Notes under the pieces: model-generated
What the model saw: the letters and a program-made list of their open reading frames with translations, nothing else
The model's database searches: none
Told to the model about the DNA's origin: nothing
Position numbers and translations under genes: made by a program
In this document: positions 1-46,907 of the stretch, piece by piece
Layout: each line of letters starts with the position of its first letter
How positions within the stretch are numbered: the stretch's first letter is position 1
Source: Clostridia bacterium
Lineage (GTDB): Bacteria > Bacillota > Clostridia > DSM-8532
Direction: 5' to 3'
DNA length: 46,907 nucleotides
Assembly (NCBI GenBank): GCA_020047785.1
Contig: JAIFNI010000034.1
Span: forward strand, 1-46,907

Positions 1-20
1 CCAGCCGCGGGGAGGTTTCT

Positions 21-629
21 GTGCACAATGTGGATGAGGGCATGGCGGATTGCATGCGGAAGGCCATTGACCCGGACGCCTGGCTGAAGAAGGTGACGAT
101 TCCCTATGAGAATGGTCATTTCTGGCGGCGCGCACGGGACCTTGTCCGCCGGGATCGCTTCGGGGAGGTTGCCTTTGCTGTCGAGCGGCAGGACGGACGC
201 ATCATCACCGTCACAAGTACCGAGTATCCGGAAGGAATCTTTCGGATTCCCACCGGCGGGATATCCCATGGGGAAGATGTACTGGATGCTGTCCATCGGG
301 AAGTAAAGGAAGAATTGGGTCTGGAAGTCTCCATCGAACGGTTTGTCGGGGTGTTGTGCTTCCGTTTCACCCATGGTGGCCAGTCGTTTCCGTTCTATTC
401 CTTCCTGTTTCATCTGAAGGAAGTCCGTGGAAAATTGCTGGAGGACGCGACGGACGAGGAAGTATCCGCCGTGATGGAGGCGGGACCTGCAGATCTGGAC
501 AGGATCGCGGGGAACCTGCTGCATATCCGGCAGGAGTGGCGGGACTGGGGTCGCTTTCGCCATGCGACCACGCACGAGTTGGCCTGCTATCTGAAAAGCC
601 GGGCGAAGCATCAATGGTCTGCCCGATAG
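21..629 (+). CDS. NUDIX hydrolase
   Basis: A 202-residue protein with a complete Nudix box at residues 79-101 (G-x5-E-x7-REVKEELGL), the Mg2+-binding helix of enzymes that cleave nucleoside diphosphates linked to another group. The GTG start is chosen because GGAGG lies at 11-15, five bases upstream. The N-terminal 45 residues (charged, with WRRARD) and the C-terminal 60 residues flank a single Nudix domain. The substrate cannot be read from sequence. It is followed after 9 bp by the coiled-coil gene and seems to open a run of genes with NAD(P)HX repair and alanine racemase, so a housecleaning role toward nucleotides is reasonable but inferred. Confidence 0.88.
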   Translation: MHNVDEGMADCMRKAIDPDAWLKKVTIPYENGHFWRRARDLVRRDRFGEVAFAVERQDGRIITVTSTEYPEGIFRIPTGGISHGEDVLDAVHREVKEELGLEVSIERFVGVLCFRFTHGGQSFPFYSFLFHLKEVRGKLLEDATDEEVSAVMEAGPADLDRIAGNLLHIRQEWRDWGRFRHATTHELACYLKSRAKHQWSAR

Positions 630-638
630 GAGGAGCGT

Positions 639-1403
639 ATGGCCCTTTTTGGGAAAAAGACACCCAAACTCCCGCCTGTGGCAACAGTACCGGAAATTCA
701 GGTTCCGGACATCGATCCCTCTTTTCTTCGGAAGAACGGAATCAGCCTTCTTTCCATCGATGAAAGGTGGACCGCACTTTTTTCCGGCAGAACACTTCCT
801 CCTGTCCTGACAGGCCTCCAGACGGAGATGAGCGACCTTCTGCGCAGGCAGGCATCGCTCCGGCAGGAACAGGAACAGCTTGAGCCCGCCAAGAAACGGG
901 CCATGCAGCACATCATGCTGATGACAAAGGAAGCGTTCGAAAACGGGAATGAAGCTGCGAAGGCCTCCCTGAAGCAAAGCAGGGATGAAATCGAACGACT
1001 CAATCTGCGCTGGTCCACCCTCCTCGAGGAGACGGAAAACGTGGAGCTCTCGTTGCGTCAGGCTAATGTGGGCATGCTCAAGGCGACCGCCGCCCATGTG
1101 TTTTCCACCATGCGGCAGGCACAGAGCCGATTGCCTGTCCTGACCGATGAAATTCGCAGCCTGGAGGAGGAACTCGATCGCAAGAAAGTGGAGCGCGATT
1201 CCCTCGCGTTGGATTGGGAGTCTTTGTCGGAGCCGTTCTCCAGACTGTATGGGACGGATTACGTGCAGACGCTGGAAACATTCTTTTCCCAGGATATTCA
1301 GCTTTCAAAGCAACTGCTCCTGAGCCTCCGGCTGAAGGCCGCACAGGATGGAAGTCCGGATGAAAAATCGGGAACGGACGGACAGAAGGGAGGCGCCACA
1401 TGA
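639..1403 (+). CDS. Coiled-coil protein of unknown function
   Basis: A 254-residue soluble protein that I do not recognise. There is no signal peptide or membrane segment. Residues ~60-120 and ~160-210 are rich in E, Q, K, R and L with heptad-like spacing (for example LRRQASLRQEQEQLE), so long coiled coils are likely. The N-terminus carries a proline-rich stretch (KLPPVATVPEIQVPDI) and the C-terminus is a short charged tail. The start is supported by AGGAGG just upstream. Its stop overlaps the next ATG as ATGA, which suggests translational coupling to the NAD(P)HX repair gene. Function unknown; a structural or scaffolding role is only a guess. Confidence 0.75.
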   Translation: MALFGKKTPKLPPVATVPEIQVPDIDPSFLRKNGISLLSIDERWTALFSGRTLPPVLTGLQTEMSDLLRRQASLRQEQEQLEPAKKRAMQHIMLMTKEAFENGNEAAKASLKQSRDEIERLNLRWSTLLEETENVELSLRQANVGMLKATAAHVFSTMRQAQSRLPVLTDEIRSLEEELDRKKVERDSLALDWESLSEPFSRLYGTDYVQTLETFFSQDIQLSKQLLLSLRLKAAQDGSPDEKSGTDGQKGGAT

Positions 1404-2968
1404 GGATCGCCTACCCCGAAACCATGAAGCGGATGGATCAGGCCGCGTCCGAGGTCTTCGGGATTCCGGGCATCGTGCTGATGGAGAATGCAGCCCGTCA
1501 GGTCGCGCTTCAGGCGTTGTCGATGGTCGGAGACCATCCCGGCATCCTCTTCCTTCTGGCTGGTCCCGGCAACAACGGCGGGGATGCGTTTGCCGCCGCC
1601 AGACATCTGCTGAACGCAGGCCGTTCCATTCGCATCGGACTGCTGGCGCCTGCGGCGCAATATCGGGGCGATGCGGCGACCAACCTGGACATCCTGACAA
1701 GAATGGGCGTCCCCTTGAACGAACTCGAAACAACAGTCCCCGTATCCGGCTGGGATCCTCTTTTCAAGGATTGCGCCCTCGTGGTGGATGGCCTGTTCGG
1801 AACCGGTCTTTCCCGTGCGCCATCCGGACTCGCAAAGGAAGCCATTGAAGCCGTCAATCGTTTTGCCGGACCTGTACTGGCCATCGACATGCCTTCCGGC
1901 GTTGACGGACGGACCGGGCAGGTTCCCGGCGCAGCTGTCAGGGCGGATGAGACAGTATCCTTCGCACTCGGCAAGCCCGGCTTGTATCTGCAGCCGGGTG
2001 CTTCCTTCGCGGGAAATGTCCATGTGGCCGACATCGGCATGCCCATCGGTCTGATGGATTTTCCAGAACACAGGCTGGAAGCGGTTGACGCGCGCATGGT
2101 ATCGGATGCGCTTCCGAAGCGGCCGGACCATGCCCACAAGGGCAGTGTCGGCACTGTTCTTTCGGTGGCGGGGTCCATCGGCATGACCGGTGCGGCCATT
2201 CTCGCGGCGACCGCTGTGCTGCGTGGCGGTGCAGGTCTTGTCCGCTGCCTGCTTCCTGCCTCCCTGTCTGCCATGCTCACAAACAGCCTGCCGGAAGCGG
2301 TCATTCTTCCAGTTGCCGGACCGGAAAGCGTGACCGACGGCGGATGGACAGCGGCCGCGGCCGATGATGCCTGGCGGAACCTGCCCGGCTGTGATGCTTT
2401 GCTTGTGGGGCCGGGTTTGCCTGTGAACGGGGAGACCGACCTGCTGCTGGACAGACTGCTTCAGGACGCCGGTGAACTGCCGGTTGTGCTGGATGCGGGT
2501 GCATTGGGGCTTCTCGCCGCGGGCGGAGACATCCGGACCCGGCTTTCCGCCAGGACGATTCTGACCCCTCATGCAGGGGAACTTGCGCGGATGCTTCGGA
2601 CTTCAACGGCCGTTGTCCTTTCCGATCCGCTCGGAACCGCCCTGCGCTGTGCGGAAATGTGGCAGGCGATCGTTGTGCTGAAAGGACCGGGGACGGTCGT
2701 GGCCGTGCCGGACGGCCGGGCTTTCATCAACACCACGGGAAACAGCGGCATGGCAACGGCCGGTTCGGGTGATGTGCTGGCCGGCCTGATCGCATCTCTT
2801 GCCGCGCAGGGGATGGATTTGCCTGCCGCCGCCGTATGCGGTGTCTATCTGCACGGACTGGCCGGAGATGTCGCCATCCGGGGTTGTGGAAGGCAGGCGC
2901 TGCTGGCTTCCGACCTGGCCGAAAACATTGGCGCGGCTTATCTCGAATTGGAGCGGAAAATGTGCTGA
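1400..2968 (+). CDS. nnr: Bifunctional NAD(P)HX epimerase / ADP-dependent NAD(P)HX dehydratase
   Basis: A 522-residue fusion that repairs hydrated NADH and NADPH. The N-terminal YjeF-type epimerase (about residues 1-215) shows MENAAR at 28-33 and the GPGNNGGDA loop at 55-63. The C-terminal dehydratase (about 225-515) is ribokinase-like, with GNSGMATAGSGD ending at the probable catalytic Asp458. The two-domain order and length match the usual bacterial Nnr protein. ATG 1400 overlaps the preceding stop. Alanine racemase follows after 15 bp, a frequent neighbour of nnr in Bacillota. The enzyme fits an organism with heavy NAD(P)H traffic, as the hydrogenase and NDH-2 genes here imply. Confidence 0.96.
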   Translation: MRIAYPETMKRMDQAASEVFGIPGIVLMENAARQVALQALSMVGDHPGILFLLAGPGNNGGDAFAAARHLLNAGRSIRIGLLAPAAQYRGDAATNLDILTRMGVPLNELETTVPVSGWDPLFKDCALVVDGLFGTGLSRAPSGLAKEAIEAVNRFAGPVLAIDMPSGVDGRTGQVPGAAVRADETVSFALGKPGLYLQPGASFAGNVHVADIGMPIGLMDFPEHRLEAVDARMVSDALPKRPDHAHKGSVGTVLSVAGSIGMTGAAILAATAVLRGGAGLVRCLLPASLSAMLTNSLPEAVILPVAGPESVTDGGWTAAAADDAWRNLPGCDALLVGPGLPVNGETDLLLDRLLQDAGELPVVLDAGALGLLAAGGDIRTRLSARTILTPHAGELARMLRTSTAVVLSDPLGTALRCAEMWQAIVVLKGPGTVVAVPDGRAFINTTGNSGMATAGSGDVLAGLIASLAAQGMDLPAAAVCGVYLHGLAGDVAIRGCGRQALLASDLAENIGAAYLELERKMC

Positions 2969-2983
2969 ATCGGAGGAACCTTC

Positions 2984-4162
2984 ATGCTGGATATGGGAAG
3001 ACTGGTGAATCGGGCCTGGGCTGAAATCGACCTGGACCGGATTGCCGGAAATGTCCGGGAGATCAGGCGCCTGGTTGGCCAGCGCACGGAAATCATGGCG
3101 GTCGTGAAGGCGGACGGATATGGACACGGCGTCATGGAAACCGTCCGGACCATGCTGGATGCCGGTGCGACCCGACTTGCGGTGTCCATGCTGGATGAGG
3201 CTCTCCAGCTGAGGCATATGGAGATTGACGTCCCCATTCTCGTACTCGGCCATACCGATCCGAAGCGGGCCGGCGAGGTGCTGGAGCACGGCATCACGCA
3301 GACCGTGTTCAGCCATCGTCTGGCTGAAGCCCTGTCCGCTGCGGCGCAGGCTGCCGGAAAACCGGCGCGCATCCATGTGAAGATAGATACCGGCATGTCC
3401 CGTGTCGGGTTTCTGCCCGGTTATTCAGCCGTCAAGGATGTCGAGACCATCAGCCGGCTGCCCGGCATTGTTGTCGAAGGCATCTTCACCCATTTCGCCT
3501 CGGCGGACGAAACGGATCCGACTTTTACGGAACGCCAGTTCGAGCAGTTCGAAAACATCCTGCAGGAATTGAACCGGATCGGCATCCTCATCCCGATCCG
3601 GCATGCGGCAAACAGTGCGGGCATTCTCGCCCACCCCGGCACGGCACTCGACATGGTCCGTCCCGGAATCATCCTGTATGGGATTCTGCCGGAGCCGGAC
3701 ATCCGGACCGGTGGCATTCTGTTGAAGCCGGCCATGTCGCTGAAGGCGCATGTCATCCATGTGAAGGAAATCGCCGCGGGCACAACGGTCAGCTACGGAC
3801 GAAAATGGCAGGCTTCCCGCACTTCCCGGATCGCGACCATCCCCATCGGGTACGCGGACGGGTATTCCCGTCTCTTCACCAACCGGGCGAGTGTGCTTGT
3901 GAACGGCTGTTTCGCGCCAGTGACAGGGACAGTCTGCATGGATCAGTGCATGGTGGACATCACCGATGCGGGAGAGGTGAGAACCGGCGACGAGGTGGTT
4001 CTCTTCGGGGAGCAGGGGAACCGGCATATTGGTGTGGAAGAGCTGGCAGCACTCGCGGGAACCATTCCCTATGAAATCATCTGCCTGATCGGCAAGCGGA
4101 TTCCCCGTGTCTACAAGCGCGCAGGGGAAATCGTGCACATTCACAATTACCTGATCGGTTGA
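2984..4162 (+). CDS. alr: Alanine racemase
   Basis: A 392-residue PLP enzyme of fold type III that makes D-alanine for peptidoglycan. The PLP lysine is Lys42 in AVVKADGYGHG. The second catalytic base is probably Tyr271 in TVSYGRKW. GTVCMDQCMVDIT and the C-terminal PYEIICLIGKRIPRVY are typical of the beta-domain. Length is normal for the family. The start has GGAGG upstream and 15 bp separates it from nnr. No clear terminator follows; a new promoter at 4199 serves the next genes. Confidence 0.97.
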   Translation: MLDMGRLVNRAWAEIDLDRIAGNVREIRRLVGQRTEIMAVVKADGYGHGVMETVRTMLDAGATRLAVSMLDEALQLRHMEIDVPILVLGHTDPKRAGEVLEHGITQTVFSHRLAEALSAAAQAAGKPARIHVKIDTGMSRVGFLPGYSAVKDVETISRLPGIVVEGIFTHFASADETDPTFTERQFEQFENILQELNRIGILIPIRHAANSAGILAHPGTALDMVRPGIILYGILPEPDIRTGGILLKPAMSLKAHVIHVKEIAAGTTVSYGRKWQASRTSRIATIPIGYADGYSRLFTNRASVLVNGCFAPVTGTVCMDQCMVDITDAGEVRTGDEVVLFGEQGNRHIGVEELAALAGTIPYEIICLIGKRIPRVYKRAGEIVHIHNYLIG

Positions 4163-4198
4163 AAAGGTCGGTGTTCCGGCATGCCACCGAATTGTCAT

Positions 4199-4227
4199 TT
4201 GACTAACTGTGGTTCAGACAATATGAT
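4199..4227 (+). promoter_or_regulatory. Sigma-A type promoter
   Basis: TTGACT (4199-4204), a 17-bp spacer and TATGAT (4222-4227) form a near-consensus vegetative promoter. It lies in the 214-bp gap after alr and about 150 bp before the exported-protein gene, so the transcript would carry the 37-bp direct repeat in its leader. Confidence 0.75.
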
Positions 4228-4263
4228 GGTCCCTGCGGGAACAATCCTGCAAACAGGAATAAC

Positions 4264-4335
4264 CGGGGGACACGAAAGGTTCCGGAGAACCCGAAACTAT
4301 CGGGGGACACGAAAGGTTCCGGAGAACCCGAAACT
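4264..4335 (+). repeat. Two-copy 37-bp direct repeat
   Basis: A 35-bp sequence starting CGGGGGACACGAAAGGTTCC occurs twice without mismatch, at 4264-4298 and 4301-4335, separated by AT. A partial resemblance (GGGGTCCGGAAAAACT) continues downstream. The copies sit in the leader between the 4199 promoter and the start at 4377. Two adjacent copies with no spacer do not make a CRISPR array; a recent tandem duplication or a paired protein/RNA site is more likely. Confidence 0.9.
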
Positions 4336-4376
4336 GCCGGCGGGGTCCGGAAAAACTGAAAGCGAGGTCAGTGCCC

Positions 4377-4958
4377 ATGAAACAGGCATTCAGAACAGGG
4401 ATGGCGGCCATGCTCGGCATGGTGGCGGGAATGGGCATCATGCTCGCGTCCGCGGCTGGATCGCAGCCGGGCAGCGAGATGGACCCGCTTGTGACCAAGA
4501 GTTATGTGGATCAGAGAATTGCCGCACTTGCGGGACAGACCGGTACATCCGCACCTTCGGGCACAACCGGAGCTCCGGCGGATTCTGAAGCGGTTGCCCA
4601 GCTCCAGACGGATGTGGGTGAACTCACGCACTTCATCATAGACGCCCTGACGGGAATCGACAGCCTCAAGGCGCGCATGAATGCCATGGACAGCGGGTTT
4701 GTCGCGGTGGAGGTCCCGGCCGGGAAGACCGTCAGCCTCAGCGGCGGGGCGGAAGTCATCGTACGAAGCGGCAAGGCTTATGCCGTACAGGGAACATATG
4801 GCGGTCTGGCGGACGTCACTTCCGGCGCGGATCTGAAGGGCGGAGCGGCTGTGACGAACCAGCATCTGCTCATTTCCTCCCGATCGGATGGACGGGGCAT
4901 CCAATTCAGGACACAGACCGCCTATCTGCTGGTGCGTGGCGGCTATACCGTGAAATGA
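4377..4958 (+). CDS. Exported protein with a conserved Bacillota surface domain
   Basis: A 193-residue protein with an N-terminal signal or anchor segment (about residues 6-26) followed by LVTKSYVDQRIAAL, a short motif I associate with exported proteins of Bacillota. A Ser/Thr/Gly linker and a coiled region lead into a C-terminal beta-rich domain (about 105-193). That domain has a conserved-looking pattern: VPAGKTVSL, GAEVIVRSGKA, LADVTSGADL, NQHLLISSRSDGRGI and LVRGGY. I know it as a recurring uncharacterised domain, not by function. ATG 4377 is preferred over GTG 4371 because GAGG at 4364-4367 is then nine bases away. The stop overlaps a possible upstream start of the oxidoreductase gene, so the two are probably co-transcribed. 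Confidence 0.75.
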   Translation: MKQAFRTGMAAMLGMVAGMGIMLASAAGSQPGSEMDPLVTKSYVDQRIAALAGQTGTSAPSGTTGAPADSEAVAQLQTDVGELTHFIIDALTGIDSLKARMNAMDSGFVAVEVPAGKTVSLSGGAEVIVRSGKAYAVQGTYGGLADVTSGADLKGGAAVTNQHLLISSRSDGRGIQFRTQTAYLLVRGGYTVK

Positions 4959-4972
4959 CAGGAGGGAAAGGG

Positions 4973-6841
4973 ATGGTCCGGAAAAAACAGCTCCAAAACC
5001 TGGTAGTTGTCGGATTGGTCCTGCTTACCCTCCTCTTTGGTGTCTTCCCAATCCTGAAACGGGGAGGAAAGGATTCCACGGAAATCGGCGGCAGCCCTTT
5101 CGGTACCTACGATGTGGCGGTCATCGGCGCCGAACCGGAAGGCATTGCCGCAGCCGTGGCAGCCGCGCGTGCCGGCATGGAAACCGTCCTCATCACCCCC
5201 GAGCCGGGTCCTGCCAGCTATATGACCGAATGCCTGATCAATCACGTGGTGCCGGAGGAAGGTCGGGTCGATGGCCTGACCGTCAGCCTGACCGGACCGG
5301 TTTTCCGTGAACTGTACGGGGGTGTGGAAAGCACCTTCACCGAGGAGACCTATCTTCGGAACGCACTGCGTGTCATGGTCCGTGAATCGAACCTGCATGT
5401 GATGTACGAGAGCACCCTGACGGATTTCGGGCAGAAAGGCAGAAGGATATCCTCCATTCGCGTGTTCAGCGACGGGGAACTGAAGGACATCGGTGCCAGG
5501 GTTTTTCTCGATGCGACAGAAGAGGGGATTCTTCTGGAAAAATTGCAGATTCCCGGGATCCCGGGTGCATCGGATCTCGGCGCACCGGATTTTTATGAAC
5601 CGCTTTCCTTCAATTTCCGGGTACGCGGCATTTCCTGGGATGACATCAAGACCATCGCCAAGGTGAGTGAATTCAGCACCGAACTCTCCGAGGTGCTGAT
5701 TGCCTATCCCCGTCTGCGGGATGACATGAAACTCGAATCTCCCGCCCTGATCCGGCAGGATGGGGATGATGTGCTTGTGACGGGTATCCGGGCGGCTTTC
5801 GTGGACGCGGGGAATCCGGATGCGATTGAGGAGGCCTATCGCAACTGCATGCGGGAAGCGATGCACCTCACCGCCTATCTCAAGACGGAACTGATGCCTT
5901 TTGAAGACATGGAATGGGATATGGCCGCCTCCAGGCTCCACGTGCCGGAAACCATTCATTACAGGGGGTTGACGCAGCTTGGTGTGGCCGATCTGCTCGA
6001 GAATCGGGACGCGCCGGACAAGGTTGCCGTCCTGTCGGGTCCGGCCACGGCAGGTCGCTTCGTGAGGGGCGACAACCCTTCCATCCTCTGCAACCCGGAT
6101 GTCTATGCCGTTTCCATCGGATGCCTCGTGCCCGAGGACTGGGACAATGTCATGATGCTTGGTTCAAAGGCGGGATTCTCTTCTCTGGCCTCGACCAGCG
6201 CGGGGACGGTATCCGCGCGGGCCGTTGTCGGGGAAGGTGCCGGTTCGGCTGCCGCCTATTGCGTGCTGGAGGGGATTTCTCCTGCGGATGTGATGAAACT
6301 GTCTGTGGCACGCAAGCGCGAATTCGTATCGTTTCTGGAACGGGCCGGACAACCGTTGCCCGAAACCGGCGAACCGCTGCGCCAGCAGGACGGGACACCG
6401 CTGGCATCCGTCTGGATGTATGAGGATGTGAAGAATCTTGTCGTCCATGGACTGCTGCTGGGTGGGGAAAACAATGATTTCCGGCTGGATGCGGGTTGCA
6501 CCGCAGAAGTGCTGAAGGTATTGGCAAAAAACGCGTTGCTCCGCCTGGCACCGGACCGATTCACCCTTGAACTGGACAATCGGATTTCCCTCATGCCAGG
6601 CAGTGAACCTGTCACCTCGGAAGAGGCATCGGCCATCCTCCTCGTCCTGGCCGGGCAGGAAAATGCAGGCCTTGCCGGTACCGCTGCGGAGCGCCTCTTC
6701 ACATGGCTGGAAGCGGGTACGGACGGTGTCAAGGTGCCTGACGCGCTGCGGGAACGATGGAAATCGGAAGTGAGCGCGGTCAATGGGGAACTCTACCATC
6801 TTGTGAATCGGACCTGCATGAAGTTGACGGCCGGGTTCTGA
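4973..6841 (+). CDS. Membrane-anchored FAD-dependent oxidoreductase (FAD_oxidored-like)
   Basis: A 622-residue protein. A single N-terminal membrane segment (about residues 6-26, LQNLVVVGLVLLTLLFGVFP) is followed by a Rossmann-type FAD fold beginning YDVAVIGAEPEGIAAAVAAA. The usual GxGxxG is altered to GAEPEG, with helix and strand pattern kept. A later FLDATEEG matches the FLDATGDG-type signature of FAD-dependent oxidoreductases with an unknown substrate. The C-terminal ~150 residues resemble no enzyme I recognise. ATG 4973 is preferred over ATG 4955 because GGAGGG at 4961-4966 is six bases upstream. The domain after the anchor should face the outside, paired with the exported protein upstream. 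Substrate unknown. Confidence 0.72.
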   Translation: MVRKKQLQNLVVVGLVLLTLLFGVFPILKRGGKDSTEIGGSPFGTYDVAVIGAEPEGIAAAVAAARAGMETVLITPEPGPASYMTECLINHVVPEEGRVDGLTVSLTGPVFRELYGGVESTFTEETYLRNALRVMVRESNLHVMYESTLTDFGQKGRRISSIRVFSDGELKDIGARVFLDATEEGILLEKLQIPGIPGASDLGAPDFYEPLSFNFRVRGISWDDIKTIAKVSEFSTELSEVLIAYPRLRDDMKLESPALIRQDGDDVLVTGIRAAFVDAGNPDAIEEAYRNCMREAMHLTAYLKTELMPFEDMEWDMAASRLHVPETIHYRGLTQLGVADLLENRDAPDKVAVLSGPATAGRFVRGDNPSILCNPDVYAVSIGCLVPEDWDNVMMLGSKAGFSSLASTSAGTVSARAVVGEGAGSAAAYCVLEGISPADVMKLSVARKREFVSFLERAGQPLPETGEPLRQQDGTPLASVWMYEDVKNLVVHGLLLGGENNDFRLDAGCTAEVLKVLAKNALLRLAPDRFTLELDNRISLMPGSEPVTSEEASAILLVLAGQENAGLAGTAAERLFTWLEAGTDGVKVPDALRERWKSEVSAVNGELYHLVNRTCMKLTAGF

Positions 6842-6845
6842 ACCG

Positions 6846-7586
6846 TCAGACCCGTTTTTTCATCAGACGCGTCCGGAAGGTCAACAGAACGAAACGTGGC
6901 AAATCGAGCATGCGTTTCCATCGAAAGGGTTCGCGGATCAGTCGGGCAAGCCATTCCAGTCCGGCCTTGCGCATCCATTCCGGTGCCAGTTTCACGGTTC
7001 CGGCAAAAACATCCAGACTGCCGCCCAAACCCATGGCAACCCGGCATTGCAGACCGGCTGCATTCGCTTCAATCCAACGTTCCTGCCGCGGTGCGCCTAG
7101 GCAGACAAGCAGGATGTCAGGGTTCGAACGGTTGATTTCCTCCACGATGGCGGGGACCTCCTCCGGCGTGAAGTACCCGTTTCTGAAACCGGCGATGACA
7201 ATCCCGGGATAGTCCGAGAGCAAATGGACGGCAGCCTGTTCCGCCACTCCGGGCTTTCCGCCGAACAGGAAGTATCGGGTGGGACGGACCGTTTTCCACC
7301 GCATGAGAGCCCGTGCCGTATCGATGCCCGAAACCTTTTCCCTTGCGGGGGTTCCCAGAATCCTGGAACCAAGCACGACCCCGGCGCCATCGGCAAGCAG
7401 GAGATCCGCGCTGTTGAGCAGCGCGGCCAGACTCGGATCCCGCACTGCCTGCATGATGATTTCCGCATTCGGCGTGAACACTGTGTGAAGCCGGTCTTCC
7501 TCCAACATGGCGAAAATGCGGGAGACGGTTTCCTCCATCGTCACATTTGAGATTCGCACGCCGTGAATGTCGATTCGATCGTTCAT
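6846..7586 (-). CDS. tagA: WecG/TagA/CpsF family N-acetylmannosaminyltransferase
   Basis: A 246-residue GT26 enzyme that adds ManNAc (or ManNAcA) to lipid-linked GlcNAc in wall polymer synthesis. Family signatures are TPNAEI (38-43), LLLADGAGVV (62-71), LFGGKPG, CLGAPRQERWI (162-172), GLGGSLDVFAG (186-196) and RLIREPFR near the end. Thr38 and Asp66 fall where TagA has its catalytic Thr and Asp. The start at 7586 gives the usual TagA length and has AAAGGAA upstream; the open frame extends to 7766 without family similarity. The gene is convergent with the oxidoreductase (4-bp gap) and divergent from the dehydrogenase gene. A -10-like TATACT lies at 7618-7623 on this strand. Confidence 0.93.
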   Translation of the reverse strand: MNDRIDIHGVRISNVTMEETVSRIFAMLEEDRLHTVFTPNAEIIMQAVRDPSLAALLNSADLLLADGAGVVLGSRILGTPAREKVSGIDTARALMRWKTVRPTRYFLFGGKPGVAEQAAVHLLSDYPGIVIAGFRNGYFTPEEVPAIVEEINRSNPDILLVCLGAPRQERWIEANAAGLQCRVAMGLGGSLDVFAGTVKLAPEWMRKAGLEWLARLIREPFRWKRMLDLPRFVLLTFRTRLMKKRV

Positions 7587-7683
7587 TTTGTCGGTTCCTT
7601 TCGGCGTAATATGATAAAGTATACAACATCTCTTTGCTTTCGGAACACCCCTTGCCGATCGTCCTGTGTGATATGTGTTTCGG

Positions 7684-7712
7684 TTGATCCACCCGATGGG
7701 AGATGGTACACT
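7684..7712 (+). promoter_or_regulatory. Probable sigma-A type promoter
   Basis: TTGATC (7684-7689), 17 bp, TACACT (7707-7712). It lies in the 272-bp divergent gap and would drive the nucleotide-sugar dehydrogenase with a leader of roughly 140 nt. That leader holds two small inverted repeats: GGTTG/CAACC near 7752-7768, and TGGCGA/TCGCCA at 7808-7850 just before the start codon. Confidence 0.5.
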
Positions 7713-7858
7713 GAACAACGAGAGAACATAAGCGATACCGGGATCCTGTCCGGTTGTCACATGCAACCATTACGAGAAGCAAGTGCATGAATAATTGAAA
7801 GGGAGGTTGGCGATTCATCTCCTGCTTAAGAAGTCGGGGTATACTCGCCATAATATTG

Positions 7859-9121
7859 ATGAAAATCAGTATCGTAGGCATTGGTTACATAGGTCTGCCC
7901 ACTGCCGTCATGTTTGCAAGAAACGGCCACCAGGTGGTCGGCATGGACTTGAACCAGAAGGCTGTGGAAGCCCTCAACCAGGGAAGGATCATCATCGAGG
8001 AGCCGCATCTCGACGAGGCGGTGGCGGAGGCTGTGAAGAGCGGCAATCTGCGTGCCTCCGGTCGGGTCGAACCCGCCGACGTCTATATTGTCTGTGTTCC
8101 CACCCCCATTCTGCCGGACCGCAGTGCCGACATGCGCGCCGTGAAGGCTGCAACGGAAAGTTTGATTCCCCTCCTGAAAAAAGGAGACATGGTCATTCTG
8201 GAATCCACCTCGCCACCCGGCACCACGCGGGATCTGATGGCGCCGATCCTCACCGGGAGCGGACTGGATCCGAAGACGGACCTGATGGTGGCTTATTGTC
8301 CGGAACGGGTCCTGCCGGGACGCATCCTCATTGAAATGCGGGAAAACAACCGGGTTGTCGGCGGCTTGACCGAAGCTGCGGCCACGGCGGTCCGGGACCT
8401 GTACAAGTGTTTCGTAGCCGGGGACATTTATCTGACGGACGCCACTACGGCGGAAATGACGAAACTGATGGAGAACACGTATCGTGACGTGAACATCGCG
8501 CTGGCGAACGAACTGGCAAAAATCTGCGAAAAAATGGGCATCAATGCGTGGGATGTCATCGGCATGGCAAACCGCCATCCTCGCGTTCACCTGCACCAGC
8601 CGGGTCCCGGCGTCGGCGGTCATTGCATTGCCGTCGACCCCTGGTTCATTGTGGAAAAGCAGCCGGATCTCGCGCAGATCATTGCCCTGTCCCGCCGAAC
8701 GAACGACGGCATGCCTTCTTTTGTGCGGGACAAGGTGCGCGTCCTGCTGCCGGAATCCGGCGGACGCGTCTGTGTCTGCGGGGTGACCTACAAGCCGGAT
8801 GTCGACGACATGCGCGAGAGTCCCGCCATCGAGCTGGTTCATGAGTTGCGTGCCCTGCCCGGTGTCGAAGTCGTTGTTTCGGATCCGCATGTCGACTTCG
8901 AGGGTTCGAACCAAAGAACACTCGTGGAATCCGCCGCAGGCGCGGATCTGCTTCTGCTGGCCGTCAATCACAAGGAATTCGGAGCACCGGATTTCGCCCG
9001 GCTGGCCGCCGTCATGAAAACACCCGTCATTCTGGACACACGGAATTTCTGGTCTTCCCTGATGACGGATGACAAGGGCTTTTCCTATCATCTGCTCGGA
9101 AGCGGAAGGAGCTCCGTTTGA
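7859..9121 (+). CDS. wecC: UDP-N-acetyl-D-mannosamine dehydrogenase family protein
   Basis: A 420-residue UDP-glucose/GDP-mannose dehydrogenase family enzyme that oxidises a UDP-sugar to its uronic acid with two NAD+. It has the NAD loop GIGYIG (7-12), CVPTPI, SPPGTT, CPERVLPG, and GVGGHCIAVDP with probable nucleophile Cys256. The close VPTP-type N-half and the TagA/CsaB neighbourhood favour UDP-ManNAc as substrate, but UDP-GlcNAc or UDP-GalNAc cannot be excluded. The start is odd: ATG 7859 (or TTG 7856) has no Shine-Dalgarno sequence, and no other in-frame start exists back to the stop at 7796. It overlaps the next gene by four bases. Confidence 0.9.
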   Translation: MKISIVGIGYIGLPTAVMFARNGHQVVGMDLNQKAVEALNQGRIIIEEPHLDEAVAEAVKSGNLRASGRVEPADVYIVCVPTPILPDRSADMRAVKAATESLIPLLKKGDMVILESTSPPGTTRDLMAPILTGSGLDPKTDLMVAYCPERVLPGRILIEMRENNRVVGGLTEAAATAVRDLYKCFVAGDIYLTDATTAEMTKLMENTYRDVNIALANELAKICEKMGINAWDVIGMANRHPRVHLHQPGPGVGGHCIAVDPWFIVEKQPDLAQIIALSRRTNDGMPSFVRDKVRVLLPESGGRVCVCGVTYKPDVDDMRESPAIELVHELRALPGVEVVVSDPHVDFEGSNQRTLVESAAGADLLLLAVNHKEFGAPDFARLAAVMKTPVILDTRNFWSSLMTDDKGFSYHLLGSGRSSV

Positions 9122-10380
9122 AGCGTGTGCTGGTGGTTGCCTATCAGTTTCCGCCTGTTGGCGGCTCCGGGGTGCAGCGGACGCTGAAATTCGTCAAATT
9201 CCTTCCCTCGGCCGGCTGGATGCCGGAAGTGCTGACAAGGGACGACGGCCGCATGGTTCAGCGGGACGACACCCTTCTGGCCGAGGTGCCGGAAGCGGTC
9301 TCCATTGTGCGCACACGGGCCTGGGATTTGACTGCGTTGCCATGGAAATTGGCACTGGTCGGCAAGTTCGTCGCCTGGAAGCTTTTGGTTCCGGATGGGG
9401 AAATCCTGTGGATGCGGGGTGCCGAAAAGACCGCACGCAACCGCGCGGCTGTGGGTGGAATCGATGCGATCTACACGACTTCCTACCCGTACACCGATCA
9501 CCTCATCGGGCTCAAATTGCGGGCGGAATTCCCGGATATCCGCTGGGTGGCGGATTTTCGGGATGAGTGGACGAACAATCCATATTTGCTTGATCATCCT
9601 CATCCACCCGGCCGCATGCGTCGGGAAAAGGCCATGGAACGGGCTGTGCTGGAAAAGGCGGATGTCCTGGTCACCAACTCCCCCGGCATGAAGGCGAATT
9701 TTGTCCGGACAAATCCGGATCTGGATCTGATTCGACGCATGCATGTGATCCCCAACGGGTTCGATCCGGATGATTTTGATGCCGTGGAAACGGCGGCACC
9801 CAAAAACGACAGATTCACCCTCACCTATACGGGCGCCTTGTACGGGCGGCGGAAACCTGATTTGTTTCTGGAAGCAATCGGCAGACTTGTCTCGGAGGGC
9901 AGACTGGACAGGGCTTCCTTTCGCATCCGGTTCATCGGCAGCTACAAACCGGATGCCATCCGGGCGCTTGCGGTCATGAACGGCATCGCGGACAATTTGG
10001 CGCTGGATGGTTATCAGCCTCACGGCGCTTGCCTGCAGGCCATGTCCGGCTCGGACGCCCTGCTGCTGCTGGAAGGCGGGGGTCCCGGCGCGGAAGCTTT
10101 TTTCACCGGAAAGGTCTTTGAATACATCCACACGGAACGGCCGATCCTGGCCGTCGTGCCCGAAAGGGGAGCGGCCGCCGGCGTGGTGAGAGACACAAAA
10201 ACCGGGGTCGTCTGCGATTGCGGGGACTTGACAGGCATCATGGCCGGCTACATGCAGCTGTACAATGCCTGGCGGGAAGGCCGGACGGTGTTTGAACCGG
10301 TCCGGGAAAGGATTGCCGCCTACGATCGGCGCGTTCTGACAGAAAAGCTGGCAGCCCTGCTGTCGGGCGAAACAAAGTGA
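9118..10380 (+). CDS. Glycosyltransferase family 4-like protein
   Basis: A 420-residue GT-B protein. The N-terminal domain starts VLVVAYQFPPVGGSGVQRTLK, the typical acceptor-side glycine-rich loop. VIPNGFDPDDF near residue 215 and the C-terminal block GKVFEYIHTERPILAVVPERG mark the nucleotide-sugar half. The TTG start is supported by GGAAGGAG ending at 9111, six bases upstream, and shares TTGA with the preceding stop, so it is translationally coupled to the dehydrogenase. It is probably a cytoplasmic transferase adding a sugar to the lipid-linked polymer intermediate; donor and acceptor are unknown. Confidence 0.85.
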   Translation: MKRVLVVAYQFPPVGGSGVQRTLKFVKFLPSAGWMPEVLTRDDGRMVQRDDTLLAEVPEAVSIVRTRAWDLTALPWKLALVGKFVAWKLLVPDGEILWMRGAEKTARNRAAVGGIDAIYTTSYPYTDHLIGLKLRAEFPDIRWVADFRDEWTNNPYLLDHPHPPGRMRREKAMERAVLEKADVLVTNSPGMKANFVRTNPDLDLIRRMHVIPNGFDPDDFDAVETAAPKNDRFTLTYTGALYGRRKPDLFLEAIGRLVSEGRLDRASFRIRFIGSYKPDAIRALAVMNGIADNLALDGYQPHGACLQAMSGSDALLLLEGGGPGAEAFFTGKVFEYIHTERPILAVVPERGAAAGVVRDTKTGVVCDCGDLTGIMAGYMQLYNAWREGRTVFEPVRERIAAYDRRVLTEKLAALLSGETK

Positions 10381-10416
10381 GAGGCCTGCTGTCGGAGCAG
10401 GATAAGGGGAACGAAG

Positions 10417-10914
10417 ATGAAACTGATGGATGAAAAGGGTCGCCTGTTCGGAAAGGTCAACCTGTTCGACCTGCTGGTCCTGCTTGCGATTCTAGCCGTC
10501 GTGGCCGGGGTCGGGTACAAACTCCTTTCGAACCGGCAGCAGGAACAGGCGGCACAGAATACGACTGATTGGATCGTCACGATCAAGGCCTCGGGCATGG
10601 AACCCGGGTTTGCCGAGGCACTCAGGAAAGACGACAAGATTTATTACGACACGGACGGGTATGTCAATGCAACCATTTCCGATGTAAGGGAAGAGCCCGC
10701 GATGGTCAACGTCCCGACGGCGATCGGCACGCTTGTGCTCGCGGAGGATCCGAGACTGAAGGATGTTTATGTGGATGTGCTTGTCCAGGATGCCAGCGGG
10801 GACATTGGCGTGAAAATCGGCCGATATACGGTGGCAACCGGCAACAAGATAGCCATCAAGACGATCTATGCCTTTTATGATCAGGGTATCGTCATCGATA
10901 TGCGCAAACAATGA
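10417..10914 (+). CDS. DUF4330 family membrane-anchored protein
   Basis: A 165-residue protein with the DUF4330 opening LMDEKGRLFGKVNLFDLL, one transmembrane helix (about residues 16-38) and an extracytoplasmic beta-rich domain. The family has no established biochemical function that I know of and is often found next to polysaccharide genes in Bacillota. It lies 36 bp after the glycosyltransferase with GGGGAACGA upstream of ATG. Downstream is a repeat-rich gap. Confidence 0.85.
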   Translation: MKLMDEKGRLFGKVNLFDLLVLLAILAVVAGVGYKLLSNRQQEQAAQNTTDWIVTIKASGMEPGFAEALRKDDKIYYDTDGYVNATISDVREEPAMVNVPTAIGTLVLAEDPRLKDVYVDVLVQDASGDIGVKIGRYTVATGNKIAIKTIYAFYDQGIVIDMRKQ

Positions 10915-10929
10915 TCGAAACAAGCACGA

Positions 10930-11062
10930 GAGGGCTGCTTGCCGGCATTCGGGCGGGCTGCTGACCCTCGAACTGTCTGCCGACACGCGAGCTGCCTGTC
11001 GAAACTCGGGCTGCCTGCTGACACTCGAGAGGGTTTCCTGCCGACTGTTGGCCCAAACTGAT
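10930..11062 (+). repeat. Degenerate ~19-bp tandem repeat
   Basis: About six imperfect units near the pattern GCTGCCTGCCGACACTCGA run through the 170-bp gap between the DUF4330 gene and the O-antigen-ligase-like gene. Examples are GGGCTGCTTGCCGGCATTCG, CTGTCTGCCGACACGCGA, GCTGCCTGTCGAAACTCG and GGCTGCCTGCTGACACTCGA. Larger blocks of about 55 bp also look duplicated. A second related duplication (TCCGGAAGCC...TTGTCCGGT at 11106-11127 and 11145-11168) lies in the first codons of the next gene. Confidence 0.7.
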
Positions 11063-11084
11063 CGAAAACGGATGGAGCGTGGGG

Positions 11085-12608
11085 ATGGAATTGAATCAAG
11101 TATGGTCCGGAAGCCTGATTGTCCGGTTTCTGATTCGGATGTTTTCCGGAAGCCGGATATTGTCCGGTGTGCGGACCTTTTCCCGTATTTTCGGCATGAG
11201 CCGGACCGGTCTATATCTGGCCCGGTTTGTTTCGAGGCGCTTTCAAGGCGAATTCTCGTTGTCGGGTCGTTTGTCCGTTGTGCTCCAGAGGTTTCTGAGG
11301 CCGCTTCGCACCATGTGGAGACGTCTTTTGTCCGGCAGCATCCTTGTGCAGGGGGTTGGCAGCTCAAAGCTGGCATCCCGCTTATTGGCGCTTGTCATTC
11401 CGTTCGGCGCATTTTATGTGTTCGTGGATGAACTGGGCCGCAAGGTCTTTGCAGGTGTGTCCCTCTTCGGTTTGTGGGATGAGGCGTTTCTGGCCGCCTG
11501 CTTTGTCTGGCTGCTGTACGAGTGGCTGTCCGGGCAGGAGGAGCGACCGGGTGTGACCCCGTTGGATGCCCCACTTTTCCTGCTTGCAGGCGTTTCGTTT
11601 TTCCTCCTGCTCAATGTGGGTCGATTTCCCGATGTCGCGGTAGAGGGATTCCGCGTCGTCATCCAGTATACCCTGTTCTATTTTGTGGCCAGCCGCTGGC
11701 TGAATAGTGACAAACGCGCGGAAACCCTGGTCACAGGGCTGCTGATTGTGGGCGCTGCGCTGGCATCCCACGGGTTCCTGCAATTTCTGATGAAAGTGCA
11801 GACTCCGGCTTCCTGGACGGATCAGGCCGAAGCATCGGCGGGTCCGCGTGTGTTTTCCATCGTCGAGAGTCCGAATATCCTGGGCAGCATCATGATGCTG
11901 CTGCTGCCGCTTGCCTTTGCCGTACTCATCATGCCGGGCGTGAAGACATGGCTCCGCATCTGCCTGACAGGCATCGTCGGCATGATGGGACTATGCGTGC
12001 TGCTGACCCAGTCCCGCGGTGCCTGGCTCGGGTTGGCGCTGGCCATGGTCGTGTTCTGTCTGCTGGTGAAACCGGCCTGGCTGCTGCTTCTCGCAGGCGG
12101 AGGGTTTGCCTCCCTCCTGCTGCCGCAGGTCTATAACCGCATCGCATATCTGTTCACACCGCAATATGTCGCTTCCAGCCAGAAGGGTGGCCGCATGCTC
12201 CGGTATGCGACGGGCTTCTCCATGTTCCGTGAAGAGCCCTGGACCGGCGTGGGTCTGGGCCATTTCGGCGGTGCTGTGGCGATGAACCACAAAAACCTGT
12301 TTCCGACCACGTTCTACATGGACAGCTATTGGCTGAAAACGCTTGTGGAAATGGGCATCCCGGGCATGGCGGCATTCGCCCTTCTCATCGGAATGCTGCT
12401 GGTGTGGGGGCTCCGTGCCGTTCACCAGGCCGAAGCGGGAAGGGACCGCCTGATGGCGGCCGGAGCCTTCTCCGGAATCTGCGGGGTTGTGGTGCACAAT
12501 TTCATGGAGAATATCTTTGAAGTGCCCTATATGGTGATTTATTTCTGGTTCCTTGCGGCGCTGCTGATGTATTGGGGATTCGGCAAAGCATCCCGCGCAA
12601 AGACCTAA
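11085..12608 (+). CDS. O-antigen ligase / polymerase family membrane protein (Wzy_C-like)
   Basis: A 507-residue polytopic protein with about ten or more hydrophobic segments. A large extracytoplasmic region and the TQSRGAWLGLALA stretch (about residue 310) followed by NRIAYLF are characteristic of the O-antigen ligase/WaaL-Wzy family, which transfers or polymerises lipid-linked glycans on the outer face of the membrane. The first ~90 residues are unusual, Arg/Ser/Phe-rich and built from a DNA-level repeat (GSLIVRFLIRMFSGSRILSGV). ATG 11085 is preferred over GTG 11079 because GGAG at 11074-11077 is seven bases away. In a Gram-positive, a role in joining or ligating the wall glycan is likely but not shown. 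Confidence 0.82.
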   Translation: MELNQVWSGSLIVRFLIRMFSGSRILSGVRTFSRIFGMSRTGLYLARFVSRRFQGEFSLSGRLSVVLQRFLRPLRTMWRRLLSGSILVQGVGSSKLASRLLALVIPFGAFYVFVDELGRKVFAGVSLFGLWDEAFLAACFVWLLYEWLSGQEERPGVTPLDAPLFLLAGVSFFLLLNVGRFPDVAVEGFRVVIQYTLFYFVASRWLNSDKRAETLVTGLLIVGAALASHGFLQFLMKVQTPASWTDQAEASAGPRVFSIVESPNILGSIMMLLLPLAFAVLIMPGVKTWLRICLTGIVGMMGLCVLLTQSRGAWLGLALAMVVFCLLVKPAWLLLLAGGGFASLLLPQVYNRIAYLFTPQYVASSQKGGRMLRYATGFSMFREEPWTGVGLGHFGGAVAMNHKNLFPTTFYMDSYWLKTLVEMGIPGMAAFALLIGMLLVWGLRAVHQAEAGRDRLMAAGAFSGICGVVVHNFMENIFEVPYMVIYFWFLAALLMYWGFGKASRAKT

Positions 12609-12636
12609 GTCGTCGGAAAGGAATTACCTGCTCTTT
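12606..12636 (+). repeat. 3' element, copy 1 (starts at the TAA stop)
   Basis: From the stop codon of the O-antigen-ligase-like gene, this sequence matches copy 2 (36095-36125) at 26 of 31 positions and ends AATTACCTGCTCTTT. It lies between two convergent genes. A weak stem (GGAAAGG with CCTTCC at ~12646) may help termination, but there is no strong T-run. Confidence 0.6.
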
Positions 12637-12659
12637 GTGGACCTTCCGCACAGGCGGCA

Positions 12660-14909
12660 TCATGGCCTCGGTTTTTCCGGATACCCGTCGATGAGGGCGA
12701 TGGCCACTTCCACGTTCCGGGCCGCGTCGCGCCGCAGCTGCTCCCGTCTGGTGCCGAGGTGTTCCGCCAGTTTCAGTCTCCGGTCCCAGATGACATCCAG
12801 GTGTTCCATCCATTGGTCCGTCTGACCGTCTCCGATTACACCAAGTACGGGTTGGGCGACCTCCTCGAGGAAGGAGGACACCTTCGGTTCATAGACGAGG
12901 CCCGCCATGGGAACCCCCATGTTGGCCGCGTAGATGAGGGAATGCAGGCGCATGCCGACCATCAGATCCAGCCGCCCCACCAGGGACATGAGTTCCGCGG
13001 GCGGGCAGGCTTCCGGGAGAATCAGGGCTTTCTGTTCCATGTGCGCAAGGATGCGCCTGGAAATCTGCACGTCCTCCGGGGTCTGCATGGGCAGGAATAC
13101 GGGTGTGGCACCGAACTTCGTGACGCAGTGGTCGGCCAGCCGTGCGATGGCGGGAACTGTCCGTTCAGAATCCGACCACTTCCGGATTGAAAAGCCAATG
13201 AAAGCGCCATCCCTTGATAACCCCGCCTTTCGGCCGAGTGCATCCGTTTCCGCATCGGAAGCCGGTATCAGGAGCATGGCCGGGTCCGCCGTCACTTCCG
13301 TGGCGGGATGTCGGATTCCCAGCGAGTCCGCTTCCGTAAGGGAATCCGGGTCACGCAGGGTGATGGCATCCAGCCTGTCCAGCACGCGATGTGCCCAGCG
13401 CCGGTTTGAAGGCCGGGAAATGGGTCCAAGTCCGTTGGCCAGCAGCATGGTTCTTGCGCCGCAGCATTTTGCGAGTGTCAGCATGCCGAGATAGTAGAGG
13501 ATGGACCGCGTGCTCGTATTGTCCTGGATCAGACTGCCTCCTCCGGCTGCGAAGAGGCGTGTCCTGCGAAGGATCGATATCGCGCGGAATATGTTGAAGC
13601 GGTGGATCGATGCCACCTTCATGTCGCGTCGGGTCGCGTCGGGATTCCTGGACAGCACCGTGAAACTGATGTCCGGCCGGATATGGCGCACCGTATCCGT
13701 CAGGGCCTTCAGAATGGCTTCATCCCCGCTGTTCCTGTATCCATAGTATCCGAGCAGCGCCACATCGACCTGCTTGCCGTCCCTGCGGGTTCGTGACTCA
13801 TCGGCCAGAACCCGCTCGTAAATGGCCAGCTGCGTGGCGCACATGCTCTCGAGGGAAAATCGTGCTTTCGCCGTCTCATAGAGGGATTGGCCCATCGATT
13901 GCCTGAGATCCCCGTCGGCGCACAAAGTGCACAGATATCCCGCCAGGGCATCCACATCCCGCGGTTCGAACAGGAAGCCGTTCTCCCCGTGACGGAACAG
14001 GTCTCCGAGTCCGCCGACACGGGAACTGACCGTGGGCCGGGCGAATCTGGCCCCTTCGAGGATGACATAGGGAAAGCTTTCGCTGAGCGAAGTCAGCACA
14101 TTGATGTCCAGATTCTGGAACGCATCGTACGGGTCCGCAATCATGCCTGCGAAATGCACCTTGTCCCGGATGCCCAGATGGGTCGCCAGCCTTTCGAGCT
14201 GGGGAAGCAGGTCTCCGGGTCCTCCGATCAGGAACCGCGCGTTCGGATGCGAAGCGGCTGTTTTGGCCGCCGCCCGCAGGAATGTCTCATGGTCCTTCAC
14301 CGGATGCAGTCTGGCCAGGATTCCTATCAGCAGGCAGTCTACGGGAAACGGCACCTGGTAGTCCGCGAAGAACTTCGCGCGGGAGCATGCCGGGATTTCA
14401 TTGTCGAAGGGAATCCCGTTGTAGACGGAATGGATGTGCTGCGGGTCGAATCCGCGTGCGGTGAGCATGTCACGAAAATTTTCGGATACGCTGACGTGAT
14501 GGCGGATTCGCCGGAGGGCCAGGGTGTTGATGCTGCCGTAGGTGAGCCGTTTCAGCAGACTGTGCAGATAGTCCAGCCGGTAATCGCTGTGGACGGTTGT
14601 GACCATCGGGATGCCGGTGACGGACCGGACGATCAGTCCGACCAGATTTCCCTTCGCACCATGGGCGTGCAGCAGATCACATGGCTTTTTCCGGACAATC
14701 TCCAATGTTTTCCTGACATCGGACCAGAGTCCCTTCGTCTGGATTGCATAGGCATCGATGCCCAGTGCGACGGCATCATCATGAAAAGGGCCGGTGCGGA
14801 AACTGACCAGGGATGCATCCAGATGCGCGCCGAGCGCCTTCACCAGGGAAAGCACATGGCTTTTTGCGCCGCCTTCGTCTCCACCGCCTATCATATGCAC
14901 GACCCGCAT
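12660..14909 (-). CDS. csaB: Glycosyltransferase-CsaB polysaccharide pyruvyltransferase fusion
   Basis: A 749-residue two-domain protein. Residues 1-~375 form a GT-B family-4 transferase: MIGGGDEGGAKSHVLSLV, LLHAHGAKGNLVG, VYNGIPFD, LARLHPVKDHETFL and the donor-site block SESFPYVILEGARFARP. Residues ~381-749 form a full-length CsaB pyruvyltransferase: ALLGYYGYRNSGDEAIL, FAAGGGSLIQDNTS, VGMRLHSLIYAANMGVP. CsaB adds ketal pyruvate to ManNAc of the secondary wall polymer that anchors SLH-domain proteins. Start 14909 is chosen for AGGAGG upstream; the longer open frame to 14978 lacks similarity. It is convergent with the ligase-like gene. The same locus has a TagA homologue, so the fusion may couple sugar addition to pyruvylation. 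Confidence 0.92.
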   Translation of the reverse strand: MRVVHMIGGGDEGGAKSHVLSLVKALGAHLDASLVSFRTGPFHDDAVALGIDAYAIQTKGLWSDVRKTLEIVRKKPCDLLHAHGAKGNLVGLIVRSVTGIPMVTTVHSDYRLDYLHSLLKRLTYGSINTLALRRIRHHVSVSENFRDMLTARGFDPQHIHSVYNGIPFDNEIPACSRAKFFADYQVPFPVDCLLIGILARLHPVKDHETFLRAAAKTAASHPNARFLIGGPGDLLPQLERLATHLGIRDKVHFAGMIADPYDAFQNLDINVLTSLSESFPYVILEGARFARPTVSSRVGGLGDLFRHGENGFLFEPRDVDALAGYLCTLCADGDLRQSMGQSLYETAKARFSLESMCATQLAIYERVLADESRTRRDGKQVDVALLGYYGYRNSGDEAILKALTDTVRHIRPDISFTVLSRNPDATRRDMKVASIHRFNIFRAISILRRTRLFAAGGGSLIQDNTSTRSILYYLGMLTLAKCCGARTMLLANGLGPISRPSNRRWAHRVLDRLDAITLRDPDSLTEADSLGIRHPATEVTADPAMLLIPASDAETDALGRKAGLSRDGAFIGFSIRKWSDSERTVPAIARLADHCVTKFGATPVFLPMQTPEDVQISRRILAHMEQKALILPEACPPAELMSLVGRLDLMVGMRLHSLIYAANMGVPMAGLVYEPKVSSFLEEVAQPVLGVIGDGQTDQWMEHLDVIWDRRLKLAEHLGTRREQLRRDAARNVEVAIALIDGYPEKPRP

Positions 14910-15132
14910 GTCGAACCCTCCTGAAAGCCATGTCCTGTGACCCCGCACATGGCGAACGTCCATCCTGCATTTTACCATGAGGGTGCCATGCCTGTATCGT
15001 GAATCGGAAATATTCAGAATGCTTTGTGAAATAATAAGCGATAAAGTGTTATTATGATGCTATGGCAACGTATATGCTTCTTTGTTCTATGATATCATTG
15101 GAACAGATGGTCAACCGGCCGGGAGGATTGCC

Positions 15133-15513
15133 TTGAACCTGAAACCGAGACCTGGTGATTTCATATTGGTTGGACTTCTGCTGAGTGTCATCCTGCTTCT
15201 GCCTGTTTTTCTGACAGGCTCCGGCACCGGGACGGCAACAGCCGTCGTGACGCAGGAAGGCCGTGAATTGTCCCGGATACGCCTGACCGGGCTGGAAAAG
15301 ACCATTCGGGTCGAATATGGCGGCGGGCATTCGGGAACGATTCTTGCCGAGAACGGACGCATCCGGTTCGAGGAGTCCGATTGTCCGGATCAGGTGTGCG
15401 TGGATACGGGCTGGTTGTCGAAACCGGGGCAGACGGCCGCATGTCTGCCTGCACGCGTGCTGATCCGGATCGAAGGGACTGTGACGGGGGATGTGGATGT
15501 CAAACTTCGATAA
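15133..15513 (+). CDS. NusG domain II-containing membrane protein (EetA-like)
   Basis: A 126-residue protein with one N-terminal transmembrane helix (about residues 8-30) and an external NusG-II domain with the usual CPDQVCVDTGWLSKPGQTAAC cysteine pattern. TTG 15133 is preferred because GGGAGG at 15121-15126 is six bases upstream; the open frame reaches 15082 without similarity. It overlaps the next gene by 17 nt. In FLEET loci such as that of Listeria, a protein of this kind (EetA) sits beside the PF07456-type protein EetB and NDH-2. That gene order is the basis for the EetA-like label, which is from memory of the family. Confidence 0.82.
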   Translation: MNLKPRPGDFILVGLLLSVILLLPVFLTGSGTGTATAVVTQEGRELSRIRLTGLEKTIRVEYGGGHSGTILAENGRIRFEESDCPDQVCVDTGWLSKPGQTAACLPARVLIRIEGTVTGDVDVKLR

Positions 15514-16102
15514 TGCCGATGGTGCCGGCGAAGTTGAAAAGGGAAAGCGTGGTGCGGACAGTGATTTTGCCGCAGTCAGGCATCGGCGGATCAAGCGCCT
15601 GGCTTTGAACGCGCTTTTTCTTGCCATGGCCATGATTCTTTCTGTCGTGGAGCGATGGATTCCCGTGACAGCCCTGATTCCGATTCCCGGGGTGAAGCTT
15701 GGGCTGGCGAACATCATCACGCTTTTCATTCTGTTTTACGCCTCCTGGACGGATGCCTTCGTGGTCAGCCTGCTGCGGTGCCTGCTGACAGCTCTTCTGT
15801 TCGGCGGCATGTCCTCCCTGATGTTCTCTCTCGGCGGTGCGTTCCTGGCATTGCCCGTGATGATGCTGTTCAAGGCGGGCCATCCGAAGTGGTTCTCCCT
15901 CATCGGCATCAGCGTGGCGGGTGCGGCCGGCCACAACATCGGACAACTCGGCATGGCCATGCTGACCCTGAAAAGCATGGCTGTGATTGGATATCTTCCG
16001 GTGCTTCTTGCAGCGGCGATCCTGATGGGCACCCTCACGGCTCTTGTGGCGGACCCTTTCTTCAGGGCAATGGGACATACCCGCCTGGTATCGCCCGGAT
16101 GA
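15497..16102 (+). CDS. Gx transporter / heptaprenyl diphosphate synthase component I family membrane protein (EetB-like)
   Basis: A 201-residue protein with a charged cytoplasmic N-terminus (about 38 residues) and five to six membrane helices. VERWIPVTALIPIPGVKLGLANIIT and LLFGGMSSLMFSLGGA are typical of the Hpre_diP_synt_I (PF07456) family. ATG 15497 is favoured over ATG 15491 because GGGGG at 15486-15490 is then properly spaced. Family members are annotated either as the small subunit of heptaprenyl diphosphate synthase or as a transporter; in FLEET clusters the equivalent is EetB. Its overlap with the NusG-II gene indicates co-translation. A 7-bp-stem hairpin (GGCCGGA/TCCGGCC, 16157-16177) lies in the gap before ndh. 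Confidence 0.85.
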   Translation: MSNFDNADGAGEVEKGKRGADSDFAAVRHRRIKRLALNALFLAMAMILSVVERWIPVTALIPIPGVKLGLANIITLFILFYASWTDAFVVSLLRCLLTALLFGGMSSLMFSLGGAFLALPVMMLFKAGHPKWFSLIGISVAGAAGHNIGQLGMAMLTLKSMAVIGYLPVLLAAAILMGTLTALVADPFFRAMGHTRLVSPG

Positions 16103-16156
16103 CAGTCAGTTGATAATGGTTGCGCAACATGTCCTGCGCGGCATGCAGGTGGAAAT

Positions 16157-16177
16157 GGCCGGAGAATGAATCCGGCC
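16157..16177 (+). other. Small inverted repeat before ndh
   Basis: GGCCGGA (16157-16163), loop GAATGAA, TCCGGCC (16171-16177) is a perfect 7-bp stem. A further palindrome, GTTGCGCAAC, is at 16119-16128. No T-run follows, so this is not a convincing terminator. It could modulate expression of ndh relative to the upstream pair. Confidence 0.4.
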
Positions 16178-16206
16178 GGGACAGTGAAGTTTCGGGAGGA
16201 TATGTC

Positions 16207-17358
16207 ATGACAAGACGGATCGTCATCGTGGGAGCGGGATATGCAGGCGTTGAAACGGCGCTGTCCCTGAATCGGCACAAGAAGGAACTTGACGTGGAAA
16301 TCGTCCTCGTGGACAGAAATCCATATCATACGCTGCTGACCGAATTGCATGAAGTCGCAGGAAACCGTGTGTCGGAAGAAGCGGTCAAAGTTCCGTTGCG
16401 CGAAATTTTCCGTTATACCGCTGTGAAAACGGTGACGGCGAATATCGGCGCATTCGATTTCGAAGGGAAAAAACTGACGCATGACCAGGGAACGATCCCG
16501 TATGACGTTCTCGTATTGGCCATGGGCGGCGCACCGAACTATTACGGCATCCCCGGTCTGAAGGAACACGCCATGACCTTGTGGTCCCATGATGATGCGG
16601 TCGTGCTTCGCGGGCACATCGAGCGCTGCTTCCTGCTTGCCTCCCAGGAAAAGGACCCGGTTGCCAGAAAGCGTCTGCTTACGTTTGTCGTGGGCGGAGC
16701 CGGCTTCACGGGTGTCGAAATGATGGGCGAGCTTGCGCTCTGGACGCGTCATCTCTGCAGGCAGCATGATATTCCGCGTCCGGATGTGCGTCTCCTGCTC
16801 GTTGACCTGCTGCCCACCATCATGAGCAATCTGTCGAAAGCGAACATCGGGAAATCGCAGAAGTACCTCGAGCACAAACTGGGTGTCGAAATTCTGTTGA
16901 ACACCTCCATCAAGGAAGCGACAGCCGAAGGCGTCGTGACGGGAACCGGCGTTCTCGATACAAAGACCTTCATCTGGGCGGCCGGTGTCCGGTCGAATCT
17001 GATTGTCGACGGTCTGCCGCTGGAAGCGGTCGGCGGCCAGAAGCGGCTCAAGGTGGACGAATTCGGAGAAACCGGCATCAAGGGGGTCTATGCGGTCGGA
17101 GACATCGGCGCCCTGCTGGATGACAAGGGGAAACCGTATCCCGCCATGGTCGAGAACGCCGTCCAGACCGGCAAGGGCGTGGCCAGGAACATCCTGGCCG
17201 AACTTTCCGGAAAACCGCGGACGCCTGTGACTGTTGCGATGCACGGCATCATGGTCTGCATCGGACGCTGGTTCGCCGTGTCGGACATCATGGGGAAGAG
17301 TCTGCCAGTCTGGCTTTCCATTTTGATGAAGTATCTCGTGAACATGCATTATCTCTGA
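16207..17358 (+). CDS. ndh: Type II NADH dehydrogenase, catalytic part
   Basis: A 383-residue FAD protein that oxidises NADH and reduces quinone without pumping protons. FAD loop GAGYAG is at 9-14, the NADH loop GGAGFTG at 163-169, and the second FAD contact is GVYAVGDIGALLD. The start has GGGAGG at 16194-16199, seven bases away; the open frame to 16120 is non-coding upstream. The C-terminus ends MKYLVNMHYL then TGA, and the same frame continues at once with EITGFRGMYNYLRHEW into the next open frame. In many Clostridia the enzyme continues at this point into a membrane domain, so this looks like one gene interrupted by a single TGA. Confidence 0.93.
   Translation: MTRRIVIVGAGYAGVETALSLNRHKKELDVEIVLVDRNPYHTLLTELHEVAGNRVSEEAVKVPLREIFRYTAVKTVTANIGAFDFEGKKLTHDQGTIPYDVLVLAMGGAPNYYGIPGLKEHAMTLWSHDDAVVLRGHIERCFLLASQEKDPVARKRLLTFVVGGAGFTGVEMMGELALWTRHLCRQHDIPRPDVRLLLVDLLPTIMSNLSKANIGKSQKYLEHKLGVEILLNTSIKEATAEGVVTGTGVLDTKTFIWAAGVRSNLIVDGLPLEAVGGQKRLKVDEFGETGIKGVYAVGDIGALLDDKGKPYPAMVENAVQTGKGVARNILAELSGKPRTPVTVAMHGIMVCIGRWFAVSDIMGKSLPVWLSILMKYLVNMHYL
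17356..17358 (+). other. In-frame TGA between ndh and its membrane tail
   Basis: Codon 384 of the ndh frame is TGA. Before it the frame reads NMHYL; after it, with no shift, EITGFRG and then MYNYLRHEW. No ribosome binding site precedes the next ATG (17380). TGA ends many neighbouring genes, so the genetic code is standard. No strong stem-loop of the selenocysteine type is evident in the 40 nt after it. Confidence 0.85.
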
Positions 17359-17379
17359 GAAATCACCGGATTCCGCGGC

Positions 17380-18117
17380 ATGTACAATTACCTCCGGCAT
17401 GAGTGGACGGATGTCCGTCAGCACCGGACCTTGCTGGAGCAGCACTGGTCCACCCGCACGCAGGCCTGGTGGCAGGTCCCGCTCCGCTTGTTCCTTGGCG
17501 TGATGTGGCTGGTTGAAGGCCTGACGAAGGTGGCCGGGGGCTGGCTTTCCAGTCCCAAACTGGCTGGCTTCATGGGCTATGCCGCCGATGCCTCCAGCGG
17601 AGCCACCGCCTCCGGTGCCTATGTGCTCCGTACGGATGAAATCGTCAACTTCAAGACAGGCCTCGTCAACTTCCTGCTCGGTACCCATACGCGCCTTGTG
17701 GAAGGGGTTGCGATATCCGAAGCCATGTTCGCAAAAGTTGAAGTCTTTCATTTCGGTGATTTCAACCTGATGCCCTGGTTCATCCAGAATGTGGTGCTGG
17801 GCAGTGATGGATTGGCCATGTTCTTCCAGGTCCTGGTGGTTGTTTTTGAGATTCTCCTCGGCCTGATGTTCCTTGGCGGGGCCTTCACTTTCCTGGCTTC
17901 GATTCTGTCGCTGGGTCTGATGATGATGTTCCTGACCTCCAATGGCATTTACGAGGAATCCTGGTGGATGCTGTTCGCTTCCGTCGTCATGATGGGTGGC
18001 GCGGGACGTGCCTTCGGTCTGGATTACTGGCTCATCCCCTGGGTGACCAATGTCTGGGACAGTTTCTGGAAGAACCGGAAACTGAGACTCTTTTTCCGTC
18101 ACGGACTCGATCGCTGA
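17380..18117 (+). CDS. DoxX-like membrane domain, C-terminal continuation of NDH-2
   Basis: A 245-residue open frame with about four hydrophobic helices (around residues 33-52, 145-166, 172-190, 197-215) and conserved-looking VPLRLFLGVMWLVEGLTKV, the start of DoxX-like membrane modules. It is in the same frame as ndh and separated from it by TGA plus seven codons. ATG 17380 has no Shine-Dalgarno sequence (upstream is GGATTCCGCGGC). I therefore regard it as the membrane half of a ~635-residue NADH dehydrogenase, either split by mutation, separately made at low level, or reached by readthrough. An assembly error is also possible. It is followed after 13 bp by the polyprenyl synthase gene. Confidence 0.8.
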   Translation: MYNYLRHEWTDVRQHRTLLEQHWSTRTQAWWQVPLRLFLGVMWLVEGLTKVAGGWLSSPKLAGFMGYAADASSGATASGAYVLRTDEIVNFKTGLVNFLLGTHTRLVEGVAISEAMFAKVEVFHFGDFNLMPWFIQNVVLGSDGLAMFFQVLVVVFEILLGLMFLGGAFTFLASILSLGLMMMFLTSNGIYEESWWMLFASVVMMGGAGRAFGLDYWLIPWVTNVWDSFWKNRKLRLFFRHGLDR

Positions 18118-18130
18118 AAGGGGACCGGCT

Positions 18131-19108
18131 ATGTGGGAAAACCAACCTTGGCTCCGCGAGGAAATGGCAGCGTTTGAGACTTTTGCCGCGGACCGCTTCG
18201 CCGCCAAGGGGAACGCATACAAAGAAATATCCGCGCGGCTGCTGCTTTCCGGAGGAAAGCGCCTCCGTCCCGCGATGACCATCCTGGCCGCGCGAAGCGG
18301 AGAGTATGACCGGGCACGCGTTTTCCCGGCCGCATTGGCCGTGGAGACCCTCCATGCCGCCACACTCGCGCATGATGACATTGTCGATGGCGCGGCGACA
18401 AGGCGGGGGATCCCGACGGTATCCGAGCGGCACGGTGTCAACATGGCCGTCTACACAGGTGATTACCTGTTCGCCAAGAGCCTTCTGCTGATGGCGGAAT
18501 CCGGTCTTGAACCGGAACGCACCGAGTTTGTCGCGAAAGCGGTCCTTTCCATGTGCGAAGGGGAAATGGCCCAGTATCTCGGTCGTTTTGAAATCACTTC
18601 CGTGCCCCAATACCTCCGCCGAATCGCCAGAAAGACGGGGCTCCTGTTTTCAGCGTCCTGTGCCATCGGCGGCAAGGCGGGCTGTTTGGCCGAACCGGAT
18701 GTGAAGCGGCTGACCCGTTTCGGCTTCAAGTTCGGCATGGCCTTCCAGATTCGGGATGACCTGCTGGATATGGATACGGAAGAAAAAACGGCGGGAAAAC
18801 CTGTGGCAAGAGATCTGCGTGATGGAATCGCCACATTGCCCGTCCTGCTGGCCTTGAAACAGGCGGCAGGCATGGAGGCGAAACTCCAGGCATGCTTCCT
18901 TGGCAAAGGCGACATGGACGAATTCCTTGATGCCGTGCGGGATGCCGGCGGGACAAGGGATGCAGGACGGATGCTCGGGCGATACGCCGACAAATGCCGG
19001 AGACTGCTGACCGAGCTGCCGCAGCAGACAACCAGAAATGCTTTGGAAGAGTTGACGGAATGGCTGACATCCGGCAACGAAACCTTGCAGATACAATACA
19101 ACACATAA
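18131..19108 (+). CDS. hepT: All-trans polyprenyl (heptaprenyl) diphosphate synthase
   Basis: A 325-residue trans-prenyltransferase that extends farnesyl or geranylgeranyl diphosphate with isopentenyl diphosphate to make the quinone side chain. The first Asp-rich motif is LAHDDIVD (DDIVD at 82-86) and the second is FQIRDDLLD (Asp209, Asp210, Asp213). The FFSGGKRLRP-type motif appears as LLSGGKRLRP. Start is supported by AAGGGGA. In FLEET loci the equivalent gene is dmkB, supplying demethylmenaquinone synthesis next to ndh2. No UbiA-type prenyltransferase (DmkA) is present in this window. Confidence 0.92.
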   Translation: MWENQPWLREEMAAFETFAADRFAAKGNAYKEISARLLLSGGKRLRPAMTILAARSGEYDRARVFPAALAVETLHAATLAHDDIVDGAATRRGIPTVSERHGVNMAVYTGDYLFAKSLLLMAESGLEPERTEFVAKAVLSMCEGEMAQYLGRFEITSVPQYLRRIARKTGLLFSASCAIGGKAGCLAEPDVKRLTRFGFKFGMAFQIRDDLLDMDTEEKTAGKPVARDLRDGIATLPVLLALKQAAGMEAKLQACFLGKGDMDEFLDAVRDAGGTRDAGRMLGRYADKCRRLLTELPQQTTRNALEELTEWLTSGNETLQIQYNT

Positions 19109-19126
19109 AAATGGAGGAGAAGAAAC

Positions 19127-19660
19127 ATGAAGAAAACATTTGCTCTGGTCCTGGCAATCGCGGTACTCTTTACTTTCACGGCGTGCGGATCGTCCACCAC
19201 AAAGACCGGTCTGGCGACAATCACATCCATCGGCAGTTCCAAGGATCTGACAGCTGAAAAAGATGGCACTGCGCAGGCAGACACCATCATCGCGTCCGTC
19301 ACGGTTGATTCCGCCGGCAAACTCGTCACCGTCGACATCGAATCCGTCCAGGCGAAGATCAACTTCGACAAGGATGGCAAGGTGACATCGGACAAGGCTG
19401 TCAAGGTGCCCTCGAAAACGGAACTCGGTGAAAAATACGGCATGAAGAAAGCCTCCAAGATCGGCATGGAATGGAATGAGCAGATTGCCGGTCTCGAACA
19501 GTGGCTGGTCGGCAAAACAGCGGATCAGATCACGAACATGAAGGTCAAGGAAGTCGAAGGCAAGAAGATTGCCGACGAAGCCGACCTGATGACAAAGGTC
19601 ACCATCGGCATCGCAGACTACCAGGAAGTGGTGCTGAAGGCCATGGCGAGTGCGAAGTAG
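19127..19660 (+). CDS. Lipoprotein of the NDH-2/ApbE locus
   Basis: A 177-residue lipoprotein: signal peptide with lipobox FTAC, mature Cys at residue 20, followed by GSSTTKTGLATITSI. The mature part (about 155 residues) has GKLVTVDIESVQAKINFDKD, then TELGEKYGMKKASKIGMEWN and a C-terminal VTIGIADYQEVVLKA helix. This resembles FMN-binding-type or COG4939-type lipoproteins found beside ndh2 and apbE, but the Ser/Thr-GAT flavinylation motif of PplA-like proteins is absent. Start has GGAGGAGAA upstream. A strong hairpin follows the stop. It could be an electron carrier partner or simply a surface lipoprotein. Confidence 0.7.
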   Translation: MKKTFALVLAIAVLFTFTACGSSTTKTGLATITSIGSSKDLTAEKDGTAQADTIIASVTVDSAGKLVTVDIESVQAKINFDKDGKVTSDKAVKVPSKTELGEKYGMKKASKIGMEWNEQIAGLEQWLVGKTADQITNMKVKEVEGKKIADEADLMTKVTIGIADYQEVVLKAMASAK

Positions 19661-19667
19661 GGCGCAA

Positions 19668-19698
19668 GACCCCTGCCGCGGTCTCCGCGGCAGGGGTC
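19668..19698 (+). terminator. GC-rich perfect hairpin without T-run
   Basis: GACCCCTGCCGCGG (19668-19681), loop TCT, CCGCGGCAGGGGTC (19685-19698): a 14-bp perfect stem directly after the lipoprotein stop. There is no T-run (CGCATTG follows), so it may act as an mRNA-stabilising or partial-termination element setting lipoprotein levels above ApbE. Confidence 0.7.
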
Positions 19699-19750
19699 GC
19701 ATTGCCGGAAGGGCTGCATCATGAGGCACACTCTCAACAGGAGACATGGC

Positions 19751-20830
19751 ATGACCCGGATCCTCGCATTCCTTCTGGTTTTTGCGGTGTTTTCCGCACT
19801 CGTCGGCTGCAGTCCGGCTCAACCGGCCCTGACCAAGTACTCCTATGAGTTTCTAGGTTCCTTTGATACCCTGATCCAGTTCATGGGCTATGCCAAAGAC
19901 CAGGCCTCCTTTGAAAAGATGGCCAAAAAGGGGCAGGCGCGGTTCGAGGAACTCCACAGGATATTTGACATTTATCATGATTATGACGGTATTGTGAATG
20001 TCAAGACACTCAATGATCAGGCAGGCGCCGCACCCGTCAAGGCGGGAGCGGATCTGCTGGATTTCATCACGTTCTGCATCGACTGGCACGACAGGACGGA
20101 CGGAGTCTGCAATATCGCCCTTGGACCTGTTCTTTCGTTATGGCACGACGCCCGCACGAACGGCACCGATGATCCCGCGACGGCTGCATTGCCGGACAGG
20201 ACGGCGCTGCTGGAGGCATCCCGGCTGTGCGACATCCGGGATGTCAGGGTGGACAGGACCGCAGGGACCGTATTCCTCGCCAGGAAAGGCATGTCGCTCG
20301 ATGTGGGCGCCGTCGCAAAGGGATATGCCTGCCGGGTTGTCATGGATGAACTGAAATCGGCCGGATACAGCTCCTTCGTGATCAGCGGAGGCGGCAACAT
20401 TGTCACCGTAGGCGCGCCTCAGGACGGCATCCGGAAAAAATGGGGCGTCGGCATCCAGAACCCGGACGGAAATCCCCTGAATCCCGATGACAGTCCACTC
20501 GATGTGGCCTATGTGAATGACCTGTCAGTGGTCACGAGCGGAGATTATCAGCGCACCTATGTCGTGGACGGCAAACCCTATCACCACCTCATCGATCCCG
20601 CGACCCTGATGCCTGCGGTCCATTACAGGTCCGTCACGGTGATGACGCCCGACCCGGGTCTCGCGGATTTTTTCTCCACCACGCTCTTCCTTCTCCCGTA
20701 TGGGGAAAGCCTGGCCGCCGCAAAAAAAGACGGCATCGATGCCCTCTGGATTTTTCCGGACGGCACGGTGGAAACGACGGATGGCATGAAAGCCGTGCTG
20801 CGCGACCTCGGGGGAGCGACAAACCGCTGA
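19751..20830 (+). CDS. apbE: ApbE-type FMN transferase lipoprotein (FmnB-like)
   Basis: A 359-residue exported enzyme that covalently attaches FMN from FAD to Ser/Thr of target proteins. It has a lipoprotein signal (MTRILAFLLVFAVFSALVGC, Cys20) and ApbE motifs LDVGAVAKGYACRVVMDEL, FVISGGGNIVTVG and HHLIDPATLMPA, the last carrying the Mg2+-binding Asp. Start 19751 is favoured by AGGAG at 19739-19743; ATG 19721 is an alternative adding ten basic residues. It closes the electron-transfer locus and ends at a good terminator. A flavinylation target with the canonical motif is not visible in the window, so the acceptor must be elsewhere or atypical. Confidence 0.94.
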   Translation: MTRILAFLLVFAVFSALVGCSPAQPALTKYSYEFLGSFDTLIQFMGYAKDQASFEKMAKKGQARFEELHRIFDIYHDYDGIVNVKTLNDQAGAAPVKAGADLLDFITFCIDWHDRTDGVCNIALGPVLSLWHDARTNGTDDPATAALPDRTALLEASRLCDIRDVRVDRTAGTVFLARKGMSLDVGAVAKGYACRVVMDELKSAGYSSFVISGGGNIVTVGAPQDGIRKKWGVGIQNPDGNPLNPDDSPLDVAYVNDLSVVTSGDYQRTYVVDGKPYHHLIDPATLMPAVHYRSVTVMTPDPGLADFFSTTLFLLPYGESLAAAKKDGIDALWIFPDGTVETTDGMKAVLRDLGGATNR

Positions 20831-20857
20831 TGTGTGAATTCCAAAGGAATCCAGCAT

Positions 20858-20881
20858 AAAAACTCGTTGAAACGAGTTTTT
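20858..20881 (+). terminator. Intrinsic terminator after apbE
   Basis: AAAAACTCG (20858-20866), loop TTGAAA, CGAGTTTTT (20873-20881). The A-tract on one side and T-tract on the other allow termination of the locus ending with apbE. Confidence 0.85.
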
Positions 20882-21003
20882 ACACAAGAATCAGGCATCT
20901 CCTGCGAAAACAGGAATCATTTTGAATAAAGACCGTGACATTGTGGTACGATTGCTGTGGGTTTGTTCCTGCCTTCGTACGAAAGCCCCATTCCCGGATA
21001 ACA

Positions 21004-21027
21004 AATCGAACCTTCGATTGTTATAAA
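21004..21027 (+). promoter_or_regulatory. Palindrome plus -10-like element upstream of the hydrogenase operon
   Basis: AATCGAA CC TTCGATT (21004-21019) is a perfect 16-bp palindrome placed two bases before TATAAA (21022-21027), about 28 bp upstream of the hydC start. The -35 region is poor (ATAACA near 20998), as expected of an activated or repressed promoter. The site does not match the Rex consensus I know (TTGTGA-N6-TCACAA type). A regulator of hydrogenase expression is the likely user. Confidence 0.5.
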
Positions 21028-21054
21028 ATTCACGAAGAAAGGCAGATGTGATCG

Positions 21055-21537
21055 ATGTGTAAGAATGCATTGACCGAAGAGAAGTTCAGGGAACTGGACG
21101 CCTATGTGGCATCCTTGCCGGAACGGAAAGGTGCGCTGATCGCCGTGCTGCACAAGGCACAGGAGATTTTCGGGTACCTGCCCGAGGAAGTCCAGCTGCA
21201 TGTGGCCAGGCTGCTCGATCTGCCTGCCGCCAATGTGTATGGGGTCGTTTCCTTTTATTCGTTTTTCGCAGAGGAACCACGCGGGGACCATGTCATCAAC
21301 GTCTGCATGGGCACGGCCTGCTTCGTCCGCGGTGCCGAGATCATCCTGAAGGAACTGGAGGCGGACCTCGGCATCAAAGCCGGCCAGACCACACCGGATG
21401 GTCTGTTCTCCATCGATGCGCTCCGATGTGTGGGCGCCTGCGGACTCGCACCGGTCGTCATGGTCGACGGAAAAGTCTACGGACGGGTGAAACCCGGTGA
21501 AATCAGCAGCATCATCAAAGAATTCATGGAGGTGTGA
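21055..21537 (+). CDS. hydC: [FeFe] hydrogenase subunit HydC / NuoE-like [2Fe-2S] protein
   Basis: A 160-residue thioredoxin-fold protein of the NuoE family with a [2Fe-2S] cluster bound by Cys84, Cys89, Cys125 and Cys129 (CMGTAC and CVGAC). The opening KGALIAVLHKAQEIFGYLP and VYGVVSFYSFF are standard. It is the small subunit of trimeric electron-bifurcating hydrogenases and binds next to the flavin subunit. The start lacks a strong Shine-Dalgarno sequence (AAAGG is 12 bases away). First gene of the hyd operon; 3 bp separate it from the next. Confidence 0.93.
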   Translation: MCKNALTEEKFRELDAYVASLPERKGALIAVLHKAQEIFGYLPEEVQLHVARLLDLPAANVYGVVSFYSFFAEEPRGDHVINVCMGTACFVRGAEIILKELEADLGIKAGQTTPDGLFSIDALRCVGACGLAPVVMVDGKVYGRVKPGEISSIIKEFMEV

Positions 21538-21540
21538 GGC

Positions 21541-21930
21541 ATGGGCATCAAGTCTCTGGACGAACTCAAATCCCTGCGGGACAAGCTCAAGACCGACATC
21601 AACATTCGGGCTTCGGGCGAGATCGATTCCAATATCCGCGTCGTGGTCGGCATGGCCACATGCGGCATCGCTGCCGGCGCCCGTCCGGTGTTCACGGCCA
21701 TGGTGGATGAGGCCCGGATGCTGGAACTCGGCAATGTCACTTTTGTGCAGTCAGGCTGCATGGGGGCCTGTCACTCCGAACCCACGGTCGAAGTGCGTTT
21801 TCCCGGTCTGGAACCCATTCTGTACGGAAACGTCACGGCGGAGGCCGGCCGCGAAATCGTCAGGCGACATGTCCGCAACGGGGAGCTGGTTCAGAATCTG
21901 ATCATCGGACGTCCGTTCGAGACCGTTTGA
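21541..21930 (+). CDS. Thioredoxin-like (2Fe-2S) ferredoxin of the hydrogenase operon
   Basis: A 129-residue protein. Residues 34-50 (VVVGMATCGIAAGARPV) and 72-77 (GCMGAC) mark a thioredoxin-like [2Fe-2S] ferredoxin fold similar to the N-terminal part of HydB. Only three cysteines occur (41, 73, 77), fewer than the four of a classical thioredoxin-like ferredoxin. It lies between hydC and hydB with 3- and 16-bp gaps, so it is probably an accessory carrier of the complex. Confidence 0.82.
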   Translation: MGIKSLDELKSLRDKLKTDINIRASGEIDSNIRVVVGMATCGIAAGARPVFTAMVDEARMLELGNVTFVQSGCMGACHSEPTVEVRFPGLEPILYGNVTAEAGREIVRRHVRNGELVQNLIIGRPFETV

Positions 21931-21946
21931 GTAGGGAGGAGATAAA

Positions 21947-23740
21947 ATGAGCACATACAGGATGCATCTCCTGGTCTGCGGCGGCACCGGCTGCCAGGCT
22001 TCCGACAGCAGGCAGCTGGCGGACAATCTGCAGGCACAGGTCCTGATGGCCGGCATGGGGAAAGAGGTCCAGGTGGTCACGACCGGATGCTTCGGCTTCT
22101 GCGAGAAAGGTCCCATCGTCAAGGTCCTGCCGGACAATATCTTTTATGTCGAAGTCAAGCCGGCCGATGCCGAGGAGATTGTCAGCGAACATGTTCTGAA
22201 AGGACGTCCGGTCAACCGTCTCCTGTATGTCGAGCCCGGCATGAAGGAAAGAATTGCCGAGCACCGGGAGATGCCCTTCTACAAGAAGCAGCTTCGGATT
22301 GCCCTGCGAAACTGCGGCTTCATCGATCCGGAAGATATCAACGAGTACATTTCGGTGGATGGATACCAGGCGCTCGGAAAGGTTCTGACGGAAATGACGC
22401 CGGACGCCCTGCTCGTGCTGATGAAAAAAAGCGGGCTGCGCGGACGCGGCGGCGGCGGGTTCCCCACCGGATTGAAATGGGAGGCCGCTGCCAGGAACAA
22501 GTCCGATAAAAAGTACATCATCTGCAACGCGGACGAGGGAGATCCGGGTGCGTTCATGGATCGGTCCATACTCGAAGGCGACCCGCACAGTGTGCTGGAA
22601 GCGATGGCCATTGCCGGTTACGCGACTGGCGCCGATTGCGGGTATATCTACATCCGGGCCGAATATCCGCTTGCGATCCACCGTCTGGTCATCGCCATCG
22701 GCCAGGCGAGGCAGGCCGGGCTTCTCGGCGAGAACATCCTCGGCACGGGGTTCTCGTTCGACATCGAGATCAAGTATGGTGCCGGCGCCTTTGTCTGCGG
22801 CGAGGAAACCGCGCTGATCCATTCCATCGAGGGCGAACGCGGCGAACCCACGAACAAACCGCCATTCCCGGCGGAAAGCGGTCTTTGGGAGAAACCGACC
22901 TGTGTCAACAACGTCGAGACCTTCGCCAATGTTCCACCCATCATCCTCAACGGACCCGAATGGTTTTCTTCCATCGGTTCCGAGAAGAGCAAGGGCACGA
23001 AAGTGTTCGCATTGGCCGGCAAGGTCAACAATGTGGGCCTTGTGGAAGTGCCGATGGGCATCAAGCTGCGCGAGATCATCTTCGACATCGGCGGCGGCAT
23101 CAAGGACGGGAAGAAGTTCAAATCCGTCCAGACTGGCGGACCTTCCGGGGGCTGCATTCCGGCTGAACACCTCGACACGCCGATCGACTACGAGAACCTG
23201 ACCCGCATCGGTTCGATGATGGGCTCCGGCGGCATGATCGTCCTGGACGAGGACGACTGCATGGTCAATGTCGCGAAATTCTACCTGGAGTTCACCTGCG
23301 ACGAATCGTGCGGCAAATGCACGCCGTGCCGCGTCGGAAACAAGCGCCTGCATGAAATCCTCACCCGCATCACCGAGGGCAAGGGAACCATGAAGGATCT
23401 GGACAACCTGAAGGAACTCGGCGGCATCATCAAGGATACCGCCCTCTGCGGGCTTGGACAGACTTCCCCGAATCCTGTCCTTTCCACCATGAAGTATTTC
23501 TGGGACGAATACGTGGCGCACGTGGTGGACAAGAGATGTCCCGCCGGTGTCTGCACCGCCCTTCTGTCCTACTATGTCCTCCCGGACAACTGCATCGGCT
23601 GCACCGCCTGCAGGCGGGTCTGCCCGGTCTCCTGCATTTCCGGCGAAGTAAAGAAGGTGCACGAAATCGACCAGACCAAGTGCATCAAATGCGGCGCCTG
23701 CCAGAAAGCCTGCAAATTCGGCGCCATAGTCAGGAAGTAG
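21947..23740 (+). CDS. hydB: Electron-bifurcating [FeFe] hydrogenase subunit HydB (NuoF-like)
   Basis: A 597-residue flavin subunit. It has an N-terminal thioredoxin-like [2Fe-2S] domain (Cys11, Cys16, Cys48, Cys52) and a NuoF core binding NAD(H) and FMN (LRGRGGGGFPTG at 164-175, GAGAFVCGEETALIHSIEG). The [4Fe-4S] site is ESCGKCTPCR (Cys455, Cys458, Cys461), and the C-terminus has a two-cluster ferredoxin domain (CIGCTACRRVCP and CIKCGACQKACK). This four-part layout is that of HydB of trimeric bifurcating hydrogenases, where FMN splits electrons between NAD+ and ferredoxin. AGGGAGGAG precedes ATG. Coupled to hydA (11-bp gap). Confidence 0.96.
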   Translation: MSTYRMHLLVCGGTGCQASDSRQLADNLQAQVLMAGMGKEVQVVTTGCFGFCEKGPIVKVLPDNIFYVEVKPADAEEIVSEHVLKGRPVNRLLYVEPGMKERIAEHREMPFYKKQLRIALRNCGFIDPEDINEYISVDGYQALGKVLTEMTPDALLVLMKKSGLRGRGGGGFPTGLKWEAAARNKSDKKYIICNADEGDPGAFMDRSILEGDPHSVLEAMAIAGYATGADCGYIYIRAEYPLAIHRLVIAIGQARQAGLLGENILGTGFSFDIEIKYGAGAFVCGEETALIHSIEGERGEPTNKPPFPAESGLWEKPTCVNNVETFANVPPIILNGPEWFSSIGSEKSKGTKVFALAGKVNNVGLVEVPMGIKLREIIFDIGGGIKDGKKFKSVQTGGPSGGCIPAEHLDTPIDYENLTRIGSMMGSGGMIVLDEDDCMVNVAKFYLEFTCDESCGKCTPCRVGNKRLHEILTRITEGKGTMKDLDNLKELGGIIKDTALCGLGQTSPNPVLSTMKYFWDEYVAHVVDKRCPAGVCTALLSYYVLPDNCIGCTACRRVCPVSCISGEVKKVHEIDQTKCIKCGACQKACKFGAIVRK

Positions 23741-23751
23741 GAGGGATTGCC

Positions 23752-25497
23752 ATGAGATTGGTGACGATACGCATCAACAACACGGAATATACCGTCCCGG
23801 AGCACTATACCATTCTGGAGGCCGCCCGGGAGGCGAAAGTGAACATCCCCACCCTCTGCCACATGGACCTGGGCGATCTGAAGGCCGTCAACCATGTCGC
23901 TTCCTGCCGGGTCTGCATGGTGGAAGTGGAAGGGCGGAGGAATCTCGCCCCATCCTGCGCCACAAAGGTGACGGACGGCATGACCATCCACACGAACACG
24001 CCCCGTGCCGTCAAGGCGCGGCGCACCTCGGTGGAGCTGCTGCTCTCCGACCATCCGGCGGATTGTCTGATCTGCGAGAAAAACAGAAGCTGCGATCTGC
24101 AGAAGCTCGCGGCAGACCTTGGCGTACGCGGAAACCTGAAATACAAAGGAGCCATGTCCACTTACAGGGAGGACATATCCAGCAAATCCATCCACCGGAA
24201 CCTGGACAAGTGCATCCTGTGCAGACGGTGCGAGACCATGTGCAACGAAGTGCAGACGGTCGGCATCCTGTCGGCGGTGGATCGCGGTTTTGAAACCGTC
24301 GTTTCCCCAGCCTTCGGCATGCCCATGAGCGAGACGATGTGCACGTTCTGCGGCCAGTGCGTCGCCGTGTGTCCCACGGCCGCACTCACGGAAATCAGCA
24401 GTCTGCGTCAGGTATGGGAGGCCATCAACGATCCCGACAAGTTCGTCGTCGTGCAGACGGCTCCCGCTGTCCGCGTGGCATTGGGGGAGGAGTTCGACAT
24501 GGAGCCGGGCACCATTGTCACCGGCAAAATGGCTTCCGCCTTGCGCATGATGGGATTCGACCGGGTGTTCGACACCGATTTCGGCGCCGATCTCACCATC
24601 ATCGAAGAGGCGTCGGAATTCATCCACCGCCTGCAGCACGGCGGCCGTCTCCCCATTCTCACCAGCTGCTGCCCGGCCTGGGTCAAGTTCTTCGAGCACC
24701 AGTTCCAGGACCTGCTCGACATTCCTTCCACCTGCAAGTCCCCGCATGAAATGTTCGGCGCGATTGCCAAGACCTATTATGCGGAGAAATTCAACATCGA
24801 TCCGAAGAAGATGGTCGTGGTGTCCGTGATGCCGTGTCTGGCGAAGAAATACGAATCCGCCCGGCCCGAGCTGACCGGAGAGGGGTTCTCGAACGTCGAT
24901 TATGTCCTGACAACCCGGGAACTCGGCATGATGATCCGGGAATCGGGCTTCAACTTCGCGGACCTTGAGGAGGGTGAGTTCGACAATCCGTTGGGGGAAT
25001 CCACCGGTGCCTCGGTCATATTCGGCGCGACGGGCGGTGTCATCGAAGCGGCGCTCCGGACGGCCTACGAGTGGCTGACGGGGGAAACGCTCGAACAGGT
25101 GGAGTTCCATGCGCTGCGTGGATTGGAAGGCATTCGGGAAGCCACGGTGAAGATTGGCGACCTGGACGTGAAAATCGGCGTAGCCCATGGGCTTGGAAAT
25201 GCCCGCAAGCTGTTGGAAGCCATTCGGCGCGGAGAAGTGAATTACCATGCCATTGAAATCATGGCCTGCCCCGGCGGCTGCGTCGGCGGCGGCGGTCAGC
25301 CTTATCACCATGGGGATGCGGAGATCATCAAGAAGCGCACGGCGGCCATCTACCGGGAGGATGCCGGCAAGCCGAAGCGCAAGAGCCATGAGAATCTCCA
25401 GGTGATGAAGCTCTACAAGGAGTTCCTTGGCGAGTTTTATGGCGAGAAGGCTCACGAGCTGCTTCACACGCACTATACGGCAAGAGAGAAAATTTGA
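23752..25497 (+). CDS. hydA: [FeFe] hydrogenase catalytic subunit HydA (bifurcating, trimeric type)
   Basis: A 581-residue enzyme that reduces protons or oxidises H2. It has an N-terminal [2Fe-2S] domain (CRVCMVEV), a His-ligated [4Fe-4S] domain (HPADCLICEKNRSCDL), a two-cluster ferredoxin domain (CILCRRCETMCN, CTFCGQCVAVCP), then the H-domain. H-cluster motifs are intact: TSCCPAW (Cys306, Cys307), MPCLAKKYE (Cys362) and MACPGGCVGGGGQP (Cys506, Cys510). The proton-transfer Cys306 is kept, so it should be catalytically active. Start 23752 follows GGAGGG; the open frame to 23536 overlaps hydB and is not used. The maturases HydEFG are not in the window. Confidence 0.97.
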   Translation: MRLVTIRINNTEYTVPEHYTILEAAREAKVNIPTLCHMDLGDLKAVNHVASCRVCMVEVEGRRNLAPSCATKVTDGMTIHTNTPRAVKARRTSVELLLSDHPADCLICEKNRSCDLQKLAADLGVRGNLKYKGAMSTYREDISSKSIHRNLDKCILCRRCETMCNEVQTVGILSAVDRGFETVVSPAFGMPMSETMCTFCGQCVAVCPTAALTEISSLRQVWEAINDPDKFVVVQTAPAVRVALGEEFDMEPGTIVTGKMASALRMMGFDRVFDTDFGADLTIIEEASEFIHRLQHGGRLPILTSCCPAWVKFFEHQFQDLLDIPSTCKSPHEMFGAIAKTYYAEKFNIDPKKMVVVSVMPCLAKKYESARPELTGEGFSNVDYVLTTRELGMMIRESGFNFADLEEGEFDNPLGESTGASVIFGATGGVIEAALRTAYEWLTGETLEQVEFHALRGLEGIREATVKIGDLDVKIGVAHGLGNARKLLEAIRRGEVNYHAIEIMACPGGCVGGGGQPYHHGDAEIIKKRTAAIYREDAGKPKRKSHENLQVMKLYKEFLGEFYGEKAHELLHTHYTAREKI

Positions 25498-25585
25498 GCC
25501 GCAATTGGGCGCGAAGCTGGAATGAGGAACATGTGAAATCCGAATACTTGAAAGCGTGAATACGGCTTTCAACCAAAAGTTCATG

Positions 25586-25635
25586 AAAAGGGGCTGTCTC
25601 GGAATCATGATGATGATTGAGAGACAGCCCTTTTT
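25586..25635 (+). terminator. Intrinsic terminator of the hyd operon
   Basis: AAAAGGGGCTGTCTC (25586-25600) pairs with GAGACAGCCCTTTTT (25621-25635) across a 20-nt loop, giving a stem of about 14 bp ending in a T-tract. It lies 90 bp after hydA and just before the 3' end of the convergent ATPase gene, so it may serve both directions. Confidence 0.88.
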
Positions 25636-25664
25636 CCGGCACCTTTCCGGCGCCTTTCCGGCGC

Positions 25665-26888
25665 TTACAGAAGATGAACTGGAACAATCAGGTTCAGGCT
25701 GTCAAATGCGGATAATTCAGCCGCGCAGCACAGAACCACGCCAGTTCCTCTTGGGATGCCGCTTTTTTCAAGAACACGAAAGGCTTCGATGGAGGTTCTC
25801 TTTGGAGAGGTTGTTTTTTTGATTTCCATTGGCCATATTTTTCCATCATGTTCCAAAATGACATCAATTTCCTTCATGTCACGATCCCTGTAAAAGAACA
25901 AATCCAATCTTGACCCTGTATTTTGACATCCTTTACTTATTTCTGACACGACATAATTTTCAAACAATGCCCCACTCATGGCACCTGCTTCAAGCGTATC
26001 GCTGCTCGTCCACCTGGTGAGCCAGGCGACCAGACCGGTATCGTGGAAATAGAGCTTCGGTGTCTTGATGGTCCTGTTCAGCACATTGTTCGACCATGGC
26101 TGCAGGAAAAAGACGATTCCAAGTGTTTCCAGAATATTCAGCCATTTTTTCACGGTCAGCTGATCGATGTCGCAATCTCGCGCAAGTTCCGCATAATTCA
26201 CCAACTGCGCAGTTCTTGCCGCAGCTGCCGTGATGAATTTCATGAAGGAAAGGCTGTCAATGCTCCCTGATAATTGCCGGATGTCTCTTTCGACATAGGT
26301 TGAGAGATAACTGCTGTAAAAAACATTCAGATCGGAATAAGCGCCACTCGCAAGCGCAGGCATGCCTCCTTTGAAAATCCTTCGGAAGATTTCCTGGGCA
26401 TCGACCGCTTTTGTATCTTTCTGTCTTCGGACAAGATCGGACATATCCGGAGAAAAAGCAGGACATTCTGATTTTCTGTACATTTCGTTCTGGGACAGGG
26501 AAGACATCGGAAGGACTGCGAGTCGGCCGGCCAGTGATTCCTGAACGCCTTCCATCAGTCTGAAGACCCGGGATCCCGTCAGCCAGAAATCTCCGGGCCG
26601 ATGGTCACGGTCAATCAGGATTTTCATCGCGGTGAAAAGTTCCGGGGCATACTGCACCTCATCGATCAGGACCGGAGGACGATAGAGCTGGAAGAACATC
26701 GCAGGGTCGCTCCTGGCAAGCATTCTTGTGTTCAGGTCATCCAGTGTGACATATACCCGTTCGGTATTTTTCATCAATTCCTTCAGCATGGTCGTTTTTC
26801 CGGTCTGGCGTGGTCCCGTGACAAGGATGGCCGGGTATTCACCGGACAGTCGCGAAATGACATTTTCCATATCCCGTTTGATGTACAT
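25665..26888 (-). CDS. AAA_14 / DUF4143 ATPase
   Basis: A 407-residue P-loop protein. Walker A is GPRQTGKT (25-32) and Walker B is PVLIDEVQ (72-79). A sensor-type WLTGSRVF follows, then the DUF4143 C-terminal domain ending in a PD-(D/E)XK-like strand pattern (EIDVILEHDGKIWPMEIKK). Proteins of this family are widespread, often multi-copy, and of unsettled function. GGAGG is eight bases before ATG. The DNA is visibly more AT-rich than its neighbours and codon use differs, which suggests horizontal acquisition. It has its own promoter with an overlapping palindrome. Confidence 0.9.
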   Translation of the reverse strand: MYIKRDMENVISRLSGEYPAILVTGPRQTGKTTMLKELMKNTERVYVTLDDLNTRMLARSDPAMFFQLYRPPVLIDEVQYAPELFTAMKILIDRDHRPGDFWLTGSRVFRLMEGVQESLAGRLAVLPMSSLSQNEMYRKSECPAFSPDMSDLVRRQKDTKAVDAQEIFRRIFKGGMPALASGAYSDLNVFYSSYLSTYVERDIRQLSGSIDSLSFMKFITAAAARTAQLVNYAELARDCDIDQLTVKKWLNILETLGIVFFLQPWSNNVLNRTIKTPKLYFHDTGLVAWLTRWTSSDTLEAGAMSGALFENYVVSEISKGCQNTGSRLDLFFYRDRDMKEIDVILEHDGKIWPMEIKKTTSPKRTSIEAFRVLEKSGIPRGTGVVLCCAAELSAFDSLNLIVPVHLL

Positions 26889-26899
26889 GGATGAAGCCT

Positions 26900-26952
26900 C
26901 CGGCTAATATGTGTAATAATCACATTTTAGCCGGATCCAGCATGAAACGCAA
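26900..26952 (-). promoter_or_regulatory. Promoter with overlapping inverted repeat, ATPase gene
   Basis: On the minus strand TTGCGT (26947-26952), a 17-bp spacer and TAAAAT (26924-26929) form a promoter. A 35-bp inverted repeat at 26900-26934 (CCGGCTAA-T-ATGTG, 7-nt centre, CACAT-T-TTAGCCGG) covers the -10. Its outer arm abuts the GGAGG ribosome site. It could be an operator for self-repression or an mRNA hairpin that masks the ribosome site. Confidence 0.65.
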
Positions 26953-27004
26953 GGTGGCGTCGTACGATTGATTCCCGTATCGCTGAATTGGACCGCGCAT
27001 GCCG

Positions 27005-28282
27005 TCAATTGTCCGCAGGACCTTCAGGTGCCGAAGCCGGCAACTGCTTTGCACCTGGCTCCTTTGCACGCAGCACCAGCAGGAATCCCATGGCCAGCAG
27101 CACGAGGATCAGCACGAAGGGCAGCCTGCGGTTCACGGAAGAAAGCAGACCGGCAATCCAGCCGAACGGCGAACTGAGCGCGATGACCAGAACGAAGGCG
27201 AGGGAGATGATGCGGGACCGTTCCGCGGGATCGACCATCGTGATCTGCATCGAGTCCAGCAGCGGGCTGATGAGGGATACGGCGAGCGCTTCCACCACAA
27301 TGCTGACGGCGAGAAGCAGGAAGCCTTTCGGCGGGACGGTCAGCAGAATGGCCTGACTGGCGGCAAAGAGCGTGAAACCCGTCATGAGCGGCTTTCGGAA
27401 GTGTTCCGTCCGGACGCGCGGGATCAGGAGGAAGAAGCTGGCCAGCATGGCGATGGATTTGATGAAGGGAAACAGTGCGATCATTCCTTCGGGTATGCCG
27501 ACCGACTCGGCCGCGTACAGGGTCCAGAAGGTGCCGTTCACCACACCGATGATGCTCATCACCAGCATGATGCCGAGGGTGGTGAGGGTGGCCGGACTCT
27601 TCAGGATGTGCCCGGCGACGCCGCCGTACTGTCCGAGCAGGCTGACGATGGAAAGGTGTTTTGTTTCGGACATTCGAACCTTTCCGACAGAGGTTTCCTT
27701 TGTCCACAGGTAGCCTGCAGTGCATTTGAGAAGCAAAGAGGCTGCCATGAACAGATAGAGTCCCCGCATCACGGGGACGAGTCCGAAGCGGGCCACCAGC
27801 AGGCCGGAAAGCGGGGAGAAGAAGGCGGCGCCGAGTGCGAAGATATAGATGAGCGTGAAAATGCCGACAATCTGTTCTTTTCTCGCATCTTCCGCGAGGA
27901 GTCCCGTCCATGAATTCATCGGAATGCGGATGACCGCGTTGCAGATAGCAGCCAGGAGGAAATGGGTGAAATTGTGGGAAAACGCGAGGATCAGACTCGG
28001 CACAACCCAGGAGAGCGAATCGAAGATGAGGGTGGTCAGGCGCCGACCGAGCTTGTCCGTCACGACGCCGCCGAGCAGGGAGAAGAAAATCTGAAAGACC
28101 ATGCCGACCGAGGCGATCAGACCGATCTGCGCATCCTCCACCCCGAGCGCATACATGTAGAGGGTGGCGTATGGTGCATAGAGGTTGAAGGGTATGCCCC
28201 ACATCGGTTCCAGCAGGACGAGGGTGCGCTGGTTACCACGCAGACTGAGGAGGGTTGTCCAGAGGGGATGGGTTTTCTTCAT
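27005..28282 (-). CDS. Major facilitator superfamily transporter
   Basis: A 425-residue permease with about twelve hydrophobic segments and the MFS loop motif VVTDKLGRRLTTL between helices 2 and 3. The first helix region carries MWGIPFNLYAPYATLYMYALG. Substrate is unknown; nothing in the neighbourhood decides it. Start 28282 (MKKTHPLW) has AAGGAA upstream, whereas the open frame continues to 28336 into the histidinol-phosphatase-like gene. It lies 13 bp after that gene and is likely co-transcribed with it. Confidence 0.88.
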   Translation of the reverse strand: MKKTHPLWTTLLSLRGNQRTLVLLEPMWGIPFNLYAPYATLYMYALGVEDAQIGLIASVGMVFQIFFSLLGGVVTDKLGRRLTTLIFDSLSWVVPSLILAFSHNFTHFLLAAICNAVIRIPMNSWTGLLAEDARKEQIVGIFTLIYIFALGAAFFSPLSGLLVARFGLVPVMRGLYLFMAASLLLKCTAGYLWTKETSVGKVRMSETKHLSIVSLLGQYGGVAGHILKSPATLTTLGIMLVMSIIGVVNGTFWTLYAAESVGIPEGMIALFPFIKSIAMLASFFLLIPRVRTEHFRKPLMTGFTLFAASQAILLTVPPKGFLLLAVSIVVEALAVSLISPLLDSMQITMVDPAERSRIISLAFVLVIALSSPFGWIAGLLSSVNRRLPFVLILVLLAMGFLLVLRAKEPGAKQLPASAPEGPADN

Positions 28283-28295
28283 GGATTGATTCCTT

Positions 28296-29123
28296 TCAGA
28301 GAGGAACGTCCTGCCAGATGCCGCCGTAAAGGACACGTTGTTTCGTGAAGCCGATTTTCAGCAATCCGGACCGGACTGCTTCATAACCGAAGTCAACCGC
28401 GTCCGGATGATGGACGTCCGAATTGAGCTGGATGGGGATGCCTGCTTCGAAAATCCCGGAAAGAATCCACCACGATGGATAGGGATCCTTCAGATACCCG
28501 CGGGACATGCCGCCGGTGTTCACTTCCACGATGACATCCGTCAGCGAAACCACATCGAGGGTTTTGGCGATTTCCTCCCGATACCATTCGTCCTCCTCGT
28601 CAAAGTACCGGTCCCCGGCATTGTTCTTGCGGAACACGTCCAGATGGGCGAGAATGTTCGGCGGCATGGAAAGGAGCATTTCACGGATTTTTCCGTAATA
28701 AGCCTCCCCGAATGCCTGAATGTCTCCATCAAAGCCTTCTTCCAGCGTTTCCTTGAATTCTTTCGCGTTCCCGTCCACCGGCATGGCCGCTCCGGTTGCC
28801 GGATGAGGCAGAAAGTGAACGGCACCCAGCGTGTAGGTGATGCCCGGCATGGTCCGCCAATCCGTGCAGCCAGCGAAAAAATCCGTCTCCAGACCGGTAT
28901 GGAGCTCGATGCGGCCCGCATAGCGCTCCTTCAGTTCCCGGGTCACGCGCAGGTATTCAGGCAATGCCTCCGCCTTCATGTTCCAATCTGTCTCGAACGG
29001 AAGCGGTGCGTGGCTGGAAAATCCGAAAGCGGAAAACCCCTTGCTCAGCGCGGACCGGACATACTCCTCCGGTTCGCCCTTTCCATCGCAGAAACGGCTG
29101 TGTGAATGATAACTGACTAACAA
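28296..29123 (-). CDS. hisK: PHP-domain histidinol-phosphatase-type phosphoesterase
   Basis: A 275-residue PHP phosphatase of the HisK type, which removes phosphate from histidinol phosphate. Metal-binding motifs are YHSHSRFCDG at the N-terminus, FSSHAPLPFE, GAVHFLP, HLDVFRK and NSDVHHPDAV. TTG 29123 is proposed as start: GGGAG lies six bases upstream and the catalytic motif then begins five residues in; TTG 29159 is an alternative. No other histidine gene is nearby, so a different phosphoester substrate is possible. Confidence 0.85.
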   Translation of the reverse strand: MLVSYHSHSRFCDGKGEPEEYVRSALSKGFSAFGFSSHAPLPFETDWNMKAEALPEYLRVTRELKERYAGRIELHTGLETDFFAGCTDWRTMPGITYTLGAVHFLPHPATGAAMPVDGNAKEFKETLEEGFDGDIQAFGEAYYGKIREMLLSMPPNILAHLDVFRKNNAGDRYFDEEDEWYREEIAKTLDVVSLTDVIVEVNTGGMSRGYLKDPYPSWWILSGIFEAGIPIQLNSDVHHPDAVDFGYEAVRSGLLKIGFTKQRVLYGGIWQDVPL

Positions 29124-29244
29124 AACATACTCCCGCACGGCATCCGCCGTACATCGCAAGGCGTTTTCCCTGACCGCCCCGCGCCTTTCCGGACCGGCCG
29201 ACCTGGCCTGCCCGGTCTGAACCGGTTGGGAATCCCCGTCCGGC

Positions 29245-31125
29245 TCATTTCCGCTTCAGCGTCCTGGCCATGTCTCCAAGGGACTTGGTCATGTCGCCGA
29301 TGGATTTAGTCATCCCGCCGAAGGACTTGCTCATGCCGTCGAACGATTTGGACATGCCCTCCAGATTGATCAGGGTGGACAGCTCGAGATGACGCTTGAT
29401 TTTTTTTGTCGTGGTTTTTTCGAACTCACCCTCGCGGATGTCGAAATTCCTGATTTTCTTGTAGGTGGACAGTTTCTTGTTCGCCTTCTGGACCTCACCC
29501 TTGATGAGCTTGTAAAGGTCGTCCTGCAGCGGAACCTGTCCGAACTGCTCCACGATGACCTCCATGTTCGGCACAATGCGCGCACAGACCATGGTATCCT
29601 CGTTCGCGCCGCCATCCACGCCATACACGATGGATTCCTTGATGAAGATGCTTTTGTTCAGGTAAAGCTCCACATCCTCCGGGAAGATGTTCTTGCCGTT
29701 TTTCGTGACGATGACGTTCTTGCGGCGTCCGGAAATGAAAAGAAAACCGTTCCGGTCGATGTAGCCGTTGTCGCCCGTTTTCAGGACGCCATCCTTCAGG
29801 ACGGCATCCGTGGCTTCCTGATTTTCAAAATATCCGAGCATGACGATCGGCCCCTTCACGACAATTTCCCCGATGCCGTCCGGACCGGGGTCCGCGATGG
29901 TCACTTCCACGCCCGGAAGCGGGAACCCGGCGGAGGCATCGCGGTAATTGTCCAGCCTGTTGACAGACACGATGGGGGAGCATTCCGTGAGGCCATAACC
30001 CTGCATGATGTTGAGCCCCATCGATCGAAGTCCCTTCGACACCTTCGGGTTGAGGGCCGCGGCACCGGCGATGATGAGCCGCATGTTTCCGCCGAGAGAT
30101 TCGTGCACTTCGGCGAACACCTTGCGGCGAACGTCAAATCCCATGCGGTAGAAGAACCCCGCGACAGCAAGTCCTGCCCGCAGCGTGGAATACCGTTTGT
30201 CCTTCTTTGCCTTCTTCACGATTTTCGTATAGACGTTTTCCAGGATGAGCGGGACGCTCATCATCATGGTCGGCTTGTATTCCTGCAGGTTTTTCGAGAT
30301 ATGACGAAGTCCTTCGCAGAAACAGATGGTGACGCCGAGATAGACCATCGTGAGAAAACCGGCCGTGCACTCGTACGTGTGATGCAACGGCAGGATGGAG
30401 AGGATCAGGTCGTTGTTGTCTGCATAGATCAGTTTCGCAACGGCCATGATGTCCGCACTGAGGTTCCGGTGGGACAGCATGACCCCTTTCGACTGGTCCG
30501 TCGTGCCGGAGGTGAAGATGAGCATGTTCATCACATCCGGGTCGAGGGGGTGACGCCATGATTCTCCGCCATCCGGACCGGGAATGCGCTGCCATGCTTC
30601 CCCGGCATCCGCGTCGGACAGGGCGCTCCCCGCCTTCAGCATTTCCCGGAAGGAAAGCAGACCGTCGGAAGCCGTTTCCGTGTCCATGTCCACGATATGG
30701 CGCAGCGCAGGCAGTTCGGTGCGGCGTGCTGCGATGCATGCGGCATATTCGCCGGAGCACAGGACCGCGGCGGCACCGGAGCGCTGCAGCAGGGTGACCA
30801 GTTCGTGCTCGGGCAGTTCCTTGTCCAGCGGGACCACCGTGCCGGTGCCGCAGACGATGCCCAGATAGGAAACGCACCATTCGTACCGGTTTTCCGCGAT
30901 GATGGCCACGCGGGCGTCCGCCAGGCCAAGGTGGCGCATGGCAGCCCCCAGCGACTGGATGTCATGACGGAAGTGTCGGAAGGAAATATTACGGAGGGTA
31001 CCCGTCTGGGGGTTCCTGACGAGGAACGCATCCGCGTCCCCATAGATCTCGGCACTCTGGTGAACCAGATCCCGCAGATCCGTGATGGAACGGACATCAT
31101 ACAGACCGGTTTTCGCTGGCAGCAT
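29245..31125 (-). CDS. AMP-forming acyl-CoA synthetase (long-chain type)
   Basis: A 626-residue ANL-family enzyme that activates a carboxylate as acyl-AMP and transfers it to CoA. It has the AMP-binding P-loop FTSGTTDQSKGVMLSHRNL, QGYGLTECSPIVSVN and the hinge motif KTGDNGYIDRNGFLFISGR with the late-domain lysine region TKNGKNIFPEDVE. The HTYECTAGF segment and overall length resemble FadD15-type long-chain synthetases. Unusual is the C-terminus: after INLE come five heptads (589-623) of GMSKSFD type. GGGGGACAG lies upstream of ATG. It has its own promoter at 31193-31221. Confidence 0.9.
   Translation of the reverse strand: MLPAKTGLYDVRSITDLRDLVHQSAEIYGDADAFLVRNPQTGTLRNISFRHFRHDIQSLGAAMRHLGLADARVAIIAENRYEWCVSYLGIVCGTGTVVPLDKELPEHELVTLLQRSGAAAVLCSGEYAACIAARRTELPALRHIVDMDTETASDGLLSFREMLKAGSALSDADAGEAWQRIPGPDGGESWRHPLDPDVMNMLIFTSGTTDQSKGVMLSHRNLSADIMAVAKLIYADNNDLILSILPLHHTYECTAGFLTMVYLGVTICFCEGLRHISKNLQEYKPTMMMSVPLILENVYTKIVKKAKKDKRYSTLRAGLAVAGFFYRMGFDVRRKVFAEVHESLGGNMRLIIAGAAALNPKVSKGLRSMGLNIMQGYGLTECSPIVSVNRLDNYRDASAGFPLPGVEVTIADPGPDGIGEIVVKGPIVMLGYFENQEATDAVLKDGVLKTGDNGYIDRNGFLFISGRRKNVIVTKNGKNIFPEDVELYLNKSIFIKESIVYGVDGGANEDTMVCARIVPNMEVIVEQFGQVPLQDDLYKLIKGEVQKANKKLSTYKKIRNFDIREGEFEKTTTKKIKRHLELSTLINLEGMSKSFDGMSKSFGGMTKSIGDMTKSLGDMARTLKRK
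29257..29361 (-). repeat. Five 21-bp repeats encoding heptads at the acyl-CoA synthetase C-terminus
   Basis: Units read EGMSKSF, DGMSKSF, GGMTKSI, GDMTKSL and GDMARTL, then KRK. The pattern x-G/D-M-S/T-K-S-hydrophobic would form an amphipathic helix with Met and Phe/Ile/Leu on one side and Lys/Ser on the other, which could bind a membrane or self-associate. DNA copies are partly diverged. Confidence 0.85.
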
Positions 31126-31192
31126 CTTCTGTCCCCCTGTTTTCGGACGATTCCCGACTTTTCATGCGGGAACCATGCCTTGCGGCAAAATC

Positions 31193-31221
31193 ATTATACT
31201 GGATGTGAAGGGGGGAGACAA
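31193..31221 (-). promoter_or_regulatory. Sigma-A type promoter of the acyl-CoA synthetase gene
   Basis: TTGTCT (31216-31221), 17 bp, TATAAT (31193-31198) on the minus strand, about 68 bp before the start codon. It separates the acyl-CoA synthetase-phosphatase-permease group from pflA upstream. Confidence 0.7.
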
Positions 31222-31238
31222 CATGCAACGGGGACGGA

Positions 31239-31970
31239 TCAGCGGGAATCCTCCGCGGAATTGTCCCGAAGCCGGTCCATGAAGGCGGCATCGGCGGCCG
31301 GAACCTCTTCCAGGGTATAGGGAATGCCTGCCTCATGCCATTTGAAGATGCCCATCCGGTGGTATGGAAGCCATTGGATCCCGGTGACGTTCGGGTGGGT
31401 ATCCTTCAGGCGCCGGATGGATGCAATGGCCGGAGGAGAGTCCGTGAGGCCGGGCACCACGACATAACGCAGCCAGGTCGGAAGGGAACGTTGCCTGAGG
31501 CAATCAAGAAAATGGAGCGTGGATGCGGCTTCCGCACCGGTCAGGGCGAGATGGGCCTCCGAATCCGGGTGCTTGATGTCCAGCAGAACGAGGTCCGTGA
31601 CGGAAAGAAGCGCCTCCAGCTTCCTTCCGCCGTCGGACTCTTCCGGCCAATCCCCGTTTGTATCCAGCGCGGTATGGATGCCTGCATGCTTCAGCCTGCC
31701 GAAGAGCTCCGTGACGAACGCGGCCTGCAGCAGCGGTTCTCCGCCGGAAACCGTGACGCCGCCGCCGGAGGCATCAAACCAGGAACGGTACCGGAGAAGG
31801 GTGCCGAAGAGCGCGTCGACCTCCATTTCCTTCCCGCCTTGAAGCGCCCAGGTGTCGGGATTGTGGCAATACCGGCAACGCCAGCGGCACCCCTGCAGAA
31901 ACACGACAAACCGGATGCCCGGACCGTCGGCTGTGCCGAAGCTTTCCAGGGAATGAATTCTGCCTGTCAT
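31239..31970 (-). CDS. pflA: Pyruvate formate-lyase activating enzyme
   Basis: A 243-residue radical-SAM enzyme that installs the glycyl radical in PflB. The cluster motif is CRWRCRYC (Cys28, Cys32, Cys35), preceded by FGTADGPGIRFVVFLQG and followed by HNPDTW. VTVSGGEPLLQ is the SAM-binding glycine-rich strand and DTNGDW and LLDIKH complete the family pattern. AGGAGG precedes ATG by seven bases. It lies 111 bp after pflB on the same strand and is likely in one transcript with it, thus also under the ZTP riboswitch. Confidence 0.96.
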   Translation of the reverse strand: MTGRIHSLESFGTADGPGIRFVVFLQGCRWRCRYCHNPDTWALQGGKEMEVDALFGTLLRYRSWFDASGGGVTVSGGEPLLQAAFVTELFGRLKHAGIHTALDTNGDWPEESDGGRKLEALLSVTDLVLLDIKHPDSEAHLALTGAEAASTLHFLDCLRQRSLPTWLRYVVVPGLTDSPPAIASIRRLKDTHPNVTGIQWLPYHRMGIFKWHEAGIPYTLEEVPAADAAFMDRLRDNSAEDSR

Positions 31971-32006
31971 CCATCCGCCTCCTGTTTCCCTGCGGCGCGC
32001 CTCTGG

Positions 32007-32050
32007 TCCCTGTGAAGAGTCTTCCCTGTGAAGAGTCTTCCCTGTGAAGG
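32007..32050 (-). repeat. 16-bp tandem repeat between pflB and pflA
   Basis: TCCCTGTGAAGAGTCT occurs at 32007-32022 and 32023-32038, followed by a partial third copy (32039-32050). On the transcript strand it gives AGACTCTTCACAGGGA units. It lies in the pflB-pflA intercistronic space, with no evident protein. Confidence 0.9.
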
Positions 32051-32081
32051 ACCGGAAGGACGTCCTGCCGCTGCGATTCTT

Positions 32082-34319
32082 TCACATGGCTGCATGGAAG
32101 GTTCGGGAAATGACCTCCTGCTGCTGCGCGGATGTAAGCCGGTTGAAGAGAACCGCGTATCCGGATACACGGATGGTGAGCTGCGGATGTTTCTCCGGAT
32201 GCGCCATCGCGTCCTGCAGGGTGGCACGGTCCAGTACGTTGATGTTCACGTGGTGGCCACCCTGCAGGAAATATCCGTCCAGCAAGGCGCCGAAATTTCG
32301 CAGACGGAATCGTTCCTCCGTGCCAAGCGCGTTCGGCATCAGCGAAAGTGTCAGGGATATGCCATCCCTGCAGGAGGCGAAGGGCAGTTTCGCCAGGGAG
32401 TTCAATGTGGCGAGGGCACCCATCATGTCACGGCCATGCATCGGATTCGCGCCCGGGGCGAAGGGTTCGCCCTTCTTTCGTCCATCCGGTGTGGCACCGG
32501 TTTTTTTGCCGTACACCACGTTCGATGTGATGGTGAGGATGGACAGGGTATGTTCCGCGCTGCGATACGCGGGCGATTTCCGCAGTTCGCTGATGAATCC
32601 CCGGACCAGTTCGGCCGCGGGGAGATCCACCCGATCATCGTCGTTGCCGAATTTCGGGAATTCGCCAAGTATTTCAAAATCCGTGATCAGTCCGCCGCCA
32701 TCCCGGACACATCGGACGTATGTGTGCCGCATGGCGCTGAAGGAATCCGCCACGACCGAAAGTCCGGCGATGCCAAAGGCCATGAAACGATGGACATCCG
32801 TGTCGTGCAGCGCCATCATCAGCCGTTCGCAGGCGTACTTGTCGTGCATGTGGTGGATGGTGTTCATGGTGTTCACATACAGGCGCGCCATCCATTTCTG
32901 CAGGGCGAGAAAACGCTTGAGGACCTTTTCGGCATCGAGATACTCATCCGCATAGGGCTCGCTTTCCGGCGCGATCTGCTCACCCGTCAACTCGTCGCGC
33001 CCGCCGTTCAGGGCAAGCAGCAGCAGTTTCGGCAGATTGCAGCGTGCACCGAAAAACTGCATGTCCTTGCCGATGCGCATGGCGGAGACGCAGCAGGAGA
33101 TGCCGTAGTCGTCGCCGTAGTCCGGCCGCATCACATCATCGTTTTCATACTGGATTGTGCTGGTTGCCATGCTCACTTTTGCACAGTACCGCTTGAAGGC
33201 TTCCGGAAGACGGGTGGACCAGAGTACCGTCAGGTTCGGCTCTGCAGAGGGACCGAGGTGATCGAGCGTATGCAGAAACCGATAGGTGGTGCGCGTGACC
33301 ATGTGCCGGCCGTCCTGCGCCATCCCGCCGAGGGATTCCGTGATCCAGAGCGGGTCGCCAGCAAACAGGTCATTGTAGTCCGGTGTCCGCAGATGACGGA
33401 TCAGCCGCAGTTTGATGATCAGCTGGTCGATCAGTTCCTGGGCTTCCGTCTCGGAAAGCCGGCCTGATTTCAGATCCCGTTCCAGATAGATGTCCAGAAA
33501 GGTCGAGATGCGTCCGATGGAGTTGGCGGCCCCGTTTGTCTCCTGTACGGAACCGAGGAAAGACAGATAAATCCACTGGACTGCTTCAGCCGCGTCTGCT
33601 GCGGGTTTCTTCAGGTTGAATCCATAGGTTTTCCCGAGTTCCTCCAGATCGTGCAGCGCCTGAATCTGGTCGGAAACTTCCTCCCGCAGGCGGATGGTCT
33701 CGTCGTCCATGTCCCGGTCCAGCATCACATCCAGGTCCGTCTGTTTTGCCGCAATGAGTTTCTCCGTGCCGTACAGGGCAACCCGGCGGTAGTCGCCGAT
33801 AATGCGGCCGCGTCCGTATGCGTCGGGCAGGCCGGTGATGACCCCGCTTTTTCTGGCACGCTTCATATCCTGCGTGTAGGCGCTGAAAACCCCGTCATTG
33901 TGCGTTCTGCGCAGCCGGGTGAACAAGTCGGTGATTTCAGCCGGAATTTCCTTGCCGTAGGCATGGGCGGCCTGCACCGCGAGGCGAATGCCGCCGAACG
34001 GATTGACGGCCCGTTTCAAGGGAGCATCCGTCTGAAGTCCGACGACTGTTTCGAGAGACTTGTCGATGTATCCGGCCGGATGGCTGTTGATGCCGGAAAT
34101 GGTTTCCGTGTCGATGTCGAGGACACCGCCTCCCGCAAGTTCCCTGTCCAGCAGGACGGCGCATTGCGCCCACAATTGCGCGGTCCGGTCCGTGACAGGG
34201 GCCAGGAAGGTTTCATCTCCGTCATGGGGTGTCAGGTTCTTCACGATGAAGTCACGGACATCGGTTTCAGACTGCCATCGTCCGCCGGCAAAACTTTCCC
34301 AGGCCATTCCGGTTTCCAT
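32082..34319 (-). CDS. pflB: Pyruvate formate-lyase (formate C-acetyltransferase)
   Basis: A 745-residue glycyl-radical enzyme that cleaves pyruvate with CoA into acetyl-CoA and formate. The active-site pair is Cys409-Cys410 in [13 protein letters not shown], and the radical Gly720 lies in [32 protein letters not shown] and [11 protein letters not shown] are typical of true PFL and not of glycerol dehydratase or choline lyase homologues. GAGG is seven bases before ATG. The leader carries a ZTP riboswitch with terminator and a consensus promoter. Confidence 0.98.
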
Positions 34320-34350
34320 GCATCATCCTCTTTCCCCGCCGCAGGGCAAC

Positions 34351-34410
34351 AAAAAACCCGGCGCAATACTACCCTGAAAAGGGTTGCATGCCCAGGCGGC
34401 CGGCTTTTTC
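34351..34410 (-). terminator. Terminator of the ZTP riboswitch expression platform
   Basis: On the minus strand AAAAAgCCGGC (fwd 34399-34409) can pair with GCCGGgTTTTT (fwd ~34351-34361), with an inner hairpin GCAACCCTTTTCAGGGT...TTGC between them and a run of six T at the end. The left arm overlaps P3 of the aptamer, so ligand-bound P3 and this terminator are mutually exclusive. Binding of ZTP/ZMP should let transcription proceed into pflB. Confidence 0.72.
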
Positions 34411-34460
34411 CCACCCACGCTCCGCTGCGGTTGTTTCCGCTGTTCCGCCAGTTGCGTGGG
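34386..34460 (-). promoter_or_regulatory. ZTP (pfl motif) riboswitch aptamer
   Basis: Read 5' to 3' on the minus strand: P1 CCCACGC closes with GCGTGGG (7 perfect pairs). Inside are the conserved AACTGGCGGAACA, a P2 hairpin GCGG-AAACAA-CCGC, and AGCGGA before the P1 return strand. After a linker, P3 holds the hallmark GCCGGCCGCCTGGGCA. This order and these bases match the pfl/ZTP class, which senses ZMP/ZTP when folate-dependent one-carbon units run short. It sits directly upstream of pflB, the gene family for which the motif was named; PFL makes formate that feeds 10-formyl-THF. Confidence 0.92.
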
Positions 34461-34509
34461 GTTCTGTTCATACCAAAATTCCTCCGGTCTCATGCCGGAA
34501 TCCGATTTC

Positions 34510-34538
34510 ATTATGCGGGAACCGTGGCAGGATGTCAA
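34510..34538 (-). promoter_or_regulatory. Consensus promoter of pflB
   Basis: TTGACA (34533-34538), 17 bp, CATAAT (34510-34515) on the minus strand. Transcription would begin near 34503, giving a ~180-nt leader that contains the whole aptamer and terminator. Confidence 0.82.
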
Positions 34539-34579
34539 TGCTGTCGGTTGAAATCCATGAATCCGTTGTTGTGCGCGTG

Positions 34580-34609
34580 TTGCATGGAAAAACGCGCTTA
34601 TGATATGAT
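34580..34609 (+). promoter_or_regulatory. Promoter of the PP2C-LysM gene
   Basis: TTGCAT (34580-34585), 18 bp, TATGAT (34604-34609). Divergent from the pflB promoter. The leader to 34745 is about 130 nt and structured. Confidence 0.6.
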
Positions 34610-34660
34610 GAGGGCGGCATATGGAGTTCGTCTCCGGACAGACAAGTGAATCACCCACAT

Positions 34661-34725
34661 CCCGCAGGGACGCCCTGCCTGCAGGGCGATGCCGCGGGTT
34701 TTACCCTTTCGCGAAGCGCAAGGGC
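34661..34725 (+). other. Structured leader: nested hairpin with T-tract and a second stem-loop
   Basis: Hairpin 1: outer CCCGC (34661-34665) / GCGGG (34694-34698), inner GCCCTGC (34672-34678) / GCAGGGC (34681-34687), then TTTT, which resembles a weak terminator. Hairpin 2: CCCTT (34704-34708) / AAGGG (34720-34724) with inner CGC-GAA-GCG. The second stem ends shortly before the AGAGGAG ribosome site. Possible attenuation; it matches no riboswitch class I recognise. Confidence 0.5.
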
Positions 34726-34744
34726 TGCAGAAGAGGAGAAGCCG

Positions 34745-36097
34745 ATGAGCAACGTGATCAGGATCAACGCGTGTCTCTATTCGCGCATGGGGTACGGAAG
34801 AAGCCGGAATCTGTCCGATTTCTACATGAACGGACGTTTCCAGTCGGAGCCGCATCTCGACAATATTCAGGCCTCCCTGGAGAACCGCGGGAGCGACTAC
34901 CTCTTTGCCGTGGCGGACAACATGGAAAATGCCGCGGAGGCGACCGCCAATGTCTCCATCAACCGGGATCTCGCACGCATACATGAAAAAATCTCCGTCA
35001 ATGGCGGGGACATTGAATCCAAGGCGAGGGAACTCACCACACGCGTGTCGGATTCCATGCGCCTGCTGGACAGCATCCTGGAAATGAATCATACACCTGC
35101 CGAGGACGACCGCCGTCGCGTGGGCTTTTCCGCCCTGATTCTGGCCGACGGCCATGCCGTGGCTGCCACGGCCGGACTCGGCCATGTCTATCTGATGCGG
35201 GAGGAGACCTTCACCTCTCTGGCCTGCGAAAACACAAAGCGCGAGCGGCTGGTCCGGCTTGGCGTCCTCACGGAGGAGGACGCGGAGCGGGAGGATCTGC
35301 TCATACCGGAAGATACGGATGTGGAGGACAGTGAACCGGAAGGCCCTGTCATTCTTTCGGATCCCATTCCCTTCTGTGAACACGACACGTTTCTGCTTGT
35401 CAGCCATGGTGCATTCGAAGCACTGGGCGAAGAGCGGGTGGAAGACATTCTGGCCGGCGGGGGAGAGAGTGTTTCCCTGGCTGGCAGGATTGTCGCGGAA
35501 TCGATGAAGCGGACGACCAGGGGAGATCTCACCGCGCTGGTCGTGCAGATCGAGAAAATTTACGATGTGCAGGGCGCCGCACGCCGGCCCATGCTGAAAT
35601 CCAGGGTCGACGCGCTCAGCAAGACCCCGGCCGTCACCTACCGGTACAGCCGCAAGCCCGCAGGAAGGGACAGCATTCTCTTTGCAGGATTGTCGGTTCT
35701 GACCGTGATTGTGGTGCTTGCCATCCTGTACATCCTCGTCAGCTCGTTCTTCAGTCCGGATGAGGGAAGCCTGCAGGCCTCGACCTCACCGACGCCTTCG
35801 TCTTCCGTCTCGGCCACGGCTGTGCCGGAAGAGACTCCGGCGGAAGAAACCGCCGTGGCCTCCACGGAACCATCGGCGTCCGCGACGCCGGAAGCCACCC
35901 CTGAACCTTCCGAATCGGCGGCAAACCCGCAGACCTACACGATTCAGAAGGGGGATACGATGAACCGGATTGTCACGAAGTTTTACAAGGACGTGAAACT
36001 GGTTGACGCATTCTCTTCTTACAACAACATCAGCGACCCATCCAAAATACAGCCCGGACAGGTTCTGAAGATTCCGTCGATTGATTCGCTGAGGTAA
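34745..36097 (+). CDS. PP2C-like phosphatase domain protein with membrane anchor and LysM
   Basis: A 450-residue bitopic protein. The cytoplasmic N-terminal ~290 residues are PP2C-like (SDYLFAVADNMENAAEA, GFSALILADGHAVAATAGLGHVYLMR, DTFLLVSHGAFEALGEERV, TTRGDLTALVVQI). The usual metal-binding DGMGG is replaced by DNMEN and the later DG by HGAFE, so activity is uncertain. A transmembrane helix (~314-336) is followed by a long Ser/Thr/Pro/Ala/Glu linker and a LysM domain (~404-447, TYTIQKGDTMNRI...NNISDPSKIQPGQVLKIP) for peptidoglycan binding. Start 34745 has AGAGGAG; the open frame to 34646 is leader. It could signal wall state to cytoplasmic Ser/Thr phosphorylation. Confidence 0.82.
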   Translation: MSNVIRINACLYSRMGYGRSRNLSDFYMNGRFQSEPHLDNIQASLENRGSDYLFAVADNMENAAEATANVSINRDLARIHEKISVNGGDIESKARELTTRVSDSMRLLDSILEMNHTPAEDDRRRVGFSALILADGHAVAATAGLGHVYLMREETFTSLACENTKRERLVRLGVLTEEDAEREDLLIPEDTDVEDSEPEGPVILSDPIPFCEHDTFLLVSHGAFEALGEERVEDILAGGGESVSLAGRIVAESMKRTTRGDLTALVVQIEKIYDVQGAARRPMLKSRVDALSKTPAVTYRYSRKPAGRDSILFAGLSVLTVIVVLAILYILVSSFFSPDEGSLQASTSPTPSSSVSATAVPEETPAEETAVASTEPSASATPEATPEPSESAANPQTYTIQKGDTMNRIVTKFYKDVKLVDAFSSYNNISDPSKIQPGQVLKIPSIDSLR

Positions 36098-36190
36098 GGC
36101 GCCGGAAGAAAATTACCTGCTCTTTTTCCGAAAAGAATGGCAGGTTTGGCCATTGTTTTCGGAAATTCATAGAGCAGGTTATTTTCTTCC
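36098..36190 (+). repeat. 3' element, copy 2: long hairpin
   Basis: GGAAGAAAATTACCTGCTCT (36104-36123) pairs with 36171-36190 at 19 of 20 positions. Inside, TTTCCGAAAA (36125-36134) pairs with TTTTCGGAAA (36156-36165) and AATGGC (36136-36141) with GCCATT (36149-36154), leaving loop AGGTTTG. The element follows the TAA of the PP2C-LysM gene directly and lies before the 3' end of the convergent phosphoglycerate mutase gene. It is likely a bidirectional terminator and a dispersed repeat; bases 36098-36134 recur inverted at 43981-44017 with one mismatch. Confidence 0.85.
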
Positions 36191-36217
36191 AAGCCCGAAT
36201 CGTTTTCGGCACCTGAC

Positions 36218-37444
36218 TCATCGGGATACCGGCATCTGCTCCAGCAGCCATTTCATCAGGATATGCGCCTCGGGAACGAACAGCCCCGTTTCACATGTCT
36301 TTTCCGTGAACACAGGAGCCTGGCCGGGAACGGACAGGTCCTTCCGGCTGTCGTACAGCAGGAAGGGAACCGGTGTGCGGGTATGGGTGCGGATTCCGAC
36401 CGGTGTGGGGTGGTCCGGCATGATGAGAAGCCGGAATTCCCCCAGCTGCGGAAGACGTGCGAGCAGCACGGACAGAAGCTCCGCATCGATGCGCCCGATG
36501 GAGTCGGTTTTTTCAGTTGCCTGCCCCTGATGGCCGCACTCGTCCGGTGCTTCCACATGGATATACACAAAGTCCGCCCCGTTTTCCAATTGGGTCAGCG
36601 CTGCCTCGGCCTTCCCCCTGTAATTGGTGTGAAGATTGCCGGTGGCACCCGGCACATCAATGGCGTCGACACCTGCGGCCATGCCGATGCCCTTGATCAG
36701 GTCGACGGCAGAAATGACGGCACCCCGCAGCCCGAACGTGTCGTGGAAAGAGGGGAGCGCGGGCCTGCTTCCCTGCCCCCAGAGCCAGATGGCATTGGCG
36801 GGATTCAGTCCGCGTGCGGTCCGGGCTCTGTTCACGGGATGGTCCGCCAGCACGTCCATGGATCTTTCCATCAAAGACCGTGCCGTATCGCCGCCAGGCC
36901 CTGCGGGCAGCCATTCCGAGACAGGCCGGCCGCTGATGTCATGCGGCGGGGTGAGACGGATGTCCAGGGGACCTCCGGTCCAGATCAGGCAATGCCGGTA
37001 ACTGATGCCCGGATGAAAGGCAAGGTTTTCTCCATCGAGGGCCGCCGCCACGGAAAGCATCAGCTCCCGCGCTTCCTCCGTACCGATTTCCCCGGCGCTG
37101 TAGTCCTGCATGATGCGATGCGACAGCGGACCGCTTCCACCGAGTGTGACCAGATTGCAGCGCAAGGCCGCATCCCCGTCCAGCATGACCAGTCCCATGC
37201 TGACCGCTTCCAGGGGAGACCGCCCCGTATAGTGGATGGCGGGCGGATACCCGAAGACGGAAAGGTTGGCGACATCGCTGCCGGCAGGCAACCCGTCCGG
37301 AACGGTCTTTGCCAGACCTGCCAAAGAAGATTTGAAAAGCCGGTCCATGTTCGGTTTCACGGCCGCTTCCATCGGAGTTCTGCCTGCAAGCTCCGGAACG
37401 GGGACATCGGCCATGCCGTCGCACAAAAGTGTCACGTATTTCAT
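36218..37444 (-). CDS. apgM: Cofactor-independent phosphoglycerate mutase, archaeal-type (ApgM)
   Basis: A 408-residue enzyme of the alkaline phosphatase superfamily interconverting 3- and 2-phosphoglycerate. It opens MKYVTLLCDGMADVP with the metal-binding Asp, then KPNMDRL, SDVANLSVFGY (likely Ser nucleophile), YIHVEAPDECGHQG and LLIMPDHPTPVGIRTHTR for metal ligands. This is the short ApgM family rather than GpmI (~510 residues). Start 37444 has AAAGGAAA upstream; the open frame to 37660 is shadow. Homologues can act on other phosphosugars or homoserine phosphate, so glycolytic use is probable but not certain. Confidence 0.92.
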   Translation of the reverse strand: MKYVTLLCDGMADVPVPELAGRTPMEAAVKPNMDRLFKSSLAGLAKTVPDGLPAGSDVANLSVFGYPPAIHYTGRSPLEAVSMGLVMLDGDAALRCNLVTLGGSGPLSHRIMQDYSAGEIGTEEARELMLSVAAALDGENLAFHPGISYRHCLIWTGGPLDIRLTPPHDISGRPVSEWLPAGPGGDTARSLMERSMDVLADHPVNRARTARGLNPANAIWLWGQGSRPALPSFHDTFGLRGAVISAVDLIKGIGMAAGVDAIDVPGATGNLHTNYRGKAEAALTQLENGADFVYIHVEAPDECGHQGQATEKTDSIGRIDAELLSVLLARLPQLGEFRLLIMPDHPTPVGIRTHTRTPVPFLLYDSRKDLSVPGQAPVFTEKTCETGLFVPEAHILMKWLLEQMPVSR

Positions 37445-37462
37445 AGGCGTTTCCTTTCCCGC

Positions 37463-37548
37463 ATGGGAATTCCCATTCCGCGCGGAGCCGGCTGCCGGCA
37501 TGCGGAAATGGCAAGAACAACGTAACACAGGGGAAACCGGAGCGTCAA
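37463..37548 (-). promoter_or_regulatory. apgM promoter candidate and palindrome
   Basis: On the minus strand TTGACG (37543-37548), 18 bp, TACGTT (37519-37524) is a plausible promoter with a good -35 and weak -10. A perfect 14-bp palindrome ATGGGAATTCCCAT lies at 37463-37476, 19 bp before the start codon, in the leader. It may be an operator or a stem that limits ribosome access. Confidence 0.4.
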
Positions 37549-37598
37549 GCCATGGAAGCTGCGGCTTGCGGCGAAACAGGCGCCGGCCCTGTTCCCGA

Positions 37599-37628
37599 TT
37601 GCACAAGGGTCTTGCGGGATGGTATAAT
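37599..37628 (+). promoter_or_regulatory. Extended -10 promoter of the DUF1858/sensor gene group
   Basis: TTGCAC (37599-37604), 18 bp, TATAAT (37623-37628), with TGG directly before the -10 (extended -10). It starts a leader of about 60 nt to ATG 37697, which has AGGAGG upstream. Confidence 0.78.
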
Positions 37629-37696
37629 TCAAATGGACGGATTTCGTGCATCGACAGCATCCCGGTTCCGCCGGAGATGATTGACAGGAGGTTCCC

Positions 37697-37897
37697 ATGG
37701 CCAAGATTACCAGCGATATGATCATCATGGATGTGCTGCGGATGGATCGTTCAACCGCACCCATCTTCACCCGTCACGGCATGCACTGCCTCGGATGCCC
37801 CTCCGCCTCGGGCGAGAGCATCGAGGATGCCTGCGCCGTACACGGCATTGATTCGGAAAAGCTCATTGAAGCGCTCAACGCCCATGTTGGAGCCTGA
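37697..37897 (+). CDS. DUF1858 domain protein (hybrid-cluster-protein-associated redox disulfide type)
   Basis: A 66-residue protein consisting of one DUF1858 domain: TSDMIIMDVLRMDRSTAPIF, then HGMHCLGCPSASGESIEDAC with the CxxC pair at Cys31/Cys34, then VHGIDSEKLIEALNAH. Such proteins are thought to use the disulfide for redox or metal chemistry and are common in anaerobes. AGGAGG precedes ATG. It is followed by a terminator, so it is expressed in part independently of the DRTGG-hydrogenase genes, to which it is the nearest upstream gene. Confidence 0.9.
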   Translation: MAKITSDMIIMDVLRMDRSTAPIFTRHGMHCLGCPSASGESIEDACAVHGIDSEKLIEALNAHVGA

Positions 37898-37920
37898 GAA
37901 GACGCCTGCTCTGTTTCAGA

Positions 37921-37953
37921 AAGGAATGGCGGAACCAGCCATTCCTTCTTTTT
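37921..37953 (+). terminator. Terminator after the DUF1858 gene (3' element, copy 4)
   Basis: AAGGAATGGC (37921-37930) pairs with GCCATTCCTT (37938-37947) and is followed by CTTTTTTGG. Together with GAGAAGACGCCTGCTCTG just after the TGA, this matches the left half and centre of the 36098 element (CCTGCTCT, TTTC-GAAA, GAATGGC), so it is a diverged member of the same family. Confidence 0.85.
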
Positions 37954-38023
37954 TGGCGCGAGTCGTTTCAACGAACATGACAGAAGCCATCCAATCCCCA
38001 CCGGGGCACCCTGAGGTGTGAAT

Positions 38024-38374
38024 ATGCGTATCGAAGAGATCACCGGACTGCTGGAGGCGGAAATCCTCACAGTGAACCACGACAAGGACATGGACATCCG
38101 CTCTGCCTGCGGTGCCGACCTGATGAGCGATGTCATGGCGTTTTCCAAGGAGAATGCCATGATGATCACGGGGCTGGTCAATCCGCAGGTCATCCGGACC
38201 GCCGAGATGATGGACATTCGCGTGGTGGTGTTCGTCAGGGGGAAGAAGCCCCAGCCAACCATGATTGACATGGCGGAGGAGCGCGGCATCGCCGTCCTCT
38301 CCACGGAACTCCCCATGTTTGCCGCGTGCGGCAAACTGTATCAGCAGGGCATGCACGGACGGGGAGACTCCTGA
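38024..38374 (+). CDS. DRTGG domain protein
   Basis: A 116-residue protein of the DRTGG family: MRIEEITGLLEAEILTVN, ACGADLMSDVMAF, MITGLVNPQVIRTAEMMDIRVVVFVRGK, then a Rossmann-like end with STELPMFAACGKLYQQG. Family members occur fused to CBS or phosphotransacetylase proteins and beside [FeFe] hydrogenase genes; ligand binding is assumed. ATG 38024 is favoured over GTG 38018 because GAGGT (38013-38017) is then six bases away. The stop overlaps the next ATG by one base. Confidence 0.85.
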   Translation: MRIEEITGLLEAEILTVNHDKDMDIRSACGADLMSDVMAFSKENAMMITGLVNPQVIRTAEMMDIRVVVFVRGKKPQPTMIDMAEERGIAVLSTELPMFAACGKLYQQGMHGRGDS

Positions 38375-38802
38375 TGGAACCAGGGGTCATCATCCGGGAA
38401 TACACCATCCCCGCCAATGATTTCGTCGTGGCCGGCGAAGCATCGAGCAGCGTCAGAAAGCTCCTCAACCAGATGGGCGTGGCGCCTGCTGTCGTGAAAA
38501 GGACATCCATCGCCATGTATGAAGCGGAAATCAATGCCGTCATCCATGGGCATGGGGGCCGGGCACATGTGGAAATAGACAGCGAAAAGATTGTCATCCG
38601 GATTTCGGATGATGGTCCCGGCATTCCGAACGTCGAGCTTGCCATGCAGGAAGGCTGGTCCACGGCGCCGGACAGTGTCCGGGAAATGGGCTTCGGCGCA
38701 GGAATGGGACTTCCGAACATCAAGCGGCATGCGGATGCGTTCCATCTTGATACGGAGCAGGGGCGCGGCACGACGGTCAACATCATCGTGCATTTCAGAT
38801 GA
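38374..38802 (+). CDS. RsbW-like ATP-binding protein (HATPase)
   Basis: A 142-residue GHKL ATPase: N-box YEAEINAVIHGHGG (49-62), ATP lid ISDDGPGIPN (77-86) and GMGLPNIKRHAD (110-121). It lacks a histidine phospho-acceptor domain, as in anti-sigma kinases RsbW/SpoIIAB. In hydrogenase-linked clusters, such a protein is found beside DRTGG and HydS-like genes, suggesting a serine kinase signalling step. It starts on the previous stop (TGATG) with GGGGAG upstream and ends 16 bp before the hydrogenase-like gene. Confidence 0.88.
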   Translation: MEPGVIIREYTIPANDFVVAGEASSSVRKLLNQMGVAPAVVKRTSIAMYEAEINAVIHGHGGRAHVEIDSEKIVIRISDDGPGIPNVELAMQEGWSTAPDSVREMGFGAGMGLPNIKRHADAFHLDTEQGRGTTVNIIVHFR

Positions 38803-38818
38803 CACGGAGGATTGGCCC

Positions 38819-40108
38819 ATGGGTCAGGAATATTTCCACTCGGTCACCCTCGACAAGGACAAGTGCAAGGGATGCACGAACTGCATCAAGCATTGTCCGA
38901 CGGAGGCCATCCGTGTTCGGAACGGGAAGGCGGAGATTACACGGGAACGCTGCATCGACTGCGGCGAATGCATACGCGTCTGTCCGTACCACGCAAAAAA
39001 GGCTGTCAGCGATCCGTTCGAGATGATTGGTTCATACCGGTACAAGATTGCTTTGCCGGCACCTTCGCTGTACGGTCAGTTCAATCCGTCCTTCGGGCGC
39101 GAGAAGATTCTGCGTGCCCTTCTGCACATCGGTTTTGACGATGTGTTCGAAGTCGCCGCGGCGGCGGAAGTCGTATCGGATGCCCCCCGCCGGTATCTGG
39201 AATCCCACGAAGTCAGGAAGCCGGTCATCTCCACCGCCTGTCCTGCGGTTGTGCGGCTGGTGCAGGTGCGATTTCCCAACCTCATTGAAAATCTCATCCA
39301 CATCGACACGCCGATGGAAGTTGCCGCCGGCATGGCCAGAAGACGTGCCGCCGAACGAACCGGGATACCGGCCGGCGAAATCGGCTGTTTTTTTCTTTCC
39401 CCCTGCGCGGCGAAGGTCACCAGTGTGAAGGCGCCGTTCGGCAAGGAAAAATCCGAGGTGGACGCCGTCTTTGCCATGAAGGACATTCATTTGCTTCTGC
39501 TCGAGCAGTTGAAGAAGATGAACGGGATGCCATCGGAAGAAAAGCATCTGATGGCGGGACCGGCCGGAGTCCTGTGGGCCTGTACGGGAGGGGAGAGCGC
39601 TTTCCTGGAAAAGGGACGGCACATTGCCGTGCATGGCATCGCGAACATCATTGCCATTCTTGAGGAAACTGTCGAGGAGCGTCTGGAGGATGTGGACTTC
39701 ATCGAAGCGCTTTCCTGTCTCGAGGGGTGCCTCGGAGGACCGCTGACCGTGGAGAATCCTTTTGTCGCGAAGACGAATCTGCAGGCGGTCATCGAATCGG
39801 CGGAAGCTTCGGACTTTGATCCGGACTGTCTGGTCGCAGACCCTTCCGAACTGGAATGGACCCGCGAAATGCCCTATATACCGGTACTGAAGCTGGATGA
39901 CGACAGGATGAAGGCGCTGGAGAAACTGCAGCGGATCGATGTCATCGAGGCGGATCTGCCCGGACTGGACTGCGGCGCATGCGGAGCACCCAGTTGTCGC
40001 GCGCTGGCCGAGGATATCGTGCGCGGCTTCGCCAAGGAAACCGATTGCGTGTTCAAATTGAGGGAAAAAGTCAGTGATCTCGCCCAGCGTTTCGGTGACC
40101 TGACCTGA
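38819..40108 (+). CDS. HydS-like putative sensory [FeFe] hydrogenase
   Basis: A 429-residue iron-sulfur protein. Two [4Fe-4S] sites come first (C16-x2-C-x2-C-x3-C26 and C45-x2-C-x2-C-x3-C55), then an Fe-hydrogenase large-subunit domain, then a C-terminal CGACGAPSC site (Cys385, Cys388, Cys393). H-cluster ligands are kept (Cys141, Cys196, Cys300, Cys304), but the motifs are changed: STACPA has Ala140 where catalytic enzymes have the proton-transfer Cys, SPCAAK replaces MPCxxK, and SCLEGC replaces ACPGGC. The same Cys-to-Ala change is known in the sensory HydS of Thermotoga. Start 38819 has GGAGG eight bases away. Slow or non-catalytic sensing is inferred. Confidence 0.88.
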   Translation: MGQEYFHSVTLDKDKCKGCTNCIKHCPTEAIRVRNGKAEITRERCIDCGECIRVCPYHAKKAVSDPFEMIGSYRYKIALPAPSLYGQFNPSFGREKILRALLHIGFDDVFEVAAAAEVVSDAPRRYLESHEVRKPVISTACPAVVRLVQVRFPNLIENLIHIDTPMEVAAGMARRRAAERTGIPAGEIGCFFLSPCAAKVTSVKAPFGKEKSEVDAVFAMKDIHLLLLEQLKKMNGMPSEEKHLMAGPAGVLWACTGGESAFLEKGRHIAVHGIANIIAILEETVEERLEDVDFIEALSCLEGCLGGPLTVENPFVAKTNLQAVIESAEASDFDPDCLVADPSELEWTREMPYIPVLKLDDDRMKALEKLQRIDVIEADLPGLDCGACGAPSCRALAEDIVRGFAKETDCVFKLREKVSDLAQRFGDLT

Positions 40109-40130
40109 CGGCTGCCCGGGTGACTGCGAA

Positions 40131-40147
40131 GGGGTCGATGCGACCCC
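40131..40147 (+). other. Hairpin before the second DRTGG gene
   Basis: GGGGTCG (40131-40137), loop ATG, CGACCCC (40141-40147): a perfect 7-bp stem with a 3-nt loop just upstream of the AAGGAG ribosome site. It may protect the 3' end of the hydrogenase message or tune translation of the next gene. Confidence 0.6.
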
Positions 40148-40161
40148 GAAGGAGAGTCTCT

Positions 40162-40515
40162 ATGACCGTACGGGAGTTTGCCGCACAGTATGGATACAGG
40201 ATCGTCACGGAGGAATCCGCATCTCTCGACAGGCCGATCACCGGCGTGTATTCCTGCGATCTCCTCAGCTGGGCGATGGCGAAGGTATCCGCCGGGGATG
40301 TGTGGACCACGGTCCATACGAATCTCAACGTGGTCGCCGTTGCCTCCCTGACCGGGGCGGCCTGCGTGGTCATACCGGAAAACATAGAAATCGAGGAACC
40401 GACGGTGACAAGGGCGAACCGGGAGGATGTGCCCTTGCTTTCAGCCGGCCATGGCGCAGCGGATATTGCCGTGCGTGCGTATCAGGCGGTTCACGGGGAT
40501 GTGTGGCCTGTATGA
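40162..40515 (+). CDS. Second DRTGG-like domain protein
   Basis: A 117-residue protein: MTVREFAAQYGYRIVTEE, then ITGVYSCDLLSWAMAKVSAGDVWTTVHTNLNVVAVASLTGAACVVIP. It is a relative of the first DRTGG protein at 38024, with the DRTGG-like core DLLSWAM...AGDVWTTVHT. AAGGAG precedes ATG. Its stop overlaps the next start (ATGA). The pairing of two DRTGG proteins around a HydS-like protein suggests a shared complex. Confidence 0.8.
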   Translation: MTVREFAAQYGYRIVTEESASLDRPITGVYSCDLLSWAMAKVSAGDVWTTVHTNLNVVAVASLTGAACVVIPENIEIEEPTVTRANREDVPLLSAGHGAADIAVRAYQAVHGDVWPV

Positions 40516-41282
40516 GGCTGCATTACGATCTCCATATTCATTCCTGCCTGTCCCCTTGCAGCGACGATGACATGACGCCGAACAACATCGTCAACATGGC
40601 ACTGCTGAAGGAACTGGACCTCATCGCCATATCGGATCACAACACGGTTGGAAATGTCGCGGCCGTCATGGCGGTTGGAGCGGAAGCCGGGCTGCTTGTC
40701 GTGCCTGCCATGGAACTCTGCACATCCGAGGAAATCCACCTGCTGTGCCTGTTTCCCGATCTTGCCGCCGGTCTCGCGGTTGAAGCGGTTCTTCGGACGG
40801 AGGACCCGTTCATCAGAAACAGACCTGATGTATTTGGCGCCCAATTGCTCATGGACGCGCAAGACAATCCGGTCGGCACGGAAGAACGGATGCTGATCGC
40901 CGCATCGGGTCTGGATGTCGATTCCGCCCTGAAGCTGATTTCCGGTGCTGGCGGCGTGGTTGTGCCCGCGCATGTGGACCGGGATGCATACAGCATGACC
41001 GCGACACTCGGAGTCATCCCGGCCGTTTACGGGTTCAGGACCGTGGAAATTTCCAGACACGCGGAGGCCGATGCCGTCCGCAGGGAACACCCGGAAACCG
41101 GCGGGCTTTCCTTTCTGGTCAATTCGGACGCACACCATCTCTGGGACATATCGGAACCCGTACATGCCTTTTCTCTGCAGGAGCGCAGCATACCCGCCGT
41201 ATTTCAGGCCATCCGCGAGGGGAAGGGGTTTTGCATTGATTTGCCCCCCTGTGGTACAATGCTCGGGAATGCCGGCTCATGA
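40512..41282 (+). CDS. PHP domain phosphoesterase
   Basis: A 256-residue PHP protein: DLHIHSCLSPC with metal-binding His residues, LIAISDHNTVGN, VVPAMELCTSEEIHLLCLF, VVVPAHVDRDAYS and FLVNSDAHHLWDI. All PHP metal motifs are present. It belongs to the RNase AM/TrpH-like branch by general look, but its location in DRTGG-HydS clusters is what is distinctive; the substrate is unknown. ATG overlaps the preceding stop. The pyr promoter lies inside its last 20 codons. Confidence 0.88.
   Translation: MRLHYDLHIHSCLSPCSDDDMTPNNIVNMALLKELDLIAISDHNTVGNVAAVMAVGAEAGLLVVPAMELCTSEEIHLLCLFPDLAAGLAVEAVLRTEDPFIRNRPDVFGAQLLMDAQDNPVGTEERMLIAASGLDVDSALKLISGAGGVVVPAHVDRDAYSMTATLGVIPAVYGFRTVEISRHAEADAVRREHPETGGLSFLVNSDAHHLWDISEPVHAFSLQERSIPAVFQAIREGKGFCIDLPPCGTMLGNAGS
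41231..41260 (+). promoter_or_regulatory. Extended -10 promoter of the pyr genes
   Basis: TTGCAT (41231-41236), 18 bp, TACAAT (41255-41260) preceded by TGG. It lies in the 3' end of the PHP gene. The leader to ATG 41313 is only ~45 nt, too short for a PyrR-type attenuator. Confidence 0.65.
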
Positions 41283-41312
41283 CTTGGGTCCGGTCTGGGG
41301 AGGGATTTCATC

Positions 41313-42086
41313 ATGCATAGGGAACGGATTGTGCGGATGGAGCGGCTGTCGGACGATATTTTCCGCATGGTGCTGCAGTCCGGACGATTGACGGAGTCTG
41401 CGAAACCGGGGCAGTTTCTCAATATCCGATGCGGGCATTCCCTGCAGGCGTATCTCCGGAGGCCCATCAGCATCTGCGATGTGCATGCCGGTGACGGAAC
41501 CGTGGACATTGTTTTTCAAATCCGGGGTCCGGGTACGGAACTGCTCGGTGAAATGAAGCCAGGTGAGGAAGCGGATGTGATGGGACCTCTGGGAAATCCC
41601 TTCAAACCGGTCAACCCCGGTGGCTCAGCCATTGTGGTGGGGGGCGGCATCGGGACGTTTCCGCTGCTGTATCTGCTGCGCACCATGCCGGAGGTGAAAC
41701 GGACCGCTTTGCTCGGATTTCGAACTGCCGGTGCCGTGGTGATGGCGAAGGAGTTTTCATCAGTGGCCGATTGCATGGAAATCGCGACGGATGACGGCAG
41801 TCTGGGGCATCACGGGTTTGTCACAGAGCTGCTGGAGAAGCGACTTCGGACGGAACGGCCGGATTGCGTCTATGTTTGCGGTCCCATGCCGATGATGCGG
41901 ATTGTCACGGAGCAATGCATCGGCATGGGCATTCCCGTCCAGGTGTCGATGGAACAGCGCATGGGATGCGGAGTCGGCGCCTGTCTTGTCTGCGCGTGCA
42001 AGAAGCGCGACGGGGATGATTTCTCCTATACGCATGTCTGTCGGGAAGGTCCGGTGTTTGACGGGCGGGACATCGTGTTCGATTAG
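41313..42086 (+). CDS. pyrK: Dihydroorotate dehydrogenase electron transfer subunit
   Basis: A 257-residue FAD/[2Fe-2S] protein that passes electrons from the PyrD FMN to NAD+. FAD-binding YLRRPISICDV, NAD-side VVGGGIGTFPLLYL and the cluster motif CGVGACLVCAC (Cys219, Cys224, Cys227) with a further Cys near 242 are typical. GGGAGGG precedes ATG. It lies 44 bp before pyrD, consistent with the class 1B NAD-dependent enzyme. Confidence 0.95.
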   Translation: MHRERIVRMERLSDDIFRMVLQSGRLTESAKPGQFLNIRCGHSLQAYLRRPISICDVHAGDGTVDIVFQIRGPGTELLGEMKPGEEADVMGPLGNPFKPVNPGGSAIVVGGGIGTFPLLYLLRTMPEVKRTALLGFRTAGAVVMAKEFSSVADCMEIATDDGSLGHHGFVTELLEKRLRTERPDCVYVCGPMPMMRIVTEQCIGMGIPVQVSMEQRMGCGVGACLVCACKKRDGDDFSYTHVCREGPVFDGRDIVFD

Positions 42087-42130
42087 GCTTTATGAACTTT
42101 TCGGGCAAATGTGCCCATGGAGGTTGAATC

Positions 42131-43057
42131 ATGCCAGAAGCGATGAAGGCGGACCTGCGGGTCGATGTGGCCGGGCTCCGCATGAAGAATCCGGTCATCG
42201 CCGCGTCCGGAACATTCGGATTCGGGCGGGAATACGCCGATTATTTCGACTTGTCCCTCCTGGGAGGCGTCTCGGTCAAGGGACTCACGCTCGAACCCCG
42301 CAGAGGAAACCGGCCGCCCCGCATCGCCGAAACACCGGGAGGAATCCTCAACAGCGTGGGACTTCAGAATCCGGGCGTCCACAAGTTCATCGAACGGGAA
42401 ATCCCGTTCCTTCGCCAGTATGATGTGGCCATCCTCGCGAATGCGTCCGGCAGCACGCTGGAAGATTATGTAAGCATGGTCGAGATCCTGTCCGACGCGG
42501 ACATCGACTGCATCGAGCTGAATCTCTCCTGTCCAAACGTGAAGCAGGGCGGCATGACCTTCGGAAGTTCCTGCCCCGGCATCACCTCGGTCGTATCCGA
42601 GTGCCGGAAGAAGTGCCGAAAGCCGCTGATGGTGAAACTGACACCGAATGTCACGGACATCACGGAGATCGCGAAAGCCGCGGAGGCTGCCGGTGCGGAT
42701 TCCCTCTCGCTCATCAATACGCTGCTGGGTATGGCCATCGACATCGAAACACGCAGGCCAATTCTCGGCAACACCATGGGGGGGCTGTCCGGTCCCGCCG
42801 TCAAGCCGATTGCCGTCCGCATGGTCTGGCAGGTGGCCAATGCGGTTTCCATCCCGGTTGTCGGCATGGGCGGCATCTCATCGGGCTCGGATGCCGTTGA
42901 GTTCATGCTGGCGGGCGCAGCGGCCGTCATGATTGGAACAGCAGGCTTTGTGGATCCGCTGGTGTGGCCGAAGTCGGTTGGCGAAATTGCGGGTTATATG
43001 GAGAAAAAGGGATTTGCGGATGTGCAGGCGCTGAGCGGCGCAATCCGGCTCTGGTGA
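42131..43057 (+). CDS. pyrD: Dihydroorotate dehydrogenase, class 1B catalytic subunit
   Basis: A 308-residue FMN enzyme oxidising dihydroorotate to orotate. The active-site base is Cys134 in NLSCPNVKQGG; NSVGLQNPG, ANASGS, MVKLTPNVTDI and GMGGISSGSDAVEFMLAGA are the other FMN and substrate motifs. Class 1B is indicated by Cys (not Ser) as base plus adjacent pyrK. TGGAGG precedes ATG. Confidence 0.97.
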   Translation: MPEAMKADLRVDVAGLRMKNPVIAASGTFGFGREYADYFDLSLLGGVSVKGLTLEPRRGNRPPRIAETPGGILNSVGLQNPGVHKFIEREIPFLRQYDVAILANASGSTLEDYVSMVEILSDADIDCIELNLSCPNVKQGGMTFGSSCPGITSVVSECRKKCRKPLMVKLTPNVTDITEIAKAAEAAGADSLSLINTLLGMAIDIETRRPILGNTMGGLSGPAVKPIAVRMVWQVANAVSIPVVGMGGISSGSDAVEFMLAGAAAVMIGTAGFVDPLVWPKSVGEIAGYMEKKGFADVQALSGAIRLW

Positions 43058-43090
43058 CTGGTGGGGCGCCGTACGCGCAGGGAGGCATGC

Positions 43091-43975
43091 ATGAAAGACA
43101 GGGTATCGAAGTGGTTGTTTGAGACAGGCGCGGTGCGGGTCTGCCCGGAAGGAAAACCTTTCTGGTACACCTCGGGCCGAATCGGGCCGTTCTATGTGAA
43201 TACCCATTTCCTTTTCGGCAGCGAACAGAAGGCCAATGACCTGCTGAAGCACATCGATGGCGTCATGGCGGATAAACTGGCCTGCAGCGCGGACATGGAA
43301 GCCAGGGTACTGGCGAATCTCGCCGAGGATGCCATATTTGCCGGCGTCATCGAGGCCATGACCGAAAAAATCTCGTCCGAAGTGGACCTTTCCCTGGTGG
43401 ATGCCATATCCGGCGGCGAAAGACGCGACTGGTTCTTTTCCCTCGCAGTGGCACATAAGCTGGGAAAGCCTCATCTGACACTTTTCAAGGACATGGAGGC
43501 CGTCCTTTATCTCGGTTCGGGACTCGCGCCGGTTGCAGACATGCCGGAACCCGGACAGTCAAAAACCGTCACCTCATTGAAAGGGTTGAATTTTCTGCAT
43601 GTGGCGGATCTCATCACGACCGCCTCGAGCTATGAGCGTGCCTGGGTGCCCGCCATTCGGAAACTTGGCGGGGAAATGCCATGGAGCCTCGTGGTGGTCG
43701 ATCGCCTGCAGGGTGGCGGTGAATGCCTTTCCGCCCTTGGTGTCCGTTCCCTCGCCCTGACGGAAATCAAGGCGGAGCTCTTTGAATCGGCCGTGCGGGA
43801 AGGTGTGCTGGACGCCTCCCGATTGGGACTTGTGCTGGCATACATGTCCGATCCGGAAGGGGCGATGGGCAGGTTTGTCGCAGAAAATCCTTCCTTTCTG
43901 GCGGAAGCACTTGCTGGAGACGAAAAAACCGCTGCCCGGGCACGCTTGTGCCTGGCGGGCGGTTTCTATTCCTGA
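43091..43975 (+). CDS. Orotate phosphoribosyltransferase-like protein, long variant
   Basis: A 294-residue protein following pyrD by 33 bp. PRTase features are KPFWYTSGRIGPFYVNTHFL (compare PyrE GKxxxYxxDxR), VDAISGGERRDWFFSLAVAHKLGKPHLTLFKD and a PRPP-loop position FLHVADLITTASSYERA, where classical enzymes have EDVITTGxS. It is ~80 residues longer than ordinary PyrE (~210). With pyrK and pyrD beside it, orotate phosphoribosyl transfer is the best guess; loss of a strict PRPP-loop consensus leaves doubt. GGAGG precedes ATG 43091. It ends at copy 3 of the 3' element. Confidence 0.68.
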   Translation: MKDRVSKWLFETGAVRVCPEGKPFWYTSGRIGPFYVNTHFLFGSEQKANDLLKHIDGVMADKLACSADMEARVLANLAEDAIFAGVIEAMTEKISSEVDLSLVDAISGGERRDWFFSLAVAHKLGKPHLTLFKDMEAVLYLGSGLAPVADMPEPGQSKTVTSLKGLNFLHVADLITTASSYERAWVPAIRKLGGEMPWSLVVVDRLQGGGECLSALGVRSLALTEIKAELFESAVREGVLDASRLGLVLAYMSDPEGAMGRFVAENPSFLAEALAGDEKTAARARLCLAGGFYS

Positions 43976-43980
43976 CTTTC

Positions 43981-44020
43981 TTTTCGGGAAAAGAGCAGGT
44001 AATTTTCTTCCGGCGCCTTA
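43981..44020 (-). repeat. 3' element, copy 3 (inverted)
   Basis: Read on the minus strand from the TAA stop of the anti-sigma-type gene, bases 44017-43981 match 36098-36134 at 36 of 37 positions (GGCGCCGGAAGAAAATTACC...). It fills the whole 42-bp gap between two convergent genes. It can form CTTTTC/GAAAAG (43980-43993) and GGAAAA/TTTTC stems, suitable for termination in either direction. Confidence 0.85.
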
Positions 44021-44464
44021 CAGGTCGACGATTATCTTTTCTTTGAGCGGAACAAGCAGGGAAATGCGTGAACCATGCGGGTCGTTGCCGGTTATTTCGA
44101 CACCTTCGGACAACTTGTCCAGGATGGAGAAAGCCCACCCCCTGGCGTAAAGGTCGTCTTCGTTTCTGGCGATCCGGTCGAACCGGACCTTTGTTGGATC
44201 GATCCCTTTGCCGAAGTCGGATATCTCAAAGCGGACGGCATCCCCGCAATGCTCCAGGGAAACCGTGACAAGGCCCGGTTCCTTGCCGTATCCATGTTCG
44301 ATGGCATTGAGGGTGAGTTCGTCCACGGCAGTCTTCAGAAGAAATCTGGCCTGCGTGTTTTCCGTGATGGAAAGGATGGCCTGTTCGCACAGGTCGACGA
44401 ACTTGTCCAGGCTCTCGGGATTGTAGTCCAGCCTGGCGGTAAGGTTGAAGCGCTGGATATCCAT
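44018..44464 (-). CDS. RsbW-type anti-sigma factor / serine kinase
   Basis: A 148-residue GHKL ATPase: N-box VDELTLNAIEHGYG (48-60), ISDFGKGID (81-89) and RGWAFSILDKLSE (108-120). Length and motif order fit the HATPase_c_2 group (RsbW, SpoIIAB, BtrW). No sigma factor or STAS-domain antagonist lies in the window. It differs in sequence from the one at 38374. GGAGGG is close to the ATG (three bases spare). It has its own extended -10 promoter. Confidence 0.88.
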   Translation of the reverse strand: MDIQRFNLTARLDYNPESLDKFVDLCEQAILSITENTQARFLLKTAVDELTLNAIEHGYGKEPGLVTVSLEHCGDAVRFEISDFGKGIDPTKVRFDRIARNEDDLYARGWAFSILDKLSEGVEITGNDPHGSRISLLVPLKEKIIVDL

Positions 44465-44520
44465 TGGCCCTCCGTACAGGGGCGGGGAATACTCGGCCGG
44501 ATTTTTGCCTGTATGATAAC

Positions 44521-44551
44521 ATTATACCATTCCATCCCGCTGTTGTGACAA
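44521..44551 (-). promoter_or_regulatory. Extended -10 promoter of the RsbW-type gene
   Basis: On the minus strand TTGTCA (44546-44551), 19 bp, TATAAT (44521-44526), with TGG before the -10. The spacer is long but the extended -10 compensates. Confidence 0.6.
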
Positions 44552-44644
44552 GCGCTGGAACAAGATTGCAAGGGAATGGCCGAACCATGGCCGTGATTGT
44601 CCGCATTGCCAGCCCGCAGGGCCGGACTGCAGGAAGGATGCCGG

Positions 44645-46132
44645 ATGAAGCTGCCGGAAAAATTTCAAGAAACCCTTGGAACCCTGCTTGGAGAAGCGGA
44701 GTATGAAGCACTGTCGCAGGCTTTGTCCGAACAGCGGACCTGGGGTCTGCGGGTCAATACCCTGAAAATTTCGGTCGAATGCTGTCTGAAGCGGCAGGAA
44801 ATGCGATTTGAGCCCATCAGATGGTCCCGGGACGGATTTCGCCATGATGGCAGCCGGTCGCCGGGCAGGCATCCGGACTATCATGCAGGCCTGTTTTATC
44901 TTCAGGACCCGAGTGCGATGCTTCCGGCCGAGTTGCTGGACCCGCTTCCGGGAGAACATGTGCTGGATCTTTGCGCGGCGCCCGGTGGAAAGACGGCGCA
45001 GCTTGCCGCCATGATGCGCAATGAAGGGTTTTTGCTGGCAAACGACATCAGTCCGAAGCGCGTGAAGCCGCTTGCCCGGAATCTGCAGGGATTGGGCATT
45101 TCCTGTGCCGCCGTCCTGTGCGAGTCTCCTGAAACGCTTGCGCACGGGTTCCCCGGGCATTTCGACAAGATTCTGCTGGATGTTCCCTGTTCCGGAGAGG
45201 GCATGTTCCGCAAAGATGATCAGGCTGTGAAAAGCTGGCTGAAAGCAGGACCGGAGACCTTTCTTCCCATACAGCGGGAACTCCTGCTGCATGCCTGGTC
45301 GATGCTGAAGCCGGGTGGCCGTCTTGTTTATTCCACCTGCACCTACAATCCCGACGAGAACGAACGAAATATTGCCTGGGCGATGGAACGGCTGCCTGAC
45401 ATGCAGGTCGAAACCGTCGATGCCGGGGCGATGGGCCTTCAGCCCGGTCGCAGCGATTGGATCGAGGCGCGGGAGCAAACCGGCAATCCGGAGGAACCCG
45501 AATCGCCTGACGCAGGCAAAAAGCTGCCGGCTCTATCCGGTGCAGTCCGTATCTGGCCGCATCTTGCAGCAGGCGAGGGGCAGTTTGCCGTACGCCTGGT
45601 CAAATGGAACGACGGCTTGCCCGCAGAAATGGTTGTGCCAAGTCTGCGGAAACGAACCTGCTTTCAGCAGGCGCCGGAACCGGCCATCCAGGCCTGGCGG
45701 AGCTTCGTGGAGACAGACCTGACGGAAATGGCCTGCCTTCTGGGCTGCGGAACAAAAATATCCGATCTTCCGGACATTGTTCAGACTGGAACCCTGCTCC
45801 ATCTGCTGCCGTGGGCGGAAAAACAGGTACGCGAAGCTCTTCCGCACCTGCGCGCCGAGATGCCCGGACTGCTTCTCGGCGAATGGCGGAACGACCGGTT
45901 TGAGCCATCCGCCGCGCTGCTTCACGCGATGGCACCGGATGCCGCGGCGCGCAGGCTGGAACTATCGGAAGATTCCCCGGATGTTTCCCGCTATCTCCAT
46001 GGGGAAACGATTCTCCGTGAAGGGGAACGCGGATGGACGGCCATCCTGGCCGGCGGTTTTCCGCTGGGCTGGGGCAAGCAGGAGGATGGATTCATCAAAA
46101 ACCGATATCCCAAGGGATGGCGGATGCAATAA
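44645..46132 (+). CDS. rsmF: 16S rRNA (cytosine-C5) methyltransferase RsmF-type
   Basis: A 495-residue RsmB/Nop family methyltransferase. The SAM domain has VLDLCAAPGGKTAQLAA (motif I), LANDISPKRVKPL, ILLDVPCSGEGMFRK (motif IV with the Cys of PCSGEG) and VYSTCTYNPDENE (motif VI with the catalytic Cys). The C-terminal ~130 residues form a PUA-like RsmF end (LGEWRNDRFEPSAAL, LAGGFPLGWGKQEDGFIKNRYPKG). An N-terminal GLRVNTLK is the NusB-independent lead. AGGAAGGA precedes ATG 44645. Confidence 0.93.
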   Translation: MKLPEKFQETLGTLLGEAEYEALSQALSEQRTWGLRVNTLKISVECCLKRQEMRFEPIRWSRDGFRHDGSRSPGRHPDYHAGLFYLQDPSAMLPAELLDPLPGEHVLDLCAAPGGKTAQLAAMMRNEGFLLANDISPKRVKPLARNLQGLGISCAAVLCESPETLAHGFPGHFDKILLDVPCSGEGMFRKDDQAVKSWLKAGPETFLPIQRELLLHAWSMLKPGGRLVYSTCTYNPDENERNIAWAMERLPDMQVETVDAGAMGLQPGRSDWIEAREQTGNPEEPESPDAGKKLPALSGAVRIWPHLAAGEGQFAVRLVKWNDGLPAEMVVPSLRKRTCFQQAPEPAIQAWRSFVETDLTEMACLLGCGTKISDLPDIVQTGTLLHLLPWAEKQVREALPHLRAEMPGLLLGEWRNDRFEPSAALLHAMAPDAAARRLELSEDSPDVSRYLHGETILREGERGWTAILAGGFPLGWGKQEDGFIKNRYPKGWRMQ

Positions 46133-46154
46133 TGCGGAAAGAGCTGGGAACATC

Positions 46155-46907
46155 ATGAAGGATAGCATTCGGATGGACAGGTATCTGGCTGACTGCGGTG
46201 TGGCGACCCGGAGCGAGCTGAAGGAAATGATCCGGAAAGGCCGTGTGATGGTGGATGAGTCCATCGTGCGGGAACCCGGTTTTCAGGTGAAGCCCGGCGA
46301 GAACCTGGTCAGCGTGGACCGGGTACCGGTTCTCTGGCAGAAACGACTCGTCTATCTGATGAACAAACCGGCCGGCATCATTACAGCCACGGAGGATCCG
46401 CGGATGGAAACCGTGCTGGATCTGTTGCCGGAAACGGTCAGGCGCATGGGCCTCTTTCCCATCGGCAGACTCGACCGTGATACGGAAGGTCTATTGCTTC
46501 TGACGAATGACGGGCACCTCGCCCACGGTCTGCTGGCGCCGAAGAAGCATGTGGACAAGCTTTATGAAGCGGTTCTGGATTGTGAGCCGGAGCTTGGTGC
46601 GGAGGAAATATTTCTCAAGGGGGTCCTGCTGGCGGATGGGACCCGATGCCGCCCCGCGGTTCTGGAGCGTCGTCCCGCGGTTCTGGAACTGCGGTCTTAT
46701 TATCTTCCGCCTGTGGCGGTTGAAGGCCCTTCTTTGGACGTTGTGGCGGAAGAAAGCACTTCTTTGGACGCTCAGGCGGAGTATACAGAAGCGGAGTGTA
46801 CAGAAGCGGAGAGTACAGAAGCGGAGTATACAGAAGCGGAGTGTACAGAAGCGGAGCGTACAGAACAGGAGAAGGGGGAGAAGGCTCCCCATGGGGCAGG
46901 GAGAATC
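46155..46907 (+). CDS. RsuA/RluB-family pseudouridine synthase with repeat insertion, partial at the right edge
   Basis: The open frame runs 251 codons to the end of the window without a stop. It has an N-terminal S4 RNA-binding domain (MDRYLADCGVATRSELKEMIRKGRVMVD), then the catalytic domain: LVYLMNKPAGIITATED and GRLDRDTEGLLLLTNDG with the catalytic Asp107. After KGVLLADGTRCRPAVLE the family normally continues with core strands. Here the sequence turns into repeats: RPAVLER/RPAVLEL, two copies of a PSLD-like unit, then six AEYTE-type pentads. The enzyme core therefore appears to be split by low-complexity sequence. The end of the gene lies outside the window. Confidence 0.85.
   Translation, partial: MKDSIRMDRYLADCGVATRSELKEMIRKGRVMVDESIVREPGFQVKPGENLVSVDRVPVLWQKRLVYLMNKPAGIITATEDPRMETVLDLLPETVRRMGLFPIGRLDRDTEGLLLLTNDGHLAHGLLAPKKHVDKLYEAVLDCEPELGAEEIFLKGVLLADGTRCRPAVLERRPAVLELRSYYLPPVAVEGPSLDVVAEESTSLDAQAEYTEAECTEAESTEAEYTEAECTEAERTEQEKGEKAPHGAGRI
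46776..46865 (+). repeat. Six 15-bp tandem repeats in the pseudouridine synthase gene
   Basis: Units GCGGAGNNTACAGAA occur six times in a row at 46776, 46791, 46806, 46821, 46836 and 46851, with variable bases TA, TG, AG, TA, TG, CG. Units 1-3 and 4-6 are nearly the same 45-bp block (one base different), so the array seems to have grown by a 45-bp duplication. It keeps frame and encodes AE(Y/C/S/R)TE. Earlier repeats (CCCGCGGTTCTGGA twice; CTTCTTTGGACG twice) lie just upstream. Confidence 0.95.

Follow-up and report, generated by a model that had tools for sequence, protein, structure and literature searches.

The gene encoding a type II NADH dehydrogenase (NDH-2) in an uncultured clostridial bacterium is interrupted by a TGA, beyond which the same reading frame continues. 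Is this codon a mutation, an error of the draft sequence, or a stop that the cell reads in some other way? The question was addressed on the window, meaning the whole analysed stretch of 46,907 nucleotides, by comparing the gene, named here ndh2, with its homologues, and by evaluating the decoding apparatus found in the assembly.

The interrupted frame and its neighbours

Translation of positions 16207-18117 on the + strand agrees with the preliminary description, where an in-frame TGA in ndh had been reported, with the frame continuing past it. From the ATG at 16207, preceded by the ribosome site GGGAGG, 383 codons lead to the TGA at 17356-17358, which is codon 384 and the only internal stop. 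Another 252 codons follow, free of further stops, until the TGA at 18115-18117. Around the interruption, the translation reads ...VNMHYL*EITGFRGMYNYLRHEW.... The frame and the genes surrounding it are the following:

15082..15513, + strand: NusG domain II protein, EetA-like (Pfam NusG_II, E 1e-28)
15491..16102, + strand: heptaprenyl diphosphate synthase component I / ECF-type membrane protein, EetB-like (Pfam Hpre_diP_synt_I, E 3e-39)
16207..17358, + strand: NDH-2 part of ndh2, 383 aa and then TGA, with the FAD/NAD domains and the start of the C-terminal anchor (Pfam Pyr_redox_2, E 3e-36; phmmer match to 4nwz)
17356..17358, + strand: in-frame TGA, codon 384; TGG (Trp) in the closest relatives (codon comparison, 33 distinct loci)
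17359..18117, + strand: remainder of ndh2 in the same frame, unbroken up to its own stop, covering the last part of the NDH-2 anchor and a DoxX/MauE-like membrane region (MauE and DoxX matches; end-to-end alignment with relatives)
18131..19108, + strand: polyprenyl diphosphate synthase, DmkB-like (Pfam polyprenyl_synt, E 3e-57)
19721..20830, + strand: ApbE-type FAD:protein FMN transferase (Pfam ApbE, E 2e-60)

The first part of ndh2 encodes the flavoprotein fold with two dinucleotide-binding domains, homologous to solved NDH-2: the Pyr_redox_2 domain is found (E 3e-36), and the NDH-2 of Caldalkalibacillus thermarum (PDB 4nwz) matches by phmmer over residues 4-389 (E 9e-64), a span including the start of the anchor and the quinone-clamp region. 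The Caldalkalibacillus protein, 405 aa long, is without a DoxX-like extension, unlike ndh2 here. The second part features a weak Pfam match to MauE (E 3e-6), while DoxX scores below the cut-off (E 0.012). An extra C-terminal membrane domain is typical of the Ndh2 proteins associated with flavin-based extracellular electron transfer (FLEET).

As judged from the genes themselves, ndh2 lies beside EetA- and EetB-like, prenyl-quinone synthesis and ApbE genes, in a cluster resembling the FLEET locus known from Listeria and from lactic acid bacteria; the Eet, Dmk and Fmn roles of the neighbours are presumed from family and position. Listeria lmo2638 and Lactiplantibacillus ndh2, likened to the window's gene by this context, are likewise NDH-2 genes accompanied by polyprenyl synthase, EetA/EetB-like and ApbE genes; the window's frame differs from them in being broken by TGA at codon 384. 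In those bacteria, iron reduction is impaired when ndh2 is deleted (PMC8837199; PMC8547011). A protein of 177 aa is encoded at 19127-19660, after the polyprenyl synthase gene and ahead of ApbE; its DNA is conserved in the same-genus genome, and no convincing match to the protein was found in Pfam or NCBIfam.

The ATG at 17380, considered as a possible restart, had been described as having no ribosome site, and indeed none of GGAG, GAGG or AGGA is present upstream of it. Because of this, a separate second protein starting there is unlikely. In the AlphaFold model a weakly predicted helix, 368-402, spans codon 384; confidence is low past residue 400 (mean pLDDT 60), and the model was excluded from the conclusions.

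Codon 384 in homologous genes

The two halves of ndh2 align as one continuous protein to 33 distinct homologous loci, with 38-80% identity. These are the loci covering codon 384, drawn from public assemblies as well as from relatives of the window's genome, same-contig duplicates being counted once. Since the alignment is to a single protein in all these loci, the halves are not adjacent by chance. The preliminary description had given clostridial relatives as continuous at this place, and all 33 loci do read through.

It had also suggested alignment as the way to find which residue occupies the position of the stop. The residue is Trp, encoded by TGG, in 19 of the 33 loci, and Phe (10), Tyr (2), Asn (1) or Val (1) in the rest; neither a stop nor Cys occurs in any (0 out of 33 for both). 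TGG is also the codon of the same-genus relative, 80% identical at the protein level, which represents the one other genome of the genus in the comparison; the source species is represented by this assembly alone. A single G-to-A transition would be sufficient to turn TGG into TGA.

To judge how isolated the stop is, open frames of the relatives were aligned to the window, taking the best-supported frame at each place, for a total of 12,360 compared codons. Among these, the codon at 17356 is the only internal stop with conserved flanks on both sides; the eight other stops encountered correspond to gene ends or fall within poorly aligned stretches. This comparison replaced a codon-usage scan for broken genes, too blunt as it missed the known TGA site, and was used in place of an unrestricted frame comparison and a reverse scan of the relatives, both swamped by antisense and shadow frames.

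Breaks of this kind in ndh2 are not unique to the window, as shown by the homologous gene of a Christensenellaceae draft genome (L037), which carries its own isolated in-frame TAG at codon 31 (L037:1812-1814); at that position, the window and the aligned relatives have Glu or Asp. Apparent internal stops in two other loci were rejected, one (L019) as a disagreement at a contig edge, the other (L020) as the natural end of the gene.

Two measures were taken on both sides of the stop; they mostly record the period that preceded it, and neither is able to demonstrate that translation still proceeds past it. Compared with the same-genus gene, dN/dS is low in both parts, 0.09 before the stop and 0.13 after it. 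Where the other relatives share an invariant residue, the window departs from it at 11 out of 105 positions upstream and 3 out of 31 downstream. For the intact same-genus relative, the corresponding departures are 12 out of 105 and 3 out of 31, the downstream counts referring to the part covered by both genomes. As no extra departures are seen downstream, the frame shows no decay there, and the stop is either recent or not real.

Origin of the stop

The explanation best fitting these observations, and one in which we place somewhat better than even confidence, is a recent and isolated TGG-to-TGA nonsense allele, changing Trp384 to a stop in a normally continuous FLEET-type ndh2. It is favoured because none of the 33 loci has a stop, while 19 of them, including the same-genus relative, read TGG, one transition away; because the stop is the only internal one with conserved flanks in the 12,360 codons; and because the frame is otherwise undamaged and offers no restart site. 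A single substitution would thus have occurred recently in the ndh2 of this bacterium and, if the base is real, translation would end at residue 383. The difference of one base from the relatives is directly visible in the alignments; its reality in the genome, and the loss of function, are what we infer from it.

An intact downstream frame is equally expected if the base is wrong, and the sequence comes from a draft assembly of 332 contigs with 75% completeness. A sequencing or consensus error at 17358, with TGG in the genome and an ordinary, full-length Ndh2, is accordingly a possible explanation, to which we assign a clearly smaller weight. It fits a change limited to a single base with intact surroundings, and the isolated TAG of L037, also a draft, is at a different site of the same gene; on the other hand, no other such error is found in the compared codons of the window, and consensus substitutions are rare at good coverage. 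A recent nonsense mutation and an assembly error were both among the options originally listed, and it is these two that the evidence supports: relatives have TGG, from which one substitution leads to TGA, and the stop stands alone.

Low-level readthrough of the UGA by tRNA-Trp, acting as a near-cognate, is rather unlikely. It would supply some full-length Ndh2, making the allele hypomorphic and not null or, in a stronger version, making use of both isoforms. Near-cognate insertion of Trp is most favoured where the UGA replaces a former Trp codon, and the frame downstream is still intact. In-frame stops surrounded by purifying selection are, moreover, widespread in bacteria (PMC7918605). Opposed to this are the anticodon of tRNA-Trp, CCA, the presence of RF2, and the lack of a stimulatory structure after the stop (hairpin z = +0.8). 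Functional readthrough is indicated by a constrained downstream frame together with a stop that at least two species share, as in the argument of Belinky et al. 2021 (PMC7918605); the window's stop is instead found in one assembly only, and in none of the 33 distinct loci. The weights given to nonsense allele, base error and readthrough were judged, not computed. Regulated production of two isoforms, also proposed at the outset, finds no positive evidence, as no relative shares the stop. Its fullest form, in which the TGA is real, fixed in the species and leaky, giving soluble and anchored Ndh2 that tune the NADH feed to extracellular electron transfer, is highly improbable.

Selenocysteine insertion and reassignment of TGA to Trp, both suggested initially since each makes use of this codon, are effectively excluded. 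For selenocysteine, homologues have Trp, Phe, Tyr, Asn or Val at codon 384, never Cys; in the 75%-complete assembly SelA has no match and SelB only elongation-factor-like matches below the cut-off. The proposed search for a SECIS element yielded none: the 70 nt starting with the TGA are no more stably folded than shuffled sequences (z = +0.8), with no unusual hairpin, and no Rfam family matches around 17356-17358. For reassignment, the window has TGG at 99 sites where a relative has Trp, against one supported TGA; ndh2 itself contains 18 TGG codons. RF2 is present in the genome, and among the tRNAs retrieved tRNA-Trp has the anticodon CCA and none reads UGA. TGA terminates 20 of the 27 long open frames of the window, confirming the early remark that it ends many neighbouring genes and that the genome is not recoded. 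The genetic code is standard.

A new decoding mechanism is not called for: most simply, the TGA is a recent loss-of-function mutation or a draft base error. The finding is ordinary. Bacterial in-frame stops of this sort are widespread and have short persistence times; those of Belinky et al. 2021 (PMC7918605) are likewise isolated in otherwise conserved genes and short-lived in evolution.

Predicted product and other elements of the window

By descent the gene is an NDH-2, with a truncated form of the enzyme as its predicted product. The Caldalkalibacillus protein has 405 residues, and number 385 of these is the one aligned with codon 384. The stop had been placed before the membrane domain; it falls instead inside the canonical C-terminal anchor of NDH-2. 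The truncated product should lose about 20 residues of this anchor and the whole extra domain; the translated part does not contain a complete C-terminal membrane anchor, the missing portion being encoded in frame beyond the stop.

In the Caldalkalibacillus enzyme, membrane anchoring and the quinone site both belong to the C-terminal domain, with Ile379 clamping the quinone head (PMC6167311). The alignment pairs Ile379 with Val378 of ndh2, and the truncated product would retain this clamp position together with the FAD and NADH domains. E. coli NDH-2 deprived of its last 43 residues mostly moves to the cytosol, according to a statement cited within PMC8151925. The product of the nonsense allele would probably be a soluble protein and a poor donor of electrons to membrane quinone; in that strain, electron transfer by way of the ndh2 locus would consequently be abolished or reduced. 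A second NDH-2 was not found in the assembly (75% complete).

If the base is real, it would mark a strain in which the FLEET-type NADH dehydrogenase is no longer attached to the membrane. For annotation it is a warning, since gene prediction would yield two separate ORFs or a pseudogene. As a mechanism it carries little weight, since it amounts to one nonsense base, whether genuine or an error.

Two further elements were observed in the window. An intergenic hairpin (AAACTCGTTGAAACGAGTTT) is located at 20838-20901, 3' of the ApbE gene: 45-62 bp around it recur, with about 80% identity, at some 40 scattered sites of the same-genus genome (G001), which suggests a dispersed repeat, either terminator-like or a small palindrome. 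Rfam yields a single match in the window, a ZMP/ZTP riboswitch (57 bits) at 34383-34465 on the - strand.
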